Assembly (NCBI RefSeq): GCF_030123365.1
Contig: NZ_CP126107.1
Coordinates: 3,616,001-3,680,000 of the forward strand
Direction: 5' to 3'
Length of the DNA stretch: 64,000 nt
From: Neobacillus sp. SuZ13
Lineage (GTDB): Bacteria > Bacillota > Bacilli > Bacillales > Cytobacillaceae
In this document: in pieces, positions 1 through 64,000 of the stretch
Position numbering within the stretch: position 1 is the first letter of the stretch
Layout of the letters: each line of letters starts with the position of its first letter
Program-made: the position numbers and the translations under genes
The notes under the pieces: model-generated
The model's database searches: none
Seen by the model: only the letters and a program-made list of their open reading frames with translations
Told to the model about the DNA's origin: nothing

Positions 1-971
1 ACTTTATTTAAATGCTGACCTAAAATATTAACCATGATAATCGGACTTAAAAGAGTAGTATCTCCTAAAGGCAGTCCGCATATTGCCCGAATATGCTGTT
101 CAAATTGAGAAGTAATACATGCATCCATGGAATAATGCCCGGAATTATGAGGTCTTGGTGCTAACTCATTCACGATAATTTCACCATCATCTGAAATGAA
201 CATTTCTATTGCAATTAGTCCAACTACTTGTAAGGAGTCAGCTATTTTCAATGCGGTAGTTTCCGCTTGAATCCTTTGCTCATCGGTAATTCTTGCAGGT
301 ACGAAGGACTGATGCAGGATACTATTAATATGGACATTTTCAGCTACTGGGAAAGTCTTTGTTTGACCTTGTGTATTTCGAGCCACGATTACCGATATTT
401 CTTTGCTAAACGGGATAAATTGTTCGATGATCATGTCCATCCCTGCCTTATTCCAAGCCTCAATAGCAATTGGAATTTCATCTCTGCTCTTTATAACCCA
501 TTGCCCTTTCCCATCGTAGCCCCCTGTAGCTGTTTTCATTATGAATGGCAATCCCAATTGAACGATTGCCGTTTCAATGTCATTTTCAGTTTGTATGACC
601 AAGAACGGAGCTACTGGCACATTGAAGGACTTTAACGTGGATTTCTCTCGGATGCGATTTTGGGTTATTTTGAGCAGTTCGCTTCCTTGAGGTACAAAGG
701 AGGTCGTTTCTAAAATAGAGGTTACATTAGAATCAACATTTTCAAATTCATAAGTAATCACATCCGAGGAAGCGGCGAGATCCTTAACAGCTTTAAGCTC
801 ATAATAGGGAGCTGTGATTTGAAGATCTGCCACTTGTCCACAAGGTGAGTTAGGTGTAGGATCCAAAGTAATGAAGCGATATCCCATATTTCTACCAGCA
901 ATTGAAATCATTCTTCCTAGCTGGCCTCCCCCTAAGATACCAATCGTTGAGCAGGGTTTAATGACTCTCAA
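1..971 (-). CDS. purK: 5-(carboxyamino)imidazole ribonucleotide synthase PurK (partial, 3' end outside window)
   Basis: ATP-dependent carboxylation of aminoimidazole ribonucleotide in de novo purine synthesis. The reading frame is open from a TTG at 971 to the left edge, about 323 residues, so the C-terminus is missing. The N-terminus has the dinucleotide-type glycine loop GILGGGQLGRM, then TLDPTPNSPCGQVAD. The ATP-grasp part shows YDGKGQWV and VNELAPRPHNSGHYS, all typical of PurK. The TTG was chosen because an AAGGAGG site sits just upstream and the only nearby ATG meets a stop after two codons. It is divergent from purF and not beside purE, which is unusual for Bacillus, where purEKB head one long operon. 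It could therefore be a second copy. Confidence 0.93.
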   Translation of the reverse strand, partial: MRVIKPCSTIGILGGGQLGRMISIAGRNMGYRFITLDPTPNSPCGQVADLQITAPYYELKAVKDLAASSDVITYEFENVDSNVTSILETTSFVPQGSELLKITQNRIREKSTLKSFNVPVAPFLVIQTENDIETAIVQLGLPFIMKTATGGYDGKGQWVIKSRDEIPIAIEAWNKAGMDMIIEQFIPFSKEISVIVARNTQGQTKTFPVAENVHINSILHQSFVPARITDEQRIQAETTALKIADSLQVVGLIAIEMFISDDGEIIVNELAPRPHNSGHYSMDACITSQFEQHIRAICGLPLGDTTLLSPIIMVNILGQHLNK

Positions 972-1168
972 AGCATTTTTCCTCCTTCATCCTTTTTTAA
1001 GCTTTTCATAATTTTAGGTTTTCCTGAAATGCACTTAATTACTTTTTTAATCAAAAATACTTTTATAGTTTTCAAGCTAATACAATTCAACTAGACAATT
1101 TTGGTAAAGGATAAAAATTCTGCTTTCGCCAAAAATAATGAAATAAAATCAAGGGGAGGAGTACACAT

Positions 1169-2548
1169 ATGGATTCAGAAATGCAAGAGAAATGCGGTGT
1201 ATTTGGAGTTTTTAATCACCCCCAAGCAGCCCATTTAACATATTATGGACTTCATGCACTTCAACACCGCGGACAGGAGAGTGCAGGAATTGTCGCTAGT
1301 GATGGAAAATCATTCAGGCATCACAGGGGAATGGGATTAGTTACCCAAGTATTTTCACGTGAGATCCTTGATGGACTAAGCGGAAATATGGCCATCGGTC
1401 ATGTACGATATTCTACTTCTGGTGCAAGTTTACTACAAAACGCACAACCACTTGTTTTTAAGTACAGTGAGGGCGATTTGGCCGTTGCCCATAACGGAAA
1501 CCTAGTGAATGCCAATATCGAACGTAAGGTTCTCCAGGAACAGGGTGCCATCTTTCAGACAACTACTGATACAGAAATTATTGCTCACCTAATAGCCCGT
1601 TCCAGTAAAAAATATTTTAATGAAACTGGACCTGAAGTTCTTAAGCGGATTGACGGTTCCTTTGCTTTGCTGATCATGACAGATAAACAAATGCTGATTG
1701 CCCTAGATCGTCATGGCTTACGGCCTCTTAGTCTCGGAAAAATTGGTGAATCCATTGTCGCGTCGTCAGAAACATGTGGACTTAATGCGGTTGATGCTAA
1801 GTTTTGGAGGGATGTTGAACCGGGAGAATGGCTTCTTGTTGACGAGACGGGAATAAAAACCGGCAGATTTGCTGCAAAAGGTGACGTTTCCCTTTGCTCC
1901 TTTGAATTTGTTTACTTTGCTCGTCCAGATAGTGTGATTCATGGAAGAAGTGTTTTATCCATCCGAAAAGAATTAGGCCAAATTTTAGCAAAAGAACATC
2001 CGACACCTGCTGATGTTGTCGTTGCTGTTCCTGAATCAAGTGTCCCTGCAGCAATGGGTTTTGCCCAACAATCAGGAATTCCATATGAAATGGGAATCAT
2101 CAAAAATCCCTATGCCGGTCGTTCATTTATTGAACCAACCCAAGAATTACGGGACTTGGCCGTTCGTCTAAAATTAAGTGCTGTTCGTGAAATTCTCGAG
2201 GATAAGCGGGTCGTGCTTGTGGATGATTCAATTGTACGTGGAACGACAAGCAAGCGAATTGTTCAATTGATTCGTCAAGCAGGTGCAAAAGAGGTCCATG
2301 TACGAATTAGTTCCCCTATGGTAAGAAATCCTTGTTTTTATGGAGTGGATATGCCAACAAAAGAAGAACTTTTTGCAAACAAACATGAACATGAACGAGC
2401 AATGGGAAGTGTGATTGGAGCAGACTCATTAGCCTTTTTAAGTACCGATGGATTATTAGAGGCTGTAGATGTAGATCTGGCAGATACTAGCAACCGTTGT
2501 ATCGCCTGTTTTAGTGGTGCATATCCAACTGATTTGTATTTGAAGTGA
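1169..2548 (+). CDS. purF: Amidophosphoribosyltransferase PurF
   Basis: Glutamine-PRPP amidotransferase, the first committed step of purine synthesis. Full length at 459 residues. A short propeptide precedes the N-terminal nucleophile Cys9 (EKCGVFGVF). The glutaminase half contains HALQHRGQESAG and HNGNLVN. The C-terminal half has the PRPP loop VVLVDDSIVRGTTS. The four cysteines expected to hold an Fe4S4 cluster are visible (SLCSFEF, RNPCFYG and RCIACF). The ribosome site GGGGAGGAG precedes the ATG. It is transcribed alone and away from purK, and a terminator follows. No purine riboswitch or clear PurR box was seen in the 197-bp gap. As Bacillus purF normally lies inside the pur operon, this may be a paralogue. 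Confidence 0.95.
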   Translation: MDSEMQEKCGVFGVFNHPQAAHLTYYGLHALQHRGQESAGIVASDGKSFRHHRGMGLVTQVFSREILDGLSGNMAIGHVRYSTSGASLLQNAQPLVFKYSEGDLAVAHNGNLVNANIERKVLQEQGAIFQTTTDTEIIAHLIARSSKKYFNETGPEVLKRIDGSFALLIMTDKQMLIALDRHGLRPLSLGKIGESIVASSETCGLNAVDAKFWRDVEPGEWLLVDETGIKTGRFAAKGDVSLCSFEFVYFARPDSVIHGRSVLSIRKELGQILAKEHPTPADVVVAVPESSVPAAMGFAQQSGIPYEMGIIKNPYAGRSFIEPTQELRDLAVRLKLSAVREILEDKRVVLVDDSIVRGTTSKRIVQLIRQAGAKEVHVRISSPMVRNPCFYGVDMPTKEELFANKHEHERAMGSVIGADSLAFLSTDGLLEAVDVDLADTSNRCIACFSGAYPTDLYLK

Positions 2549-2561
2549 TAACCTTAATTAC

Positions 2562-2595
2562 ACTAGGACCTCTATAATGGAAGTCCTAGTCTTTA
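2562..2595 (+). terminator. Rho-independent terminator of purF
   Basis: Inverted repeat ACTAGGAC / GTCCTAGT around a 13-nt loop, followed by a short T-rich run, 14 bp after the purF stop. Confidence 0.75.
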
Positions 2596-2602
2596 TACCT
2601 AA

Positions 2603-2743
2603 CTAATTATTATCATTTTCATACGCGATAACCACTACTTTTTTTTGTGCTTGCTCACTTATTTTTTCTTCTAGTGATTGAATTTCATTTATCAAATTAG
2701 GTGATAGTGAAGCGGCAACATACTGATTTTCTTTATCCATCAT
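2603..2743 (-). CDS. Small hypothetical protein (46 aa)
   Basis: 46-residue frame starting with a double ATG behind a good GGAGGG site 7 nt upstream. The product is acidic and probably helical, with VAASLSPNLINEIQSLEEKI in the middle and VVVIAYENDNN at the end. No signal peptide or membrane segment. I do not recognise a family. The strong ribosome site and the amphipathic pattern support a real gene. It is convergent with purF and shares the gap that holds the purF terminator. Confidence 0.55.
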   Translation of the reverse strand: MMDKENQYVAASLSPNLINEIQSLEEKISEQAQKKVVVIAYENDNN

Positions 2744-2945
2744 AAAAAATCCCTCCAAATAAATAATTATCAAACAGGTTTTAGTATCTCTATCAAAACT
2801 CTTACTATTCCTAATTTTAGGTGATAAACCAATATTGTTGTGTTTTTCACTATTTTCTTAAATTTTTTAACCAAGTTTCAGTGGTTATAGTTTTACTTAA
2901 AATTGTTTTGGATTTAAATAAACCTTATGAGTCTTTAAAAACCAA

Positions 2946-2977
2946 AAAGGGCTACTCCATTTTGAAGTAAGCCCTTT
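2946..2977 (-). terminator. Hairpin terminator, leftward
   Basis: AAAGGGCT and AGCCCTTT arms with a partly paired loop. The minus strand ends the stem in a T-run. No gene is visible immediately upstream on that strand, so it may belong to lost DNA. Confidence 0.5.
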
Positions 2978-3017
2978 AATGCTGTATTCTATAAATGTTT
3001 TTATCTGAATCACTTCA

Positions 3018-3064
3018 CAACCTTGACAGGGTTGAGGTCACAGGTTCGATCCCTGTACAGGTCA
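3018..3064 (+). other. tRNA 3' half fragment (Val-GAC-like), probable att scar
   Basis: A clean tRNA 3' half. Anticodon stem CAACC, loop TTGACAG (anticodon GAC), stem GGTTG, short variable loop, T-arm ACAGG-TTCGATC-CCTGT, then a 7-nt acceptor strand ACAGGTC and A. No D-arm or matching 5' acceptor strand (GACCTGT) occurs in the preceding 60 bp, so the gene is not functional. Such fragments are left or carried by elements that integrate into tRNA 3' ends, and the recombinase stub 140 bp downstream fits this. Confidence 0.75.
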
Positions 3065-3071
3065 TCATGTT

Positions 3072-3109
3072 GGTAGAGACGTTGATATAACGGAGTTTCT
3101 ACCTTTTTT
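3072..3109 (+). terminator. Hairpin with T-run beside the tRNA fragment
   Basis: GGTAGA...TCTACC stem with further internal pairing (GTT/AAC), followed by TTTTTTATTT. It would insulate the recombinase region from transcription entering from the left. Confidence 0.6.
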
Positions 3110-3171
3110 ATTTCCGTTGACGTATGCCTTGCTTTAATCGCAGGGTAGCGCTCGGTTTATGCGCTTTTTGT

Positions 3172-3188
3172 TCGGTTAATTTAACCGA
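3172..3188. promoter_or_regulatory. Perfect palindrome before the recombinase remnant
   Basis: TCGGTTAA-T-TTAACCGA, an 8+1+8 palindrome just before the ribosome site of the recombinase stub. It could be an operator or a recombinase arm site. The assignment is inference from position only. Confidence 0.35.
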
Positions 3189-3205
3189 CAGGAGGGGTTT
3201 TTATT

Positions 3206-3355
3206 TTGGCTGAGAAACGAACAGGAAAGCATATGAAAAAGGAAAGAACAGTTCAAAAATCTGCAGACAATCTAGATTCATTATTTCAGACGTTTAAGGG
3301 GATTAAACGTGCGGAAGGCAAAGCGAAAGGAACGCTAGCATTATATATTTCTTAG
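3206..3355 (+). pseudogene. N-terminal stub of a tyrosine recombinase/integrase
   Basis: A TTG start behind GGAGGGG opens a 49-residue frame that ends abruptly at TAG 3353. A basic start (AEKRTGKHMKKER) leads into NLDSLFQTFKGIKRAEGKAK and GTLALY, the pattern of the SAM-like core-binding domain of phage-type integrases. The catalytic domain (R..H.R..Y) is absent and the next sequence is unrelated. It lies next to a tRNA 3' fragment. I read it as a remnant of an integrated element. The family assignment rests on a short segment. Confidence 0.55.
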
Positions 3356-3366
3356 TTCCGTTCTCC

Positions 3367-3882
3367 CTAATTGTGAAATATATTAAAATGGCCGTAATCA
3401 ACCACTTTGATTTTACCTTCTTCGTTTATACCGATATTTTTCCATTTCGGCTTATTCTCTTCGTCCACTATATCACCGGCATGTATTCCGTATTTTTTGA
3501 ACTTTTCTTTCATGCGGAGTACCTTCTCCCTATTTTCCTCGGTATCAGGAACATTTTTCATCTTCTCCATGATAATCCACCCATATCCATGCTCTTTGAC
3601 TTCAGCAAGGTACTTTTTCAGGGAAGGGGGGGCAAAATTGTATATTACGTCCTCTACTTTATTGCAATTAATTCCTTCTGCATTAGTGGCAACCTTTAAA
3701 GCAAAACCATTGTTTAAATCAAATACGACTCGGGACATTCCAAAGCCTATTATATTGTAAGAAAGTCCTATATAATGGTTGTAATTCCACATTGCCATTC
3801 TTGCCCTTCTTTTAAATGTTTGACTTCCTATTCCTTCTATCCACAATTTAATTAACTTTATATCACTACTAGTCAAAAACAT
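3367..3882 (-). CDS. Protein-kinase-fold protein, function unknown
   Basis: 171 residues from the preferred ATG at 3882, which has GGGAG 7 nt upstream. An ATG at 3903 is possible but its GAGGTGG touches the codon. Kinase-like features: GFGMSRVVFDL resembling a glycine loop, FALKVA resembling the VAIK lysine, a hinge GWIIMEKM, and VVDYGHF in the place of DFG. The HRD catalytic loop is not recognisable, so activity is doubtful. It sits in the mobile-element scar between the recombinase stub and a truncated ROK gene, and may be phage cargo. Confidence 0.65.
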   Translation of the reverse strand: MFLTSSDIKLIKLWIEGIGSQTFKRRARMAMWNYNHYIGLSYNIIGFGMSRVVFDLNNGFALKVATNAEGINCNKVEDVIYNFAPPSLKKYLAEVKEHGYGWIIMEKMKNVPDTEENREKVLRMKEKFKKYGIHAGDIVDEENKPKWKNIGINEEGKIKVVDYGHFNIFHN

Positions 3883-3972
3883 CGCTTTTTCTCCCAAATT
3901 CATTCCACCTCACTTTTGAATTAACTATAAAGAATAGCCTGATTCCTTGTAGCACAAGGGGCCTTAGTTTTT

Positions 3973-4221
3973 TTATATAGCACCCCCTCGTTCGGAATAA
4001 CCTGTTTTGGGATTAATAAATCCTGGTAAACTAATAGCAACACCACTTAAATCATTATTTTTTTTGTACAGTTTAATGGTCTCTACCATATCTTTTAAAA
4101 ATATATCTAGATCATTGTTCATGGTTTTGTAGCTATCTTTGGAAAGAATAGTTCCATTCTCTAATAAGAGTCCATGCTTTATTTTTGACCCACCTATATC
4201 AAAAGAAAGATATTTTTTCAT
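3973..4221 (-). pseudogene. ROK-family sugar kinase/regulator, 3'-truncated
   Basis: 82 residues matching only the first quarter of a ROK protein (usually about 290-300 aa). Present: the phosphate-binding start SFDIGGSKIKHGLL, and VAISLPGFINPKTGYSERGG, where the fold should continue. The frame stops right after this and the rest of the gene is absent downstream. The start is well supported by AGGGGGAGTT before the ATG. The active-site DIGGTK-like loop survives but no nucleotide or sugar site can form, so this is a fragment. Confidence 0.75.
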
Positions 4222-4389
4222 TTAACTCCCCCTTGTAACGCGTTGCTTTTTTTAGTAAAAACTTAATTTCATACTTTCTTTAATTGAAATCCATTAATCG
4301 TAATAAGGGACATGATTTTAATGGTACCGTTTTGATAAAAATGTATGGTCCATTTATTGATTCTATCCCTATCTTGGATAGTTTTATGG

Positions 4390-4821
4390 CTAACGTACCA
4401 TAATAATGGTTCCTTCATCAGAAGTCGGTTTCTCGAATTCTTTGTATATTTGCTTTAGATAATTTTTAGATAGCCGATTTTGCGCTTTGTTACGTTCTTT
4501 ATAAGTTTCATAGTCAGTGTCAACATAGTAAATTTCCAAAGTATGCCCGAATTCTTTAGCGACCTGTAGCCATCTTTTACGACGTTCTTTGGTTCTGTTT
4601 GTCGTATCAACAATCACTTTATGACCACTTTTAAGTAATGACCTGACCATAAGTTCAGCGGTTCCCCAAACGACTGGTTCAGCCTCTACTTTATAATTTT
4701 GCTCATGTAAAGCAAGCCTGATATCATCAAGAGATACACGTACCCATCCTTGCTTCTGTAACAATTTAGCGTATGTTGATTTTCCGCTTAGTGGCATCCC
4801 GCACATAATCCCCAGTTTCAC
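4390..4821 (-). CDS. P-loop kinase, polynucleotide-kinase-like (AAA_33)
   Basis: 143 residues. Walker A GMPLSGKST near the N-terminus, a lid/substrate segment VSLDDIRLALH, and VIVDTTNRTKERRKRW, which is characteristic of the T4 polynucleotide 5'-kinase group. Only the kinase domain is present, without a phosphatase domain. GTG start with GGGGAGAG upstream. Such stand-alone kinases occur in phages and mobile elements and act on nucleic-acid 5' ends or small molecules; the substrate here is unknown. Probably cargo of the neighbouring element scar. Confidence 0.75.
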   Translation of the reverse strand: MKLGIMCGMPLSGKSTYAKLLQKQGWVRVSLDDIRLALHEQNYKVEAEPVVWGTAELMVRSLLKSGHKVIVDTTNRTKERRKRWLQVAKEFGHTLEIYYVDTDYETYKERNKAQNRLSKNYLKQIYKEFEKPTSDEGTIIMVR

Positions 4822-5195
4822 TTACATCTCTCCCCAAAAAATTTGCACCTGCATGCTGTATATCGCCAATAAAACCCCAGTAGTTTAGTATGAAGTGCTT
4901 GTACTTCATGTAATGCGAAAGAATGTTGTTTTGAAAGGGACAAATTAACTGTAAAGAATATACAATAAAATATTTTGGTATGATCATATAAAGTTAAAGA
5001 TCACAATATCGTCTATCAAACCCATACCTATCTGAATTTAAAAGGGGGACGCTTCGTTGAGGATGTTGACAAATGCAGCGATCCCTTTTTCTTGTTGCGC
5101 AAACTGAACGTTAGTTATACTTCTTGGGATTTTAATAAAGGCGTGTTCTAGCCATTCATTTTATTCAACTTAACTTTTGCGTAAAAAGATAGCAG
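4822..5195. other. Intergenic stretch without recognised gene
   Basis: AT-rich spacer between the P-loop kinase gene and manC. Only a small GAAGT/ACTTC hairpin near 4890 was seen. The open frames here lack ribosome sites and look like chance. Confidence 0.5.
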
Positions 5196-5558
5196 CTATA
5201 CTCTTTGACAATGTTTCTCTATCTCCTCCCAATTTAACAGAAGCCGATCAATGTCTTCCTCAATGAGCTCGCTTCCTCTTTGAACCTCAATTAATTCAAC
5301 ATCAGTAATGGCCTTAATGGCATGCTTCGCGCCCATCGGTATCTTTAAAACATCACCGGCTTTTATTTGGATAATATCTCCATCCAAGGCGAATTCTCCT
5401 ACTCCTGAAATAATCGTCCATACTTCACTTCTCTTTTTGTGGGTTTGATAACTTAAATTTTTACCTGAATGGATCCTAATTTTTTTGGTAAGTACGCTAT
5501 CTTCCTTTTTATAAGAAGTGTAATCCAATACCTTGTACCAGCCCCAACGCCTTTCTTC
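5196..5558 (-). pseudogene. manC: manC 3' part: mannose-6-phosphate isomerase type II cupin domain, cut off by in-frame TAA
   Basis: This is the C-terminal cupin of a two-domain ManC/AlgA-type protein. Homology begins directly after the stop codon at 5559-5561 with EERRWGWYKVLDY, then KKIRIHSGKNLSYQTHKKRS and a cupin motif GDVLKIPMGAKHAI. It lies in exactly the same frame as the upstream guanylyltransferase, so one TAA splits an otherwise intact gene. In the family the motif is usually RPMYEERRWG, so the TAA probably replaces a tyrosine codon. Re-initiation is possible only at a TTG (5528), which would cut into the cupin start. Confidence 0.8.
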
Positions 5559-6569
5559 TTACATGGGTCTTTCATTGTTGTTTTCTGTGAATTGTTTGAT
5601 TCTTGGACTTGCTTGTTTCTCGGACACAAGGATACCATCAGGGCTTGCGGCCACCACTACATTTGATAGGCCTAAAATCGTAATTGGAAGATTCAATTCA
5701 TTTATTAAATGAGTGTTTTTTGAGTCTTGACTAATGAATCCCTTTCCTAAAACGTTTGTATCGAGCTGTTCCGTTAATGAGTTCCAAGTGCCTAAATCCT
5801 TCCATTTGCCGGTATAAGGAACAACGATCAAACTCCCTGTCTTCTCAACTACTTTATAATCAAAGCTGGTCTTTGGTAATTTCTCGAATATGTCAATCAT
5901 TTTATGGTACTCTAACGGCCATTTTTCATTCGAGATGACAGAAATCATATGCTTTAGCTTAAAAGCAAACACTCCACAGTTCCACAAGGCATTTTGTTCG
6001 ATCAATTCTTCCGCCAGTTTCAGATTGGGCTTTTCTATAAAACGATCTACATGCAGATAGTTTACTTCTGCCCTCCCTTGATTTTTCGGTATGATATATC
6101 CGAATCTTTCATCCGGTTGTGTCGGGCGTACACCCAGTAAGGCTAAGTACGTGCCAGTTTCATTGATTATTGACTCAAGTTCTTTAATGCGGTGGAAGAA
6201 CTCCTCTTCCACGAATTGATCCACGGTATCACACAGGATTGCTTCTTCTAAATCGACCTTTACTTTGGAATACAAATAACTGCAGGCTAAAGCAATGGCA
6301 GGAAATGTATCGCGGCGGCTGGGTTCGGTAATTAAGGGAATATTGGGGCCTAATTGATTTTGAATAATATCCACTTGTGCTCTGCTGGCTGCAATAAAAC
6401 ACAAATCCGCTAATTTAACAGACTTTAATTGTGTCCACATCCTTTGGGCCATAGATTGCAGCTCATTTTTAGGGTTGCGAAGTATTTTCAGGAACTGTTT
6501 GGACCTTGAATCATTTGATAACGGCCATAATCTTTTTCCCGATCCCCCTGATAATACAATAATCTTCAT
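5559..6569 (-). CDS. manC: Mannose-1-phosphate guanylyltransferase (ManC N-terminal domain, prematurely ended)
   Basis: Makes GDP-mannose from mannose-1-phosphate and GTP for surface glycans. 336 residues with the nucleotidyltransferase signature VLSGGSGKRLWPLS, KQFLKI, FGYIIP, FIEKPN and GKWKDLGTWNSL. This is a complete catalytic domain; it ends at TAA 5559 and the isomerase cupin follows in the same frame. The fragment may still transfer GMP. It is convergent in function with, but divergent in transcription from, the glycosyltransferase operon at 6891. No classic ribosome site is obvious upstream of the ATG beyond a weak AGGATG. Confidence 0.9.
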   Translation of the reverse strand: MKIIVLSGGSGKRLWPLSNDSRSKQFLKILRNPKNELQSMAQRMWTQLKSVKLADLCFIAASRAQVDIIQNQLGPNIPLITEPSRRDTFPAIALACSYLYSKVKVDLEEAILCDTVDQFVEEEFFHRIKELESIINETGTYLALLGVRPTQPDERFGYIIPKNQGRAEVNYLHVDRFIEKPNLKLAEELIEQNALWNCGVFAFKLKHMISVISNEKWPLEYHKMIDIFEKLPKTSFDYKVVEKTGSLIVVPYTGKWKDLGTWNSLTEQLDTNVLGKGFISQDSKNTHLINELNLPITILGLSNVVVAASPDGILVSEKQASPRIKQFTENNNERPM

Positions 6570-6890
6570 CTATTAAGAATCATCCTTTACATTAGTAGTT
6601 TTACAAAGATGTTCAAGATAATTACTCGATGTGTATGTCCATCCCTTAAATATTCATATGCAGATCATAAAGATAACGCATGGATGGGTATCTATTTCTA
6701 TTAAAAAACTTCTGTATACCCAAAGCACAATTTTATTTTATAGGCTTTTAGATTATATCCTCTCTACAGGTTTTGTCATACTATATCCAAGCATGAACCT
6801 AACACTGCGGGCACTTCCGTGAGAAAACAAACATTGTCCTCTTCCAGTAAAGGTTCGTCGATCAATTAATTCTTAGGAGGAATTCTTTAC
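6570..6890. other. Divergent promoter region between manC and the glycan operon
   Basis: 321 bp with no convincing gene. A CATACTATA at 6777-6785 resembles -10 elements of sporulation sigma factors, with no good -35. The ribosome site TAGGAGGA lies at the right end, before 6891. A 63-codon frame at 6631 has no ribosome site and is dismissed. Confidence 0.4.
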
Positions 6891-8018
6891 ATGGGATTTA
6901 ATTCACTTGAAAATATAAGGGTGTTGGTCATAGATGATTGTATTCCGGCACCTGAATTAGGATGGGGTTATCCTAGAAGCAATCTTGTCTTGGATTGCCT
7001 TGTCGACATGGGTTGTGAGGTATCTCTATTACCCTTGCAAAATCCCAAGAAAATACAACCACATACTGATCTTTTACAACAGAAGGGAATAAAAATTAAA
7101 ACTCCTGACAGGAGCAACTTAAAGCAATTTTTTCTCAAAAAAAAGGATCGTTATGACGTGATTTGGATCAGCCGTCCCCTCAATATGAGTCAAACCATTG
7201 ATATGATAAGGAAAGTCAATCCTTCACAAAAAGTGATCTATGATTCAGAAACCTTTTCTCCGGCCCGGGAAATCCTTCGGAGGAAATTGTATGGAAAAAA
7301 CCTAAGCGAGGATAAGATAAAGTCCATCATTCAATGGGAACTGGATCTAATGAGCAAAGCCGATATGGTTGTGGCTGTATCCGATCGGGAAAGAAAAACG
7401 ATCAAAAATTTTGGGATTAAGCCCGTAAAAACGCTCAGTTTTTCGATGGATACCAATCCAACTTCAAGTCCCTTTAAAGAGCGAGAGGATATTCTTTTTG
7501 TTGGGGCGTTTCTTGATTCACCATCACCAAATGAAGATTCAATCCTCTATTTTGTAAACGAGATTTATCCTAAAGTTTATGAAGCACTTGGCGCAAAGTT
7601 ATGGATTGTGGGGACTGGTTCAGATAATATTCATTCGATCAAGAAATTGGCTTCCGACAATATCGTAGTTGGCGGGAAAATGGATGACCTGTGGGATGTA
7701 TACAACCGCTCTAAAGTATTTGTTGTTCCAACAAGATACGCATCGGGAATCCCCCTGAAATTGATTGGAAGTCTCGCCCATGGCCTGCCTAGCGTGGTGA
7801 CTCCCTTAATAGCCGATCAGCTTGAACTAAATGAAAATACTTTGTTGATTGGTGCAGATCCGGAGGATTTTGCCCAAAAAGTTATTCAATGTTATACCGA
7901 TGAGAAAACGTGGATGGGACTAAGAGAAAATGGCTTGCAATATATCAAAAATGAGTTTCAACTGCAAAAGTTTAAACAAGATTTAATCAAAATCATGCAA
8001 GGGATTAGAGAAACCTAG
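6891..8018 (+). CDS. Glycosyltransferase, GT4-like
   Basis: 375 residues, GT-B type. The N-terminal half starts with IRVLVIDDCIPAPELGWGYP. The C-terminal half carries the donor-site region: ILFVGAF, KLWIVGTGSDN, NIVVGGKMDDL, VFVVPTRYASGIPLKLIGS and GLPSVVTP, as in family 4 transferases. No membrane segments, so it acts in the cytoplasm or is peripheral. First gene of a seven-gene rightward operon that makes and uses a CDP-linked deoxysugar. The start is supported by TAGGAGGAATT 7 nt upstream. Donor and acceptor sugars cannot be read from sequence. Confidence 0.85.
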   Translation: MGFNSLENIRVLVIDDCIPAPELGWGYPRSNLVLDCLVDMGCEVSLLPLQNPKKIQPHTDLLQQKGIKIKTPDRSNLKQFFLKKKDRYDVIWISRPLNMSQTIDMIRKVNPSQKVIYDSETFSPAREILRRKLYGKNLSEDKIKSIIQWELDLMSKADMVVAVSDRERKTIKNFGIKPVKTLSFSMDTNPTSSPFKEREDILFVGAFLDSPSPNEDSILYFVNEIYPKVYEALGAKLWIVGTGSDNIHSIKKLASDNIVVGGKMDDLWDVYNRSKVFVVPTRYASGIPLKLIGSLAHGLPSVVTPLIADQLELNENTLLIGADPEDFAQKVIQCYTDEKTWMGLRENGLQYIKNEFQLQKFKQDLIKIMQGIRET

Positions 8019-8053
8019 AATAGCGTCTCTAATGCCCAGCTAGGAGGTTTTTT

Positions 8054-8839
8054 ATGAAGGTTGTCATATTGGCTGGGGGCTTCGGCACAAGGATAAGCGA
8101 AGAAACCATACTAAAACCAAAGCCAATGATTGAAATTGGTGATAAACCAATATTATGGCATATCATGAACCTATATTCATCCTATGGTTTTCATGATTTT
8201 ATCATCTGTTTGGGATATAAAGGGGATCAAATCAAGAAATACTTCTCCGATTATTTTTTGTCCCATGCGGATGTTACGTTTCATCTTCAAGAACAAAAAA
8301 TATCGATTCATCAGCAAAACGTAGAGCCTTGGAATGTTACGCTTGTAGATACCGGCCTCCATACGATGACAGGCGGCAGGATCAAGAGGATACAGAAATA
8401 TATCGGAAATAATCCATTTATGGTGACATACGGGGACGGTCTCTCTGATATTAATATCCAGCAATTAGTGGACACTCATCGCACCCATGGAAAAATAGCA
8501 ACGGTAACCGCCGTTCAGCCAGTTGGCCGTTTTGGCAATTTAAATATCTCGGAGGATGGTTCGGTCTCGGAATTTGTGGAAAAACCGAAAGGTGACGGGC
8601 AATGGGTTAATGGAGGTTTTTTCGTGATGCAGCCAGAATTTTTTGATTATTTAGCCGGTGACGATGTGGTATTGGAGAAAGAACCGCTTGAAACCCTATC
8701 CGAGAATGGGCAGCTTGTGGCGTACAAGCATTCTGGCTTTTGGCAACCCATGGATACTCTTCGGGATAAGAATCATTTATCTGAATTATGGAATTCCAAT
8801 CAAGCGCCTTGGAAAAAGGAGATCGATCAAAGTGAATAA
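8054..8839 (+). CDS. rfbF: Glucose-1-phosphate cytidylyltransferase
   Basis: Converts glucose-1-phosphate and CTP to CDP-glucose, the entry to CDP-3,6-dideoxy- and 6-deoxyhexoses. 261 residues, typical length. Signature VVILAGGFGTRISEETILK, then KPMIEIGDKPILWHIM, GYKGDQIKKYF, MVTYGDGLSD, VEKPKG, and WVNGGFFVMQPEFFD. Ribosome site TAGGAGG before the ATG. Its last 8 bp overlap the next gene's GTG start, so the two are translationally coupled. Confidence 0.93.
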   Translation: MKVVILAGGFGTRISEETILKPKPMIEIGDKPILWHIMNLYSSYGFHDFIICLGYKGDQIKKYFSDYFLSHADVTFHLQEQKISIHQQNVEPWNVTLVDTGLHTMTGGRIKRIQKYIGNNPFMVTYGDGLSDINIQQLVDTHRTHGKIATVTAVQPVGRFGNLNISEDGSVSEFVEKPKGDGQWVNGGFFVMQPEFFDYLAGDDVVLEKEPLETLSENGQLVAYKHSGFWQPMDTLRDKNHLSELWNSNQAPWKKEIDQSE

Positions 8840-9914
8840 AAGTTTCTGGTGCAATAAAAAAGTGCTTATCACAGGACATACGGGCTTCAAAGGCTCTTGG
8901 TTATGCTTATGGTTGCATCAGCTGGGTGCAAAAGTTACCGGTTTCGCTTTAAATCCGCCAACGGAACCTAATTTGTATCATTTATGCTCGATTGAAAACT
9001 TAGTTCATTCCGTGCATGGCGATATTCGCAATTTTGATCAATTGTATGAAACTATTTTACAAACTGAACCCGATATTATCTTTCATATGGCTGCTCAGCC
9101 GCTTGTGGGGCATTCCTATGAAGATCCTAAGGAAACCTATGAAATCAACGTGATGGGAACGATCTATCTTCTGGAGGCAGTCAGAAAGGCCGTCAACAAC
9201 GGAAAAAGGATCAAAGCACTGGTTAACGTAACGACGGACAAATGTTACGAGAATAAGGAATGGCATTGGGGCTACAGGGAAAATGATCGGCTCGGCGGTT
9301 ACGATCCATATTCCAATAGCAAGGCGTGCAGCGAACTGATTACAGATTCCTACCGAAAGGCTTTTTTCAACCCGAACACTTATCACCAACATGGAGTAGG
9401 TATAGCTACTGCTAGAGCTGGCAATGTAATAGGCGGTGGTGACTGGGCGGCGGGGCGATTGATCCCTGATTGTACACAGGCGCTTTTAAATGGAAAAAAG
9501 ATCGTGATTCGCAATCCAAAGTCTATCCGCCCTTGGCAGCATGTCTTGGAACCGCTCCATGGTTACCTGCTATTGGCTGAAAGACTTTACCTCAAAGGAC
9601 CTGCATATGCGGAATCATGGAATTTTGGTCCGAGGGACGACGATGCGAAACCTGTTGAATGGATCGTGAAGCGAATTTGCGAAAAATGGGGAAATCAAGC
9701 TTATTACGAAGTAGCCAGCAGGAATCATCCCCACGAAGCTCGTTACTTGAAACTGGATTATTCGAAAGCAAAGGAAAAATTAGGATGGCACCCGAAATGG
9801 ACCATTGATCAAGCGATTGAAAAAGTAATGGATTGGGTACGAGCGTACCATGAAAAAAACGACATCAGAGAAGTTTGTTTTAAGCAAATAGAAGAATTCT
9901 CTGAGTTAATATAA
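8832..9914 (+). CDS. rfbG: CDP-glucose 4,6-dehydratase
   Basis: Makes CDP-4-dehydro-6-deoxyglucose. 360 residues, extended SDR fold: cofactor loop ITGHTGFKGSWL near the N-terminus, HMAAQPLV, VNVTTDKCYENKEW, catalytic Y-x3-K in DPYSNSKAC, then GNVIGGGDWA and RPWQHVLEP, which are diagnostic of RfbG. The GTG at 8832 has AAGGAGA upstream and overlaps the end of rfbF. A longer frame opening at 8658 lies inside rfbF and is rejected. No DdhC/RfbH 3-dehydratase follows, so the pathway probably goes to a 6-deoxyhexose rather than a 3,6-dideoxyhexose. Confidence 0.93.
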   Translation: MNKSFWCNKKVLITGHTGFKGSWLCLWLHQLGAKVTGFALNPPTEPNLYHLCSIENLVHSVHGDIRNFDQLYETILQTEPDIIFHMAAQPLVGHSYEDPKETYEINVMGTIYLLEAVRKAVNNGKRIKALVNVTTDKCYENKEWHWGYRENDRLGGYDPYSNSKACSELITDSYRKAFFNPNTYHQHGVGIATARAGNVIGGGDWAAGRLIPDCTQALLNGKKIVIRNPKSIRPWQHVLEPLHGYLLLAERLYLKGPAYAESWNFGPRDDDAKPVEWIVKRICEKWGNQAYYEVASRNHPHEARYLKLDYSKAKEKLGWHPKWTIDQAIEKVMDWVRAYHEKNDIREVCFKQIEEFSELI

Positions 9915-9927
9915 GGGGGGAGACTCC

Positions 9928-10479
9928 ATGCGTATTGAGAAAACATGCATCGAGGGTTGTTATGAAATCATTCCGGCATACACTAAAGATGAGCGAGGTA
10001 GTTTCATCAAAACAGTGATTCCCTCTTGTTTTAAAGCACATCAACTTGAATTCAACTTAAAAGAACAATATTACTCGATTTCTTCCAAAAGAGTATTGAG
10101 AGGATTGCATTTTCAGCTACCGCCCAAAGAACACACAAAATTAGTTTGCTGTGTATCGGGGACGGTTATGGACGTCGTAGTTGATGTGAGGAAAGGGTCC
10201 CCTACTTACGGCCAATATAGTACCTTCATACTGGAATCCGATAAAGCCAATATGGTCTACATTCCACACGGTTTAGCCCATGGTTTTTATGTATTAAGTG
10301 AACAAGCAATCGTTCTTTGCCATATGACCACCGTTTTCTCCCCTGCTCACGACAGCGGGATTCGCTGGAATTCTCTTTCCATCCCGTGGCCAGATGACAA
10401 TCCCATTCTCTCGAAAAAGGATCGTGAACTGCCAGCACTGTCAGATTTCGTAAGCCCTTTTACCTCCCGCCAACCTTAA
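9928..10479 (+). CDS. RmlC-like sugar 3,5-epimerase family protein (copy 1)
   Basis: 183-residue cupin of the dTDP-4-dehydrorhamnose 3,5-epimerase family. The catalytic histidine sits in VLRGLHFQLPP and the partner aspartate in LSKKDRELP. HGLAHGFYV marks the barrel. The tyrosine of the usual TDYYSP motif is not there; the place reads TTVFSPAHDSG. It is about half identical to the next gene, so the two arose by tandem duplication. Because the upstream enzymes make a CDP-4-keto sugar, the likely substrate is CDP-linked rather than dTDP-linked (inference). Ribosome site GGGGGGAG before the ATG. Confidence 0.85.
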   Translation: MRIEKTCIEGCYEIIPAYTKDERGSFIKTVIPSCFKAHQLEFNLKEQYYSISSKRVLRGLHFQLPPKEHTKLVCCVSGTVMDVVVDVRKGSPTYGQYSTFILESDKANMVYIPHGLAHGFYVLSEQAIVLCHMTTVFSPAHDSGIRWNSLSIPWPDDNPILSKKDRELPALSDFVSPFTSRQP

Positions 10480-10510
10480 TAAATATATCTTATGAAGATG
10501 AGGTGTTTTG

Positions 10511-11074
10511 ATGCAGGTACAGAAAACAAGCATTCCTGGCTGTTATCAGTTAATTCCATTGCATTTCACGGACAACCGTGGCAGTTTCATCAAGACTTTC
10601 CATCAGCAGGAATTTGCACAAAACGGTTTAGAAACGAACTTCGTTGAAAGTTACTATTCAATATCGAACCAGCGTGTTTTACGGGGCTTACATTTTCAAG
10701 TTCCGCCATGGGACAATATCAAATTAATTTATTGCCTCCAGGGTAAAGTGATGGATGTTGTGGTGGATCTTAGAACCGGATCCCCTACCTACGGTAAATA
10801 TGAAATATTTCAGTTGGACTCTGAAAAACCCGGGATTATATACATTCCGTCAGGAGTAGCTCATGGGTTTTATGTAGAAACCGGCACGGCAATTATGGTT
10901 TATATGTCAACACGTGTGCACTCTCCTCAACATGATGCCGGAATACATTGGAAATCCCTTACGATTCCATGGTCAGATCCAAACCCTATAATTTCAAAAA
11001 GAGATCAGCAGTTACCGTTATTTGACCATATCTCAAGTCCGTTTCGTTTTAGCGACACAATCGATCATAATTGA
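10511..11074 (+). CDS. RmlC-like sugar 3,5-epimerase family protein (copy 2)
   Basis: 187 residues, paralogue of the preceding gene with conserved VLRGLHFQVPP, VMDVVVDLRTGSPTYG, SGVAHGFYV and ISKRDQQLP. As in copy 1 the TDYYSP tyrosine is missing (STRVHSPQHDAG). The ATG at 10511 is used, with GAGGTG 7 nt upstream; the TTG directly before it is not needed. Two copies in a row suggest a heteromer or separate C3 and C5 epimerisations. The exact step is unknown. Confidence 0.85.
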   Translation: MQVQKTSIPGCYQLIPLHFTDNRGSFIKTFHQQEFAQNGLETNFVESYYSISNQRVLRGLHFQVPPWDNIKLIYCLQGKVMDVVVDLRTGSPTYGKYEIFQLDSEKPGIIYIPSGVAHGFYVETGTAIMVYMSTRVHSPQHDAGIHWKSLTIPWSDPNPIISKRDQQLPLFDHISSPFRFSDTIDHN

Positions 11075-11086
11075 GGTGCAACCAAC

Positions 11087-11992
11087 ATGCGAGCGATCAT
11101 CTCCGGAAGCAATGGTTATTTTGGTAGTATTGCCTGCCAATATTTTCAATCTAAAAACTGGGATATAGTAACAGCGAGTCGTCAAACGGATGCACATTTG
11201 CACTTGGATCTCGATCGTCCGGGAGATTTTGCAAACCTTTTGATCAACAAACAAGTTGACCTATTTATTCATGCAGCAGCAGCCCATGAGGTAGCTTGTC
11301 AATCAAATCCATATCAAAGTATATTCCAAAACGTGGCTGGAACAAAGGCCGCACTGGACTTCTGCGTGAAAAACGGCATTAAAAATTTCGTTTACTTATC
11401 CACCTTTCATGTTTTTGGAACACCTGAAGGAACTATCAATGAACAATCGTCCCCCTGCCCGATGAACGATTACGGATTAAGCCATTTGCAAGCGGAAGAT
11501 TATGTTCGGATGTACACCCGTTTAAATAAAATTAATGGTTTAGTCATCCGGCCAAGCAATTTCTTTGGCATACCCGCTGATCTCGCTCATTGCAAGCGTT
11601 GGACGTTAGTTCCGTTGGCATTTTGCAAAGAGGCGGTTACCACCGGAAAAATCGTTTTGCGTTCGCCTGGTTACCAATCAAGGAATTTTATATCCGTACT
11701 GGATATTTGTAAGGTAATCGAACACGGCTATTCTAAATGCCACGAAGTACCTTTACTCCATATTCCCGGTCCGGATACCATGAGCATTCGATCTTTTGCA
11801 AAACTAATTCAAAGGGTAACAAAGAAACAGCTAAAAAAATCAGTTGAGCTCGTCATCCCTGATGGTCCATCGCTTCATGATGAATTCACCTATAGCAGCC
11901 TCTATCTGAAAGATATCTATCAACCCGGCGACAAGATTGAACCGTTTGTTGCTGAATTTTGCAAGGTACTTACAGCTTCCAATGAGGAATGA
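11087..11992 (+). CDS. NAD-dependent epimerase/dehydratase-type SDR with YxxxH active site
   Basis: 301-residue extended SDR, likely the 4-keto reductase closing the CDP-deoxysugar route. Cofactor loop SGSNGYFGS at residues 6-14, FIHAAAAHE, YLSTFHVFG with the catalytic Ser/Thr, and RPSNFFG. The catalytic motif reads DYGLSHLQAE, so the usual lysine of Y-x3-K is histidine (codon CAT). The rest is intact, so it is either a changed active site or an inactive protein. ATG with GAGGTG 8 nt upstream. Confidence 0.83.
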   Translation: MRAIISGSNGYFGSIACQYFQSKNWDIVTASRQTDAHLHLDLDRPGDFANLLINKQVDLFIHAAAAHEVACQSNPYQSIFQNVAGTKAALDFCVKNGIKNFVYLSTFHVFGTPEGTINEQSSPCPMNDYGLSHLQAEDYVRMYTRLNKINGLVIRPSNFFGIPADLAHCKRWTLVPLAFCKEAVTTGKIVLRSPGYQSRNFISVLDICKVIEHGYSKCHEVPLLHIPGPDTMSIRSFAKLIQRVTKKQLKKSVELVIPDGPSLHDEFTYSSLYLKDIYQPGDKIEPFVAEFCKVLTASNEE

Positions 11993-12049
11993 TTGGCACG
12001 AATGGTAGCGACTGCGAAAGCAACTTTTTACAAACAAAGGAGGGATCAC

Positions 12050-13042
12050 ATGATAATATGTACTGTCACAACCACACGGTACTTGCCCGAAGCGATTGTA
12101 ATGGCAAAATACGTGAAAGCACACATGTCGAATTCAAAAGTGGTGGTCTGTTTAGTGGAAGAAAACATTCACCCTTTGGCAAGCAGCTGCCCGTATTTCG
12201 ATCGTGTGATTTTAGCAAAAAATATAGGATTCACACACTTTTATAAACAAATTTTTAAATATAAGGCCCTCGAGGCAGTGACTTCTGTGAAAGCAAAGCT
12301 TTTTCTTCATTTATTTGATCAATTTCCTGAAGAGGAAAAATTCATCTTTCTCGATTCAGATATAAAAATCTTTGGACCGTTTGATGAGGCAATGCGTGCA
12401 CTAGACAAATACCCTATCCTTATAACCCCTCATATTACGGAAGACGACGGCATCATAGACAATGAACTAACCACTCTTATTTATGGTATTTGCAATACCG
12501 GCTTTCTTGCGATCAGAAGATCGGACGAAGCAGAGCGCTTTCTTCGCTGGTGGGCGTATCGAACTAAAAAATATTGTTATGAAAAAACCTATGAAGGCAT
12601 GTTTGTGGATCAAAAATGGGTGGACCTATCACTCTGCCTTTTTGATGTTCACTTATTTAAACACCCTGGTTATAATGTTGCCTGCTGGAATTTACCACAA
12701 AGAAGATTCGCATATGATTCCAATAGAAACTTTACTGTAAACGGACAGCCTTTAAGGTTCTTCCATTTTTCCGGTCTTGACAGCAATCGATTGGACTCTG
12801 TCTTAAAATGGTATCTACCAGATAAAACGCACCCTGCTTATCAAATAAAAGATACTTATCTGGAAGAAGTGCAGCAAGCCGGGCGTGATGTAGTATCGAA
12901 TGAACCATGGAGTTATGACTATTTTGTAAATGGCGAGAAAATTAAAAGCAAGGCACGCAATAAATACGGAAGCAGCACAAAGCTGCAGAACAAGTACATT
13001 AATCCCTTTAAACAGTCAAATTCAACATTCCTGGATAAATAA
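12050..13042 (+). CDS. Glycosyltransferase, GT-A fold
   Basis: 330 residues from the ATG at 12050, which has AAAGGAGGG upstream; the longer frame from 11993 overlaps nothing useful and lacks a site. Metal-binding DxD in IFLDSDIKIFGPFDEA, acceptor region GICNTGFLAIRRS, MFVDQKWVD and a late FFHFSGLD, as in family-8-like and related nucleotide-sugar transferases. A basic, disordered C-terminus (KSKARNKYGSSTKLQNK) may touch membrane or polymer. Last gene of the operon; a hairpin pair follows. Confidence 0.8.
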   Translation: MIICTVTTTRYLPEAIVMAKYVKAHMSNSKVVVCLVEENIHPLASSCPYFDRVILAKNIGFTHFYKQIFKYKALEAVTSVKAKLFLHLFDQFPEEEKFIFLDSDIKIFGPFDEAMRALDKYPILITPHITEDDGIIDNELTTLIYGICNTGFLAIRRSDEAERFLRWWAYRTKKYCYEKTYEGMFVDQKWVDLSLCLFDVHLFKHPGYNVACWNLPQRRFAYDSNRNFTVNGQPLRFFHFSGLDSNRLDSVLKWYLPDKTHPAYQIKDTYLEEVQQAGRDVVSNEPWSYDYFVNGEKIKSKARNKYGSSTKLQNKYINPFKQSNSTFLDK

Positions 13043-13083
13043 GCAAATGAGTTTTTTTTACAATTTATCTATCTGATCATATA

Positions 13084-13159
13084 AATGACCATCTCATTAA
13101 GAGATGGTCATTGCAGATTGTAGACAAAAGGCATCCGAATTAACTCATTCGGATGCTTT
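13084..13159 (+). terminator. Two successive hairpins after the glycan operon
   Basis: First stem AATGACCATCTC/GAGATGGTCATT at 13084-13112. Second stem AAAGGCATCCGAA/TTCGGATGCTTT at 13127-13159. Neither has a long T-run, but together they should stop transcription. The second stem covers the apparent ATG of the following gene. Confidence 0.55.
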
Positions 13160-14412
13160 CCCATTCAATAGAAAAACATAGGAACTTAGCCAATCTTGTT
13201 GTAAATGGAGAAGGAATTCAATCAATTATGAATTTTATCCATAAAACAATTGGACAGCATATGTTTCTCTTTAATGAGATAGGAGAACTTAAGGCTTCTG
13301 CCTGCCATTCCTCATTTTCTGTTGAGATGACCGAGTATATTACACAATATACCAAACAAATTATCCTAACACTTGAAAATTCACATACCGTTTCTGAAAT
13401 AAAATTAAATGATGAAACTTATCAAATAGTTGTATTATCACTTGGGTCTAAACTAAAGTCTCTAGGCGGGCTAATAATCCTTTCTAAACAAAAAATGAGT
13501 GAAGTGGATATCGCTGCTCTTGAACATGCATGTACGATCATTTCACTTGAACTGGTAAAAGAACAAGCCATTTTTGAAACACAGCAGCGTTTAAGAGGGG
13601 AATTCGTGACGAAGCTTTTTTCTGGACAGATGGATGAAGCACTCATTCAGAAAGCAAAAAATTTAAATTTTGACCCTAACCGGACCTATGTTGCCATGAT
13701 TATTAATTTTGAAGATAAATTAAACGAGCAAAAGGTTTTAGGCGAACACGTTTTAAGGAATTTACTCCATATGTCCAATAAGACATTACTGGGGAGGAAC
13801 TCTCAAGTAATGGCAGTAAGGGTTGAAAATCAAATTGTTGCTCTTCTATCCTTTCATTCAAGAGTTTCTTCGTCCAATATTGTTACAGAAACAAAAGAAC
13901 TTGCAAAGAATTTACAACATGAGATGGTAAATAAATATAGAGAGTTAGACGTATCGATTGGCATTGGAAGAATTAAGCAAGGGCTTACTTTTGTCCATGA
14001 GTCATTTGTAGAAGCCACAAAGTGCATTAAGTTTCTCAAAAACTATCTTTTTGATTATAGAGTACTTTGTTATACAGACCTTGGCGTTCAAAGGTTTATT
14101 TTACAAAACTCAAAGGAAGAATTGAACGATTTTATTCAAGAAGTATTAGGTCCCCTTATTCAATATGAACAATCTAGAAAAGGCGCATTGTTAAGTACTC
14201 TGATTGTTTATTTAGACCAAAATCAAAACATAAAGAAAACGGCTGATTCTTTACATATTCACACCAATACTTTAAGCTACCGTTTAAAGCGAATTGAGAA
14301 AATTCTATTAATTGACTTGAATGATAGTCAACCATTATTTAATATTCATTTAGCAATCAATATTTATCAATGTATAAAAGCTAAAGATACATTAAAGAAA
14401 AACAAAAGCTAA
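13153..14412 (+). CDS. PucR/CdaR-type transcriptional regulator, probably N-terminally truncated
   Basis: 419 residues. The C-terminal PucR-type helix-turn-helix is clear: TADSLHIHTNTLSYRLKRIE, then INIYQ. The middle is a GGDEF-like CdaR domain (VSIGIGRIKQGL). The first residues, HRNLANLVVNGEGIQSI, match a segment that in PucR-like proteins follows an N-terminal sensor domain of roughly 120 residues, which is absent. The ATG at 13153 lies inside a terminator stem, has no ribosome site, and an in-frame TAA precedes it. The 5' end was therefore probably lost when the glycan operon arrived. Another start is ATG 13228. Confidence 0.75.
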   Translation: MLSHSIEKHRNLANLVVNGEGIQSIMNFIHKTIGQHMFLFNEIGELKASACHSSFSVEMTEYITQYTKQIILTLENSHTVSEIKLNDETYQIVVLSLGSKLKSLGGLIILSKQKMSEVDIAALEHACTIISLELVKEQAIFETQQRLRGEFVTKLFSGQMDEALIQKAKNLNFDPNRTYVAMIINFEDKLNEQKVLGEHVLRNLLHMSNKTLLGRNSQVMAVRVENQIVALLSFHSRVSSSNIVTETKELAKNLQHEMVNKYRELDVSIGIGRIKQGLTFVHESFVEATKCIKFLKNYLFDYRVLCYTDLGVQRFILQNSKEELNDFIQEVLGPLIQYEQSRKGALLSTLIVYLDQNQNIKKTADSLHIHTNTLSYRLKRIEKILLIDLNDSQPLFNIHLAINIYQCIKAKDTLKKNKS

Positions 14413-14444
14413 AGTTTTATTATAAAGGGAAGGATGTGGGAGCA

Positions 14445-15137
14445 TTGAACAGATACTCAATGGAAGAATTTATTAAACAACCGGAGCAGGTTGATAAGGG
14501 GCAGGGATTTTTTGAATTAGAGACCCCTCGGATATTGGAGGTAAACTTAGACGGGCAAGTATGGGCAAAAGCTGGATCGATGGTTTCTTACCAAGGGGAA
14601 ATTAAATTTGTTCGTGAAGGAATGTTAGAACACGGTCTAAGGACCGCGTTCAAAAAGGCCTTGACTGGAGAAGGTGCTTCATTAATGAAAGCCAATGAAA
14701 AAGGAAAATTATATCTCGCTGATAATGGTAAGAAGATTATCATTCTAAATTTACAAAAAACGAATCCATCTACATTAACGGAAATGATTTACTTGCATTT
14801 GAACCAAGTATTAAATGGGAAATTAAATTAATGAAGAAAATTGCAGGGATGATGGCAGGAGGCTTATTTAATGTTCGATGCGAAGGAAGCGGATTGATTG
14901 ACTGCCCATTACGAACCACTCACTTTAAGGGTATCACCTGGAAATCCTGTGATTACCGATCCAAACGCAACGGTTGCGTGGTCTGGCAATCTTCAGCCTA
15001 AATTCCAAACCGATATTAGTTTGAAAACTTTCTTTGGAAGAGCTAGCGGCGAGTCTATTCAAATGAAGTTCGAAGGTGAAGGCTTTGTAGTAATCCAGCC
15101 TTACGATGAGGTTTACATGAAGGCAAAGCAAAATTAA
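14445..15137 (+). pseudogene. AIM24 family protein, two frameshifts
   Basis: Reassembles to one AIM24/TIGR00266-type protein of about 230 residues (a beta-rich protein of unknown biochemical role). Frame 1 from TTG 14445 (NRYSMEEFI) reads to KKIIILNLQ. It shifts at the A6 run near 14755 into a frame reading NESIYINGNDLLAFEPS and KKIAGMMAGGLFNVR. It shifts again near 14897 into HYEPLTLRVSPGNPV and IQMKFEGEGFVVIQPYDEV. All parts keep family sequence, so the decay is recent or the read is wrong at homopolymers. A GTG at 14436 is a possible alternative start. Confidence 0.8.
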
Positions 15138-15167
15138 TGGGTTTGAATAAAAAATAGTAATAACTAG

Positions 15168-15210
15168 AAAGTGCCTGACACCATTCAACTTTGATGGTGT
15201 CAGGCACTTT
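15168..15210. repeat. REP-like palindromic repeat (GTGCCTGACACC type)
   Basis: Perfect stem AAAGTGCCTGACACCAT / ATGGTGTCAGGCACTTT with a 9-nt loop, followed by T's. The arm sequence recurs at 16475, 20283 and 36303, so it is a dispersed family rather than only a terminator. Confidence 0.75.
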
Positions 15211-15306
15211 TTGGGTTCATTACTTTGGCATTTCTTATTTCCAACCACAAATGGGCATGGTAGAATCATATAGTTGTGAAATTCTATCATCTACCGGTGG
15301 TGTCCT

Positions 15307-16449
15307 GTGAAACAATCTGTATTAATTCAAGAAAACAAAAGACTTAAACTGAAGTTTGGTTTCCTAAAAAAAGACATTGTCTTTACCGTCTCACTTATAT
15401 TAGCAGTAACCAGCTGTTTAATTTATCCGCCAAAACTGGAGTATATCAATTTTCAAGTGCTATTTATTTTATTTAGCCTGATGCTGACCATTAAGGCGTT
15501 CGAAGAACTAAGATTCCTAGACAAATTCGCGATTGCCATCATAAATAAATGTAATAATAGCCGCTCCGTTTCAGCGATACTGATTTTGTTATGTTTCTTC
15601 AGCTCTATGTTTGTCACGAACGATGTGGCGCTGCTTACTTTTGTACCTTTGACTCTTGTTGTCTGTAAGAAAACCCAAATGCCCATGATGGAGACAATTA
15701 TCTTTCAAACCATTGCAGCCAATATTGGTAGTAGTTTAACTCCAATGGGAAATCCGCAAAATTTGTTCATCTATTCGCATTATGGAATCAAGCCAGTTCC
15801 CTTTTTTTCGTCGGTCCTATTCATGGCTGCCCTTGGGATTAGTTCTCTTTATTTCCTTATAAAAAGAATGAAAAATAGAGAATTGAAAGTAGTTCTGACT
15901 CCAGTGCCATTAAACGATTGGAAAAAACCAGTTATTTGGGGATTGGTACTAGCAATTATCATTGCATCAATTTTTGGAGTGGTCAGTTACCAGGTCGCAT
16001 TCGTGGTTACATTAATAACCGTGATCATATTACATGTAAAATTATTGATAAAGGTTGATTATCTACTACTGTTAACCTTTATCTGTTTTTTTATCTTTAT
16101 TGGAAATATATCCAGTTCGAGTACATTACAAGCATTTGCCAATACAAGCATGAAAGACACTACATCTGTCTATTTTAGCTCAATTTTTTTAAGCCAATTT
16201 ATCAGTAATGTTCCTGCCTCCATTCTATTGGCAGAATTCACAACTGATTGGAAACCTTTATTATTAGGAGTGAATATTGGCGGACTCGGGACCATTGTTG
16301 CCTCATTGGCCAGTGTAATTTCTTACAAACTATTTATTCAGGCAAATCCAACCGAGAGTAAAAAATATTTAATCAAATTCAGTATTTATAATTTTTCCTT
16401 TTTAGCGTTTTTAACTTTGATTCAGTACTTTATCCTAAAAATATTTTAA
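15307..16449 (+). CDS. SLC13/ArsB-type anion or citrate carrier
   Basis: 380 residues, about ten membrane segments. The family hallmark ANIGSSLTPMGNPQNLFIYS lies at roughly residues 140-159. A second half-site near the end (SQFISNVPASILLAEF, GVNIGGLGTIVASLAS) repeats the fold, as in DASS/CitMHS/ArsB transporters. Probably sodium- or proton-coupled export or uptake of a small anion; the substrate is not predictable. GTG start with a weak GGTGGTG site. It stands alone between two hairpin repeats. Confidence 0.82.
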   Translation: MKQSVLIQENKRLKLKFGFLKKDIVFTVSLILAVTSCLIYPPKLEYINFQVLFILFSLMLTIKAFEELRFLDKFAIAIINKCNNSRSVSAILILLCFFSSMFVTNDVALLTFVPLTLVVCKKTQMPMMETIIFQTIAANIGSSLTPMGNPQNLFIYSHYGIKPVPFFSSVLFMAALGISSLYFLIKRMKNRELKVVLTPVPLNDWKKPVIWGLVLAIIIASIFGVVSYQVAFVVTLITVIILHVKLLIKVDYLLLLTFICFFIFIGNISSSSTLQAFANTSMKDTTSVYFSSIFLSQFISNVPASILLAEFTTDWKPLLLGVNIGGLGTIVASLASVISYKLFIQANPTESKKYLIKFSIYNFSFLAFLTLIQYFILKIF

Positions 16450-16474
16450 TAAATTCTAACAAGAATCAAAAAAA

Positions 16475-16516
16475 CAGGCACCATCCAACCAGAAAAATTG
16501 GATGGTGCCTGCTTTT
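16475..16516 (+). repeat. REP-like hairpin acting as terminator
   Basis: CAGGCACCATCCAA / TTGGATGGTGCCTG stem followed by CTTTT. It shares the GGTGCCTG core with the neighbouring repeats. Confidence 0.7.
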
Positions 16517-16540
16517 CATTAAGACCCCGAACTACTAGCA

Positions 16541-17197
16541 CTAATTTTCTTTTGACCGGTCAAAGAAAAATAACTTCCCTTCTCTATGTGGAAAAAGATT
16601 TAACTCCTGGACCTTATCTGCATGATTTGTCATGATTTCTTTAAAAAGTTCGTTTGCTGACTTATTTTTTGTTTCTATCCCCAATTTCTCTGCTACTTGG
16701 AAAATTCGTTTTTCTCGGACAGCATGGGCTACTTCACGAAGATCCTTATTATCAGTGGAAATGCCTAGTTCTTTCGCTTCTTTTTTAATCTGAGTTTCAC
16801 GGATTTCATGGACTACATCCCTTAAATCTTTTCCTTCAGTCGAAATTCCCAACTCTTTCGCTTCTGTTTTGATTTCTGTTTCTCGGACTTCTTTCGCTAA
16901 TGAATCTAGGTCCTTTCCTTTTGTGTCAATCCTAAGCTCCTCTGCCCTCTTTTTAATCATCGCTTCTCGAACTTCTTTGACAATGGTCTCAGTATCTTTG
17001 CCTTCTGTTTTAATACCCAGCGATTCTGCCTGCTTTTTAATAAATTCTGGATTGTGTCTAAAATGTCCTCGACCATGTACCTCATTTACCTTTACTTGTT
17101 CTTTTTCCTGGGTTGCCGCAAAAACCTGTACTGAACTTAGAAATCCAAACAAGAAAGCCATGGCACAAATACAAGTCATCTTCATCTTTCTCATCAT
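16541..17197 (-). CDS. Secreted protein with five 28-residue repeats
   Basis: 218 residues from ATG 17197 (AGGAGGAAGTTAC upstream; the frame's earlier start has no site). A signal peptide with a hydrophobic core (CICAMAFLFGFLSS) ends near VQVFA. The mature part has five consecutive 28-residue units of the type EAKELGISTEGKDLRDVVHE plus a short linker. The repeats are charged and helix-turn-helix-like, close to DUF2680-like spore or secreted proteins of Bacillus. The C-terminus is HREGKLFFFDRSKEN. No enzyme motif. Probably extracellular or in the spore layers. Confidence 0.75.
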   Translation of the reverse strand: MMRKMKMTCICAMAFLFGFLSSVQVFAATQEKEQVKVNEVHGRGHFRHNPEFIKKQAESLGIKTEGKDTETIVKEVREAMIKKRAEELRIDTKGKDLDSLAKEVRETEIKTEAKELGISTEGKDLRDVVHEIRETQIKKEAKELGISTDNKDLREVAHAVREKRIFQVAEKLGIETKNKSANELFKEIMTNHADKVQELNLFPHREGKLFFFDRSKEN

Positions 17198-17360
17198 GTA
17201 ACTTCCTCCTAGAAAATATTTTGGGTCTACAGATGATAGGATGTCCATGAGATGTTACCAATTTATGAACGATATGTTAAATTTTATATTTTATTTTTTC
17301 TTACAAAAATGGAAGGACTCAATGTCTAAGATGAGTAGTCGATTTTTCGAATTGGGGATT

Positions 17361-18110
17361 TTATTTTGAAGTTGATTTTTCCTGATTTTGCATAAAGATT
17401 ATTCTTTCTATTTGCAGCATAACGGAAACTACGTGGAAAAATGCCTCTTTCATTGATGAAGTTTTTAAATGTTTTTCATAATGATGGTGTATACAGCTGG
17501 CCATTGCTTCTCTTGCCTCATAATCGAAATGATAAAAATCAATAATCGGGAAAAATAGGCCGCCGCCTAACGGGATTAGTGTCCCCATGGCGATTTCCCC
17601 TTGTTTTGGAGGAATAGCAATTGGATCATACACAATAACATCCAGAGATTCATGGGTTAGAATATCAACAGCAACAAAGGTACGATCATTGTATTTATGG
17701 CCAATAAAATAGAATTTTGGAACTACATTCTTACACTCCCTTAGCCAAGATTTAATAAAAGGTTTGTTCCTGAGTGTATAATGATTATCGGAATTATAAT
17801 CATCAAATCAACTATTAACTGGATTTGGGCCGGAATCATACAATAGTCGCCACCAAAACAAATTATCGAGTAATCCTTGCTGTTTCTCTGCCTTCGGGTT
17901 ATGTTCCTCCACAAATTCCTTAAGTAACGACAGATTTTCATTATCATAATATAGGTCAAAGGCATAAATCATAAAATCCCTAAATACTTCACTTACCATT
18001 ACCTGCCTTAAATCCTCAGACACAGGATAGTCAGGCCGAAATTTTTTTGTTTTGTTCACCGTCTGTTCTAACTCTACTATGTTTTCAACGGTTTCTGGTT
18101 TTCCCATCAT
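17361..18110 (-). pseudogene. Hypothetical protein interrupted by one in-frame TGA
   Basis: A 249-codon frame from ATG 18110 (AGAAGGGATT upstream) is broken only by TGA at 17808-17810. The 5' part ends NLFWWRLLYDSGPNPVNS. The sequence continues in the same frame with NKPFIKSWLRECKNVVPKFY, VAVDILTHESLDVIVYDP and FPIIDFYHFDYEAREAMAS, which reads as normal protein for 150 more residues. The second part has no good start except an internal GTG. I do not recognise a named family. The gene follows the coiled-coil gene with a 13-bp gap. Confidence 0.7.
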
Positions 18111-18123
18111 ACATCAATCCCTT

Positions 18124-18567
18124 CTACTTATTGGATTGCTCAAGTTTATTCACTTTTCGCTTCACGCTTGCAACTTCATTAAAAAACAATTCAATATCTG
18201 CATTTACATCTGATTGAAAGGTCCTCAAATCTTTACGAACATAAGTGACATTTTCTGTTATTAATGTAGTAGAATGTTTTATGATATCTATTATTTCTGC
18301 TTGACCCGTCTCTAAGTTTTCCATACGATAAGTTAATTCTCTTTGGCCATTTGTTAATTCTGCATGACCCTTTATTAGTGCTTCTTGACCAGCTTCCAGA
18401 TTTTCCATACGAGTTGTCACTTCTTTTTGACCCTTTATTAATGCTTCTTGGCCGGTCTCGAGACTTTCCATTCGGGAAGTCATTTCCTTTTGGCTCGTCT
18501 TCATATTACTTATAATCTCTTTTGTATTCTGCAGTTCTGAAAGAATTTTATCTAATTTTTCTTCCAT
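18124..18567 (-). CDS. Coiled-coil repeat protein
   Basis: 147 residues, ATG with CGGAGG 8 nt upstream. Between residues 25 and 100 an imperfect unit of the type RMENLETGQEALIKGQKEVT is repeated about four times. The whole protein is predicted as one long helix with heptad character. No signal peptide or membrane segment. First gene of a two-gene unit with the TGA-interrupted gene. Similar Bacillus proteins are annotated only as hypothetical. Confidence 0.75.
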   Translation of the reverse strand: MEEKLDKILSELQNTKEIISNMKTSQKEMTSRMESLETGQEALIKGQKEVTTRMENLEAGQEALIKGHAELTNGQRELTYRMENLETGQAEIIDIIKHSTTLITENVTYVRKDLRTFQSDVNADIELFFNEVASVKRKVNKLEQSNK

Positions 18568-19176
18568 AAACAAAACCTCCGTTCTTAGATTACATTCACT
18601 TTAAACGATTGGCACTTGATTGTAAAACAGCTTATTTTTAATGTCAAAACAATACTAATCCACCTTCCTTTAATCTATAAAAAAGGCTGTATTAAACTTG
18701 TCTGTTGATTTCCGTTCCAGGCACAAGCGGTTCGCGGGCGTACCGGTGAGCCTTCGTGCCTTCCACTCCAACAATCAAAGTGCCTAAATCAACATTAATC
18801 TTTAACACAGCCATAAAAAAATAAACATATATCAAATAGACAAAGGTACCAAATGAGAAAAATAAGTTTATTGCCAATTTAAGGGGATTTTCTAGGTAAC
18901 AAAATGTAGAAAGGATAAATTAGAATAATAATTATAGTATCTATATTAGTAGAATCAATCGTCGAGAAAGAGGGCAATCAAAACAGGAGTGGTTGTTGAC
19001 ATTCAAATTATATCATTCCTATTCATTTAAGCTAGGTTCGAATAATAGTTTTCATAAAATTGTAATATCTTTGAGTTGCTCAAAGGAAATCTCGCCTTTG
19101 ACTATATAAGAAAAAGCCCAGGCAGCATTTAATGAAAAGGAGCTTTCTCACCATTTTTTCAGTTACATTCTTTCCT
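18568..19176. other. Long spacer holding a MITE-like repeat
   Basis: 609 bp without a gene. It contains the short MITE-like copy at 18685-18812. The remainder is AT-rich, and I see no RNA structure or frame with a ribosome site. Confidence 0.5.
18685..18812. repeat. MITE-like element, short copy
   Basis: 128 bp bounded by GGCTGTATTAAAC and the inverted GTTTAACACAGCC-like end, flanked on both sides by ATAAAAAA, which fits a target duplication. It shares TTGTCTGTTGATTTCCGTT and the GC-rich GCGGGCGT core with the fuller copy at 39152, but about 55 bp of the inner hairpin region are missing. Confidence 0.75.
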
Positions 19177-19353
19177 TCAATTCGATAATCCCAACAAATT
19201 TTCTAATCTCTTCCTAAAAGACCTTTTGCTATTCGTGGTCTCATCTTGCTGTTGTTTTTGAGAGCTATTAACATACATCCATGCAGACTCGGCATTTTTT
19301 TCCACTTCCTGTTGTTTAAGTCCCATCATAGTTTGGTAATCATACATTCTCAT
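19177..19353 (-). CDS. Small hypothetical protein (58 aa) under TetR-type operator
   Basis: 58 residues (MRMYDYQTMMGLKQQEVEKN at the start, RSFRKRLENLLGLSN at the end). GGGAGGATGAG upstream of the ATG. Soluble, polar, with a basic amphipathic C-terminal helix. No known family. A 20-bp sequence nearly identical to one in front of the adjacent tetR gene lies 52 bp upstream of the start, so it is likely controlled by that regulator. Confidence 0.6.
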   Translation of the reverse strand: MRMYDYQTMMGLKQQEVEKNAESAWMYVNSSQKQQQDETTNSKRSFRKRLENLLGLSN

Positions 19354-19404
19354 TATTTATCTCATCCTCCCATAAGATTAATACTTTTAACAAAAAACAT
19401 AAAA

Positions 19405-19424
19405 GACGACCGTTCGGTTTATTT
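19405..19424 (-). promoter_or_regulatory. TetR-family operator, site B
   Basis: GACGACCGTTCGGTTTATTT with the dyad ACCG..CGGT, upstream of the 58-aa gene. It matches site A at 20189-20208 in 17 of 20 positions. Confidence 0.6.
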
Positions 19425-19512
19425 CATTGCTCGATCGATTCCTAAATTTGTTCCTGATATTTTAGCTGCAATTCATTTGTGCAAAAAAACAAGCCGAATA
19501 AATGGGCTTGCC

Positions 19513-20130
19513 TTATTGCACCAACACTCTTTGGATAAACATCTTTTTTATTTCTTTTAATACCTCATGGTATGGATAATCTTCATATACAATTGTCTGC
19601 GAGACCACTCCATCGACCATGGACCAAAAAAGATCTGCAAATAATTCGGGATTCACATCTTGATTTATTTCACCAGATTTCTGCCCATCTTTAAGAATAT
19701 CAGTGATCTGAGAAATAAAATATTTTTGCCTCCGACTACGTAATCGTTCTGTTAATTCTTTGTTTCTTGAAGAATGAAGTTTGAACTCTAAGTGAACAGA
19801 AAAACGAGCTTTATTTTCTTCGATAAAAGGATTTAGGTCTAAGTATATATCGAACAAGTAGTTTAATTTTTCTATGGCTGATGTCTTTTTAGATATTTCC
19901 TGATTCAGTTCATCATAGGTTTGACTCGTTTCTGTACTCATTAATTCTAGATAAATATCATCTTTACTTTGAAAGTAATTATAAATCGCACCTTTACTGA
20001 TACCAGAATGTTCTACAATATCATTGATCGTGGCTACTTCGAAACCTTTTTTCGCAAAACAAACAAAAGCACTCGATAAGATTTCTTTTTTCTTCTTCTC
20101 TTTATAATCATCAGATACAATCGGTGGCAT
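19513..20130 (-). CDS. TetR/AcrR family transcriptional regulator
   Basis: 205 residues from ATG 20130 (GGCGGAGAT upstream); the longer frame adds an AT-rich leader without a site. N-terminal helix-turn-helix ATINDIVEHSGISKGAIYNY followed by FQSKDDIYLEL. The C-terminal ligand domain has the FADLFWSMVDGV pattern seen in YcnC/FadR-like members. Likely represses itself and the divergently spaced small gene through the matched operators. Ligand unknown; no efflux pump lies next to it. Confidence 0.88.
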   Translation of the reverse strand: MPPIVSDDYKEKKKKEILSSAFVCFAKKGFEVATINDIVEHSGISKGAIYNYFQSKDDIYLELMSTETSQTYDELNQEISKKTSAIEKLNYLFDIYLDLNPFIEENKARFSVHLEFKLHSSRNKELTERLRSRRQKYFISQITDILKDGQKSGEINQDVNPELFADLFWSMVDGVVSQTIVYEDYPYHEVLKEIKKMFIQRVLVQ

Positions 20131-20188
20131 TATTATCTCCGCCTTTAAAATTAATAATTGATAATATATTATATGTGAAATATTCAAA

Positions 20189-20208
20189 AACGACCATCCG
20201 GTTTATTT
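20189..20208 (-). promoter_or_regulatory. TetR-family operator, site A (autoregulation)
   Basis: AACGACCATCCGGTTTATTT, 59 bp upstream of the tetR start. Same sequence as site B apart from the centre, and in the same orientation to its gene. Confidence 0.6.
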
Positions 20209-20323
20209 AAATTTTAGCTTAATCCTACCATAAAAAGCAACCAAAATTTTACTGAATTTCTCACACGAAACAAATATTAAATGGTGTCAGGCACCACACT
20301 ATTTTCTAACATCCAATCTAAAA

Positions 20324-20350
20324 AAGCCCTTGTTAATTTAACAAGGACTT
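20324..20350 (-). terminator. Terminator of the hemoglobin gene
   Basis: AAGTCCTTGTTAA/TTAACAAGGGCTT stem followed by a T-run on the minus strand, 35 bp after the stop of the globin gene. A half REP core GGTGTCAGGCACC lies just beyond, at 20283-20295. Confidence 0.7.
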
Positions 20351-20384
20351 AAACATAAATTAATAACGACTAATTAATTGGTAC

Positions 20385-20744
20385 TTATTTTGTAATCTTA
20401 CTCAGCAAAAAATCTACTTTCTCAGTCAGATGCTTCTTTACACTAACATCCATTTCCATTTCATCCATTGTCTCTTTCAATTTACCGAACCAGATTTCGG
20501 CCCTATCTGGAGCAATATGAAAGGGGTGCCTTTCTTTCACTTGTGAGACTTGCTTCCCTTGTCCCTGATCAGATTCACCGGAAACCAGACGGTTGATAAA
20601 TACTCTTTGCCGAGCTTTCAATAATTCGATATCCGTGTTTCTTTCATTAAACATATTAATATAGTAGGGATCTTTTAGCAGCTTATCATAAAATTGGTCA
20701 ACTAACTCATTCACTTTTTCCTGATCCAGTACAATCGTCATCAT
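20385..20744 (-). CDS. Truncated hemoglobin (group II-like globin)
   Basis: 119 residues from the ATG pair at 20744, with GAGGGTATGG upstream; the 14 residues before it look like a leader artefact. Globin features: NELVDQFYDKLLKDPYYINMF, RQRVFINRLVSG, and the proximal-histidine region VKERHPFHIAPDRAEIWFGK. Binds heme, O2 or NO. Its promoter carries an Fnr-type site centred at -41.5, which suggests induction at low oxygen or by nitrosative stress. Single-gene unit with its own terminator. Confidence 0.8.
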   Translation of the reverse strand: MMTIVLDQEKVNELVDQFYDKLLKDPYYINMFNERNTDIELLKARQRVFINRLVSGESDQGQGKQVSQVKERHPFHIAPDRAEIWFGKLKETMDEMEMDVSVKKHLTEKVDFLLSKITK

Positions 20745-20784
20745 CCATACCCTCTTTTTCTTAAATAAAGTAATTAATACTCCC

Positions 20785-20827
20785 ATTATAGTGTAAACTA
20801 CAATCTAAATTTGTGATTTACATCACG
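20785..20827 (-). promoter_or_regulatory. Fnr-type activated promoter of the truncated hemoglobin gene
   Basis: TGTGA-TTTACA-TCACG at 20812-20827 matches the Bacillus Fnr consensus TGTGA-N6-TCACA with one mismatch. A perfect TATAAT (minus strand 20790-20785) lies downstream. The site centre would be about 41.5 bp from the expected start, the class II activator position. No -35 TTGACA is present, which is as expected for an activated promoter. Confidence 0.65.
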
Positions 20828-20864
20828 AAAAAGACTTTGTGGAAGAAAAAAGATTGAAAGCGTG

Positions 20865-21866
20865 TTAGGCGCCAAGTAATGGCTGATCAAAAGCAAATAA
20901 GGCCTCATTGATTTCATGTATATTGTAATTTGCATGCTGAATAAAGTAATCAATAATTACATCAAATTTATTGCTCCGTGACAAGGTATAGCCGGCAGCA
21001 GCTAGCAGGTCCCTCGTTTCCTCCACGTTTAACTTTAAAGCAACGGCAAACGCGATCGTGGTTTTCTTTTTCGGTGTATAATCGGTTTCATTCCGGATTT
21101 TGGAGAATAATCGCCGGTCAATATTTGCCCGTTTATACGTTTCCACATCCGACATCCCCTTTTCATCAATGAAACGAAGCAGTCGTTCAGAAAAAGATTC
21201 ATCAAGTTCGTCCAACAGGTTGACTAAGGAATACTCAGCTTCTTTAAACACATCCTGCTGAACAATTTCGATATCTTGCTGGCTTTCCCAAATGTATGGT
21301 TCCTCTCTATTACGTGCAAACTTGCTTTCTAGTTCTTCCACATAATGCTCATCAATATATTGACGAATCGATGTAAATAATTTCTTGCTTAAACCGAAAG
21401 AACTTTTATCAAAAACAACTAGATAAACAAGTATGTCATGCTGTAATAAAAATGAACCAATTATCGAAACCGCAATTTGTAATGCTTCCTCCTTGGGATA
21501 ACCATAAATACCTGTCGATATCAACGGAAACGCAATGGATTCACACTGATGGGTCATGGCCAGCTCCAAGGAGTTATAGTAAGATTCCTTTAACAGTAAA
21601 GCTTCTTGTTTGGAACCACCTTGCCAAATCGGTCCAGGTGTATGTATGATATATTTCGCCTCTAAGTTAAAGCCGTCAGTCAATACAGCTTCTCCAACCT
21701 TGCATTCCCCCATTTGATCGCAAGCCCTTTGCAGCTCATTGACACCAGCTGCACGAAAGATAGCACCACAAACGCCACCACCCATCCTCAGTGATGTATT
21801 CGCAGCATTGACAATCGCATCCACCTTCATCTTAGTAATATCATGGCGAACAATTTCTAGCGGCAT
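20865..21866 (-). CDS. Macro-domain protein with C-terminal helical domain
   Basis: 333 residues. Macro domain at residues 1-165: VDAIVNAANTSLRMGGGVCG, AKYIIHTPGP, and FPLISTGIYGYPKEEALQ, which line the ADP-ribose pocket. An acidic linker follows. Residues 235-333 form a helical domain (YKRANIDRRLFSKIRNETDY, KKKTTIAFAVALKLNVEETR, LLAAAGYTLS) resembling a helix-turn-helix/XRE-like module found on several Firmicute effector-type proteins. Likely removes or reads ADP-ribose marks; the C-terminal module may bind nucleic acid or protein. Single gene. Confidence 0.85.
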   Translation of the reverse strand: MPLEIVRHDITKMKVDAIVNAANTSLRMGGGVCGAIFRAAGVNELQRACDQMGECKVGEAVLTDGFNLEAKYIIHTPGPIWQGGSKQEALLLKESYYNSLELAMTHQCESIAFPLISTGIYGYPKEEALQIAVSIIGSFLLQHDILVYLVVFDKSSFGLSKKLFTSIRQYIDEHYVEELESKFARNREEPYIWESQQDIEIVQQDVFKEAEYSLVNLLDELDESFSERLLRFIDEKGMSDVETYKRANIDRRLFSKIRNETDYTPKKKTTIAFAVALKLNVEETRDLLAAAGYTLSRSNKFDVIIDYFIQHANYNIHEINEALFAFDQPLLGA

Positions 21867-21979
21867 CCGTTTATCCCCCTCCCAAACAATTATTTATAAG
21901 ACTCTTATCTCCACAATGTCCAAGTTGAGATTCTTATTCCTTAGGGAGATTATACCATTTATTTAATAGGAGGTTAGTT

Positions 21980-21997
21980 ATGAACAAGGAAGATTAG
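21980..21997 (+). other. Five-codon ORF with a full ribosome site, before a terminator
   Basis: AATAGGAGGTTAGTT precedes ATG-AAC-AAG-GAA-GAT-TAG (MNKED), and a terminator follows 4 bp later. It may be a leader or the remains of a deleted gene. Reported because such a perfect site on a 5-codon frame is unusual. Confidence 0.3.
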
Positions 21998-22001
21998 ACA
22001 A

Positions 22002-22033
22002 AATAAAACTCCTGCATAATCAGGAGTTTTATT
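22002..22033. terminator. Bidirectional terminator
   Basis: AATAAAACTCCTG / CAGGAGTTTTATT stem with a 6-nt loop. It ends the DinB-hydroxylase unit on the minus strand and the mini-ORF on the plus strand. Confidence 0.75.
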
Positions 22034-22055
22034 GGAAGGTATTATTTCGATTTGT

Positions 22056-22556
22056 TTAACGAACTTTTTCTAAATGACGAAGAATTTGCTCGTAATGACC
22101 CGTTACGTGCTTAACGATTAAATGGTCGATTAAAAATGATAACGGTTTTCCGTCAAAGTTTGGATTATAACTTGGAGCTGTTTTTACTAAATCCTCTTCT
22201 TCAACTTTAGCAAGTGCTGTGTCTACTTTTGGTACTAAGTTTAATAGTGTAGAGATGGCAACACCTTTGTTTATACGAGATACAATGTTTTCATCTACTG
22301 CAGCTAAACGACGAACATGTTCATGATTACGTCCCCATTTGGCACCTGGAACCACTAGCAAGGCTTCCAAATCTGTCACCCAAAAATCAACCGCTTCTAT
22401 AATATGAGAGACAATTTGCATGGCAGACCATTCTTCTTCAGAAGGTTTCATGTAAAGCGCAGCCTCTTCTGTATTCTTCACTACCGTAACGATCTCATCA
22501 ATACACTTTTTAAAAGTTTCCAATTTTTCATTCAGTACTGCTGTAGTCATAGTCAT
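22056..22556 (-). CDS. DinB-fold metal-dependent protein, candidate maleylpyruvate isomerase
   Basis: 166 residues. Four-helix DinB/YfiT fold with the metal triad visible: a histidine in QIVSHIIEAVDFW near residue 50, and HLIVKHVTGHYEQI near the end. DinB relatives include mycothiol-dependent maleylpyruvate isomerases and bacillithiol transferases. In this cluster the isomerase of the gentisate route is otherwise missing and this gene follows the hydroxylase, so it is a good candidate (inference). ATG 22556 lies close to GGGAGG; ATG 22550 is an equal alternative. Confidence 0.75.
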   Translation of the reverse strand: MTMTTAVLNEKLETFKKCIDEIVTVVKNTEEAALYMKPSEEEWSAMQIVSHIIEAVDFWVTDLEALLVVPGAKWGRNHEHVRRLAAVDENIVSRINKGVAISTLLNLVPKVDTALAKVEEEDLVKTAPSYNPNFDGKPLSFLIDHLIVKHVTGHYEQILRHLEKVR

Positions 22557-22656
22557 ACATCCTCCCAATTCTCACCTAAATGATCAATAGTTTTATAGGA
22601 ATTCGAATAAAAATGCGCTAGAGTTATCTCTAACGCGTTTTTATTCAAGTTGTTAA

Positions 22657-23850
22657 TTAGCAATCGACACGCTCATAATTTTTTTTGAGATAGCCATATA
22701 AGAAATCAACAGTTTTGTAATCTGTTGGTTTGTGTTGTTCGAAAATAAAGTTACGAAGTGAAATGGTTGTTGGATCTTCAGCGTGAATAATTTCCCCCCA
22801 TTTACGTGCTGTTGTTTGTACCATCGCAGAACGCGGAATCCGCAGGTCTTGGTATGCTTTAAATGCTGCTTCATAAGATTTATGTTCTTTTAATTTCTCA
22901 CCTAATACAAACGCATCTTCGAAAGCTTGAACGCCGCCTTGAGCTAAATATTGAAGCATGGCATGACCAGAATCCCCTAATAATGTAATGTTACCTTTAG
23001 TCCAATTATCGATTGGTTCACGATCATACATTTGCCAACGGAATTGACGGTTAATGTAGGATAAAGCGTTTTGTACTTTTGGATGAGTATTTTCAAAACG
23101 ACGTGTCATTTCTTCTGGATTTCCCCAGTCCTCTACAGTTGCATCATATGATTTAAAAACAACTACTTGGTTGTAAAGCTCTCCACGACGAACTGGATAT
23201 TGTACTAAGTGCAGGTTTGGCCCAATCCACATGATCACATCATCTAAGTCTAAGTTTGAGTTATTGGACACTTCTTCAATTGGAATCGTTCCACGGTAAG
23301 CTACATACGCAGAGTTTACTGGTTCATCTTCAATAAATAGCTTACGCATATTTGATTTTACCCCGTCCGCACCAATCACTGCTTCAGCAGTGAACGTTTC
23401 ACCATGTTGGTTGACTATTGTTACTGTATCACCATTTTGTTCTGCTGTTTGGATCGTTTGGTTGGTAAAAAATTTGACATTATTACGTTTTTGACATGCC
23501 TCATAAAGAACTCGGTGTAAGTCCGAGCGATGCAATACGATATATGGCTGACCGAATTCTTTTTGGAACCCTTCACCTAAGTCAAGAGTTGCTAACTCAT
23601 TTGCAGTATAAACATCTTTTAGTACAAGTCGTTTAGGTAATACCGCATGCTTTAAAATTTCTTCCTTTACCCCTAAACGATCTAAAACCTCAATTGCGTT
23701 TGGTGCTAACTGAATCCCTGCACCTACTTCCCCAAATTCAGGTGCTTGCTCAAAAATTGCCACTGATTTACCAGTTTCTTGGATTGATAGAGCTACAGCT
23801 AAACCACCAATTCCTCCGCCTACAATAATGATGTCGCTTACATTAGTCAT
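22657..23850 (-). CDS. FAD-dependent 3-hydroxybenzoate 6-hydroxylase-type monooxygenase
   Basis: 397 residues, class A flavin hydroxylase. FAD loop IIVGGGIGGLAVALS at the N-terminus, LHRSDLHRVLYEAC, DG motif IGADGVKSNMR, GD motif ITLLGDSGHAMLQYLAQGG. The presence of gentisate dioxygenase and a fumarylpyruvate-type hydrolase points to para-hydroxylation of 3-hydroxybenzoate to gentisate rather than salicylate 1-hydroxylase. Divergent from the iclR-hydrolase-dioxygenase unit and preceded by an IclR-type operator. Good GGGAGG site. Confidence 0.87.
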   Translation of the reverse strand: MTNVSDIIIVGGGIGGLAVALSIQETGKSVAIFEQAPEFGEVGAGIQLAPNAIEVLDRLGVKEEILKHAVLPKRLVLKDVYTANELATLDLGEGFQKEFGQPYIVLHRSDLHRVLYEACQKRNNVKFFTNQTIQTAEQNGDTVTIVNQHGETFTAEAVIGADGVKSNMRKLFIEDEPVNSAYVAYRGTIPIEEVSNNSNLDLDDVIMWIGPNLHLVQYPVRRGELYNQVVVFKSYDATVEDWGNPEEMTRRFENTHPKVQNALSYINRQFRWQMYDREPIDNWTKGNITLLGDSGHAMLQYLAQGGVQAFEDAFVLGEKLKEHKSYEAAFKAYQDLRIPRSAMVQTTARKWGEIIHAEDPTTISLRNFIFEQHKPTDYKTVDFLYGYLKKNYERVDC

Positions 23851-23885
23851 TGTAAATTCCTCCCAAATGTTTTATAATCTTCTAC

Positions 23886-23904
23886 AAATAGTGAACTATG
23901 TTCC
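23886..23904 (-). promoter_or_regulatory. IclR-type operator, hydroxylase promoter
   Basis: AAATAGTGAACTATGTTCC with the dyad GAAC-TAT-GTTC, 36 bp before the hydroxylase start. It recurs before the hydrolase gene at 24849-24867. Confidence 0.6.
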
Positions 23905-24026
23905 CAATAAGAAAACTTTATCTCATTTTTTACTATTACGTCAACAAAAAAATTATAAAATTTAGAAAGTTCGACAAATCATTCTTTCTGCTATACAAAC
24001 AAAAATTAATTGAAACTAGGGTGATC

Positions 24027-24791
24027 ATGATGACAACTGAAACGAAAACTGCGGGTGTTCAGTCATTACAAATGGGGTTAAACATTTTAGAAATTTTAGC
24101 AATGGAAAAAGAGCCTCTAAAGTTCACAGATATTCAAAACCGAGCTTCGATGACAAAAAGTAATTTATATAAATATTTGTCCACACTAAGTCAATTTGGG
24201 TTAATCAATCGAAATCCTCATACAAACATGTATACTCTTGGACATAAATTAGTTCAGCTAGGAAATGTTGCTCTAGGACAAACTTCTTTAATAGAAGTGG
24301 TTATTCCCTATTTTAAAAAGATCACAGAGTTCACAAACCTAACCGTACTACTTGCTGTCCCTACTTTAAAAGGACCGTTCATTTCATATATTTTAAGTGC
24401 CGATTATAGAATTAATATCGGTGCACAAATGGGGACACACTTGCCGCTCTCCTCCTCTACTGGCGTCGTTTTTTCTGCTTTTGAAAAAGATGTCCATCGG
24501 AAGGATTGGGAAGTTGAAGAATTATCGAAGTTCAATGAAAACGAATTACGGCATTTTCAAAATGAAAAAGTAAAAACAAGACAGCTGCATTTTGCATCAA
24601 AGACGGAGCCACTTATCATGCATGTCTCTTCTTTTAGTGTTCCTCTATTAAATTTCAACTATGAACTGCTCGGTGCTATTACCATTGTTGGTATTACCGA
24701 GACCGTACCAAATTCGGCCGACCATTCAATTGGACAATACGTTCTCAATGTCGCAAAGGAAATTTCAGAATATTACGGCTTTGTGAGATGA
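24027..24791 (+). CDS. IclR family transcriptional regulator
   Basis: 254 residues from ATG 24027 (AGGGTGATC upstream); the longer frame begins inside the operator and is rejected. N-terminal winged helix: LNILEILAMEKEPLKFTDI, MTKSNLYKYLSTLSQFG. C-terminal effector domain with ITEFTNLTVLLAVP and LPLSSSTGVVFSAF. It lies between the two halves of the gentisate cluster and probably senses an aromatic acid or pathway intermediate. The matched dyads in both promoters are its likely targets. Confidence 0.87.
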   Translation: MMTTETKTAGVQSLQMGLNILEILAMEKEPLKFTDIQNRASMTKSNLYKYLSTLSQFGLINRNPHTNMYTLGHKLVQLGNVALGQTSLIEVVIPYFKKITEFTNLTVLLAVPTLKGPFISYILSADYRINIGAQMGTHLPLSSSTGVVFSAFEKDVHRKDWEVEELSKFNENELRHFQNEKVKTRQLHFASKTEPLIMHVSSFSVPLLNFNYELLGAITIVGITETVPNSADHSIGQYVLNVAKEISEYYGFVR

Positions 24792-24814
24792 ATTTTTTCT
24801 GAAAACAAATAATA

Positions 24815-24867
24815 TTGACAATGTTTTCAAAATCTATTAAGATTTTTATAAATAGTGAACTAGTTTC
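24815..24867 (+). promoter_or_regulatory. Promoter and IclR-type operator of the gentisate operon
   Basis: -35 TTGACA (24815-24820), 17 bp, -10 TAAGAT (24838-24843). The operator TAAATAGTGAACTAGTTTC (24849-24867) covers the expected start point, which suggests repression. Confidence 0.65.
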
Positions 24868-24897
24868 ATAATTAGTGAATTCAAGGAGGACAAAACA

Positions 24898-25848
24898 TTG
24901 AAACTTATTAATTTTACAGTCGCTGGACATACACGTGCAGGGGCAATCGTTGATCACCAAGTAATTGACTTAAACTATGCCTGCCAAGCACAGCTAAAAG
25001 CAGAAGGAAAATACAGATACGAGGCCATCGCTAAAGCATATGTACCAGATAATACAGATGAGTTATACCAAGGTGGTAAAGAATCACTACAACTAGCGCA
25101 AAATGCAATCGATTTCATCTTAGCGAATCCTGAAAGCTTTGATAAAAAAGTGATTTACACTCTCGAGGAAGTCAAGGTAGAAGCACCTGTCGTGCGACCA
25201 GGCAAAATTATTTGTGTCGGTCACAACTACCGCGAACACATTTTAGAAATGGGTCGGGAACTCCCATCAAACCCAGTTATTTTCGCAAAATTTGCAAATA
25301 CCATTTTAGGGCCAGAAGACGATATTCCACACTATCCAATTTCTGATCAACTTGACTATGAAGCAGAGTTTACTTTCGTTGTTGGCAAGCAAGCTCGCAA
25401 TGTGACAGAAGAAGAGGCATTAGATTATGTAGCAGGCTATACCATTACAAATGACGTAACCTATCGTGATATTCAAAGACGCACCATTCAATGGTTACAA
25501 GGAAAAACAGTGGATGGAAGTGCACCAATGGGACCATACCTAGTTACTTCCGATGAATTACAAAATCCATCTGGATTAGATGTTGTTCTAAAAGTAAATG
25601 GAGAAGTACGTCAAAAAACGAATACTGCCAATCTAGTATTCTCCGTTCAAAAATTAGTATCATTCTTATCAAATTTAATGACGTTAGAGCCAGGAGATGT
25701 TGTCTTAACAGGAACTCCAGGGGGCGTAGGAGTTGCCATGAACCCTCAGCAATTCTTAAAAGATGGAGACGTCGTTCGTATTGAAATCGACCAGATTGGT
25801 GTCCTTGAAAATAAAGTAAAAACAACGGTGGTGCCAGCTACAGTTTAA
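24898..25848 (+). CDS. Fumarylacetoacetate hydrolase family protein (fumarylpyruvate hydrolase)
   Basis: 316 residues. FAH fold with the metal site: GHNYREHILEMG, PVIFAKFANTI, DYEAEFTFVVG and TNDVTYRDIQRR, then LVLTGTPGGVGVAMNP-type ending (VVLTGTPGGVGVA). In the gentisate pathway this enzyme splits fumarylpyruvate, or maleylpyruvate directly, to pyruvate and a C4 acid. TTG start 7 nt after AAGGAGGA. Followed by gentisate dioxygenase. Confidence 0.88.
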   Translation: MKLINFTVAGHTRAGAIVDHQVIDLNYACQAQLKAEGKYRYEAIAKAYVPDNTDELYQGGKESLQLAQNAIDFILANPESFDKKVIYTLEEVKVEAPVVRPGKIICVGHNYREHILEMGRELPSNPVIFAKFANTILGPEDDIPHYPISDQLDYEAEFTFVVGKQARNVTEEEALDYVAGYTITNDVTYRDIQRRTIQWLQGKTVDGSAPMGPYLVTSDELQNPSGLDVVLKVNGEVRQKTNTANLVFSVQKLVSFLSNLMTLEPGDVVLTGTPGGVGVAMNPQQFLKDGDVVRIEIDQIGVLENKVKTTVVPATV

Positions 25849-25929
25849 TGAGGAGATGCACGGGGTCGAGTAGCAAAAATGCTGCTCACCCTTTCTCTCT
25901 AAAATTTAATTAGTAAAGGGGAATGTGAA

Positions 25930-27054
25930 ATGGCTGAAGTAAATCCAGAAGTTCAAGAGTTTATGAAAAGCTCGATTGTAACCGATTACACAAAAGATAT
26001 TCAACAATACAACTTGGGACCTCTTTGGGAAGCAATTCCTGCAATTATGCACAAAACACCAACACCTCAAGCAGAAGCTTATCTCTGGAGCGATGAATTA
26101 ATCAAAAAGAAAATGGCCGAAGCCGCTCAAATCTTCACACCAGAGCGTGGTGGTGAACGTCGTGCGATTTATTTCCAAAATCCTGGCTTAACTTATCGTA
26201 AACCTTGGGGCTGGGGATCTACTACGCAAACCATTTATGCTGCTGTTCAAATGTTATTGCCTGGTGAAAAAGCACCATCTCACCGCCACTCACAAAGTGC
26301 ATTGCGCTTCATTTCTGAAGGTTCAGGTGCCTATACGATTGTACAGGGTGAGCGCATTTTTATGGAAGAAGGCGACTTTTTAATTACACCAAAGGGCTTA
26401 TGGCATGGCCATGCACATTTAGGCACTGAGCCTATGTATTGGATGGATGCTTTAGATATTCCTACTCTTTACGCAATTGGCGGTACATTCTTTGAACCTT
26501 ATGAGGATGGATTACAGCAGCCAGATATTCCGGATAACTTTACAGAAAGACGTTATCGCGGCGGTATGGTTCGTCCTGTCGGTGATGATAAATTCACAGT
26601 GGCTCCGCTTGCTAACTATAAATGGGATCGCACGGTAGAAGGAATTAAAGGATTGATGAAATTCGATCCAAATCCACAACATGGATATGCAGTCGAATAC
26701 ATTAATCCATCTACAGGTCAATCGGCGAACCCGACACTCGGCACAAGAATGCAGCATTTACCACACGGTTTCCAAACAAAGGCATTACGCCATACTCACT
26801 CTAAAGTTTACCAAGTACACCAAGGTTCCGGTCACACGGTCATTAATGGCATTCGATTCGATTGGAAAAAAGGCGATTATTTCGTTGTTCCAAACTGGGC
26901 TTGGTATGAACACTTTGCATCAGAAGACTCTTACCTCTTCTCCGTAAACGATTTACCAATTATGAACCGTTTCGACTTAGAACAAGAGCAATTCTTTGAA
27001 GAAAACAACGGCCACCAAAAAATTACTGGTGAATTTAAAGCAGACTTCCGTTAA
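25930..27054 (+). CDS. Gentisate 1,2-dioxygenase
   Basis: 374 residues, bicupin ring-cleaving dioxygenase producing maleylpyruvate. N-terminal cupin iron ligands in PSHRHSQSALRFI and GLWHGHAHLG; GDFLITP. The second cupin has HTHSKVYQVHQGSGHTVI and GDYFVVPNWAWYEHF. Length and motifs fit the family. ATG with AAAGGGGAATG upstream; a strong terminator follows. Second gene of the IclR-controlled unit. Confidence 0.93.
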   Translation: MAEVNPEVQEFMKSSIVTDYTKDIQQYNLGPLWEAIPAIMHKTPTPQAEAYLWSDELIKKKMAEAAQIFTPERGGERRAIYFQNPGLTYRKPWGWGSTTQTIYAAVQMLLPGEKAPSHRHSQSALRFISEGSGAYTIVQGERIFMEEGDFLITPKGLWHGHAHLGTEPMYWMDALDIPTLYAIGGTFFEPYEDGLQQPDIPDNFTERRYRGGMVRPVGDDKFTVAPLANYKWDRTVEGIKGLMKFDPNPQHGYAVEYINPSTGQSANPTLGTRMQHLPHGFQTKALRHTHSKVYQVHQGSGHTVINGIRFDWKKGDYFVVPNWAWYEHFASEDSYLFSVNDLPIMNRFDLEQEQFFEENNGHQKITGEFKADFR

Positions 27055-27064
27055 TCGATTAGAG

Positions 27065-27094
27065 AAACGCTTGGTCCATTCCAAGCGTTTTTTT
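27065..27094 (+). terminator. Terminator of the gentisate operon
   Basis: AAACGCTTGG-TCCATT-CCAAGCGTTTTTTT, perfect stem with T-run. Confidence 0.9.
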
Positions 27095-27130
27095 GATGTC
27101 GTGGGGATAGTTGTAGTCAGAACTTACATC

Positions 27131-27178
27131 AAAAAAGCCATCAAATACTAGATGTATAATACTAGTACTTGATGGCTT
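27131..27178 (-). terminator. Terminator of the amino-acid ABC transporter operon
   Basis: AAGCCATCAA...TTGATGGCTTTTTT on the minus strand with an extended inner stem (ACTAGTA/CTAGTA). Confidence 0.8.
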
Positions 27179-27214
27179 GTATATTTTCCTACTCAATAGA
27201 AGCTAACGAATTGT

Positions 27215-27943
27215 TTAGAGCACTTTACTTAAGAACGCCTTGGTACGTTCATGTTGAGGATTACTGAATAACTCATTCGGTTCATTTTCTTCTACTATAT
27301 AGCCGCCGTCCATGAATATAACTCGATCGCCCACTTCACGAGCAAAGCCCATTTCATGGGTAACAACTACCATTGTCATCCCTTCTTTAGCCAGCTGTTT
27401 CATTACTTCTAATACATCTCCGACCATTTCAGGGTCAAGTGCAGATGTCGGCTCATCAAAAAGCATGATTTTAGGATTCATTGCGAGTGCCCTTGCGATA
27501 GCAACACGTTGTTTTTGTCCACCGGAAAGTTCGCCAGGATAACTATTAGCCTTCTCTCTTAACCCTACTTTATCGAGTAGCTCAAGTGCTAATTTATCCG
27601 CCGCAGATTTTTCGGTAGCGCGAATTTTAATAGGACCCATCGTGATGTTTTCTAAGACGGTTTTATGAGGGAATAGATTGAATTGCTGGAAAACCATTCC
27701 CACTTCTTGTCTAACCTTGTTGATATTAATCTTGTTGTCTGTGATATCCTGTCCGTTAATGACTACTTCCCCACCTGAAATTTCCTCAAGGCGATTTAAG
27801 CAGCGAAGGAACGTACTCTTTCCTGAACCCGATGGGCCAATCACACAAACTACCTCTTTTTCTTGTACCTCTGCATTAATATCCTTTAAAACCTCTACCT
27901 TACCAAACGATTTTTGCAGATTTTTAACCTTAATTATACTCAT
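27215..27943 (-). CDS. Polar amino-acid ABC transporter ATPase
   Basis: 242 residues, GlnQ type. Walker [11 protein letters not shown]-loop [16 protein letters not shown], signature [16 protein letters not shown], Walker [14 protein letters not shown]-loop VVVTHEM. Energises uptake with the membrane protein whose gene overlaps its start by 4 bp. Substrate probably glutamine, cystine or another polar amino acid; not decidable from the ATPase. Confidence 0.92.
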
Positions 27944-28593
27944 CGAACCTGAATCCTCCTTTCGATGAAATTAGCTAAGATAGTTAATAAATATATAATG
28001 ATAAAATAAATAACACCCACAGCCAGCCAAATCTTGAATGCTTCGAAGGTTGCCGAAGCTTGAATTTGCCCTTGCTGTGTTAAGTCGGCTATCCCAATAA
28101 CCGATAAAAGTGAAGTATCTTTTAAACTAATAATAGACTGATTCGTAATAGTAGGAAGCATTCTTCTAAATGCTTGTGGGAGGACCACATACCGCATAGT
28201 TTGTGCACCCGTAAAACCAATCGATCTTGCTGCTTCTGTTTGTCCCTTATCAATCGATTGAATTCCCGCTCTGATAATCTCAGCAAAGTATGCCCCCGCA
28301 TTAATAGCAACAGTGACGATCCCAGCGGTTGTGCTGTTTAAGGAGATCAATTGTAAAGAGTTCACGCCGAAATAGATGAAAAACAATTGTACAATAAATG
28401 GCGTACCTCGAATCGCATCCACATAAACTTTTGCAATCCAATTTAAGATCTTATTCGGTGCCAATCTCAATAAAGCGACCAGTAAACCAATTAAAAAACC
28501 TAGAATAATAGCTATCACAAATATATATAGGGTTACTTGAAGTCCTTTTAATAACATGGGTATAGCCGCAGAAATAATATCCATCCTGTTCAT
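27940..28593 (-). CDS. Polar amino-acid ABC transporter permease
   Basis: 217 residues with about five membrane segments (HisM/GlnP type). [14 protein letters not shown] and the EAA loop [20 protein letters not shown], which contacts the ATPase. ATG follows GGGGATGAAC. Second gene of the operon, separated from the binding-protein gene by a GC-rich hairpin. Confidence 0.9.
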
Positions 28594-28606
28594 CCCCTTT
28601 TAACAA

Positions 28607-28636
28607 GAAGACGCGCATTAAGCGCGCCTTATCTTC
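28607..28636 (-). other. Intra-operon hairpin after the binding-protein gene
   Basis: GAAGATAAGGCGCGC-TTAAT-GCGCGTCTTC stem without a long T-run. Such hairpins often stabilise the upstream mRNA and lower downstream expression, giving excess binding protein. Confidence 0.5.
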
Positions 28637-28642
28637 ACGTAT

Positions 28643-29416
28643 TTATTTTTCACCTAGATACGTTTTAATAATTTTATCATAGGTTCCGTCTTTCTTTAAC
28701 TCAGCAAGACCGTCGTTGATTTTTTTCAAAAGATCCGTGTTTTTTCCTTTTAGGACAGCAATTCCATATTGATCTCCGTTCAAACGATCACCCACGATTT
28801 TTAAGCCAAGATCTTTTTGGGCAATTGCATACGAGATTACAGGGTAATCTTCAATTAGTGCATCTGCATTTCCGTTCGATACTTCTTGGAACATAGCAGG
28901 ACTATCATTAAATTGAACAACAGTAATGCCTAACTTTGCAGCATTATCTTGTGCATATTTTGCACCAGATGTACCTTTTTTAACTGCAACTTTTTTGCCT
29001 TTAAGGTCATTGATTGATTTAATAGTTGAATTATCATCTTTCACAATTAATGTTAACCCTGCATCAAAATATGGTGATGAGAAATCTACTATTTTTTTTC
29101 TTTCTTCTGTAATACTCATTCCTGCAATAGCGACATCTAGTTGATTAGCTTGCATGGCTGGGATGATTCCACCAAAATCCATTGGAGAAAGTTCAATTTT
29201 GAATCCTTGATTTTTTGCGATAGCATTGATTAATTCAATATCGATACCCTTATATTCGTTTCCTTCTTTAAATTCAAATGGAGGATACGTCGTATCTACA
29301 CCAACTTTATACACCTTACCTGCTTCCTCTTTCCCGCTTTTTGTGTCACTACTTCCACAAGCAGCGATAAAGATGGTAAGGATTAAAAACAAACTAAATA
29401 AACCAAACTTTTTCAT
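28643..29416 (-). CDS. Amino-acid ABC transporter substrate-binding lipoprotein
   Basis: 257 residues, SBP_bac_3. Lipoprotein signal with lipobox IAAC, lipid cysteine at residue 20. Mature domain: YKVGVDTTYPPFEFKE, DIELINAIAKNQGF, MDFGGIIPAMQANQLD, MSITEERKKIVDFS and KTYLGEK. Binds a polar amino acid outside the membrane. First gene of the operon; the ATG follows AAGGGGAG. It lies next to the gentisate cluster but the terminator between them argues against a shared transcript. Confidence 0.92.
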   Translation of the reverse strand: MKKFGLFSLFLILTIFIAACGSSDTKSGKEEAGKVYKVGVDTTYPPFEFKEGNEYKGIDIELINAIAKNQGFKIELSPMDFGGIIPAMQANQLDVAIAGMSITEERKKIVDFSSPYFDAGLTLIVKDDNSTIKSINDLKGKKVAVKKGTSGAKYAQDNAAKLGITVVQFNDSPAMFQEVSNGNADALIEDYPVISYAIAQKDLGLKIVGDRLNGDQYGIAVLKGKNTDLLKKINDGLAELKKDGTYDKIIKTYLGEK

Positions 29417-29760
29417 TTTAATCTCCCCTTTTTTGTCAGATTATTCTCATATGCAGAATTGATAGAATTCACCTAGTTAATATAACACATATGATAAACA
29501 TAAAAAAGATAAAATTATTGGAATATAGATTATTTTTTTACAAAATTAATATAATAAGATAATTTCAACAGCGGACCATATTAATAGAAAAACAGGGACA
29601 TGAGAACTTTTATTTCGATAACAATCAAACCAACTCATGTTAGGTTATGGCAACACTTGCATAAAAAATTTTATTAATACGGGCTCCAATTTCATCTCAA
29701 TGTATATGATATAGGGTAATCGCCTAGTTACTGTCCTTACCATCGAAAGGAAGTGTTTAA
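29417..29760. other. Divergent spacer upstream of the ABC operon and the YjcZ-like gene
   Basis: 344 bp, AT-rich. An interrupted CATGAG/CTCATG repeat near 29600-29640 is the only structure seen. No riboswitch recognised. Confidence 0.4.
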
Positions 29761-29949
29761 GTGTATACTAACGCAATCCCAACAATAAGTGGATGCTCTA
29801 ATGCTATTCCCCAGCCTCAGATGTCTTATGGATATGCGACTCCTGTTCAAGGTCATTGTGTTAATGTTCGTGGGTGTGAAAATTTTATCATAATAATAGT
29901 GTTGTTTGTTTTATTAATCATAATTGGTGCAATTGCTTTCTGCTTTTAA
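29761..29949 (+). CDS. YjcZ-family small sporulation-type membrane protein
   Basis: 62 residues, GTG start with AAGGAAG upstream. A Pro/Gly/Cys/Tyr-rich N-terminal half is followed by one membrane helix, FIIIIVLFVLLIIIGAIAF, the hallmark of YjcZ/YtrI-like small proteins of Bacillus spores. Function unknown. Terminator-like hairpin follows. Confidence 0.72.
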   Translation: MYTNAIPTISGCSNAIPQPQMSYGYATPVQGHCVNVRGCENFIIIIVLFVLLIIIGAIAFCF

Positions 29950-30002
29950 AAGGGAAGATCTAAAAAGCATAAGGATTCTAGCGAGTTAGATATAACAAAA
30001 TC

Positions 30003-30028
30003 AGGGACATGGTACGAACCCATGTCTC
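30003..30028 (+). terminator. Hairpin after the YjcZ-like gene
   Basis: GGGACATGG-TACGAA-CCCATGTCTCT stem, short T content. Further on, ATAAAAAGATATAC is present twice in tandem (30086-30115). Confidence 0.45.
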
Positions 30029-30192
30029 TTAGCACTTCCACCAAAATCGACGAAGAATATAAGCGCATGTTTCCAACGATATCCCATAAAAAGATATACA
30101 TAAAAAGATATACATAAAATGAATTTTAAATATAATTTGTCCACACCTTCCTTTTACTTCTTCATTTAATGTAGTAAGGGAGGTGAAATTAT

Positions 30193-30579
30193 ATGAGTAT
30201 AGAAGACGTTATTTCAATTGGTGCAAATTGTATTGTACAAATCAGAAATCGCTTTTTTCTTTTAGTGGAAATTGAAGTGGAAGCAGGTAATGTTGCATTC
30301 GAGGAATTCGTGTTTATTCGTATATCACGACAAGAGGCTATGACATTGTTGAATGCAGGAGTCAAGCCTTGTGAAATTAAAACTCGCGTTCCAAGATCCA
30401 ATGATGTAGAAGTAGAGTTTATTTGTATTTTGATTGTAGACGGAGAGGCATTTGCTGTGTTTGATGTAGAAAACGACACAGACGAAGCAGTTCTAGTCGA
30501 AATTCCATTAGCAGCTGCACGTAATTTAATCCGCAGAGGTGCAAGGGAATGTACTGTCATTGACAGATTGCGACATTAA
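30193..30579 (+). CDS. Hypothetical protein with internal duplication
   Basis: 128 residues, excellent GGGAGGTGAAATT before the ATG. Two homologous halves: VFIRISRQEAMTLLNAGVKP with CEI, and VLVEIPLAAARNLIRRGARE with CTV, each after a beta-rich stretch, so an internal tandem duplication. Acidic, no signal, no membrane segment. I do not recognise the family; the neighbouring YjcZ-like gene suggests a possible spore role but that is weak. Confidence 0.7.
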   Translation: MSIEDVISIGANCIVQIRNRFFLLVEIEVEAGNVAFEEFVFIRISRQEAMTLLNAGVKPCEIKTRVPRSNDVEVEFICILIVDGEAFAVFDVENDTDEAVLVEIPLAAARNLIRRGARECTVIDRLRH

Positions 30580-30675
30580 TTTTAAAAAATTTTATAGATT
30601 CCACAAGAGGGCTATTTAAATAAATGGTCCTTTTGTTTTTAAAACCCCTTTCAAATATTATTTTCATAGGAAAAA

Positions 30676-30733
30676 GGGGTCTGTCCCCAGGTGCGTTAAA
30701 GCTTTAGTTCACTTGGGAACTGCCCCCGACTGA
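30676..30733. repeat. REP-like repeat (CTGTCCCC type)
   Basis: GTCTGTCCCCAGGTG...CACTTGGGAACTGCCCCCGAC with an inner TTAAAGCTTTA. Same style as the elements at 41778 and 59218. Confidence 0.6.
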
Positions 30734-30741
30734 CTGAATGT

Positions 30742-31158
30742 TTGTTTTTTGTAATGGTCTGTCCCTCCTTTTGCATAGAGATATACAAAGGGGGGATTTT
30801 TATTTTAAATACTCATAAATTTATTAGAATTACAGTTGCCTATGTTTTTATTACCTCAGCACTTATGAAATTAATGGGTACCGAAGTAACGAATCATTTT
30901 CTTGAATTAGGACTGCCCTATCCCCACATGATGTTAAAGCTTGTTATTTTATTTGAAATGGTTTGCGGAATCCTATTATTGGTTAATAAAGCTGTTAAAA
31001 ATGCAGTGGTACCTTTAATTGGTATTATGATCGCAGCCATTCTATTAACAAAGGTTCCCCTTCTGCACACTGGCCTGCTGCCATTCGCTTTTGGTGCTCG
31101 TTTAGACATAGTAATGTTGGTTTTGCTAGTTTATCTATACAAGCAATATCCCCGCTGA
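30742..31158 (+). CDS. DoxX-like membrane protein, start codon unclear
   Basis: About 120-138 residues, four membrane helices. FIRITVAYVFITSALMKLMG, FLELGLPYPHMMLKLVILFE and a late DIVMLVLLVYLY match DoxX/DoxX-like proteins, which are linked to thiol or quinone redox in other bacteria. A good AAAGGGGGG site lies at 30786-30794, but 9 nt later the frame reads ATT-TTA-AAT with no standard start. The ATG at 30742 has no site. The natural start may have been TTG changed to TTA. Confidence 0.65.
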   Translation: MFFVMVCPSFCIEIYKGGIFILNTHKFIRITVAYVFITSALMKLMGTEVTNHFLELGLPYPHMMLKLVILFEMVCGILLLVNKAVKNAVVPLIGIMIAAILLTKVPLLHTGLLPFAFGARLDIVMLVLLVYLYKQYPR

Positions 31159-31169
31159 TCATTTCATTA

Positions 31170-32126
31170 TTAATTATGTGAATCTCCTTTTGCCACAGCT
31201 AATAAACTTAAAAATTCAAAGACTATGCTAGCTGCTGTTAATGCCGTAACTTCTGAAGGATCTAGAGCCGGAAGCACTTCTACCAGGTCAAAACCGATAA
31301 AGTTTAATCCGGTGAGTTGGCGAAGCATGTGCTGTGCTTCAGCACTCGTGAACCCTGCAATTTCTGGAGTGCCAGTTCCAGGTGCATATACTGGATCGAG
31401 AAAATCAATATCAAACGTGAGAAACACCTTATCGTTTCCAACTCTTTCACGAGCGCGGCGAATCGTTTCATTTAACCCAATAATCCGCATTTCGTCTGAG
31501 GTTATGACTTCAAAACCCAGTTCTCGTGCATCATTGATATCATTTGGATCATAGACAGTACCGCGCATCCCTAACTGAATCGAGCGGGAAGGATTTATGA
31601 TACCTTCTTCCAAAGCACGGCGAAATGGGGTACCATGTGTATACTTTTCACCCCAATACTCATCCCATGTATCTCCATGAGCATCAAAATGGATAAGTGA
31701 TAATGGGCCGTGTACACTGGCAAGGGCCCTTAATTCAGGCAATGAAATGGAGTGATCGCCTCCAAGTACAACGGGAACAGCCCCTTTTTTTGCCCATTCT
31801 TTCACATGTTCAGTAATGTATTGATGGCTTTGCAATGTGTTGCCGGGAATAACCATTACATCCCCACCGTCTACACCTTCCAAAAAATCAAAGGGACGAA
31901 TTTTATGGTAAACATTAGCTGGCCTCAAGAGGACAGAACTACGGCGAATGGCCTCAGGGCCAAATCGCGCTCCAGAACGATAGCTCGCCGAAGTATCAAA
32001 CGGGGCACCCAGAATGACAAAATCTTTTTGGTCTATTTCCTGCTGGTAAGGTAATCTCATAAAACTGCGGATTCCCGAAAATCTGGGCATCGAATTGGGG
32101 TTAGGAATTTCAAATTTTTTACTCAT
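31170..32126 (-). CDS. Ureohydrolase (agmatinase/guanidinobutyrase family), copy 2
   Basis: 318 residues from ATG 32126 (AGAGGAATT upstream). Manganese-site motifs: GGDHSISLPE, HFDAHGDTWDEYW, and TFDIDFLDPVYAPGTGTPE. Hydrolyses a guanidino compound to urea and an amine. The substrate could be agmatine, guanidinobutyrate or a similar molecule. It shares the cluster with a second ureohydrolase and an NCS1 permease. Active-site loop sequences differ from the partner, so the substrates may differ. Confidence 0.87.
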   Translation of the reverse strand: MSKKFEIPNPNSMPRFSGIRSFMRLPYQQEIDQKDFVILGAPFDTSASYRSGARFGPEAIRRSSVLLRPANVYHKIRPFDFLEGVDGGDVMVIPGNTLQSHQYITEHVKEWAKKGAVPVVLGGDHSISLPELRALASVHGPLSLIHFDAHGDTWDEYWGEKYTHGTPFRRALEEGIINPSRSIQLGMRGTVYDPNDINDARELGFEVITSDEMRIIGLNETIRRARERVGNDKVFLTFDIDFLDPVYAPGTGTPEIAGFTSAEAQHMLRQLTGLNFIGFDLVEVLPALDPSEVTALTAASIVFEFLSLLAVAKGDSHN

Positions 32127-32299
32127 CGTAATTCCTCTTTTCTCATAAAAAATATTTTCCAATTAAGATTTCCCCTTTTCTTGGGGTGCAGATCCAAAGA
32201 TTTAATTAAGGTAATTTCGGTAATTCTGAACTCTAGTGAAAAAGAGATAGGAAAGGACATGTAGTCCCCCTCCCTACCCCTTTAAAAAAAATCTATTTT

Positions 32300-33694
32300 C
32301 TACTTCCTTACTAAACTAATTTTACTCTCTTCATACGGGATTGGTACCTGGTCCGCATCCCGCAATTTTCTTTTCATCATTACATAATAGAGTACGGATG
32401 GAACCACCAATCCTAATATCCAGGCTATATCGGCGCCCTCCATTGCTTTCGCACCAGCTCCTACATAGAAAGAGGTGTTCATAAATGGCACCTCGGCGAT
32501 AATAGAAACGAGAAACGATATTGCAGTGATTTTGTTTACTTTTCCGTACTTTCCATTTAAATCAAAAATATCTTTAATACTATACTCCCCGTGACGCAGG
32601 ACGTAAAAATCAATGAGGTTAATGGCTGTCCATGGAATTAAAAAGTAACTAATAAATAAGATAAAGTTGACAAAATTGGACAAGAAATTTCCCTGACCCA
32701 AAATAGCCAGAAAAGTTCCAACTGTTCCAATTCCTAAGATAAAAGACATCCTTACTTTTGGGGTTACTTTTATTTTTGAAAAAGGCTCAACAGTAGATAT
32801 GGTTGACATAAAGGCGCCATATAAATTAAAAACATTGATAGAGAACTGACCTAGGATGATAACAGCGATTAAAAGAAACGAAAAACTTCCAAACTGATTA
32901 GCGAGATTCGTGCCGGCATTACTTAGGAAATTCGGAATGGCAGTAGTCAATAAGACTCCTAAAACCATCATCCAAACCGTGCCTAAAACAGTCCCTGCAT
33001 ACGTATACCAATAGGTTTTTGAGTAATTGGTATCAATGGGCAAATACCTTGAATAGTCAGCGACATATGGTGCATATGAGATCTGCCAAGTTGCTACTAC
33101 ACTAACACTTAACATAAAGACTGGTAAATTGAACTCAGCTGGAGACCAGCTTCCTGGTGGAACGGGTAATTGGAAGACAATAAACGTAGCAGCTATGAAA
33201 ACAAGAAAGAACACCCATGTCAAATACTTTTGCATTTTATGAATAAGATCATGGCCGATGATTGTCACGATAAAGGTGATGATATTAAGGACAATGATAC
33301 TTAAAGTTAAATTAAGGTCTAAGGCACTGCTCAATACTTGTGCCCCTAACAAACCACTGCTTGCAAAAAAACCCAAGTACATGAAAATAACTAGAATTAA
33401 GGGAATCACGGCACCAATAACACCGAATTGTGCACGGCTTTGAATCATTTGGGGGATACCGAGTTTAGGTCCTTGAGCAGAATGTGAAGCCATAAAAATA
33501 GCTCCTATTAAATTACCAAGGATAATAGCTACAACACTCCAAAAAAGATTTAAGCCAAAAGTGACACATAGGGAACCTGTCACAAGTGTGGTAATATGCA
33601 TATTTGCAGCAAACCAAACTGAAAACAATCCTCTTGGCTTTCCATGACGTTCATTGGCTGGAATGTACTCAATACTTCTCGTCTCAATTTTCAT
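32300..33694 (-). CDS. NCS1-family nucleobase/cation symporter-like permease
   Basis: 464 residues, about 12 membrane helices. N-terminal RSIEYIPANERHGKPRGLFS-type start and GIPQMIQSRAQFGVIGA are NCS1 (cytosine/purine/hydantoin/allantoin transporter) hallmarks; IPWTAINLIDFYVLRHGEYS is also typical. Lies between two ureohydrolase genes, so it may import the guanidino substrate, although characterised relatives carry nucleobases or related compounds (inference). Confidence 0.87.
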   Translation of the reverse strand: MKIETRSIEYIPANERHGKPRGLFSVWFAANMHITTLVTGSLCVTFGLNLFWSVVAIILGNLIGAIFMASHSAQGPKLGIPQMIQSRAQFGVIGAVIPLILVIFMYLGFFASSGLLGAQVLSSALDLNLTLSIIVLNIITFIVTIIGHDLIHKMQKYLTWVFFLVFIAATFIVFQLPVPPGSWSPAEFNLPVFMLSVSVVATWQISYAPYVADYSRYLPIDTNYSKTYWYTYAGTVLGTVWMMVLGVLLTTAIPNFLSNAGTNLANQFGSFSFLLIAVIILGQFSINVFNLYGAFMSTISTVEPFSKIKVTPKVRMSFILGIGTVGTFLAILGQGNFLSNFVNFILFISYFLIPWTAINLIDFYVLRHGEYSIKDIFDLNGKYGKVNKITAISFLVSIIAEVPFMNTSFYVGAGAKAMEGADIAWILGLVVPSVLYYVMMKRKLRDADQVPIPYEESKISLVRK

Positions 33695-33733
33695 AGATCT
33701 GCCCCCTGAAATATATTATTTTGGTGACTTATC

Positions 33734-34726
33734 TTAGGAGTGAACTTCTTCCTTATTCAACTTGCGATCATCTATGTTCTCTTTTTCCTTTAAAACAAAG
33801 CTGAGTAAATCCAATGCAAGTCGTGCACCTACTTGACCGGTCATTCCAGCTGAATCATATGGCGGTGCTACTTCGACCAAATCAAAGCCAATCACTTTTC
33901 CTCTTTTAGCTATTCCTTCAAGTAATTCATTTACTTCATCGTAAATAAATCCTCCTGGTGAAGGGGTACCTGTTCCAGGTGCTACGGAAGGATCCAAACC
34001 ATCAATATCTAGGGTAATATAGTATTTTTCTCCTTCCGGAAGTAGTTCTATCACACTTTCAATTCCCATTTTCCTAATTTGGCGTGGTGATAGGATAACG
34101 CTTCCATATTCTCGTGCTGCATCCACATCTTCCTTCAAACTGCTGGAAATTCCTCGAATTCCAAATTGGAAAATTTTCTGTACATGGTCCATTTCAGATA
34201 AACGACGGATACAGCTTCCATGCCCATACCTTTGCCCGGAACGATGATCCGCCCAATCCAAATGTGCATCGATTTGAATAACATGAAAAGGTCCTAACTC
34301 CTCTAAAGCTTTACCGACTGGAATGGTAATGGAGTGATCTCCGCCTAATACAACCGGCATTGCTCCTTTTGAAACAATCTTTCTAATGGCTTCTTCTGTG
34401 TTTTCATGACATTGCATCATATCTCCATGAACCATGTCTACATCGCCGCAATCGACTACTTTCCATCTTGGCCCCAAATACGTAATATCTTTTTCAATAT
34501 CGTAAGCACCATTTAATCCAAAACTGTATAGTGTAGATCCTTCGCGGATCCCCCTTGGACCCATCCTTGCTCCAGATTTCCATTGAGTACCCATATCATT
34601 TGGAACTCCAATAACAGCTACATCCGCATCTAGTTGATTCATATCTGAACAAACCGGATATTTACCAAAAGTACAGATACCAGTAAAAGGTAAATTTAAA
34701 AATTGCTTTTCATCCTGATTTGACAT
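33734..34726 (-). CDS. Ureohydrolase (agmatinase/guanidinobutyrase family), copy 1
   Basis: 330 residues. Manganese motifs GGDHSITIPVG, QIDAHLDWADHRSGQRYGHG and TLDIDGLDPSVAPGTGTPSP. First gene behind a sigma-54 promoter 36 bp upstream, with AAAGGAGGC before the ATG. The HGSCIRRL loop resembles agmatinase/guanidinobutyrase-like enzymes. Degrades a guanidino compound, releasing urea. Continues into the NCS1 gene with a 39-bp gap. Confidence 0.88.
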   Translation of the reverse strand: MSNQDEKQFLNLPFTGICTFGKYPVCSDMNQLDADVAVIGVPNDMGTQWKSGARMGPRGIREGSTLYSFGLNGAYDIEKDITYLGPRWKVVDCGDVDMVHGDMMQCHENTEEAIRKIVSKGAMPVVLGGDHSITIPVGKALEELGPFHVIQIDAHLDWADHRSGQRYGHGSCIRRLSEMDHVQKIFQFGIRGISSSLKEDVDAAREYGSVILSPRQIRKMGIESVIELLPEGEKYYITLDIDGLDPSVAPGTGTPSPGGFIYDEVNELLEGIAKRGKVIGFDLVEVAPPYDSAGMTGQVGARLALDLLSFVLKEKENIDDRKLNKEEVHS

Positions 34727-34761
34727 AAAATTGCCTCCTTTAGTTTTCTATTATTAAAGAT

Positions 34762-34778
34762 TGCAATTTTCATGCCAA
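34762..34778 (-). promoter_or_regulatory. Sigma-54 (-24/-12) promoter
   Basis: Minus strand reads TTGGCAT-GAAAA-TTGCA, matching TTGGCAC-N5-TTGCW with one mismatch and exact spacing, 36 bp before the first ureohydrolase gene. Confidence 0.85.
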
Positions 34779-34808
34779 CTAATAAAGACAGCGTTTAAGA
34801 GAGCGTTA

Positions 34809-34824
34809 TAGTCAAAAACGACTA
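34809..34824. promoter_or_regulatory. Candidate upstream activator site
   Basis: Palindrome TAGTC-AAAAAC-GACTA at the 3' end of the activator gene, 31 bp upstream of the -24 element. It resembles the arms of the inverted repeat at 36200-36236 (TAGTCATTTTTGATT). Confidence 0.5.
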
Positions 34825-36189
34825 CCTTTGCTCCACATATTTTAGTATTTTCCGATTTGCAGTAGATTGGCTGATTCCCAATATTTCTGCAAGTTTAATG
34901 CTACTGGGATATTTCTGATACATTCGTACAATATACTCCTTTTCTAGTGTTTCTATATAATCGTTTAATGGAATTTCTTTTGTTGACTGGGTTAAGGAAC
35001 CCCTTTTTGTTTCCTCTTCACGCCAATCAAGATCTATTTCGTTCCCACTAGATGTGATCATCTTCTTTTCAATATAGTTTCGTAATTCTCTGACATTTCC
35101 CGGCCAATTTTGCTGGCTAAGCCAAGCAGCCATTGTTGGGGTAAAATATGTATTCAATTGATATTTACGATTCAACTGTTCAGTAATCTCGTAAATTAGT
35201 GGAATGATTTCTTCCTTTCGTTCCCTTAGCGGTGGAATCTCTACTTTTACGACATTGATTCGATAATAAAGATCTTCTCTAAATTTCCTTTCTTTGATCA
35301 TCTTTTCTAAGTTCTGATTGGTAGCACAAATAATTCTGCAATTCACTTCAATTTTTTTAGTTCCCCCAATTCTCATTAAGGTTTGATTTTGCAAAACCGA
35401 TAATAGTTTTACTTGTAGATTCAAGGGCAGTTCACCAATTTCATCTAGAAAAAGAGTTCCCTTTCCTGCCACTTCAAAATACCCCTTCTTACCCCCTTTT
35501 TTGGACCCGGTAAATGCTCCATCCTCGTACCCGAAAAGCTCTGATTCAAATAAAGATTCAGGTATTGCACCACAATTTACTTCAATGAAGGGTTCAGCCT
35601 TCCTTGATGACAATTGATGAATTTTATATGCTATATGGTTTTTACCAACCCCCGATTCACCCTCGAGTAATACAGTAATGTTTATATCTGCTACCTTTGA
35701 CACAACTTCAAAGACTTTTTCCATTTTTTCATTACCTATGAAGAATTGCTGAGTTGCCTGTTTTCGTAATTTTTCATTTTCTTCTTGAAATTTAAGTAAT
35801 GCTCTTGCTACCTGCTCATTTTCTTTGCGTAAGGACTCAAATTCAGTAATATCCCTTGAAAAACTCGTAGCACCTATTATTATTCCCGATTGATCATAAA
35901 TCGGATATCCGGAGATGATTAGTTTTCTATTATGATTTGTTTCTTGAATTAGCGTTACTTCCTTGTTAGTTCTTAGCACGCTTGCAATGACTGAAGGAGA
36001 AAAAAGTCCTTGCTGTTCAAGTTCGAAAATATTATGATTAACGATTTGCTCACACGGAATACCAAAGACTGTTTCAGTAGATTGACTTGCATATAAAACC
36101 ATTCCCGTTGCATCCGCAATAAAGATTTCATCGAATGAATGTTCTAAAATATGGTTTAAAAGAATCGAATCATCCATGCTTTTATTCAT
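34822..36189 (-). CDS. Sigma-54-dependent activator (PAS, AAA+, Fis-type HTH)
   Basis: 455 residues from ATG 36189 (TAGGTG 6 nt upstream). PAS domain at about 8-115 (HSFDEIFIADATGMVLYAS, GIIIGATSFSRDITEFESL). AAA+ domain: Walker A LLEGESGVGKNHIA, GAFTGS loop, Walker B TLFLDEIGELPL, FREDLYYRINVV. C-terminal helix-turn-helix SIKLAEILGISQSTANRKI. Same architecture as RocR-like activators. The -24/-12 promoter next door is its evident target; the PAS ligand would be the inducer. Confidence 0.92.
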   Translation of the reverse strand: MNKSMDDSILLNHILEHSFDEIFIADATGMVLYASQSTETVFGIPCEQIVNHNIFELEQQGLFSPSVIASVLRTNKEVTLIQETNHNRKLIISGYPIYDQSGIIIGATSFSRDITEFESLRKENEQVARALLKFQEENEKLRKQATQQFFIGNEKMEKVFEVVSKVADINITVLLEGESGVGKNHIAYKIHQLSSRKAEPFIEVNCGAIPESLFESELFGYEDGAFTGSKKGGKKGYFEVAGKGTLFLDEIGELPLNLQVKLLSVLQNQTLMRIGGTKKIEVNCRIICATNQNLEKMIKERKFREDLYYRINVVKVEIPPLRERKEEIIPLIYEITEQLNRKYQLNTYFTPTMAAWLSQQNWPGNVRELRNYIEKKMITSSGNEIDLDWREEETKRGSLTQSTKEIPLNDYIETLEKEYIVRMYQKYPSSIKLAEILGISQSTANRKILKYVEQR

Positions 36190-36199
36190 TTTCATCACC

Positions 36200-36236
36200 T
36201 AGTCATTTTTGATTTAATCATAATCAAAAATGACTA
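36200..36236. promoter_or_regulatory. Perfect 15-bp inverted repeat before the sigma-54 activator gene
   Basis: TAGTCATTTTTGATT (36200-36214), 7-nt spacer, AATCAAAAATGACTA (36222-36236), 11 bp before the start codon. Possible autoregulatory site; the arms resemble the palindrome at 34809. Confidence 0.6.
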
Positions 36237-36302
36237 ACAATTCAAACTATTTTAAATATTATTCATCATTTAAGTGGATTTTAAAATGATTGAACATATG
36301 AA

Positions 36303-36350
36303 GTGCCTGACCCCGATTGGAGTAACGCTTTACTCTTCGGGGGCAGGCAC
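36303..36350. repeat. REP-like repeat (GTGCCTGACCCC type)
   Basis: GTGCCTGACCCCGA...TCGGGGGCAGGCAC with an inner AGTAA..TTACT stem. Lies in a 418-bp spacer that also holds the hairpin at 36430. Confidence 0.7.
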
Positions 36351-36429
36351 ATTCATTTAATGTCAAAGTTCTTTACAACTAAATCAGGCCACTATAATTA
36401 TTTTGGTTGATAAAATGTAAAAAAGAACC

Positions 36430-36469
36430 AAAACAAACAGTCATCAAACTTGCGATGGCTGTTTGTTTT
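36430..36469. terminator. Hairpin in the spacer before the DUF3891 gene
   Basis: AAAACAAACAG-TCATC...GATGG-CTGTTTGTTTT stem, usable as terminator in either direction. Confidence 0.5.
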
Positions 36470-36607
36470 GCGATTGGTACACTATATTTTGTCGGGCTAA
36501 TATCAGTCAATACTAAGATTAATTGATTAAATTTGCCGGAAGAGTGGTAAATATAAAACAAGAGAAATACAAACTGGTGAAGTTTTGCAAAGAAAGGATG
36601 ATCGAAA

Positions 36608-37372
36608 ATGATTATTATGGATAGAGAACAAAGCTATGTTATGGTAACTCAGAATGATCACGCCAAAATTGCAGGGGAAATCGCCCGAAACTGTAAAGAT
36701 GATTATTATTTTGATCTTACACGAACCCAAGAAGTGCAACTGGCAATCCAAGAACATGACAGAGGCTGGATAGACCTGGACAAGTCTCCTGTATGGAATG
36801 ATAAAACGGAAAAGCCGTACTCTTTTATCGACTACCCAATCATGCTTAAAATATCTTTTTATAAAAACGGGTTGAATGAAGTTGAAAAGATGAGCAAGTA
36901 TGCTGGACTGTTATGCAGTTTACATTATTCATCATTCATTCAGGATGCAACAGAACCCACAGTCAGGGAATTTTGGAATGAAGAAAAGCAAAGACAGGAG
37001 CAACTATTAAAGGAATTGCAAATAGTGGGAGACGAGAAAAAGAATGAAACTTTAATGTACCATTTAGATCTATTAAAATTTTGCGATTATCTTTCCCTGT
37101 ATATTTGTTTAAATGAACCTGGAAATAATAACAGGATACATCCCTTTTTCAGAAATGGATTTCCACAGTTATTTCCTTTTGTTACGGACAAACCCATTGT
37201 TGCTCATTGGAAAAACCAAGAAACGGTTTCGCTCTCCTTCTCCCCTCTAAAAAGTGAATTTGAAGTAAAACTGCCTTATCGGGCTGTAAAAAAAGACCAA
37301 ATAGAGGAGCACGGCATCTTACAGGCTTACAAGGACACCCCTGTTACTATTAGGAGGATAGAGTTTAAATAG
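36608..37372 (+). CDS. DUF3891 family protein
   Basis: 254 residues. REQSYVMVTQNDHAKIAGEI at the start and LAIQEHDRGWIDLD, then LDLLKFCDYLSLYICLNEPG, with conserved histidines and aspartates in an HD-like order. Fits DUF3891, an uncharacterised family common in Bacillus. AAAGGATGATC upstream of the ATG. Single gene. Confidence 0.78.
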   Translation: MIIMDREQSYVMVTQNDHAKIAGEIARNCKDDYYFDLTRTQEVQLAIQEHDRGWIDLDKSPVWNDKTEKPYSFIDYPIMLKISFYKNGLNEVEKMSKYAGLLCSLHYSSFIQDATEPTVREFWNEEKQRQEQLLKELQIVGDEKKNETLMYHLDLLKFCDYLSLYICLNEPGNNNRIHPFFRNGFPQLFPFVTDKPIVAHWKNQETVSLSFSPLKSEFEVKLPYRAVKKDQIEEHGILQAYKDTPVTIRRIEFK

Positions 37373-37561
37373 GAGAAAACTAAAAAGGAGAATCTATTTT
37401 CCTCCCCTATCAACACATCCTGCCTGTTCGGCCCCCCATTTTTGACCACTTCTATGTATTTTATATTACAAGACAATGTGAAAAGCCACTAAGATCAAGA
37501 CCCCGTGGCTTCATATCGTTGTATTCATGGGATTCCTTTTTTAGTGAATTTTAATCAAAAT

Positions 37562-37603
37562 AAGAAGGAAACCCCTTCTTTTAACTGAGGGAGTTTCCTT
37601 CTT
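37562..37603. terminator. Terminator between convergent genes
   Basis: AAGAAGGAAAC ... GTTTCCTTCTT stem with a 20-nt loop, 20 bp beyond the stop of the oxidoreductase gene. Confidence 0.75.
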
Positions 37604-37622
37604 GTTAAAGTATTTAACTAAT

Positions 37623-38747
37623 CTATTCTACTCCCGGAAACCATCCTGGCGAATGAATAATTGCCTGCCACAGGGGATCTGGAACTTCCAGTTCGTGCTG
37701 ATGATTCTTGTTTATTTTGGTGACAATTTCAGATTCTCTACCTTGTTCCACTTTTTGCACCCACTCAGGATCAATGATCAGTTCACGTCCCAATGCGATT
37801 AATGGGACTCCCGTTTCCAATGCGTTTAAGGCATCATCCGCTGTATATATCGAACCGACACCGATGACTGGAACTCGGTCACCTACACGTTCCTGAATGA
37901 TTTCAATACGTGAACGTGTATCCTCCACTCCTCGTTTAGGGGTTGACCGGAAATCCAGCAATGAAACATGAAGATAATCTAGGTCTTTTTCTGCAAGTGA
38001 ATCTATTAGTGCTAGTGTGTCAGCCATCGTGATTCCAGGTGTTTCAGGTTCCTCCGGGGAAAAACGATACCCAACCAAGAAAGGCTCCTTCGCATATTCA
38101 GCAACCACTCTCTTTACTTCATCCACAATCGCCAATGGAAAAGTTAACCGTTTTTCAAGCGTGCCGCCCCAACGGTCATCCCGACGGTTAGAATGAGGGG
38201 AAAAGAATTGCTGAATCAGGTATCCATTGGCACCATGTATTTCAACTCCATCATAACCTGCTTCAATGGCTCGTCGAGTGGTTTCTCCAAAATCGCGAAT
38301 AATAGATTCGACCTCTGTTTCAGTTAATGCGCGGGGAACGGGTTTTCCTTCACCTTCTGAAGGAACTGCACTAGCACTTACCACGTCACCATTCACTAAT
38401 TCAGGTGGAACCTGACGGCCGCCATGAAAAATTTGCAAAATTGCTTTCGCACCCTGCTCTTTAATAGCTGATGCTAGTCGACTCAAACTTGGGATCATTT
38501 CATCCCGGTCTCCACCAAATTCACCCTGAAATCCTTTACCATTCCTGGTCACATAGGTACATGCTGTAATGACCATTCCCACTCCTTTTGCACGTCGTTG
38601 ATAATACTTGACTTCCGCATCTGAGACAGTGTCGTCAGGATTTGATGAGAAATTGGTCATCGGTGCCATGACAATTCGGTTTTTTAAGTGAATCCCCTTT
38701 CCTATCGTAAATGACTCAAATAATGGTGCATATTTTTCATTCTTCAT
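37623..38747 (-). CDS. NADH:flavin oxidoreductase, old-yellow-enzyme family (YqiG-like)
   Basis: 374 residues, FMN TIM barrel. KNRIVMAPMTNFSSNPD, VKYYQRRAKGVGMVI, ILQIFHGGRQ, GYDGVEIHGANGYLIQQFFS with the substrate His/Asn pair, RRDDRWGG, and VPVIGVGSI near the end. Reduces activated alkenes or handles electrophile stress. Upstream on the same strand are thioredoxin, the IDEAL-like gene and an Rrf2 regulator, suggesting a redox-stress neighbourhood. Confidence 0.88.
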   Translation of the reverse strand: MKNEKYAPLFESFTIGKGIHLKNRIVMAPMTNFSSNPDDTVSDAEVKYYQRRAKGVGMVITACTYVTRNGKGFQGEFGGDRDEMIPSLSRLASAIKEQGAKAILQIFHGGRQVPPELVNGDVVSASAVPSEGEGKPVPRALTETEVESIIRDFGETTRRAIEAGYDGVEIHGANGYLIQQFFSPHSNRRDDRWGGTLEKRLTFPLAIVDEVKRVVAEYAKEPFLVGYRFSPEEPETPGITMADTLALIDSLAEKDLDYLHVSLLDFRSTPKRGVEDTRSRIEIIQERVGDRVPVIGVGSIYTADDALNALETGVPLIALGRELIIDPEWVQKVEQGRESEIVTKINKNHQHELEVPDPLWQAIIHSPGWFPGVE

Positions 38748-38803
38748 GTCTTTACTCCTCCTGTGTGTTCATTTAAGTTATATAGGCAAAAAAGCTATAT
38801 AAA

Positions 38804-39118
38804 TTAAGAGTGTTTTAAAATTAATTCTGTTAAAGCTTCTTTTGGTTGGAAGCCGATAACCTTATCTACTTCAACACCGTCTTTGAAAAGAATCAACGTT
38901 GGAATGCTCATAACACCATATGATCTCGTTGTTTCTGGGTTCTCATCCACATTCAGTTTGAGAATCCCAACTTTATCACCAATTTCAAAATCGATTTCCT
39001 CCAACACAGGTGCAATCATTTTACAAGGCCCGCACCATGGAGCCCAAAAATCCACTAACACCAATCCCTCTTTCATTTCTGCAGCAAAAGTTTGATCTGT
39101 TACGTGTAAAATTGCCAT
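38804..39118 (-). CDS. Thioredoxin
   Basis: 104 residues. Active site FWAPWCGPCKMIAP, then LNVDENPETTRSYGVMSIPT with the cis-proline. ATG 39118 has TGGAGG 8 nt upstream; the frame's earlier start is ignored. A thiol-disulfide reductase. It differs enough from the housekeeping TrxA pattern to be an additional thioredoxin. It may be cotranscribed with the following oxidoreductase gene (56-bp gap). Confidence 0.92.
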   Translation of the reverse strand: MAILHVTDQTFAAEMKEGLVLVDFWAPWCGPCKMIAPVLEEIDFEIGDKVGILKLNVDENPETTRSYGVMSIPTLILFKDGVEVDKVIGFQPKEALTELILKHS

Positions 39119-39151
39119 TATTTTTTCCTCCATTTTAATTTTTTTATTTTA

Positions 39152-39336
39152 GGCTGTGTTAAACTTGTCTGTTGATTTCCGTTCCAGGCACTTCGCTTTC
39201 CGCGGGCGTGCCGGGGAGCCTCCTCGTCGCTTTGCTCCTGCGGGGTCTCCCCTGCCCCGTACTCCCGCAGGAGTCTTCGTGCCTGGAACGAAGGTCAACA
39301 AAGCGCCAAAATCAAAATTGTCCTTTAACACAGGCT
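39152..39336. repeat. MITE-like element, fuller copy
   Basis: 185 bp, GC-rich island with GGCTGTGTTAAAC at one end and the inverted form at the other. Nested stems: GTTCCAGGCAC/GTGCCTGGAAC outside, CTCCTGCGGG/CCCGCAGGAG inside. Flanks are AT-rich (TATTTT on both sides). Open frames across it are by-products. A shortened relative lies at 18685. Confidence 0.8.
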
Positions 39337-39382
39337 TATTTTTAAAAAAACTTAATTGTTCACTCTGACATATATATGAAAA

Positions 39383-39778
39383 TTACCTTTTCATATCAAA
39401 ATTCCTCATTCTGTTTCCACTGATTAGAAATTCAGATTTTTTGGTAGGCGGCACTTCATGATTTTTTTTAGTAGATACTAATTTCGCCGATAATTCCCTA
39501 AACCACTGCTCATCTTTAAATAGTAAAGCCAAATCTATTAAAGCTAAAAGCTCACTTTCATTTCTACCAGTTGTCTCGGGCAGCTTTTCAGCCCGTTTAT
39601 TTGCGATCCAAATTGATTTTCCGATCGCTTTTTTATTGTCACTATCAACCACATTTATTTGTAACATTCCTTTGGTAGTGTCTACGGTTTCAACATACCC
39701 GTGGATCAGTTCTCCATCTCTGGATATACCCTGTATCCAATCCCCATTTTCAAATCGATAATTGTCGGTCATTGTCAT
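39383..39778 (-). CDS. IDEAL-domain-like protein
   Basis: 131 residues. N-terminal beta-rich part (GDWIQGISRDGELIHGYVET, SIWIANKRAEKLP) and then LLALIDLALLFKDEQWFREL, which fits the IDEAL motif (short helical domain of Bacillus proteins). ATG after AAGGGGTG. A candidate Rrf2 operator overlaps its promoter. Role unknown; perhaps a protein-protein adaptor. Confidence 0.65.
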   Translation of the reverse strand: MTMTDNYRFENGDWIQGISRDGELIHGYVETVDTTKGMLQINVVDSDNKKAIGKSIWIANKRAEKLPETTGRNESELLALIDLALLFKDEQWFRELSAKLVSTKKNHEVPPTKKSEFLISGNRMRNFDMKR

Positions 39779-39847
39779 CTACACCCCTTAAATGTTATAA
39801 AAAAAGTTACAGTTTGGTTTTTAAAAAAAGTTTATATCCAACATCTT

Positions 39848-39877
39848 ATTATACTGTAATAAAATAATATACAGTAT
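39848..39877 (-). promoter_or_regulatory. Promoter with inverted-repeat operator (candidate Rrf2 site)
   Basis: ATACTGTA-N11-TACAGTAT perfect dyad at 39851-39877 overlapping a TATAAT -10 (minus 39853-39848). It lies between the rrf2-type gene and the IDEAL-like gene. Confidence 0.6.
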
Positions 39878-39897
39878 GAATAAAAGAAAAAACTAAA

Positions 39898-40317
39898 TCA
39901 TGGACAATGTTTAATTTTTTCTAAAACAGTACTAAGTGTAATATTCTCTAAATATTTTTCAAAATACAATTCAGCATCATTGAAAATCTGGTCCATGACC
40001 ACCTGGGTATTAGACGAGATAACACATTTTTGCTCAGGATCACCTGTGCACCAGTTTGGTTTTAGGCTTCCGCGTGAAACGGTACGATAAATATCTGCCA
40101 ATGATACCTCTTTAGAATTACAGTCGAGAATATAGCCTCCACCAATACCTTCTTTTGTCTTAACAAATCCATGATTGCGCAAACAGCTCATGATCTTGCG
40201 AATCCGTGCCGCATTTGTACAAACATTAGTAGCGATTGACTCACTGCTAGCCATATGATCTGGTAAATATGCTAGATAGACTAAACTATGGACGGCTATC
40301 GTAAAATCACTATTCAC
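39898..40317 (-). CDS. Rrf2 family transcriptional regulator
   Basis: 139 residues. Winged helix: FTIAVHSLVYLAYLPDHMAS, SESIATNVCTNAARIRKIMS, GIGGGYILDC, VSLADIYRTVSRG. Two cysteines in NWCTGDPEQKC could sense redox state or bind a metal; the three-cysteine Fe-S pattern of IscR is not evident. YwnA/CymR-like size. AGGAGGAAG upstream. Probably controls the neighbouring IDEAL-like/redox genes. Confidence 0.87.
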   Translation of the reverse strand: MNSDFTIAVHSLVYLAYLPDHMASSESIATNVCTNAARIRKIMSCLRNHGFVKTKEGIGGGYILDCNSKEVSLADIYRTVSRGSLKPNWCTGDPEQKCVISSNTQVVMDQIFNDAELYFEKYLENITLSTVLEKIKHCP

Positions 40318-40474
40318 TTTAATGCTTCCTCCTCAAGAAGATTAATGTAATTTTATTATTTACAGTTTATAATGTCAACATAAAATAACTCAAAATTAAT
40401 AATTCCACTATAGTCCATATAAATAACCACATTACTGGCCTGCTAAGGAAGGTCTCCTATATTTCTTTTGCTAC

Positions 40475-40579
40475 TCATTGTGATGAGTTTCTCCTCTGGT
40501 TTTCCAATATGGCTAAACGAATAAGTTTCACTTTTATTTCTTTACTTAATGAAAGCCATTCAGGTTTATGGATTTTCAT
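40475..40579 (-). CDS. Possible small protein (34 aa)
   Basis: MKIHKPEWLSLSKEIKVK, then a basic helix ending ILENQRRNSSQ. A GGGGGA site lies 7 nt upstream of the ATG. Composition and phase look like coding sequence, but there is no family to lean on. Confidence 0.35.
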   Translation of the reverse strand: MKIHKPEWLSLSKEIKVKLIRLAILENQRRNSSQ

Positions 40580-40781
40580 TTTTCATTCCCCCATTAGAGT
40601 ATTGTTTTGATTTAAGAAGTTTTTAAACAACTTTTTTTGTAACAATATTCATCTGAGATGCATTTGATTTTACTAATACTTTTATCATTCCCGTTCACTC
40701 GAGCATTTTAACATTTTTCGTTTTCCATTTTATTTGAATTTTCTACATTTTTTTCAAATACAACATGGTTGTAGATTTATA

Positions 40782-40807
40782 GTTTATTCTCTTTGTTGAA
40801 TGGGTAC
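40782..40807 (+). promoter_or_regulatory. Sigma-B-type promoter
   Basis: GTTTAT-N14-GGGTAC, close to the Bacillus consensus GTTTAA-N12-14-GGGTAT, 37 bp before the SDR start codon. Confidence 0.7.
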
Positions 40808-40844
40808 TGCATTATTATCCCAAATTAATTGGAGGTAATATCAA

Positions 40845-41714
40845 ATGAACAATGAACAGTACCCAAGCAAATTACCTGCACAAGAACAAAAACAGCAACC
40901 AGGAATTGAAAAGGATATGAAGCCACTTCCGGAAACACAAAATCCGAACTACAAAGGAAGTAACAAGCTACAGGGAAAGAATGCCATTATTACCGGTGGT
41001 GACAGTGGAATTGGGCGGTCTGTATCAATAGCTTTCGCGAAGGAAGGTGCAAATGTGGCGATTGTTTATTTAAACGAGGACAATGATGCCTTAGAAACCA
41101 AACAGCTGGTTGAGGAGGAAGGTGGTAGATGCCTATTAATTGCAGGAGACATCGGTGATGAACAATTCTGTCAAGAAGCTGTACAACAAACAGTTGATGA
41201 GCTAGGGGGAATTGATATCCTTGTGAATAATGCGGCTGAACAGCATCCTCAAGAAAGCATTATGGACATTGAAACAGAACAGCTAGAAAAGACATTCCGG
41301 ACAAACATTTTTTCAATGTTTCATTTAACAAGAGCCGCGTTGCCTCATCTTAAGCCTGGAAGTGCGATTATTAATTCGACGTCTATTACTGCCTATCAAG
41401 GACATCCAAAGCTGCTTGACTATTCTTCTACAAAAGGTGCGATTACAACCTTTACAAGGTCTCTTGCCTCTCAGCTTGCGGAAAAAGGAATCAGAGTAAA
41501 TGGAGTCGCTCCAGGACCAATTTGGACACCACTTATCCCTTCTACTTTTACCGCAGAAGAAGTAAGTAAATTTGGACAGGACACACCGATGAAACGCCCA
41601 GGACAACCGGAAGAAGTTGCTCCTGCATATGTATACCTTGCATCAAATGCTGATTCATCTTATGTTTCTGGTCAAATTCTGCATGTAAATGGTGGAAAAG
41701 TCGTTAATGGGTAG
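40845..41714 (+). CDS. SDR oxidoreductase, YhdF/YdaD general-stress type
   Basis: 289 residues. An N-terminal Gln/Lys/Pro-rich extension (LPAQEQKQQPGIEKDMKPLP) typical of the YhdF/YdaD group precedes the NAD(P) loop ITGGDSGIGRS. NNAAEQHP, catalytic DYSSTKGAI (Y-x3-K) and VNGVAPGPIWTPL follow. Substrate unknown. The sigma-B promoter upstream and the similarity to general-stress proteins suggest stress induction. TTGGAGG site. Confidence 0.9.
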   Translation: MNNEQYPSKLPAQEQKQQPGIEKDMKPLPETQNPNYKGSNKLQGKNAIITGGDSGIGRSVSIAFAKEGANVAIVYLNEDNDALETKQLVEEEGGRCLLIAGDIGDEQFCQEAVQQTVDELGGIDILVNNAAEQHPQESIMDIETEQLEKTFRTNIFSMFHLTRAALPHLKPGSAIINSTSITAYQGHPKLLDYSSTKGAITTFTRSLASQLAEKGIRVNGVAPGPIWTPLIPSTFTAEEVSKFGQDTPMKRPGQPEEVAPAYVYLASNADSSYVSGQILHVNGGKVVNG

Positions 41715-41777
41715 GTAGGTTTCTTAAAGAGGTTTAATAATAGGTATACAGCCCAAGTGCCTAGTCGTATATTTGTA

Positions 41778-41818
41778 CCTGTCCCCCATCACACTAAAGT
41801 TAAGCGCGGGGGGACAGG
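41778..41818. repeat. REP-like repeat (CCTGTCCCCC type)
   Basis: CCTGTCCCCC ... GGGGGGACAGG with ACTAAAGTTAA loop; probably also terminates the SDR gene. Confidence 0.65.
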
Positions 41819-41930
41819 CTCTAAATGAAACGTTCTAAAAAAATGTCATTCAAATCAAAATCAGTTAACATAATAATATTATGTTAATCTATACAATCTG
41901 CTAATTTATTTTTTAGACAAAACTTTAGAT

Positions 41931-42266
41931 TCACAAAGAAGCAAAACTCTTTCCGTTCAGATAATAAGCGGACTCCAGGAATGTACTGAAAGCGACTTCT
42001 ACCTCTGGGATTCCGAGTGCTTGAATATGGTTTGTTACAATGTTGGCAAATTGGTCTTGAATTTCCTGACCCCGTTCGAACCATTTTACTTCAATTAATG
42101 GGTATCCAGGCACTTCATTTCCATCAAATACATAAGTTGATTGGACGATTTCTAAGGTGAAATTATCCGTTCCACATGCACATAAATCTGCCAAGTCTTT
42201 TACTAATGATGTACTAATCGTTTTTACCTGATCTACTGAAACTCCTCTAATAATTATATGTGGCAT
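41931..42266 (-). CDS. DUF1904 family protein (tautomerase-like)
   Basis: 111 residues, ATG 42266 with CGGGAGTG upstream, and N-terminal PHIIIRGVSVDQVKTIS, where Pro follows Met as in the tautomerase superfamily. DNFTLEIVQSTYVFDGNEV and YPLIEVKWFERGQEIQD are typical of DUF1904. Activity unknown. Confidence 0.8.
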   Translation of the reverse strand: MPHIIIRGVSVDQVKTISTSLVKDLADLCACGTDNFTLEIVQSTYVFDGNEVPGYPLIEVKWFERGQEIQDQFANIVTNHIQALGIPEVEVAFSTFLESAYYLNGKSFASL

Positions 42267-42297
42267 ACAAATCACTCCCGTACCGAAAATTTAGTCT

Positions 42298-42340
42298 GAA
42301 CAAATGTGCAGACCTCTGGAAATATTGATGGTATACTTGT
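42298..42340 (+). repeat. Promoter-like element, copy A
   Basis: ACAAATGTGCAGACCTCT followed by TTGATGGTATACT, an extended -10 (TGGTATACT). About 32 of 41 positions match the copy at 46292-46333. Both lie upstream of rightward genes. Confidence 0.55.
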
Positions 42341-42356
42341 TTATACTACTACAGTA

Positions 42357-43472
42357 ATGGTGATAAATGTGGTTTATTTATTGATATTGATTTTCCTCAT
42401 GGTTTGTATTACTTTATTTTTCACTTTCAAAAAACTTTATATTAGAACTTCAACCATGGCCATGGTTATGGCAATTGGGATTGTTACGCAAGGTGTTCTA
42501 TTAAATTATTTTGGAATCCAGTTCTTCCAACACATATTCGGAAAAATTCTAAGCATTCTTAACCTATCCCTTTGGTTTGCCTTTATTCTTTCTCTGATCA
42601 TTGCCAGTCTGGATGGAAGATTTAAAGACATCCATTATTCCAATCGAATCAATCGTTTTGGGATTGGCACATGGGTTGCAGGCACATCCATCAGCGGCAT
42701 CTTATTTTATAAACAATTCTTCCAATGGGGCTTTATATCGGTCATTATTGCTTTTATTAACATCATCTTGTGGATTATTTATGTTGGCGTCAGTTTAAAA
42801 ACTTTTATAGAAATTTTCAGGACAAAATCATATCGAAATGTCCATGGAATTCTTCTTCTTACTACTGTTAGCACACAATCGATTGTCCTTTTACTTAACA
42901 CTGTTTTCAAAAAATTTCCGGACATCTTTAACCTATCCTTACTAGTCATAGGATTTTGTTTTTATCTCGTTTGTGTTTTCTTTATTTTGATTAGATACAT
43001 AAAAAATACTTGGTCAATTGAATTGGATTGGAACAATACGAACTGCATTTTACATGGGGCTTTGTCTATTTCCGGGATTGCTTGTTTAGTTACAGGCATC
43101 ATTAGTATTGATACCATAAGATGGATTTGGAGAGCAGCCCTTCTTATTTTCATAGCGGTTGAATCTATTGAAATTTACAGGCTTTATAAACGGGTTAAAC
43201 ACTTGGGCTTTAAAAATGCGATCTTTATTTATGATGTTACGCAGTGGAGTAGAGTATTTACTTTTGCCATGTTTTATACTTTTACATCCCTTATCCATAC
43301 ACACTTATTTATTGGATCTATCGTGATCGATACAATCTTAAATGATGGCGTATGGGTAGTCATCATTCTTCTAATGTTTGAACTAATGCTTTGTGTTAGT
43401 GATCTCATAAAAGCTAATAAACAATTATCGAGACAAATTGCTAATGAAAACGAAGTAAGCTCTCCATTTTAA
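42357..43472 (+). CDS. Polytopic membrane protein, unknown family
   Basis: About 371 residues with roughly ten membrane helices, short loops and few charges. Starts MVINVVYLLILIFLM. Later RNVHGILLLTTVSTQSIVLL and KNAIFIYDVTQWSRVFTFAM are conserved-looking. Resembles voltage-gated anion channel/TDT-type transporters in layout, but I cannot assign it. The frame is open from 42306, inside the promoter-like element, so 42357 is preferred although no ribosome site is obvious. Confidence 0.65.
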   Translation: MVINVVYLLILIFLMVCITLFFTFKKLYIRTSTMAMVMAIGIVTQGVLLNYFGIQFFQHIFGKILSILNLSLWFAFILSLIIASLDGRFKDIHYSNRINRFGIGTWVAGTSISGILFYKQFFQWGFISVIIAFINIILWIIYVGVSLKTFIEIFRTKSYRNVHGILLLTTVSTQSIVLLLNTVFKKFPDIFNLSLLVIGFCFYLVCVFFILIRYIKNTWSIELDWNNTNCILHGALSISGIACLVTGIISIDTIRWIWRAALLIFIAVESIEIYRLYKRVKHLGFKNAIFIYDVTQWSRVFTFAMFYTFTSLIHTHLFIGSIVIDTILNDGVWVVIILLMFELMLCVSDLIKANKQLSRQIANENEVSSPF

Positions 43473-43494
43473 TTGGGGAGCTTACTTCGTTTTG
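43447..43494. terminator. Bidirectional terminator
   Basis: AAAACGAAGTAAGCTCTCC / GGGGAGCTTACTTCGTTTT, overlapping the stop codon of the membrane-protein gene and facing the end of the PTS gene. Confidence 0.85.
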
Positions 43495-43537
43495 CCTATT
43501 TTTTTTTGGCTGCCATTTGAGTGGCAGGCAACTAATT

Positions 43538-45139
43538 TTATACAATAAGCCTGATTAATTCATCAGTCGCTTGAACGCTACCAACATTAGCTGGGACAAC
43601 ATCTAAATACTGATTGGTATTGGTGATGACTACAGGAGTTTTTACATCATAGCCTGCAGCTTTTATGTTTTCAATGTCAAATTCAATCAGCAAGTCACCC
43701 CTTTTCACGGTATCCCATTGTTTTACATGGGAAGTGAAATATTGACCTTTCAGATTAATCGTATTCACTCCCACAATAATTAAGATTTCAGCTCCATCTT
43801 CTGATGTAATTCCAATTGCATGCTCCGTTGGAAATAAAGTTGTTACAACTCCATCAACAGGTGAAACCACTTCCCCCTTTGATGGTTCAATGGCAATTCC
43901 CTTTCCTACCGTTTCAGTTGAAAATAGAGGATCTGAAATTTTGCTTAATGGCACAACTTCCCCGCTTAATGGGCTAGAAATTGTTTCTCGTTGTACATTC
44001 ACAAATCCAAATTCTTTAACCGTTTTTGCGGCAAGTGCATCGCTTTTACTTTCATATCCTAATACAAGGGTAAGAACCAACGCTAAAACTAAAGCCGTTC
44101 CTGTACCAATTAAATAGAAACCGACCGGTGTAAACACCGGAATAGACAAGAAACTTGGGAGAGCAAATCCAGTCCCCTTTATACCAAATGCCCCATTAAT
44201 CGCACCGCCAATAGCCCCAGCTATGGCAACAATCAACATGGTTCGTTTGTAGCGAACTAATATACCATAAGTGATGATTTCTGTTGTACCTGCTAACGCA
44301 CCCGGAACAAGCCCTGATCCAGCGAGCGTTTTCAAGTCCTTATCTCTTGTTTTGAAGAATACCCCAAGACCCATCCCAATTTGAGCAAAAGGAGCTGCAG
44401 CTACCATAGGACTAAGTGGATCCAAGCCAGACTTTGCTAGATTAGCAAGGAAAATTGGAATAACAGCCCAGTGGAGGCCTAATATCGTCAGAAATGACCA
44501 TGCAGCTCCCATCACCGCACCTGTTAGGATGCCGCTTCTTGCACTTAAAAATTGAATAAAGACAGCCAATGCCTCGCCAACATAGGTGCCAAATGGACCA
44601 AAAACAAGGACGGTCAAGGGAACAATCACAATTAATGAAATAAGTGGATTGATAAACATTTGTAAGTCCTTATAAATCACTTTTTTCAAAAATTTATTTA
44701 ATAAAGAATAAATGGAAACAGCAATTAAGATTGGAAAAACGGTGGAAGAATAATTCGCCAATATCACTGGAATCCCAAAGAAATCCACGTTTTGGGCTTT
44801 TGATGCCACTAAATCGGTATAATGAGGTTCTAAAAGTGCGGCCCCGATCGCCCCGCCGACATAACCATTGGCTCCGAGCTTTGTCGCCAGAGTAATCCCT
44901 AGAAAAACGGGGAAGAAGTAAAAAATAGCATGCCCGGTTGCTGCAAGAATGGCATAGGCACCACTCTCATGTGATAACCATCCAACTGTTGTTAAAATCG
45001 ATAATAAAGCTGAAATTAGTCCAGATCCAGCAAGTACCCCTAGAATAGGTGCAAAGCTTCCGCTGACTGTTCCTAAAATTTTATTCATGACCGTTTCTTT
45101 TTTTTCTGTAGAAGCATCATTCGTCTGAATCGGATTCAT
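43538..45139 (-). CDS. PTS-type IIC-IIA protein lacking IIB and the phospho-histidine
   Basis: 533 residues. Residues 20-360 form a glucose/beta-glucoside-superfamily IIC membrane domain. Residues 390-533 form a IIA(Glc)-like domain (SPVDGVVTTLFPTEHAIGIT). Beta-glucoside enzymes normally start with a 90-residue IIB carrying a phospho-cysteine; here the protein begins directly with the IIC linker. The phosphorylated histidine of IIA (VHFGIDTV in E. coli) reads IIVGVNTI; only the auxiliary histidine (TEHAIGI) remains. The IIC GITEP motif is changed to TTEII. It may be an uncoupled permease or partner of another enzyme. Confidence 0.85.
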   Translation of the reverse strand: MNPIQTNDASTEKKETVMNKILGTVSGSFAPILGVLAGSGLISALLSILTTVGWLSHESGAYAILAATGHAIFYFFPVFLGITLATKLGANGYVGGAIGAALLEPHYTDLVASKAQNVDFFGIPVILANYSSTVFPILIAVSIYSLLNKFLKKVIYKDLQMFINPLISLIVIVPLTVLVFGPFGTYVGEALAVFIQFLSARSGILTGAVMGAAWSFLTILGLHWAVIPIFLANLAKSGLDPLSPMVAAAPFAQIGMGLGVFFKTRDKDLKTLAGSGLVPGALAGTTEIITYGILVRYKRTMLIVAIAGAIGGAINGAFGIKGTGFALPSFLSIPVFTPVGFYLIGTGTALVLALVLTLVLGYESKSDALAAKTVKEFGFVNVQRETISSPLSGEVVPLSKISDPLFSTETVGKGIAIEPSKGEVVSPVDGVVTTLFPTEHAIGITSEDGAEILIIVGVNTINLKGQYFTSHVKQWDTVKRGDLLIEFDIENIKAAGYDVKTPVVITNTNQYLDVVPANVGSVQATDELIRLIV

Positions 45140-45271
45140 TTTTAGTTCTCCTTGTTTGAAAAGTGTACAATGATATTCTTATCCATAATTATCGAACACA
45201 TATTTTTCCTTATTTTCTTCAAAATGCCTGTCCATATACGGAAAGAAAATCATCTTTAGTAAAATACAAAC

Positions 45272-45302
45272 AAAAAAACCCCAATCCTTAATTGGATAGG
45301 GG
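45272..45302 (-). terminator. Terminator of the RQC-like gene
   Basis: CCCCTATCC-AATTAA-GGATTGGGGTTTTTTT on the minus strand. Confidence 0.85.
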
Positions 45303-45366
45303 TGAATAGTATATAGTTCGAGAAAACCAATCTCATAGAATAATTCTGGTAATTTATCCCATCCAC

Positions 45367-46173
45367 TTAGTCAATAACTCTTGCCACGCCATTACCACAC
45401 TTTTGACATTTCCCTTCCAACACAATTCCACCAGTAAATTCTTTAACAGTATATTTCTCAATTTTAACAACATCAGAACAAGAACTGCACCAAACATTTC
45501 GTTCTAATTTTCTCCGGAATTCAACAGGAATCGAAAGCCATTTTTTATTCGCAGAAAAAGAGACCACTTCTAGAATAACTTCACTCTTCGGTTTTTCTTC
45601 TACTTTCTCCAATATATCAATAACTTCTTGGATTCTTGTCCTAACTTTTTTAAATTCAATCGTTTGCCATGCCTCCAAGATTGTGATTAAATCTTTATTG
45701 CCTGAATCTGCGATTTTCTCTAATAATAGAAGAATCAAGCTTCGGTTCCGATCTTTTAATATTTCAACAAATTCATATCTTCTATTTTCAGCAGCATCAA
45801 TAAGCTTTTCCAATAATTCATTTGCATAGGTCTCGCGTTCAATGTCCCAGCCTTTGTCCGTATAGACAAGCATTGGAAGTCTACCATCATACTCGATGGC
45901 TAAATAATGATGAAGAATCAGCCAGTCTACTTTTGCGAGGATCTCTTTTTGAGAAATGCCTTTCAATGCCCCGTATACAGGGCTATAGTCCAATTCTAGT
46001 TCCAATAACTTTTTATCTTTTGATCCTGCAAGTATTTTGGCAAGCATTGCCCGGCCGCCACTCATAATCAAATCGTCTGCCCCACGCAGAATGGTTTTAA
46101 TTTCACTGTCTGGCAATGACTTAATTCCGTTTGGATTTAGTGCATACCCCACTTGATTTCCTTTTTTAACCAT
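45367..46173 (-). CDS. RQC-like DNA-binding protein with zinc ribbon
   Basis: 268 residues from ATG 46173 (GAGGG 6 nt upstream). Residues 25-115 (LRGADDLIMSGGRAMLAKIL, YGALKGISQKEILAKVDWLI, LPMLVYTDKGW) look like the winged-helix RQC module of RecQ helicases without the helicase; NCBI uses the name RQC-minor for such proteins. A helical middle and a C-terminal zinc ribbon CSSC...CQKCG follow. It probably binds DNA; a role in repair or conflict systems is possible. Confidence 0.7.
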   Translation of the reverse strand: MVKKGNQVGYALNPNGIKSLPDSEIKTILRGADDLIMSGGRAMLAKILAGSKDKKLLELELDYSPVYGALKGISQKEILAKVDWLILHHYLAIEYDGRLPMLVYTDKGWDIERETYANELLEKLIDAAENRRYEFVEILKDRNRSLILLLLEKIADSGNKDLITILEAWQTIEFKKVRTRIQEVIDILEKVEEKPKSEVILEVVSFSANKKWLSIPVEFRRKLERNVWCSSCSDVVKIEKYTVKEFTGGIVLEGKCQKCGNGVARVID

Positions 46174-46291
46174 CTTCATCCCTCTTTTATGTATAACTCA
46201 ACTAATTACAAGTATAGCACCTAAAGATGGGATTAAAACCAATACTTTCGCTTAAATATAACCTTTAACAATTCAACCTTTTACATAGTTT

Positions 46292-46333
46292 GACAAATGG
46301 GCAGACCTCTAGTTTGATTGATGGTATATTTGA
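46292..46333 (+). repeat. Promoter-like element, copy B
   Basis: ACAAATGGGCAGACCTCT followed by TTGATGGTATATT. See copy A at 42298. It heads a 320-bp spacer with no gene before the methyltransferase. Confidence 0.55.
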
Positions 46334-46447
46334 AATATCTAATATACTAATGGGGAAACTAGAAATGTTGTAAAGAAAACGAAAATCATGTTTTATAGGG
46401 AACGATTTTGATACCAGTGGCATTAAGGCCTTAATAATATCCAGCAT

Positions 46448-46460
46448 GGTATACTATACC
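46448..46460. promoter_or_regulatory. Palindrome GGTATACTATACC
   Basis: Perfect 13-bp dyad 40 bp before the methyltransferase start; candidate operator. Confidence 0.4.
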
Positions 46461-46480
46461 CCTAAACGATAATTTAGCTA
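46459..46480 (+). repeat. Direct repeat, left copy flanking the methyltransferase gene
   Basis: CCCCTAAACGATAATTTAGC plus TA; 21 of 22 positions match 47148-47169. Confidence 0.7.
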
Positions 46481-46499
46481 TTTAAAAGGAGATTGAGGT

Positions 46500-47129
46500 A
46501 TGACAGAAATTTGGGAATCAAGTTTTATAAAAAATCAAATGATGTGGGGATTTGAACCTTCAGACTCCGCAATTATGACAACGGACTTTTTTCTTGAAAA
46601 GAAAGTTAAGGAAATATTGATTCCCGGTATTGGGTATGGAAGAAATGCAAAAATTTTTATTGACAATGGTATAAATGTAACAGGTATTGAGATTTCAAAA
46701 ACAGCGATTGAATTGGCAAGGCAAAATGGGCTTAATAGTCCTATTTTTCATGGTTCAGTTACCGATATGCCTTTTGATAATAAACTCTATGATGGTATAT
46801 TTTGTTATGCCCTTATTCACCTATTGAATAATCGTGAAAGAGAAAAGTTAATTGAAGATTGCTATAATCAGTTAAAACCAAACGGATATATGATCTTTAC
46901 TACCATTTCAAAAGATGCTCCAATGTTTGGTAAGGGTAAACAACTGGGTAAAGACTACTTCGAGATAACCGAAGGGATAAAAATGTTTTTTTATGATGCT
47001 GACTCGATCAAACAAGAATTTGGGAAATACGGATTGATAGAATATTCGGAAATTATTGAGCCACATAAGAATATGGAAAATAAACCTCCATTTAAATTTT
47101 TAATGGTAAAATGTCAAAAGGTACTATAA
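46500..47129 (+). CDS. Class I SAM-dependent methyltransferase
   Basis: 209 residues. SAM motif I ILIPGIGYGRNAKIFIDNG, motif II VTGIEISKTAIELAR, then GSVTDMPFDNKLYDGIFCYA and LKPNGYMIFTTISKD. TehB/ubiE-like small-molecule methyltransferase; substrate unknown. AAAGGAGATTGAGGT precedes the ATG. The gene is flanked by 22-bp direct repeats, so it may sit on a small transposable or recombined segment. Confidence 0.85.
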   Translation: MTEIWESSFIKNQMMWGFEPSDSAIMTTDFFLEKKVKEILIPGIGYGRNAKIFIDNGINVTGIEISKTAIELARQNGLNSPIFHGSVTDMPFDNKLYDGIFCYALIHLLNNREREKLIEDCYNQLKPNGYMIFTTISKDAPMFGKGKQLGKDYFEITEGIKMFFYDADSIKQEFGKYGLIEYSEIIEPHKNMENKPPFKFLMVKCQKVL

Positions 47130-47147
47130 TTATAATGGGATAAAAAT

Positions 47148-47169
47148 CCCCAAAACGATAATTTAGCTA
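47148..47169 (+). repeat. Direct repeat, right copy flanking the methyltransferase gene
   Basis: CCCCAAAACGATAATTTAGC plus TA; see 46459-46480. Distance between copies is 689 bp. Confidence 0.7.
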
Positions 47170-47256
47170 CAAATATTTTTAAGCAATTTTAGGATTCTGC
47201 ATACTAAAAATAGCTAAAATTCTGTTTACATCAAATGCAGTTGATTAAACTAATTT

Positions 47257-47287
47257 AAAAGACACAGCTTTATGCCGTGTCTTTTTT
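47257..47287 (-). terminator. Terminator of the ger operon
   Basis: AAAGACACGGCATAAAGCTG then TGTCTTTT on the minus strand, overlapping the gerC stop codon. Confidence 0.75.
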
Positions 47288-48400
47288 GGCATTTCCATAT
47301 TTGAAATTCCCCGGTTCTAATCTGATCTTGACCTGTATCTGTTTTACCGATTTCTCGTTAAATCCTCTAATTGTGTTGGTGTTCCAATGGTTCAAATAAT
47401 ATTTATACGATTTCTCACTAATGTTTAAGACATCTGTATTCAGCTGGTCACCTTTCTTTAAAGTCGATAAAATTTCGTTTTTTATTATTTTATTTATCTC
47501 GATTTCCACTTCTTTTAGTTGTTTATTTTTGCTATTTTGGATCAGAAGTCCCTTCCCTTTTACCACGATCTTATATGAAGGGGTTTTTCCTTTTAAAACC
47601 AAGATTTTTGTTTTAAGGTTTCTTACTCGTACTGATAGGTTTTCGTTCCCAGGCCGGATAAACATATCTTGGTTTTTTCCAGTGAACCAACGTAATCCGC
47701 TAAAGTCCTTTTTGCTCAACCAACCTGTAAACTGCTGCCTAGAAAACACATATTCTCCATTAATCTGGGCGATTGATTTTTTCTTTCCTTCCGTAAAATG
47801 GGTGTCGTCGATGATTAACGACGGGATTAAAGTCGTTCCAACCGGTCGGGAAAAACGGGAAGTAAATTGATGGTATTTAATGATCGGGAGTGAATAATTA
47901 TAATGGATGATCTCTTCTGGTCTATGGATGACCGTAAACAATGGTGGATAATTAAAAAAGCTTTGAGTTTCCATTAACGATTTTAGATTCTCTCCTGTGC
48001 CAAAAAGCAAAATGTTGTACCTCAGTAATGGCGAACGACTTACTAGATCCATCACAACTTCCATTTTTTCTTTCAAGATATTTTCGCTAAGTATGATGGT
48101 TTTAACATGTCCATAATTTAAGGGCAAAGCGGTCAGTTGTTCCAATAACCCAATTGCTGCCGCGAGACTTTCTCCTTTCGCTTCCCCGATTAAAATGGGC
48201 TGCTGTTCTAAGGGACCTCCTTCTTGTTTGGCAATATTCCCAAAATTTAAACCTTGAATATATAGTTTAAATTCTCCCTCTTTATAGTCCATTCCCAAAG
48301 CGGTAACATAAGTCTCGCCTTCGATTTCTTTTGCCCCAAAACAACCTGTCAAAAGAAATATAAGGCATGTTACGATGATGAAAGAAATCAGGTTCCTCAT
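47270..48400 (-). CDS. Ger(x)C family spore germination lipoprotein
   Basis: 376 residues. Lipoprotein signal with Cys20 in LLTGCFG, then KEIEGETYVTALGMDYKEGE and FGNIAKQEGGPLEQQP, typical of GerAC/GerKC. The C subunit of a germinant receptor, anchored on the outside of the spore inner membrane. Last gene of the operon, starting 6 bp after gerA ends. AAAGGAGTAG site. Confidence 0.9.
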   Translation of the reverse strand: MRNLISFIIVTCLIFLLTGCFGAKEIEGETYVTALGMDYKEGEFKLYIQGLNFGNIAKQEGGPLEQQPILIGEAKGESLAAAIGLLEQLTALPLNYGHVKTIILSENILKEKMEVVMDLVSRSPLLRYNILLFGTGENLKSLMETQSFFNYPPLFTVIHRPEEIIHYNYSLPIIKYHQFTSRFSRPVGTTLIPSLIIDDTHFTEGKKKSIAQINGEYVFSRQQFTGWLSKKDFSGLRWFTGKNQDMFIRPGNENLSVRVRNLKTKILVLKGKTPSYKIVVKGKGLLIQNSKNKQLKEVEIEINKIIKNEILSTLKKGDQLNTDVLNISEKSYKYYLNHWNTNTIRGFNEKSVKQIQVKIRLEPGNFKYGNAKKDTA

Positions 48401-48406
48401 TGACTG

Positions 48407-49861
48407 CTACTCCTTTTGCCTGGTTGTGTCCTTTGGTTGAAAAACAAGATTGCGTTTCTTTAACAGCTTTGGGGGTAATTTGATTATCATTTGTAAGATG
48501 TTAGCCATATTTGGAAATGCAAATATAGGGACAAAGGGCTGCCCGAAACTCTCAAGCGAAATAGCATGTGTTAGGATGATGAAAAAGGAAAGAAAGAATC
48601 CATACATTCCAAAAAGGGATGATAGGGTAAGAACGAAATAGCGAATCATAAGCAAATTTCCCCCTAAGTTTTGGTTGATCAATGTATACCCTGAAATTAC
48701 GGTAATCGAGATCACCACCAGCATGGCCGGAGACGTTAACCCGGCACGGATTGCCGCATCTCCGATGATCAACCCGCCTAAAACAGCGACAGTTTGTCCA
48801 ACAGCTTTTGGAAGCCTGAGTCCGGCCTCCTTAAATAGTTCAAATAATGTTAGCATGATAAACGCTTCCATAGAGCCTGATAAAGGAAGTCCCGATCTTG
48901 ACGCGGCAAGGGTGGCAAGCAAGTTATAAGGTATCTGCTCGGTTTGATGCGTGATTAAGGCAATATAAAAGCCCGGCAGTAAAACAGTCGTGACTATAGC
49001 GGATAACCTTAGTAAACGAACGAAACTAGTATAAAAAAAACTGTTGTGCACATCTTCCGGCGAATACGATAATTGAATTAGAGCTGTCGGGCCAATTAAA
49101 CAGCTAGGATTTCCATCCACCAAAATGGCAAATCTCCCTTGATTCAAAGCGTCTACAATTAAATCGGGTCTACCGGCATAATCCATTAACGGAAAAATGG
49201 AAAATGAGTTGTCATAGAGCATTTCTTCCAATTGATTGCTGCTGTTTAAAACATCGATGGTAAACGATTTTAATCGACCTTGTACATCATCCAAAATAGA
49301 GGGATTGATGATATCCTCTATATAAAGTAGTAAAATTTTCGTTTTGCTTCTTTCTCCAATCGTATAATCCACGCTTTTTAAGGTAGATGTTTTCAATCGT
49401 TGACGGATCAGCGCCATATTATCTGAGATATTTTCAACAAAGCCGTCTCTTGGCCCCCGTACAGAAGATTCCAAATTGGTTTCTTCCGGGCTTCTCTTTG
49501 GTGCATTGGAGACAGGAATGAAAAATACATCGTTTGTTTCCTCATTAAGAATGACTAATTCTCCAGAAAAAAGCCTTTGTTCTATTTCATACTTGATATT
49601 TCCATCATTAGAAAGCTTGGATACCCCAAGTAGAAAGTTTATGTGTTCAATCCTCAGCGTTCGCTCTTTTTCCATCGCTTCATTTATGTTAGGGAGAATA
49701 TTTTCGTTGATCACCTTTGTGTCCACTAAATTGGGGCAAAACAAAAAGGCGAGAGAATGGGTAAGAATCCTGCTAGGATAGAATTTGGTTTGCACAACAA
49801 TATCGGAAGAATCGTTGAACCACTCTTTCAATTTGAGTATCGTCAGGTTACTTCTTTTCAC
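48407..49861 (-). CDS. GerA family spore germination protein
   Basis: 484 residues. A large N-terminal soluble half (VYYTIG-type: SVDYTIGERSKTKILLLYIE, DGNPSCLIGPTALIQLSYSP) followed by five or so membrane helices (LPGFYIALITHQTEQIPYNL, RSGLPLSGSMEAFIMLTLFE, AVLGGLIIGDAAIRAGL). The A subunit of a germinant receptor/ion channel. GTG start with AAAGGGGGAT; overlaps the gerB-type gene by 4 bp. Confidence 0.93.
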   Translation of the reverse strand: MKRSNLTILKLKEWFNDSSDIVVQTKFYPSRILTHSLAFLFCPNLVDTKVINENILPNINEAMEKERTLRIEHINFLLGVSKLSNDGNIKYEIEQRLFSGELVILNEETNDVFFIPVSNAPKRSPEETNLESSVRGPRDGFVENISDNMALIRQRLKTSTLKSVDYTIGERSKTKILLLYIEDIINPSILDDVQGRLKSFTIDVLNSSNQLEEMLYDNSFSIFPLMDYAGRPDLIVDALNQGRFAILVDGNPSCLIGPTALIQLSYSPEDVHNSFFYTSFVRLLRLSAIVTTVLLPGFYIALITHQTEQIPYNLLATLAASRSGLPLSGSMEAFIMLTLFELFKEAGLRLPKAVGQTVAVLGGLIIGDAAIRAGLTSPAMLVVISITVISGYTLINQNLGGNLLMIRYFVLTLSSLFGMYGFFLSFFIILTHAISLESFGQPFVPIFAFPNMANILQMIIKLPPKLLKKRNLVFQPKDTTRQKE

Positions 49862-50925
49862 GGAGAATCCCCCTTTATCCGGCTAAGAATGAACAACAGC
49901 CCAAATATAAAAAGCAGAAAGACCAGGCTTGCAGGAAAATAAACGGAATATAAAATTGAAAAAAAGGAACCGAAATCCCATGGAATTAACACACTGATAA
50001 TGAGCATCGTATAAAGAATAGGAAGAATCCAACTCTTTTTTTGGCCGCGATTCAATAGTTGGTTTACGAGAAACATACTTAAACTGATCCGGATGAATGC
50101 CCCTGAGCGCCACTGAAAAATTGACAAAAAATCAAGGCGTTCGATATTGACTCCAATTGATAGCAATTTCCATTGTTCATAGGCAGGAACCTTCATCTTT
50201 ACTGCCTCCTCCGCACCATAAATAGCGATTCCTCCCATCAAGGGCCCTAACGATAGGAAGAAGATGCCGATGCTAACAAGCATAAGCGGCTTGATTTTGA
50301 TCCGGTCTCTTATAAAGGGAGTGATAAACATAAAATAAATAATTTCAAATGAACTGGAGCATGCATACATAATTCCGAAAAAGAAATCTTTATATCCACG
50401 TTCAAAAACGGGGAACAGCATGCTATAATCCTTATATTTTATATTTCCAATTCCCACTAGAAACCCTAACATCACAACCAAAGGCAAAAAGAAAACTGCT
50501 AAGGACCCAATAGTTCTAATTCCTTTCAGTGACGCATAATAGCAAAGGGATGCAAAGGAAACGACGGCCAAGAAATCAGGAATGTCAGCCGTGTAATTTA
50601 ACTTTGCCCAAAAGCCTGTATACTTGAATGTGATAAAGGCTGTAAGAAAAAAATATATACCTAACAAAATACGAATCGAATAGGAAATGATGGGATGCAA
50701 TGAAAATAACAAAGATAACATATTTTTTTTCTCAAACTTTTTATTTAGATAATAAATCATGACCGTCCAAAAGATTAATGGAGCAACGCTGCCGATTACA
50801 GAGAGCCACGAGTCCCGATTAGATGCGGTTAAAATCACAGGGAGCAGCAAGACATGGACCATAAATCCGGTGGACATGATGAGCAGAAAATATATATGTG
50901 TAGAATGAATCACCTTTTGGTTCAA
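49858..50925 (-). CDS. GerAB/ArcD/ProY family germination protein
   Basis: 355 residues from TTG 50925 (AGAGGG 8 nt upstream), giving NQKVIHSTHIYFLLIMSTGF, the usual start of B subunits; the 14 residues before are unlikely. About ten membrane helices of the APC-type fold, which bind the germinant. First gene of the operon, so the order is B-A-C rather than the common A-B-C or A-C-B. Confidence 0.9.
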   Translation of the reverse strand: MNQKVIHSTHIYFLLIMSTGFMVHVLLLPVILTASNRDSWLSVIGSVAPLIFWTVMIYYLNKKFEKKNMLSLLFSLHPIISYSIRILLGIYFFLTAFITFKYTGFWAKLNYTADIPDFLAVVSFASLCYYASLKGIRTIGSLAVFFLPLVVMLGFLVGIGNIKYKDYSMLFPVFERGYKDFFFGIMYACSSSFEIIYFMFITPFIRDRIKIKPLMLVSIGIFFLSLGPLMGGIAIYGAEEAVKMKVPAYEQWKLLSIGVNIERLDFLSIFQWRSGAFIRISLSMFLVNQLLNRGQKKSWILPILYTMLIISVLIPWDFGSFFSILYSVYFPASLVFLLFIFGLLFILSRIKGDSP

Positions 50926-50988
50926 CCCAATTTCCCTCTTTTCATGCAGCGGTAAAAGTCTGTTCAAACAACGGTTTTCAATTTTTGG

Positions 50989-51018
50989 TAGTTTACCCCT
51001 GTTGGAAAATATTATTAA
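50989..51018 (-). promoter_or_regulatory. Possible sigma-G promoter of the ger operon
   Basis: TTAATA-N17-TAAACTA on the minus strand, three mismatches to the forespore consensus TGAATA / CATACTA with correct spacing, 64 bp before the TTG start. Confidence 0.4.
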
Positions 51019-51217
51019 ATTTTGTTATTAAAGGAAACCTACCATTCGCAATATAATACCCAGGCTTTTCAAAGTTACGTTTGGAACCAAAGCTAAAAAG
51101 GTCACTTCGATATTTGGCAGAAAAAACAATCCCAAAAAATCTGTATGTCAATATGAATGGCGCTATACAGTACTAATCATTTTTATCTGATCAACTGAAA
51201 CTCCTCAACTTTAAATA

Positions 51218-51251
51218 GCAAAAACACCTTGAAGTCTCAAGGTGTTTTTGC
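51218..51251. terminator. Terminator of the permease gene
   Basis: GCAAAAACACCTTGA-AGTC-TCAAGGTGTTTTTGC, perfect and usable on both strands. Confidence 0.85.
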
Positions 51252-51271
51252 TAAAGATGAATAATATACAA

Positions 51272-52753
51272 TTAATCTCTGCTGAAATCGGCCTTTTTTA
51301 ATGGCACAATTTTTGTTTTGTTAATACTTTTATAGCCTAAATAACCAATTAAGAATAGAGGTAGTCCAATATAAGAAACCAATACACCATACCAGTCAAC
51401 CTTAGAACCAATAAATGCCCCGTAATTTGTTCCAAGCATTGCGATTAAACATAATACTGTCGCCAAAATAGGACCTAATGGGAACCACTTTGCTTTATAG
51501 GGCAGGTCTTTGAAATCTCTTCCCTGTGCAACATAAGCTTTCCGGAATCGATAATGGGTAACCGAAATACTTAACCAAGAGATATACCCAGCTAAGCCAG
51601 CAGCGTTCAATAGCCAAGAATAAACAGTTCCATCACCAAAAAGGGAGGTAAGGAAGCACAGCATACCAACAAGGGTTGATATGTATAATGCGTTAATCGG
51701 AACACCACCTTTATTGACTTTTTTCAAGAATGACGGAGCTTTTCCTTCTTCCGCCAATACCCAAAGGACGCGCGAAGCAGCGTATAAAGTGGAATTTCCT
51801 GCTGACAGAACTGAAGTAAGGATGACTGCATTCATGGCAGCCGCCGCAAAGGCAAGACCTGCATTTTCAAATACTAAAGTAAATGGACTCACTGCAATAT
51901 TCTCTAAATCTGAGCTTAATAATTTTGGGTCGCTATAGCTGATTAAACATCCAATAATAAAAATCGCTAAAACATAAAACAATAATATTCTCCAGAAGAT
52001 CTGTTTTACTGCCTTAGGTAAATTTTTCGCAGGATTTTCACTTTCACCAGCTGTAATCCCGACGAGTTCCGTGCCTTGAAAGGCAAATCCCACCACCATA
52101 AATACACTAAATATGGATAACATGCCGCCTTTAAATGGGGCTTCTCCTTTTGTGAAATTTTCAAATCCGCCACTATGGCCCTTCATAATTCCAAAAATCA
52201 TGAGTAACCCAACAACAATAAATAATAAAATTGTTGCAACTTTAATCAGTGAAAACCAAAATTCTGATTCACCATAACCCTTAACGGATAAAAAGTTAAG
52301 ACCAAATATTAGTACAAGGAAACTGGCGCTCCAAATAATACCTGGGACATCAGGAAACCAATATTTCATGATCAATGACGATGCTGATAATTCCAAAGCA
52401 AAAATAATCGCATTATTGTACCAATAGTTCCAGCCAACGGCAAAACCCAATGCAGGGTCGACAAACCTTGAGGTATAGGTACTAAAAGAACCTGAAATCG
52501 GAATAAAAGCCGCCATTTCTCCTAAACTGCCCATGATAAAATATACCATGATTCCTGCGATAATATAGGCAGCTAAAGCTCCACCAGGACCAGCATCATG
52601 AATCGTGGTTCCACTGGCTAAAAATAACCCTGTTCCAATTGTTCCCCCGATAGCAATCATAGTAAGATGCCGTGTTTTAAGCTTTCTTTCTAAATGTTCG
52701 CCAAACTCGTGTTCATGTACTGTTTCTTGGGCTTTAAGTGCCGTATTTTGCAT
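51272..52753 (-). CDS. Amino-acid permease (APC/AAT family)
   Basis: 493 residues, 12 membrane helices. RHLTMIAIGGTIGTGLFLAS is the AAT-family start; GWNYWYNNAIIFALELSASS, FQGTELVGITAGESENPAKN and YAASRVLWVLAEEGKAPSFL follow. Same family as histidine, asparagine, lysine and arginine permeases. It directly follows histidine ammonia-lyase (49-bp gap), so histidine uptake is likely (inference). AAAGAGGTG site. Confidence 0.9.
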   Translation of the reverse strand: MQNTALKAQETVHEHEFGEHLERKLKTRHLTMIAIGGTIGTGLFLASGTTIHDAGPGGALAAYIIAGIMVYFIMGSLGEMAAFIPISGSFSTYTSRFVDPALGFAVGWNYWYNNAIIFALELSASSLIMKYWFPDVPGIIWSASFLVLIFGLNFLSVKGYGESEFWFSLIKVATILLFIVVGLLMIFGIMKGHSGGFENFTKGEAPFKGGMLSIFSVFMVVGFAFQGTELVGITAGESENPAKNLPKAVKQIFWRILLFYVLAIFIIGCLISYSDPKLLSSDLENIAVSPFTLVFENAGLAFAAAAMNAVILTSVLSAGNSTLYAASRVLWVLAEEGKAPSFLKKVNKGGVPINALYISTLVGMLCFLTSLFGDGTVYSWLLNAAGLAGYISWLSISVTHYRFRKAYVAQGRDFKDLPYKAKWFPLGPILATVLCLIAMLGTNYGAFIGSKVDWYGVLVSYIGLPLFLIGYLGYKSINKTKIVPLKKADFSRD

Positions 52754-52802
52754 ATAACACCTCTTTTTATAATATTTAATTTTATTATTTGTTAGGTAAA
52801 AT

Positions 52803-54320
52803 TTATTTCACACTTTCCACTTGCTCAAGTAATTTTGATAGATTCATTGTTTTCAAACCTTCAGCAGATTTTTCAATATCTTTTGAGAAAATGCGATCCT
52901 TTTTAATAGAAGGAACAAGTTCTCTTCCCTTCTCATAAAGCCGTTTTGTTTGGCTTGCCATTTTTTCAACTCCACGGTATTCAACCGCCTGCATTGCACA
53001 AATAAGCTCAATTGCGAGGACTCTTCTTGTATTCTGAATAATTTGATGAGCATGCCTTGATGCGATTGTTCCCATACTTACATGATCCTCTTGATTTGCT
53101 GAAGAAGGAATCGAATCTACACTTGCTGGATGTGCCAGCGTTTTGTTTTCTGATACAAGAGATGCGGCAACATATTGCATGATCATAGCACCAGATTGTA
53201 GTCCTGGTTCAGGGCTTAAAAATGGCGGTAAATCATTTAACTGTGGATTGATTAACCGTTCAATTCGTCTCTCAGATATATTTGCCATTTCCGCAACAGC
53301 AATTTTCATAAAATCCATTGCAAAAGCAATTGGCTGACCATGGAAGTTACCACCAGAAATGACTTTTTCACCATCATCAAAAATTAGTGGATTATCTGTT
53401 GCTGCATTCATCTCGATTTCTAATTTTTCTTTTACATAATCAAGTGCTTGCCAGGTGGCACCATGAACTTGCGGAATACAGCGAAGTGAATAAGCATCCT
53501 GTACTCTCAATTCGCCCTGTGTCGTCGTCAATAAGCTATCATTTAAGTAACCTCGGATTCGTGCTGCGGTATCAATTTGCTGTTGATAACCCCTTGCGAT
53601 ATGAACCTCTTCAGCAAAGGCATCAATAATCCCTTGTAATCCTTCAATGGTCATAGACGAAATTAACTCACTTTGGTAGGCGAGTTGTTCTGCTTCTAGA
53701 TAGCCGACCACTCCCATTGCAGTCATTGCTTGGGTTCCATTGATAAGAGCAAGGCCTTCTTTTGCCTCCAGTGTTACTGGGAAAATTCCTTCTTGCTGTA
53801 AGGCTTCAAGGGAATCCATTCGATTTCCTTTATAAAATACTTCTCCTTCCCCGATTAGCACTAAAGCTAAATGTGAAAGCGGTGCCAAATCTCCGCTCGC
53901 TCCAAGGGAACCTTGCTGCGGAATCACAGGGATAATATTCTTGTTTACTAAATCTAATAACCTTTCAATAACAAGCGGCCTAATTCCAGAATAGCCCTTT
54001 AATAGAGCGTTAGCACGAAGAAGTACCATTGCTTTTGCGACAACCTCTGGGAATGGCTCACCTACGCCGCAAGCATGTGAACGAATTAAATTAAGCTGAA
54101 GATCTTGAACATGATCTTTATCAATAAGGACGTCACTAAATTTTCCAAACCCTGTTGTAATCCCATAGACTACTTTTGATTCTGAAACAATTCTTTCTAC
54201 GGCTTCCCGACTCTTTCTAGCAGCCTCCATACTCAATTCTGAAGCGCTTACCTTTTGATTACCGAATAAAATCTCCTTCATTTGTTTCAATGTTAAATTT
54301 TGACCTGTTAATGTTATCAT
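52803..54320 (-). CDS. hutH: Histidine ammonia-lyase
   Basis: 505 residues, histidine to urocanate. MIO cofactor triad in [62 protein letters not shown] 54320 has GGAGTGG upstream. hutU, hutI and hutG are not in this window, so the remaining steps must be encoded elsewhere or the gene serves another purpose. A promoter and a strong hairpin lie in its leader. Confidence 0.95.
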
Positions 54321-54355
54321 TACTTCCACTCCTCTATCACTTTAGTATAATAAAG

Positions 54356-54404
54356 AAAGAGGCTGGATTCCGATTCCTATTAGAATTGGAGTCCAGCCTC
54401 TTTT
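54356..54404 (-). terminator. Leader hairpin upstream of hutH
   Basis: AAAGAGGCTGGA / TCCAGCCTCTTT with further internal pairing, 36 bp before the hutH start and downstream of its promoter. It would halt transcription unless overcome; in Bacillus subtilis hut is controlled by HutP antitermination at a comparable position. Confidence 0.55.
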
Positions 54405-54495
54405 ATTCCCATTTTTGAAGATGTAACAATTTTTATACGCTGCCTCATGCGTTTCCCATCCCTTCTTCATAATCTATTATTCTATTACCATGTTA

Positions 54496-54525
54496 ATTAT
54501 AGGTGATGTAAATTATAATAGTCAA
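54496..54525 (-). promoter_or_regulatory. hutH promoter
   Basis: TTGACT (minus 54525-54520), 18 bp, TATAAT (54501-54496). Confidence 0.7.
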
Positions 54526-54681
54526 CACAAAAGTTCCAGATTTTACCACGATAATACTTTAGCACAATAGTTAATGAAAGGAACTAACCATAAAATTAAA
54601 CGGGGGACTGACCTCAAAATCTGTCATTTAGGTATTTTCAAGGCTTTTCATGAGTTCAAGTCGTGTATAATAAACAAGAAT

Positions 54682-54712
54682 AGAGTAGCCCCAGCGAGAG
54701 CTACTCTATTTT
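54682..54712 (+). terminator. Hairpin AGAGTAGC/GCTACTCT
   Basis: 8-bp stem with 10-nt loop followed by ATTTT; no evident gene upstream on this strand. Confidence 0.5.
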
Positions 54713-54865
54713 CGATCGCGATATATAGTTTTTAAAAGACACTTGCTGCTGAACCTCTGCATCTGAATTTCTTTTCACTTTTTATAAATATCATAGTGAC
54801 TAGTCGTGTAAACCATCATTCTATGTATATTAAAAAGGACCGTTCAACTAAATAGAGATTCTCTC

Positions 54866-55003
54866 TTACTGTTTTTTAATAGGCGTAACTACCGCAAATA
54901 AATTTTCACTTGGATCCGAGACCTTGATCTCAACAATTTTGTATCCATTCTCTCCATTTTTGCAGTCGTTTTCCCTTGATGTTTTGAATTGAATGTTATT
55001 CAT
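54866..55003 (-). CDS. Small hypothetical protein (45 aa)
   Basis: 45 residues with AGGAAG upstream of the ATG. NNIQFKTSRENDCKNGENGY, then IVEIKVSDPSENLFAVVTPI. Soluble, one cysteine, alternating hydrophobic pattern of a small beta domain. Family not recognised. Confidence 0.5.
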   Translation of the reverse strand: MNNIQFKTSRENDCKNGENGYKIVEIKVSDPSENLFAVVTPIKKQ

Positions 55004-55151
55004 TGTTCCGACTTCCTTCCTAGAAAAATTTCTCACAGAAGTTACTATATGCTGTATGTTTTAAATATGTGCATGAATTTTTTCAAAGTGCTTTTGTTTT
55101 TCATTAATTTAAATTAGATTTTTTCCATTCAAAGATAGTTTTCTTCACAAC

Positions 55152-55177
55152 AAAAAAAGCTGCCTCTTTAAGACAGC
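55152..55177 (-). terminator. Terminator of the MBL-fold gene
   Basis: GCTGTCTTAAAGAGGCAGC followed by seven T's on the minus strand. Confidence 0.7.
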
Positions 55178-55279
55178 CAATCTTCTAGAAAGGATCCCTC
55201 AAACGAGTAATTGATTCCGTCTCTATCTATATTCAGATTATTTTAAAAAGCTTAATGAATAATTGCCATGGTATGCCAC

Positions 55280-56248
55280 TTAAATCCTCCACCACTGCTT
55301 AGTTGGAAAATCTTTTGAAGTAATCACGACTGTTTCCCCTATTTTAGGTGTTGAAATATTGACCTGGTGTCTTAATGCCGCTTCTGTTACTCTTTCCACC
55401 GGATCTGTCCACGCATGAAAGGCAAGTGTAAACGCACCCCAATGAACGGGAATTAACAGCTGTCCACCAAGATCCAAATGAGCTTGTACCGTCTCTTCCG
55501 GCATCATATGAATACTGGACCATCGCTCGTCGTATTGCCCGCATTCTAACAACGTTAAATCAAACGGGCCATACTTTTCGCCAATTTCTTTAAAGTGAGG
55601 ACCATATCCGCTGTCTCCACTAAAGTAAATCTTCGTCTCCCGGCCTGCAATGACCCAAGAGCACCACATGGTAGAATCACGGTCAAATAATCCCCTTCCT
55701 GAGAAATGTCTTGCCGGTGTACAAGCCAGTGTGAGTCCTTTGAAATCCAACTCCTCCCACCAAGCATGTTCGGTAATTTTTTCTGAAGGAACGCCCCATT
55801 TGATTAAACGCTGACGAACACCGAGCGGTACTAAAAACCGCGATGCTTTATCCTTTAATTTACGAATGGATTGGTAATCTAGATGATCATAATGATCGTG
55901 GGAAATAATGATTGCATCGAGTGTCGGAAAATCCTCCAGTTGCACAAAAAGATTATTTTTGTATCTCTTGGTACCTGCCCACGAAACAGGGGATGGACGA
56001 GGACCGAACATGGGATCAAATAAAAGTCTCTTGCCTTCTATTTCGAGAAAAAAAGCCGAGTGGCCAAACCAGGTGACCCGTGGAGCATCAGAGATTGAAA
56101 GAGTCTCAGTGGGAAGGAATGTTTCCGCATCGATTACAGCCTTGGGTCTCCGATTCGCAGCCCGTGTGAGAGAATCTCTCAGCATGCTGATCATCGACTT
56201 CCATCCCATCGTCATTGTTGTCGGTAATTGATTTTCGTATTTTTTCAT
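55280..56248 (-). CDS. MBL-fold metallohydrolase (NAPE-PLD/UlaG-like)
   Basis: 322 residues. FGHSAFFLEIEGKRLLFDPM, then the metal motif IISHDHYDHLDYQS, TPARHFSGRGLFDRD, WVIAGRETKIYFSGDSGYGP, and a late VHWGAF. Closest in layout to N-acyl-phosphatidylethanolamine-type and UlaG-like hydrolases. No signal peptide; the substrate is unknown. ATG follows AGGTGAAG at long spacing. Confidence 0.87.
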   Translation of the reverse strand: MKKYENQLPTTMTMGWKSMISMLRDSLTRAANRRPKAVIDAETFLPTETLSISDAPRVTWFGHSAFFLEIEGKRLLFDPMFGPRPSPVSWAGTKRYKNNLFVQLEDFPTLDAIIISHDHYDHLDYQSIRKLKDKASRFLVPLGVRQRLIKWGVPSEKITEHAWWEELDFKGLTLACTPARHFSGRGLFDRDSTMWCSWVIAGRETKIYFSGDSGYGPHFKEIGEKYGPFDLTLLECGQYDERWSSIHMMPEETVQAHLDLGGQLLIPVHWGAFTLAFHAWTDPVERVTEAALRHQVNISTPKIGETVVITSKDFPTKQWWRI

Positions 56249-56500
56249 TTATTGGGCTTCACCTGCTTATAGAGTAAATCTTACATCCATTAATTATATT
56301 ATATGTGTTTACTTTTTGTATCTAAATTACTCCACGATCATTTAGGATTTAACCGGGTTCTTTAATAATAACTTCCTGTAATAAAAAAATGACAGAAGTC
56401 ATCTATTTCGAAAGATTTCTAATTTGACCAACTCATAATTATTAATATAACTTAGTACTTAGGAAATTTTAAGATAATAAACATTTAAAGAGGTGCAGCA

Positions 56501-56881
56501 GTGAAAGAATTACAGAAATTCGCAAAAGGATATCATGAAGAAATGAACTGGGAAATTAATAAAGATAATTATGAGAGAACTCGTGCTTCCCTTTTAAATA
56601 ACTATATGCTGTTAACAACAGAAGTAGCGGAAGTTGCTGAAGAACTTCGAAAAGCTTTTAATTTGACAAATAGTCACATATCAAAAGGCAAGGATGAAAA
56701 AGCGGCATTTAATTTAGCTAAAGAATCTATCAAGGAGGATTTAGGTAAAGAATTTGCTGATTGCTTAGCCTATATTATTAAAATGGCAAATTACTTTGAA
56801 ATTGATTTAGAGGAAAGCTTTTATTCAAAAATGGATGAAGTAAAGAACCGAAAAAATAAAGATGTCGGGTTAGTAAGGTAA
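56501..56881 (+). CDS. MazG-like nucleotide pyrophosphohydrolase
   Basis: 126 residues, all-alpha NTPase fold. EVAEVAEELRKAF gives the ExxE half and GKEFADCLAYIIKMANYF the ExxD half of the magnesium site. Cleaves NTPs or dNTPs to the monophosphate; house-cleaning or alarmone-lowering roles are known for the family. GTG start with GAGGTG upstream. Single gene. Confidence 0.82.
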   Translation: MKELQKFAKGYHEEMNWEINKDNYERTRASLLNNYMLLTTEVAEVAEELRKAFNLTNSHISKGKDEKAAFNLAKESIKEDLGKEFADCLAYIIKMANYFEIDLEESFYSKMDEVKNRKNKDVGLVR

Positions 56882-56920
56882 GGATTTAGCTTGATTACAA
56901 ATAATCACCAATATTGAAAC

Positions 56921-56952
56921 AAAAAAATGACCGAAAGAGACTTCTTTCGGTT
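56921..56952 (-). terminator. Terminator of the HD-domain gene
   Basis: AACCGAAAG-AAGTCT-CTTTCGGTCA then T-run on the minus strand. Confidence 0.75.
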
Positions 56953-57014
56953 AAAGATAGGATAATCCTCAGTTCACTTAGTAGAATGTGCGTATTTTAA
57001 TCATGTGATGGGAA

Positions 57015-57560
57015 CTATAGAGACCCGAACACATGGCATACTTCCAACTCCAATTCCCGTATCAGTGTAAATTCTTCTTTTCTAGGTGCTAATTCTTTTA
57101 CAATACTGTCATAATACCAATGCTGATCTTTCATGCCATGGTTAAAACGCTCCCATACCATCTCGCCAATCGTTTTACGGTCTTCCTTAATGGATTGCAG
57201 ATTATGTAATTTATCAGCAGTGATGACTTGTATTTCTTCTATAGATAGATGTTTTAACATATCAATGGTATGTTGTTTTCTTACACGCCATGGGAGGGTT
57301 TTATCAGGTTCTGAAGCAGCTCTGACCAAATTCGCAATATGCTCACCAAATTGCTCTGCTAATGTTTCATAACTAGTATCGGTATCTTCAAGGGTATCAT
57401 GAAGAATACCTGCAGCGATGACAGAATCCGAACATTTCTCCTTTTGTAACAGCATCCCCACGGCAAAAGGATGAGAGATATATGGGATATTTGTTGCTTT
57501 TCTCGTCTGATTTCGATGGGCTACTGCTGCAAAATTAATTGCTTTTTGAACGATATTCAT
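57015..57560 (-). CDS. HD-domain hydrolase, small-alarmone-hydrolase-like
   Basis: 181 residues from ATG 57560 (AAGGAGGAAAT upstream). AINFAAVAHRNQTRKATNIP, YISHPFAVGMLL, AAGILHDTLEDTDTSYE (HD metal pair) and VITADKLHNLQSIKED follow the (p)ppGpp hydrolase domain of RelA/SpoT; no synthetase or TGS domain. Could degrade alarmones or a related nucleotide. Typical of stand-alone SAH/MESH1-type proteins. Confidence 0.82.
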   Translation of the reverse strand: MNIVQKAINFAAVAHRNQTRKATNIPYISHPFAVGMLLQKEKCSDSVIAAGILHDTLEDTDTSYETLAEQFGEHIANLVRAASEPDKTLPWRVRKQHTIDMLKHLSIEEIQVITADKLHNLQSIKEDRKTIGEMVWERFNHGMKDQHWYYDSIVKELAPRKEEFTLIRELELEVCHVFGSL

Positions 57561-57883
57561 CTGGATTTCCTCCTTGTGATTTCCACTTTTATTAAGTTTT
57601 ATTTTATATTGATTCGGCATATGCTAGCTAATTTAAGCTTTAGAAAATTACTTGGAAATGCAGCAAATCTTCCAATGTCTGCATTTATAATTTTAGGATG
57701 TCCCTTTTCGTTAAAAATCTCATAGTACCGTTGAAGGTGTTTGGTAATAGCTGATTGCTATCCAGTTCCGTTCAGCTTGCTAGGTACAGCAACAAAAAAA
57801 ATAATCCCCCATCTTCCTTGATTCGGAACAAACGAGGGATCATTTACTTATATTGTTTACTATTCTAAAAAAGCTATATGTAA
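57561..57883. other. Spacer with terminator of the second oxidoreductase gene
   Basis: 323 bp. An imperfect hairpin with T-run on the minus strand at 57793-57841 (GATCCCTC...GGGGATT) ends the gene to the right. Nothing else recognised. Confidence 0.45.
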
Positions 57884-59008
57884 TTAAATCAAGTATTTCT
57901 CAGATTCCTTCGTATAATGCACAACTTGATTAAGATGACCATTTTTGAGTTTTACTGCCCATTCTGAATCAGCTAGTATGGCACGACCAACGGCTACATA
58001 GTCAAATTCGCTTGCTTTGATTTTTTCATCTAAAATTTTGAGATTGTCTTCAATTGTTACATGATCATTATCCTGATTGCTCAAAAAGGCACGGTTAATT
58101 CCGACAGAACCGACCGCAATCGTTGGTTTATTGGTAATTCGTTTCGTCCAGCCGGCTAAGGTTAATGAAGGATCTTCATCTTTAAATTCAGGTTCCCATA
58201 TACGTCTTGTTGAGCAGTGGAAAATATCTACACCAGCTTCAACTAATGGGGTGAGCAATTGTTCAAGCTCATTAGAGTTCTTAGCTAATTTAGCTTGATA
58301 ATCGGTTCCTTTCCATTGTGAATAACGAAAGACAATTGGAAAATCAGGCCCAACTTCTTTCCGGCAAGCCCGAACAATATCTGCTGCGAATTTTGTTCGC
58401 TCTCCTAAATCCCCGCCATAATCATCTGTACGCTTGTTCGTTAGTTCCCAAAAAAATTGATCAATTAAGTATCCGTGTGCTCCATGCAACTCAATTCCGT
58501 CAAAGCCGATGCGCTTCGCATTTGCAGCCGCTTCGGCGTATGCATCAATCATTTCAGCAACTTCTTCTTTCGTTAAAGCCTTTATTTTCTCATTTCTCTG
58601 GCCTCTTAAAGTTAATCCAGACGGACTAACAGTAGGTGCGTCAATATTTGGTTCACTGCCTGCTTTTCGGGCAGCACCTACATGCCATAATTGTGGAATA
58701 ATTTTGCCGCCGGCTTGGTGGACTTCATTCACTACATTTGCCCAGCCATTTAAAGCTTCCTCACCATAAAAACGGGGAATATCAGGGCTCATTACTGCAG
58801 CTGGGTGATTAATCGCTGTCCCTTCAGTTATGATAAGCCCAATTCCATTCTCTGCACGTTTGCGGTAATATTGTGCAACATTTTTTCCCGGGATTCCTTC
58901 TGGCGAAAACATGCGTGTCATTGGGGCCATCACTAACCGGCTAGCTAACATTTCATTTCCAAATGGTACAGATTGTAACAAAGTATGACCTGCGAACTTT
59001 TGATCCAA
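57884..59008 (-). CDS. NADH:flavin oxidoreductase, old-yellow-enzyme family (second)
   Basis: 374 residues from TTG 59008 (AAAGGAAG 9 nt upstream); a GTG at 59065 is possible but has no site. RLVMAPMTRMFSPEGIPG, VAQYYRKRAENGIGLIITEG, IIPQLWHVGA, FDGIELHGAHGYLIDQFFWE, TDDYGGDLGERTKFA, and VAVGRAILADSEWA. The HGAHGY motif carries the substrate His pair. Alkene reductase or xenobiotic detoxification. Only distantly related to the one at 37623. Confidence 0.88.
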   Translation of the reverse strand: MDQKFAGHTLLQSVPFGNEMLASRLVMAPMTRMFSPEGIPGKNVAQYYRKRAENGIGLIITEGTAINHPAAVMSPDIPRFYGEEALNGWANVVNEVHQAGGKIIPQLWHVGAARKAGSEPNIDAPTVSPSGLTLRGQRNEKIKALTKEEVAEMIDAYAEAAANAKRIGFDGIELHGAHGYLIDQFFWELTNKRTDDYGGDLGERTKFAADIVRACRKEVGPDFPIVFRYSQWKGTDYQAKLAKNSNELEQLLTPLVEAGVDIFHCSTRRIWEPEFKDEDPSLTLAGWTKRITNKPTIAVGSVGINRAFLSNQDNDHVTIEDNLKILDEKIKASEFDYVAVGRAILADSEWAVKLKNGHLNQVVHYTKESEKYLI

Positions 59009-59217
59009 GGCGAGCACTTCCTTTTTTATTCGTTTTATCCTGCTCCCTTTATTGTATAATTTCACTATTTAAATATAAACTGATACGTTCTATGTTTATA
59101 CTAATATTAATAAACATAGGCGATTTAGCAGGTTATTTATAAAACAGCAAGTAAATTTGTTGCGGTTTTCAGATTAAGGTGCAGTTCGGGGCAACCTTTA
59201 ACAACTTGAACAACTTG

Positions 59218-59266
59218 GGTCAGTCCCCCGGTGAAGTAAAACTTTAATACACTGGAGGACTGAACC
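59218..59266. repeat. REP-like repeat (GTCAGTCCCCC type)
   Basis: GGTCAGTCCCCCGGTG...CACTGGAGGACTGAACC with an AGTAAAACTTTA loop. Confidence 0.65.
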
Positions 59267-59383
59267 TTATATTTCATCTCCTTTTTGTCCTTGGTACAAT
59301 TGAAAATTCTTGTCTACAGTGCCTGGTTTTATTGGCTTTTCCAAGTATTGATTACAGCCACAAGAATGTACCACTTCTGCCAT
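59267..59383 (-). CDS. Possible small protein (38 aa)
   Basis: MAEVVHSCGCNQYLEKPIKP at the start and YQGQKGDEI at the end. CxC and histidine could bind metal. Only a weak ribosome site, and the stop abuts the repeat. Confidence 0.3.
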   Translation of the reverse strand: MAEVVHSCGCNQYLEKPIKPGTVDKNFQLYQGQKGDEI

Positions 59384-60012
59384 GTTTAGTACCATCAGTT
59401 GCCATGGAATTTACCACTCGCTGTCAACGCATTTACCAATAAAAAATTTAGAGATATTGAATTGAAAAAGCCAAATCTTCCTATTTTTACCGAGGAATTA
59501 GGCTTTTGTTAAGCTTTCCGCAATAGCGTCAGAAAGTGTCTACCAACTTTTATTGCACAGTATCGTTGTACTGTGCAACAATTAGACCTCTTGTTTTTTA
59601 CCTTACTTATTGAACATTAGCTCCCTAAATAACATAGACAAGGTATGAGATAAACACACCGAATTGTTGTACAATTATTCATTTCCCTTACCTAGGATGC
59701 ATCACGCCAATGAATCCAATATAGTTTTTACCTGAAAATAATAATGTTTGTTTCTTGAACTCTCCTTACACATACTGAACCTATTGTTAAAGACCTATAT
59801 TAGTGAAGAAGATTTTATTAAGATGTTGTGAAAATATTAAAAAAGTTCCTGATCCACCTGCAATATGGTGTTACCATGTTTTTGGGGATAGGAACTTCAT
59901 TTTTATTTATTACAATGTAATTAAACACAAGTTTACAGTTTCAAATACTAAGTTTCTTTATATCATTCTTAACATACACAATGATTTCATCGATAGTATT
60001 TAATTCTAACTA

Positions 60013-60484
60013 ATGTTTGATTTATTAAAATTAACACTTAATAAGGAAATACTAAATTGGAATGGTAATGTAACAAAGAGTATATCTCTTAGTTCAGAAA
60101 TAAAAGGATTAGATGATTATAAGGAAAGCGTTCAAAAGAAAATAGGTTTTTCTCCGAAAGATTATTTATATAAAACTATAGACGCATTAGATAGTGAAGC
60201 AGCTGAGGAAGTTGATAATATAAAAATAAAAGAATATGATTTAGAATACATAAAGAAAAATAATAATATAGATATAAAAGGCATACCATTCTTTTATGGT
60301 GAGTCAACTGATTATACAATACTAATAATCAGAAGTGACTTATATAAATACAGTATACGTTATTCTACAGTCATTGAATTTAAATGGATTACAAAAATTG
60401 ATAACCGTGGATATTGGTAATTATGAATTGATAGTTTCCTATCCTGATAACTTAAATTATAAATTGGAATTGGACTTCTTATAA
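60013..60484 (+). pseudogene. Hypothetical protein with one frameshift
   Basis: The frame from ATG 60013 reads sensible acidic protein (SLSSEIKGLDDYKESVQKKI, DYLYKTIDALDSEAAEEVDN, GIPFFYGESTDYTILII) and then degenerates. A +1 shift near 60325-60335 restores VTYINTVYVILQSLNLNG and LITVDIGNYELIVSYPDN to TAA 60482, giving about 156 residues. No ribosome site, very AT-rich, no family recognised. It is convergent with the nuclease gene and may belong to the defence island as cargo or an immunity-type gene. Confidence 0.5.
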
Positions 60485-60576
60485 AAAAAGGTGAACTTGT
60501 ATGCAAATTTATATATTCTTCAGAGTGAACAGCACCTCCAATTGTAGTCGTGTCCAACAATTGGGGTCCAGTTCAT

Positions 60577-61719
60577 TCAGAATTTGGTCCCATCCTTATA
60601 AAAAATAATTGTTTCTAGCTCGAGTTTAATTTCCTCCTTGAATTCCTTATAAAATCCAACGAAAACATCACGATTTACTTTTAGTATATAAATATATTGA
60701 GCTAGTAAGTATTTATCGGGAACAGTAGTACAGGAACGCATTGCCGCATAGTACATCTTTTTTAGCTTTTTCTGAACTAATTCTTCAGTTATAAGCTCTT
60801 CTTCACCTATAAATTCGCTAATTACTTCACTCATGACCGTTTCATACAGACTGGAATTTATTTTTCCGGACCAACGTTCATTTAAATTGAATAGTTCTTC
60901 AAAATTAGCCACCCTTATATTGTCGGATTCCTTCCCTTTCTTGGTACCAATAATAAATCTTTCATCTAGTTCATTTTGGTCGATTTCTACCGCAATCGAA
61001 TTGATACCTGGACGATGATAAGGAAAAAATATATTAAAAAGTCCACCAACTCCAGGATAATTTTCCAATGGGTCTTTAGCACCTTTGATATTCTCATTAC
61101 AAATTTTACAAAGTGGGATTAAATTATCCGGTGAAATAGAAAGAAAGGGATAAATTGACTTTGTTAAATAGTGGTCCAAATCCGCATAACCATCTTCTTC
61201 TGTAACTTCAATCTGACCCAAGCATGCTGGGCATACCGGATTAAAAGAACCATCACGTTTTTGATTTACCTCGAAATAACCCCTTCTTACATGCCCACGT
61301 CTTAATCGAGGTATTGAAAGTCCTTCCATTCTAAATCCAGTTGAACCACCCAAAATCTTATCGTATAATGCTTCAAAAAATGGTTTTGCCACTTTCTTCA
61401 CGCAATTTGGAAGATCAAGATATTTTAGACGATAATCCGTTTGGTTTAAATGTGAAACAAAATCAATATCTTCTTGGAAAGCTAGATGGAGTGCTATACG
61501 ATATTCTTGCTTTAGTCGGCACATATTTGTAATACCTTCTCTAACTGCTTGGTAATCAATAAACCAATCCACTCCTTGACCGCGAAAGATTTTTTTAAAA
61601 TCACTTACATCAAATGTTGGGGTCTTTGAATCAGCTATATATCCAAGGACTTTTTCAATAAACTGGTTTACCAAGCGTAGGTCATTTTCTAGATTAGTCT
61701 TTTTCGTCAGGAGTAATAT
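60577..61719 (-). CDS. HNH endonuclease of an ATPase-nuclease defence pair (PtuB-like)
   Basis: About 380 residues. The HNH core has zinc knuckle CPACLG, YADLDHYLTKSIYPFLSISP (the DH of HNH), NLIPLCKICNENIKG. The N-terminal half is unassigned. The gene overlaps the end of the ATPase gene. A strong AAGGAGG at 61734-61728 is followed 8 nt later by ATA in frame, where ATG is expected (then LLLTKKTNLEN), so the start may be non-standard or mutated. The frame is open back to TTG 61806, which has no site. ATPase plus HNH matches the Septu (PtuA-PtuB) arrangement. Confidence 0.78.
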   Translation of the reverse strand: MLLLTKKTNLENDLRLVNQFIEKVLGYIADSKTPTFDVSDFKKIFRGQGVDWFIDYQAVREGITNMCRLKQEYRIALHLAFQEDIDFVSHLNQTDYRLKYLDLPNCVKKVAKPFFEALYDKILGGSTGFRMEGLSIPRLRRGHVRRGYFEVNQKRDGSFNPVCPACLGQIEVTEEDGYADLDHYLTKSIYPFLSISPDNLIPLCKICNENIKGAKDPLENYPGVGGLFNIFFPYHRPGINSIAVEIDQNELDERFIIGTKKGKESDNIRVANFEELFNLNERWSGKINSSLYETVMSEVISEFIGEEELITEELVQKKLKKMYYAAMRSCTTVPDKYLLAQYIYILKVNRDVFVGFYKEFKEEIKLELETIIFYKDGTKF

Positions 61720-63412
61720 TTTTATTTCCTCCTTCCTTATTTTCTTCAGATTGGTGCAATTTCTCCATTTGAGTGTGGATTCGGAAACGATAATAACCCG
61801 GCCCAACTTTATTCAAAAGCTCAAGTAACTCTTCTTCTTTATCAGAGTTGAACTTTTCCTTTAATAATCTCATAGAATATTGACCAATAGGTGAATTGAC
61901 GCCGAATATACGTTTCGATATATCTGCACGATTAGCAGCAAAAGTCGAGATTGTCAATGGTGCAACATGAATGGCCCCTATTTTAGACCTTTCTAACAAA
62001 TAAAGTTGATCAGGATCAGCATCCGTTAGTAACAGTGTGGAATGGGTAGCGATTATGAACTCATGCTTCGTTTTTCCATCATCATTCTTGGACATTTGAT
62101 GAAGTAGTTCCACAAATTGTTCGTTCCATGATTCATTTAAATGGACATCAGGTTCATCAAATAAAAAAAGTACATCTCCATTATCATAACTACGGGAAAG
62201 TAACACAAGGCCTAGGCGCCCCAACCAAAGATACTCTCCGTCACTCAAGGAGATTTCATGAAAGAGTTGATCTGTTCGTTTATTTTTAAACATCAGGTGT
62301 GCATCAACAAGAAAGCCTTCACGTTTAGCAACTAATAGTATGGTTAGAAGATCAAATGGGTTAATATCAGGCCCTAGCCCGTAACAGCGATATTCGTCAT
62401 TTTCATGTCCTAGAATAGGAAAAAAAGCTATTCTCTCTTTCTTTGTACTTTTAGTTAAGACATGGCTCGCTATTTCATTCTTATCTCGAGAAATATTCCA
62501 AGCATGGCAAATTTGTTGATTTTCGGGTAATTCTTTTTGTGTACTCATCCACTTTATTAACAATTGAAACCTTGGCGGTACTTGCTCCGTTTCAATTAAC
62601 TCTTTTAACTTTTCTTCATCAACCACGAAGGTAATCCCAATTGGTATTACCCCACCGATCATATCTAGTAGCTTATTTCGAAGACTAATATATCTTTTAT
62701 CGAGTTGAGGTTCTTTTTCAGAGTACAAAGAAGGTATAGCTGCACTTAAACAAATTAGAACAAATTTCGATGTTTCACCATTTATATATAAATACGAGGC
62801 ATCATCGTAAAGTCGTTTCAAATTAATCAGGGAATGTTCAATCTCGAACATTTGCAAATCATAGTCTTGATCTTTTTGATCCCTGTATCGAGCATCATAA
62901 ATATCACTTTTTATGGATTCCTCCGGTGAATGAAACAAAACATCTTCAAATATGTTAGTAGGACCTGAGGCATATCCAATGATTCGTCGAGGATGATACT
63001 CTTTCCATTCACTGAAGGGACGTTTGCGCAGATCAAGGCGTGTTCTTATCCCTTTTGAATCCACCACATGAACTTGTAATCGTGACTCCAAATCTATGTC
63101 CTGGCTATTACCAGTAAAATCCTGCTGAATCGATCGTATATTATCAACATTAGGCTCTACTTCAATTGTAATTTGTTCTCGATCATACTCTATTGAGTAC
63201 ACCAGTTCAAAATGAAATCCTGGAATTTCATCTTGCAAAATACGAGTAAAAATCAAACCAATCGCTTCAAGGAGTGACGTTTTACCGACACCATTGCGAC
63301 CAATTAAAAATCGAAAAGGATCTTTCCCCACACTCCTTTCAATATTTTTGAAGTTAATCATAAATTCACTCAATTGCTTATATTTTTTTATGTAAATCTT
63401 TTGTAATCTCAT
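61694..63412 (-). CDS. ABC-type/AAA_15-21 ATPase of a defence operon (PtuA/OLD-like)
   Basis: 572 residues from ATG 63412 (CGGAGGG 9 nt upstream). MRLQKIYIKKYKQLSEFMIN, Walker A LIGRNGVGKTSLLEAIGL, a long variable middle, signature-like ISLSDGEYLWLGRLGLVLL, Walker B VLFLFDEPDVHLNESW and H-loop EFIIATHSTLLL. SMC/OLD-type dimerising ATPase without a fused TOPRIM domain. Cotranscribed with the HNH gene (overlap) and 4 bp after the upstream gene. Probably senses phage infection or DNA ends and controls the nuclease. Also close to the NCBI class restriction system-associated AAA ATPase. Confidence 0.85.
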   Translation of the reverse strand: MRLQKIYIKKYKQLSEFMINFKNIERSVGKDPFRFLIGRNGVGKTSLLEAIGLIFTRILQDEIPGFHFELVYSIEYDREQITIEVEPNVDNIRSIQQDFTGNSQDIDLESRLQVHVVDSKGIRTRLDLRKRPFSEWKEYHPRRIIGYASGPTNIFEDVLFHSPEESIKSDIYDARYRDQKDQDYDLQMFEIEHSLINLKRLYDDASYLYINGETSKFVLICLSAAIPSLYSEKEPQLDKRYISLRNKLLDMIGGVIPIGITFVVDEEKLKELIETEQVPPRFQLLIKWMSTQKELPENQQICHAWNISRDKNEIASHVLTKSTKKERIAFFPILGHENDEYRCYGLGPDINPFDLLTILLVAKREGFLVDAHLMFKNKRTDQLFHEISLSDGEYLWLGRLGLVLLSRSYDNGDVLFLFDEPDVHLNESWNEQFVELLHQMSKNDDGKTKHEFIIATHSTLLLTDADPDQLYLLERSKIGAIHVAPLTISTFAANRADISKRIFGVNSPIGQYSMRLLKEKFNSDKEEELLELLNKVGPGYYRFRIHTQMEKLHQSEENKEGGNKNITPDEKD

Positions 63413-63416
63413 ATAA

Positions 63417-64000
63417 TTAATCCCTCCGCAAGTTTGTCGCCCTCTTCCACAAAACAATTTTTAGAGGGTCCTGGAAATTTATTATACGATTGCTTTCATT
63501 GGAGGATTGTTTTGGATATAGCATTTCACTAGAAGAAACAGATTCAATTAAGCCGAGGGCATTCAATAATTCCGTAATTTGCTTAGCTTCTTGCACACCC
63601 AATTTCGTACTCTTATTCAAATTGTTATTCACAAGTTTTGCAGCCTCGTGGATGGCTAGTGGCTCTTTTGCATCCATAAATATATTGAATAATGCCTTTT
63701 GTTTTTCTGATAAATGTTCCCCTATTACATTCTTTACAGTCTTTAAATCTGCTTCAGCAGTGGTTGTTACAACTTCTTTGAAATCAGTCTCTACTCGGAA
63801 ATTTTCAGACTGTTCCTTAAAGTGCATTCTATAAAGTTCATCCATCTCGTCCTTTATTCCCCACTCAAGCTCCCTTATTTCATTTATTAAACGATTAGGA
63901 TCAAAATATTTCCTATTGACCAAACGCTTTCTATAGGCGGACGCAGCCAATTGAAATTGCTTCTTTTCAATTTCCGAGTAGGAGGTAATCCAAACATGAT
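63417..64000 (-). CDS. Unrecognised protein, C-terminal part (5' end outside window)
   Basis: The frame stays open to the right edge (HVWITSYSEIEKKQFQLAAS continues before the apparent first ATG/TTG), so this is the last 194 residues of a larger protein. Helical charged segment INEIRELEWGIKDEMDEL, then a winged-helix-like region ALFNIFMDAKEPLAIHEAAK and EAKQITELLNALGLIESVSS. First visible gene of the operon with the ATPase 4 bp downstream. Possibly the DNA-binding or sensor subunit of the system. No family can be named from this fragment. Confidence 0.7.
   Translation of the reverse strand, partial: HVWITSYSEIEKKQFQLAASAYRKRLVNRKYFDPNRLINEIRELEWGIKDEMDELYRMHFKEQSENFRVETDFKEVVTTTAEADLKTVKNVIGEHLSEKQKALFNIFMDAKEPLAIHEAAKLVNNNLNKSTKLGVQEAKQITELLNALGLIESVSSSEMLYPKQSSNESNRIINFQDPLKIVLWKRATNLRRD

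What the first reader, a model, noticed from the sequence alone, without database searches (positions are those of the whole stretch)
60577..64000. Three-gene defence operon: unknown protein, OLD/PtuA-like ATPase, HNH nuclease
The sequence shows tight coupling: a 4-bp gap between gene 1 and the ATPase, and an overlap between the ATPase and the HNH gene. ATPase plus HNH nuclease is the Septu (PtuAB) composition, but the ATPase and a 380-residue nuclease are joined to an extra upstream gene whose C-terminus has a winged-helix-like segment. Known Septu loci are mainly two-gene, so this could be an extended or different system. The surroundings (AT-rich spacer, repeats, frameshifted unknown gene) look like an island.
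Basis: partly seen in the sequence, partly recalled or inferred. Interest (0 to 1): 0.72.

Follow-up and report, generated by a model that had tools for sequence, protein, structure and literature searches.

The report
Septu-like nuclease coupled to pseudo-methylase
A bacterium carries a four-gene, probably anti-phage operon in which a DNA-recognition complex of the restriction-enzyme kind, whose methylase seems to have lost its base-binding pocket, is joined to an ATPase and a nuclease of the Septu kind, which suggests that a protective enzyme was turned into a sensor.

Summary
Gene 1 is the last third of a type I HsdM-like methyltransferase, and an hsdS-like gene precedes it: the operon is hsdS - hsdM-like - PtuA-like ATPase - HNH. 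Relatives are distant (about 20-35% identity) and scattered over several phyla. In a tree of 36 ATPases the 24 encoded inside type I gene clusters lie on one side of a branch (94/89). [quoted passage not shown] Unusual here: (1) the HsdM-like protein keeps its SAM motif but has isoleucine at both aromatic pocket positions; motif IV is aromatic in 24 of 24 related-locus HsdMs and 30 of 30 controls that hold it. (2) No HSDR_N gene was found in the genome. (3) Its sister loci carry a still more degenerate methylase-like protein directly before the ATPase, beside an intact HsdM. I propose a non-methylating recognition complex that holds and triggers a Septu-like effector. Nothing about function was tested. 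Verdict: new variant of a known kind.

The parts
60577..61719 (-). HNH endonuclease gene, 380 aa if it starts at the ATA codon at 61719; overlaps the ATPase gene by 26 nt
   Evidence: ORF, start region, PADLOC PDC-M01B 51.3, PDC-M62B 49.2 and PtuB 35.1 bits, weak Pfam HNH 14.1 bits under cut-off
61084..61233 (-). HNH core with CxxC ... DH ... N ... CxxCN ... K
   Evidence: columns invariant in the 8-row alignment of relatives and in the 6-row alignment
61694..63412 (-). PtuA-like / TIGR04435-like ABC-type ATPase gene, 572 aa
   Evidence: AAA_15 60.6 bits, PADLOC PtuA1 135.8 bits, TIGR04435 113.3 bits, cut-off 300
63278..63301 (-). Walker A region of the ATPase (GRNGVGKT)
   Evidence: columns conserved among relatives
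62150..62170 (-). Walker B region of the ATPase (FLFDEP)
   Evidence: columns conserved among relatives
63417..64000 (-). 3' part (last 193 codons) of the HsdM-like gene; the gene runs on to genome C1:3681195 (592 aa) and hsdS-like lies at C1:3681206-3682339, both beyond the window
   Evidence: L002 = C1:3674001-3694000; N6_Mtase 143.8 bits and Methylase_S 44.8 bits
63420..63743 (-). extra C-terminal stretch of the HsdM-like protein, possibly winged-helix, proposed to dock the ATPase
   Evidence: absent from ordinary HsdM by length and alignment; structure prediction failed; similarity to HsdS tails of L004 and L057 not significant

Best explanation
The locus is a type I restriction-derived recognition complex coupled to a Septu-like effector. 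Shown by sequence: hsdS-like, HsdM-like, ATPase and HNH genes tightly packed on one strand. Shown by comparison: the ATPase belongs to a branch whose members are encoded inside type I gene clusters, and the protein directly before the ATPase is an HsdS, an HsdM-like protein or a degenerate HsdM derivative. Inferred: HsdS and the HsdM-like protein still assemble on DNA and may bind SAM, but no longer methylate, because both aromatic residues of the base pocket are isoleucine. The complex acts as a sensor. Through the extra C-terminal stretch it holds the ATPase-HNH pair; when infection changes or disrupts the DNA-bound complex, the ATPase is released or activated and HNH cuts nucleic acid, stopping phage growth directly or by halting the cell. 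HsdS plus pseudo-HsdM would do for this pair what the reverse transcriptase with its DNA does for PtuAB in retrons and what EcoprrI does for PrrC.
For: Operon and families. Linkage: in 24 of 24 type-I-type loci the gene directly before the ATPase is hsdS (20), HsdM-like (2, ours and L006) or the degenerate X (2, L010 and L063); none of 11 stand-alone loci listed has an hsd gene there. These 24 ATPases lie on one side of a branch (94/89; 94% of bootstrap trees; 0 of 500 shuffles as low). Pocket: GFILTP and NPPI in ours; motif IV aromatic in 24 of 24 other HsdMs of these loci that hold it and in 30 of 30 controls that hold it, of 32 examined; first pocket position F or Y in 22 of 23 and 28 of 30. 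SAM motif DPACGTGTLL kept. X of L063 and L010, the loci that group with ours (96/84), has DPPM and DPPL and aligns to the HsdM profile (probability 93.7, E 1.9e-7). No HSDR_N in the genome. Pocket mutants F171A and N276A/F279A of PacII M1 affect methylation (passages of PMC9613975). Precedents, passages only: PtuAB of retron-Eco7 arrests growth (PMC11555353); PrrC is activated when EcoprrI is inhibited (PMC12707154).
Against: No function was tested. The loci were gathered with type-I-linked seeds, so 24 of 36 is not a natural frequency. Our row has a long branch (1.55), so its place is less sure. By BLAST our HsdM is nearer to ordinary HsdMs than to X, and X against ours alone gives only E 0.061. 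The second HsdM of L006, in the same group, keeps NPPF. L008 and L077, without a detected HsdR, keep aromatic pockets, so loss of HsdR and loss of the pocket do not go together. The docking domain rests on a non-significant comparison (probability 1.0%, E 0.055). The HNH start is an ATA codon. Absence of HsdR was tested with one Pfam family genome-wide (it was found in 9 of 14 control genomes) and with three seed models near the locus.
Confidence: 0.45

Rival explanations
1. Conventional restriction-modification with a swapped nuclease: HsdS-HsdM still methylates host sites, and unmethylated phage sites recruit the ATPase-HNH pair, which cuts DNA in place of HsdR.
For: SAM motif intact; HsdS with two matched stretches; no HSDR_N found; other loci of the branch keep NPPF methylases, and L008 has M-S-ATPase-HNH without a detected HsdR.
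Against: Both aromatic pocket positions are isoleucine in ours. In 13 of 24 loci an HsdR is detected as well, so the pair is usually an addition, not a replacement (the seed models come from four of these loci).
Confidence: 0.25
2. Decay: the operon is a degenerating remnant of a type I cluster with its ATPase-HNH pair, no longer functional.
For: ATA start of HNH; pocket substitutions; ATPase absent from the other 60 genus genomes searched; one relative, L015, is visibly broken.
Against: Four long open frames; Walker A, LSDGE, Walker B, HNH core and SAM motif intact; sister loci show methylase degeneration beside intact partner genes.
Confidence: 0.15
3. A stand-alone Septu-like pair that merely lies beside hsd genes in a defence island.
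For: Stand-alone ATPase-HNH relatives exist; other defence-like genes lie nearby.
Against: Tight junctions and one tree branch for the type-I-linked ATPases.
Confidence: 0.1

Closest known systems
Septu (PtuAB), including Septu type II = retron I-A
   Same: PtuA-like ATPase followed by an overlapping HNH gene; in one sister group of 11 loci the partners of 7 of 7 tested match PtuB models nearly full length
   Different: built into a type I cluster; NCBIfam PtuA cut-off not met (48.9 of 500); our HNH matches PtuB only around the core
NCBIfam TIGR04435, restriction system-associated AAA family ATPase
   Same: same branch of the tree and same kind of neighbourhood (M-S-ATPase-HNH)
   Different: 113.3 bits against a cut-off of 300; ours lies in a sister group of 6 rows
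[quoted passage not shown] original not held)
   Same: OLD-type ABC ATPase coupled with an endonuclease in an RM-like setting
   Different: cannot be told: the original description was not seen
Type I restriction-modification
   Same: HsdS and an HsdM-like subunit with the SAM motif
   Different: no HSDR_N found; both pocket aromatics replaced
Non-canonical type I systems with M1 and M2 (PacII; passages of PMC9613975)
   Same: two different M-type proteins occur in sister loci L006, L010, L063
   Different: PacII M2 is an active enzyme with NPPY; X has DPPM or DPPL and ours has NPPI
PARIS (AriAB) and PrrC with EcoprrI
   Same: effectors that respond to phage anti-restriction (passages of PMC12707154); ATPase matches AriA at 63.8 bits
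   Different: partner is HNH, not Toprim or an anticodon nuclease

Membership tests
Septu | PtuA-type ATPase | tested here: inconclusive
   PADLOC PtuA1 135.8 bits (no cut-off given); NCBIfam PtuA 48.9 bits under cut-off 500
Septu | PtuB HNH partner, full length | tested here: not met
   best PtuB model 35.1 bits over residues 192-342 of the 409-aa ORF; no NCBIfam hit
Septu | two-gene operon without hsd genes | tested here: not met
   hsdS-like and HsdM-like genes directly upstream
Septu | anti-phage activity | not testable with these tools
   needs phage challenge
TIGR04435 | score over the curated cut-off of 300 bits | tested here: not met
   113.3 bits
Type I restriction-modification | HsdS with target recognition domains | tested here: met
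   Methylase_S, two stretches, 44.8 bits over cut-off 22
Type I restriction-modification | HsdM with SAM motif | tested here: met
   N6_Mtase 143.8 bits, DPACGTGTLL
Type I restriction-modification | HsdM motif IV with aromatic residue | tested here: not met
   NPPI; 24 of 24 related-locus and 30 of 30 control HsdMs that hold the motif are aromatic
Type I restriction-modification | HsdR | tested here: not met
   no HSDR_N match in the genome (found in 9 of 14 control genomes); no match to three seed models in L002, L060 and window 40001-64000. Other HsdR families were not searched
Type I restriction-modification | DNA methylation | not testable with these tools
   needs a methylome
PARIS (AriAB) | AriB Toprim nuclease partner | tested here: not met
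   partner gene is HNH; no AriB among the families shown for it (best 25 of 40 shown)
Retron I-A (Septu type II) | reverse transcriptase beside ptuAB | tested here: not met
   none of the ten proteins scanned from L002 matches a reverse transcriptase family in Pfam; ORFs under 90 aa and further genes were not scanned

The most novel reading that the evidence does not exclude
HsdS and the pocket-less HsdM form a decoy of a type I methyltransferase. [quoted passage not shown] Sister loci would carry the real enzyme and the decoy subunit side by side.
Probability: 0.12. Interest if true: 0.8.

Novelty: new variant of a known kind. Interest (0 to 1): 0.5.

Why it matters
Septu ATPase-HNH pairs are known alone and with retrons. 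A coherent branch of them built into type I restriction clusters, with a methylase that in one sub-branch appears to have become a non-catalytic subunit, would show how a modification enzyme can turn into an infection sensor. It would also make directly testable, by two gene deletions and a methylome, whether restriction complexes hold toxic effectors in check, as EcoprrI does for PrrC.

Tried and rejected
Rejected: gene 1 as an unrelated gene (HsdM-like). Rejected: MazG-like plus DUF2075 as part of the system. They stand upstream here and in Priestia L008, but of 17 plasmid records with a DUF2075 match I opened six more, and none shows an annotated hsdM-hsdS-ATPase-HNH operon (plasmid annotation is incomplete). 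Rejected: the ending of motif I as a signal; GSLL, GSLM and GTLL endings occur in control HsdMs.

Not shown: homology of the C-terminal stretches of HsdM and HsdS (hhalign probability 1.0%, E 0.055; best of ten comparisons, not significant). HsdS ORF lengths fit the idea: 377, 391, 401 and 418 aa in the four loci where another protein stands between HsdS and the ATPase, 449 to 670 aa in 18 others (ORFs taken from the first start codon, so upper bounds; L007 split, L015 broken and L017 open at a contig end left out).

Failed or empty: structure predictions of HNH (mean pLDDT 44.7) and of the HsdM C-terminus (40.2), so no fold search was run; viral scan with our HsdM; plasmid search with X of L063; plasmid search with the AAA_13-like protein; PDB searches with HNH and HsdS; empty site in the genus, where flanks were found but not joined in any relative that I could read from the lists; promoter-like sites no more than in shuffles (29 against a mean of 28.8) and terminator-like sites 5 against 3.6.

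Rows dropped before the tree: L015 (broken), L022 (weak match), L066 (near copy of L065), L071 (cut by a contig end), and repeats of our own locus. 'Stand-alone' means that I saw no hsd gene in the locus; L070 is cut just after the ATPase. Of the 11 plasmid records that were new, I opened five: two were type-I-linked, three stand-alone. score only the best three candidates of each genome, so misses are possible.
Full report
What is there. The window is C1:3616001-3680000 of a single-contig genome of 6,085,354 bases and ends inside an operon. The next stretch (L002, C1:3674001-3694000) shows on the minus strand an hsdS-like ORF (377 aa, C1:3681206-3682339), an HsdM-like gene (592 aa, C1:3679417-3681195), the ATPase gene (572 aa from the ATG) and the HNH gene (380 aa from an ATA codon). 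Spacings are 10 nt, 4 nt and a 26-nt overlap. Family scans: N6_Mtase 143.8 bits, Methylase_S 44.8 bits, AAA_15 60.6 bits, HNH 14.1 bits under its cut-off; PADLOC PtuA1 135.8 bits, type I methyltransferase 176.1 bits, type I specificity 57.5 bits, PDC-M01B 51.3 bits for HNH; TIGR04435 'restriction system-associated AAA family ATPase' 113.3 bits against a cut-off of 300.

How common. At the cut-offs used the ATPase was found in 1 of 398 genomes drawn from the class and 1 of 61 of the genus, our own both times. A profile found it in 4 of 398 of the phylum: ours, G641 at 267.7 bits, and two relatives at 98.6 and 95.2 bits that turned out to be stand-alone. No phage record matched. Five of 72,556 plasmid records matched and all five lie beside hsdM and hsdS genes, the hsdS of L007 being split.

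The branch. In a tree of 36 ATPases the 24 type-I-linked rows lie on one side of a branch from the 12 stand-alone rows (94/89; 94% of bootstrap trees; 0 of 500 label shuffles as low). Within it are three groups: ours with L004, L006, L010, L057 and L063 (100/98); seven rows (100/100), five of which pass the TIGR04435 cut-off and two of which bear that name in their records; and eleven rows (96/95) whose small partner proteins, in 7 of 7 tested, match PADLOC PtuB models nearly full length. In the 24 loci the gene directly before the ATPase is hsdS in 20, HsdM-like in 2 and X in 2; HsdR is detected by my three seed models, built from four of these loci, in 13; L012 and L017 are cut by contig ends. 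The loci were collected with type-I-linked seeds, so these shares are not natural frequencies.

The methylase. In our HsdM-like protein the SAM motif is DPACGTGTLL, but the two positions that are aromatic in the base pocket of other HsdMs are isoleucine: GFILTP where others mostly have G[EQ][FY]xTP, and NPPI. At motif IV 24 of 24 other HsdMs of these loci that hold the region have NPPF, and 30 of 30 control ORFs that hold the motif, of 32 examined, have NPPY (16), NPPF (13) or DPPF (1). At the first position 22 of 23 and 28 of 30 are F or Y, one of the 28 in a doubtfully aligned fragment; the exceptions are L in L013, whose SAM motif is also degenerate, and H in two controls. X proteins are not in these counts. 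In PacII, M1 subunits have AGEF and NPPF pocket motifs, and the mutants F171A and N276A/F279A affect m6A and m4C formation (passages of PMC9613975); that our positions correspond to F171 and F279 is read from the motifs.

The sister loci. L010 and L063, which group with ours (96/84), have R, M and S genes, M with NPPF, and then a protein X directly before the ATPase. X of L063 has DPPM and a degenerate SAM motif; X of L010 has DPPL and lacks the SAM-domain part. X aligns to the HsdM profile (probability 93.7, E 1.9e-7). Herpetosiphon L006 has a second HsdM there, with NPPF. Ours has no second type I HsdM near by; the genome's only other N6_Mtase match is a 47.5-bit one 1 Mb away. Against equating ours with X: BLAST puts ours nearer to ordinary HsdMs, and X against ours alone gives only E 0.061.

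The coupling stretch. The protein before the ATPase carries an extra C-terminal stretch: in ours, L006, L010 and L063 on the methylase-like protein, in L004 and L057 on HsdS, with a similar LSxxQ ... LGLI pattern in most of them. The profile comparison is not significant (probability 1.0%, E 0.055). HsdS is 377-418 aa in the four loci with an intervening methylase-like protein and 449-670 aa in 18 others. A movable docking domain is my inference.

Mechanism. I favour a non-methylating HsdS-HsdM sensor that holds and triggers a Septu-like effector (0.45) over conventional modification-restriction with HNH as cutter (0.25), decay (0.15) and an independent neighbour (0.1). What HNH cuts is unknown. 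The boldest reading, a decoy for anti-restriction proteins, is given as the novel case (0.12) and is a special form of the favoured one.

Relation to what is in print. [quoted passage not shown] A likely source, Krishnan et al. 2020, appears in a reference list I saw but is not held, so I do not know how much of this operon it describes. Passages of the PADLOC paper PMC8565338 describe Septu type I and type II; those passages name no hsd-linked type. My ten searches, of which I saw the listings, listed no title about a methylase-like sensor with a Septu pair; most subscription papers and all preprints are outside the library.

Noticed in passing
L002:8596-10827 (-), genome C1:3682596-3684827: 743-aa AAA_13-like protein (33.9 bits, under the cut-off) with G+C of only 25.3%, next to the operon; PADLOC PDC-S06 36.3 bits; no plasmid match at 1e-10. 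PrrC-like proteins share the AAA_13 domain (recalled).
   Followed up: partly
L002:12449-14607 (-): MazG-like gene overlapping a DUF2075/SLFN-g3 helicase gene; the same pair stands upstream of the hsd operon in Priestia L008 and occurs elsewhere without it.
   Followed up: partly
L013:5866-7452: HsdM of the Alistipes locus keeps NPPF but has a degenerate SAM motif (DTTFNSG) and L at the first pocket position; no HsdR was detected there. Possibly a second, independent loss of methylase function.
   Followed up: no
L015 (Niabella defluvii), about 6178-10543: A broken copy of the whole cluster: hsdM, hsdS and ATPase each in several fragments with stops inside.
   Followed up: no
L063, L064, L065, L066, L069: Type-I-linked ATPase-HNH clusters on contigs classed as viral, so some may travel on phages or other mobile elements.
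   Followed up: no
L005:3735-4730; L075:2630-4347: Further genes inserted inside the type I clusters: an Abi family gene between hsdR and hsdM (Pseudoalteromonas), and a hypothetical plus a GIY-YIG nuclease gene between hsdM and hsdS (Sphingobium).
   Followed up: no
window 61717-61733: The HNH gene has a good Shine-Dalgarno sequence but its best placed start is a rare ATA codon.
   Followed up: no
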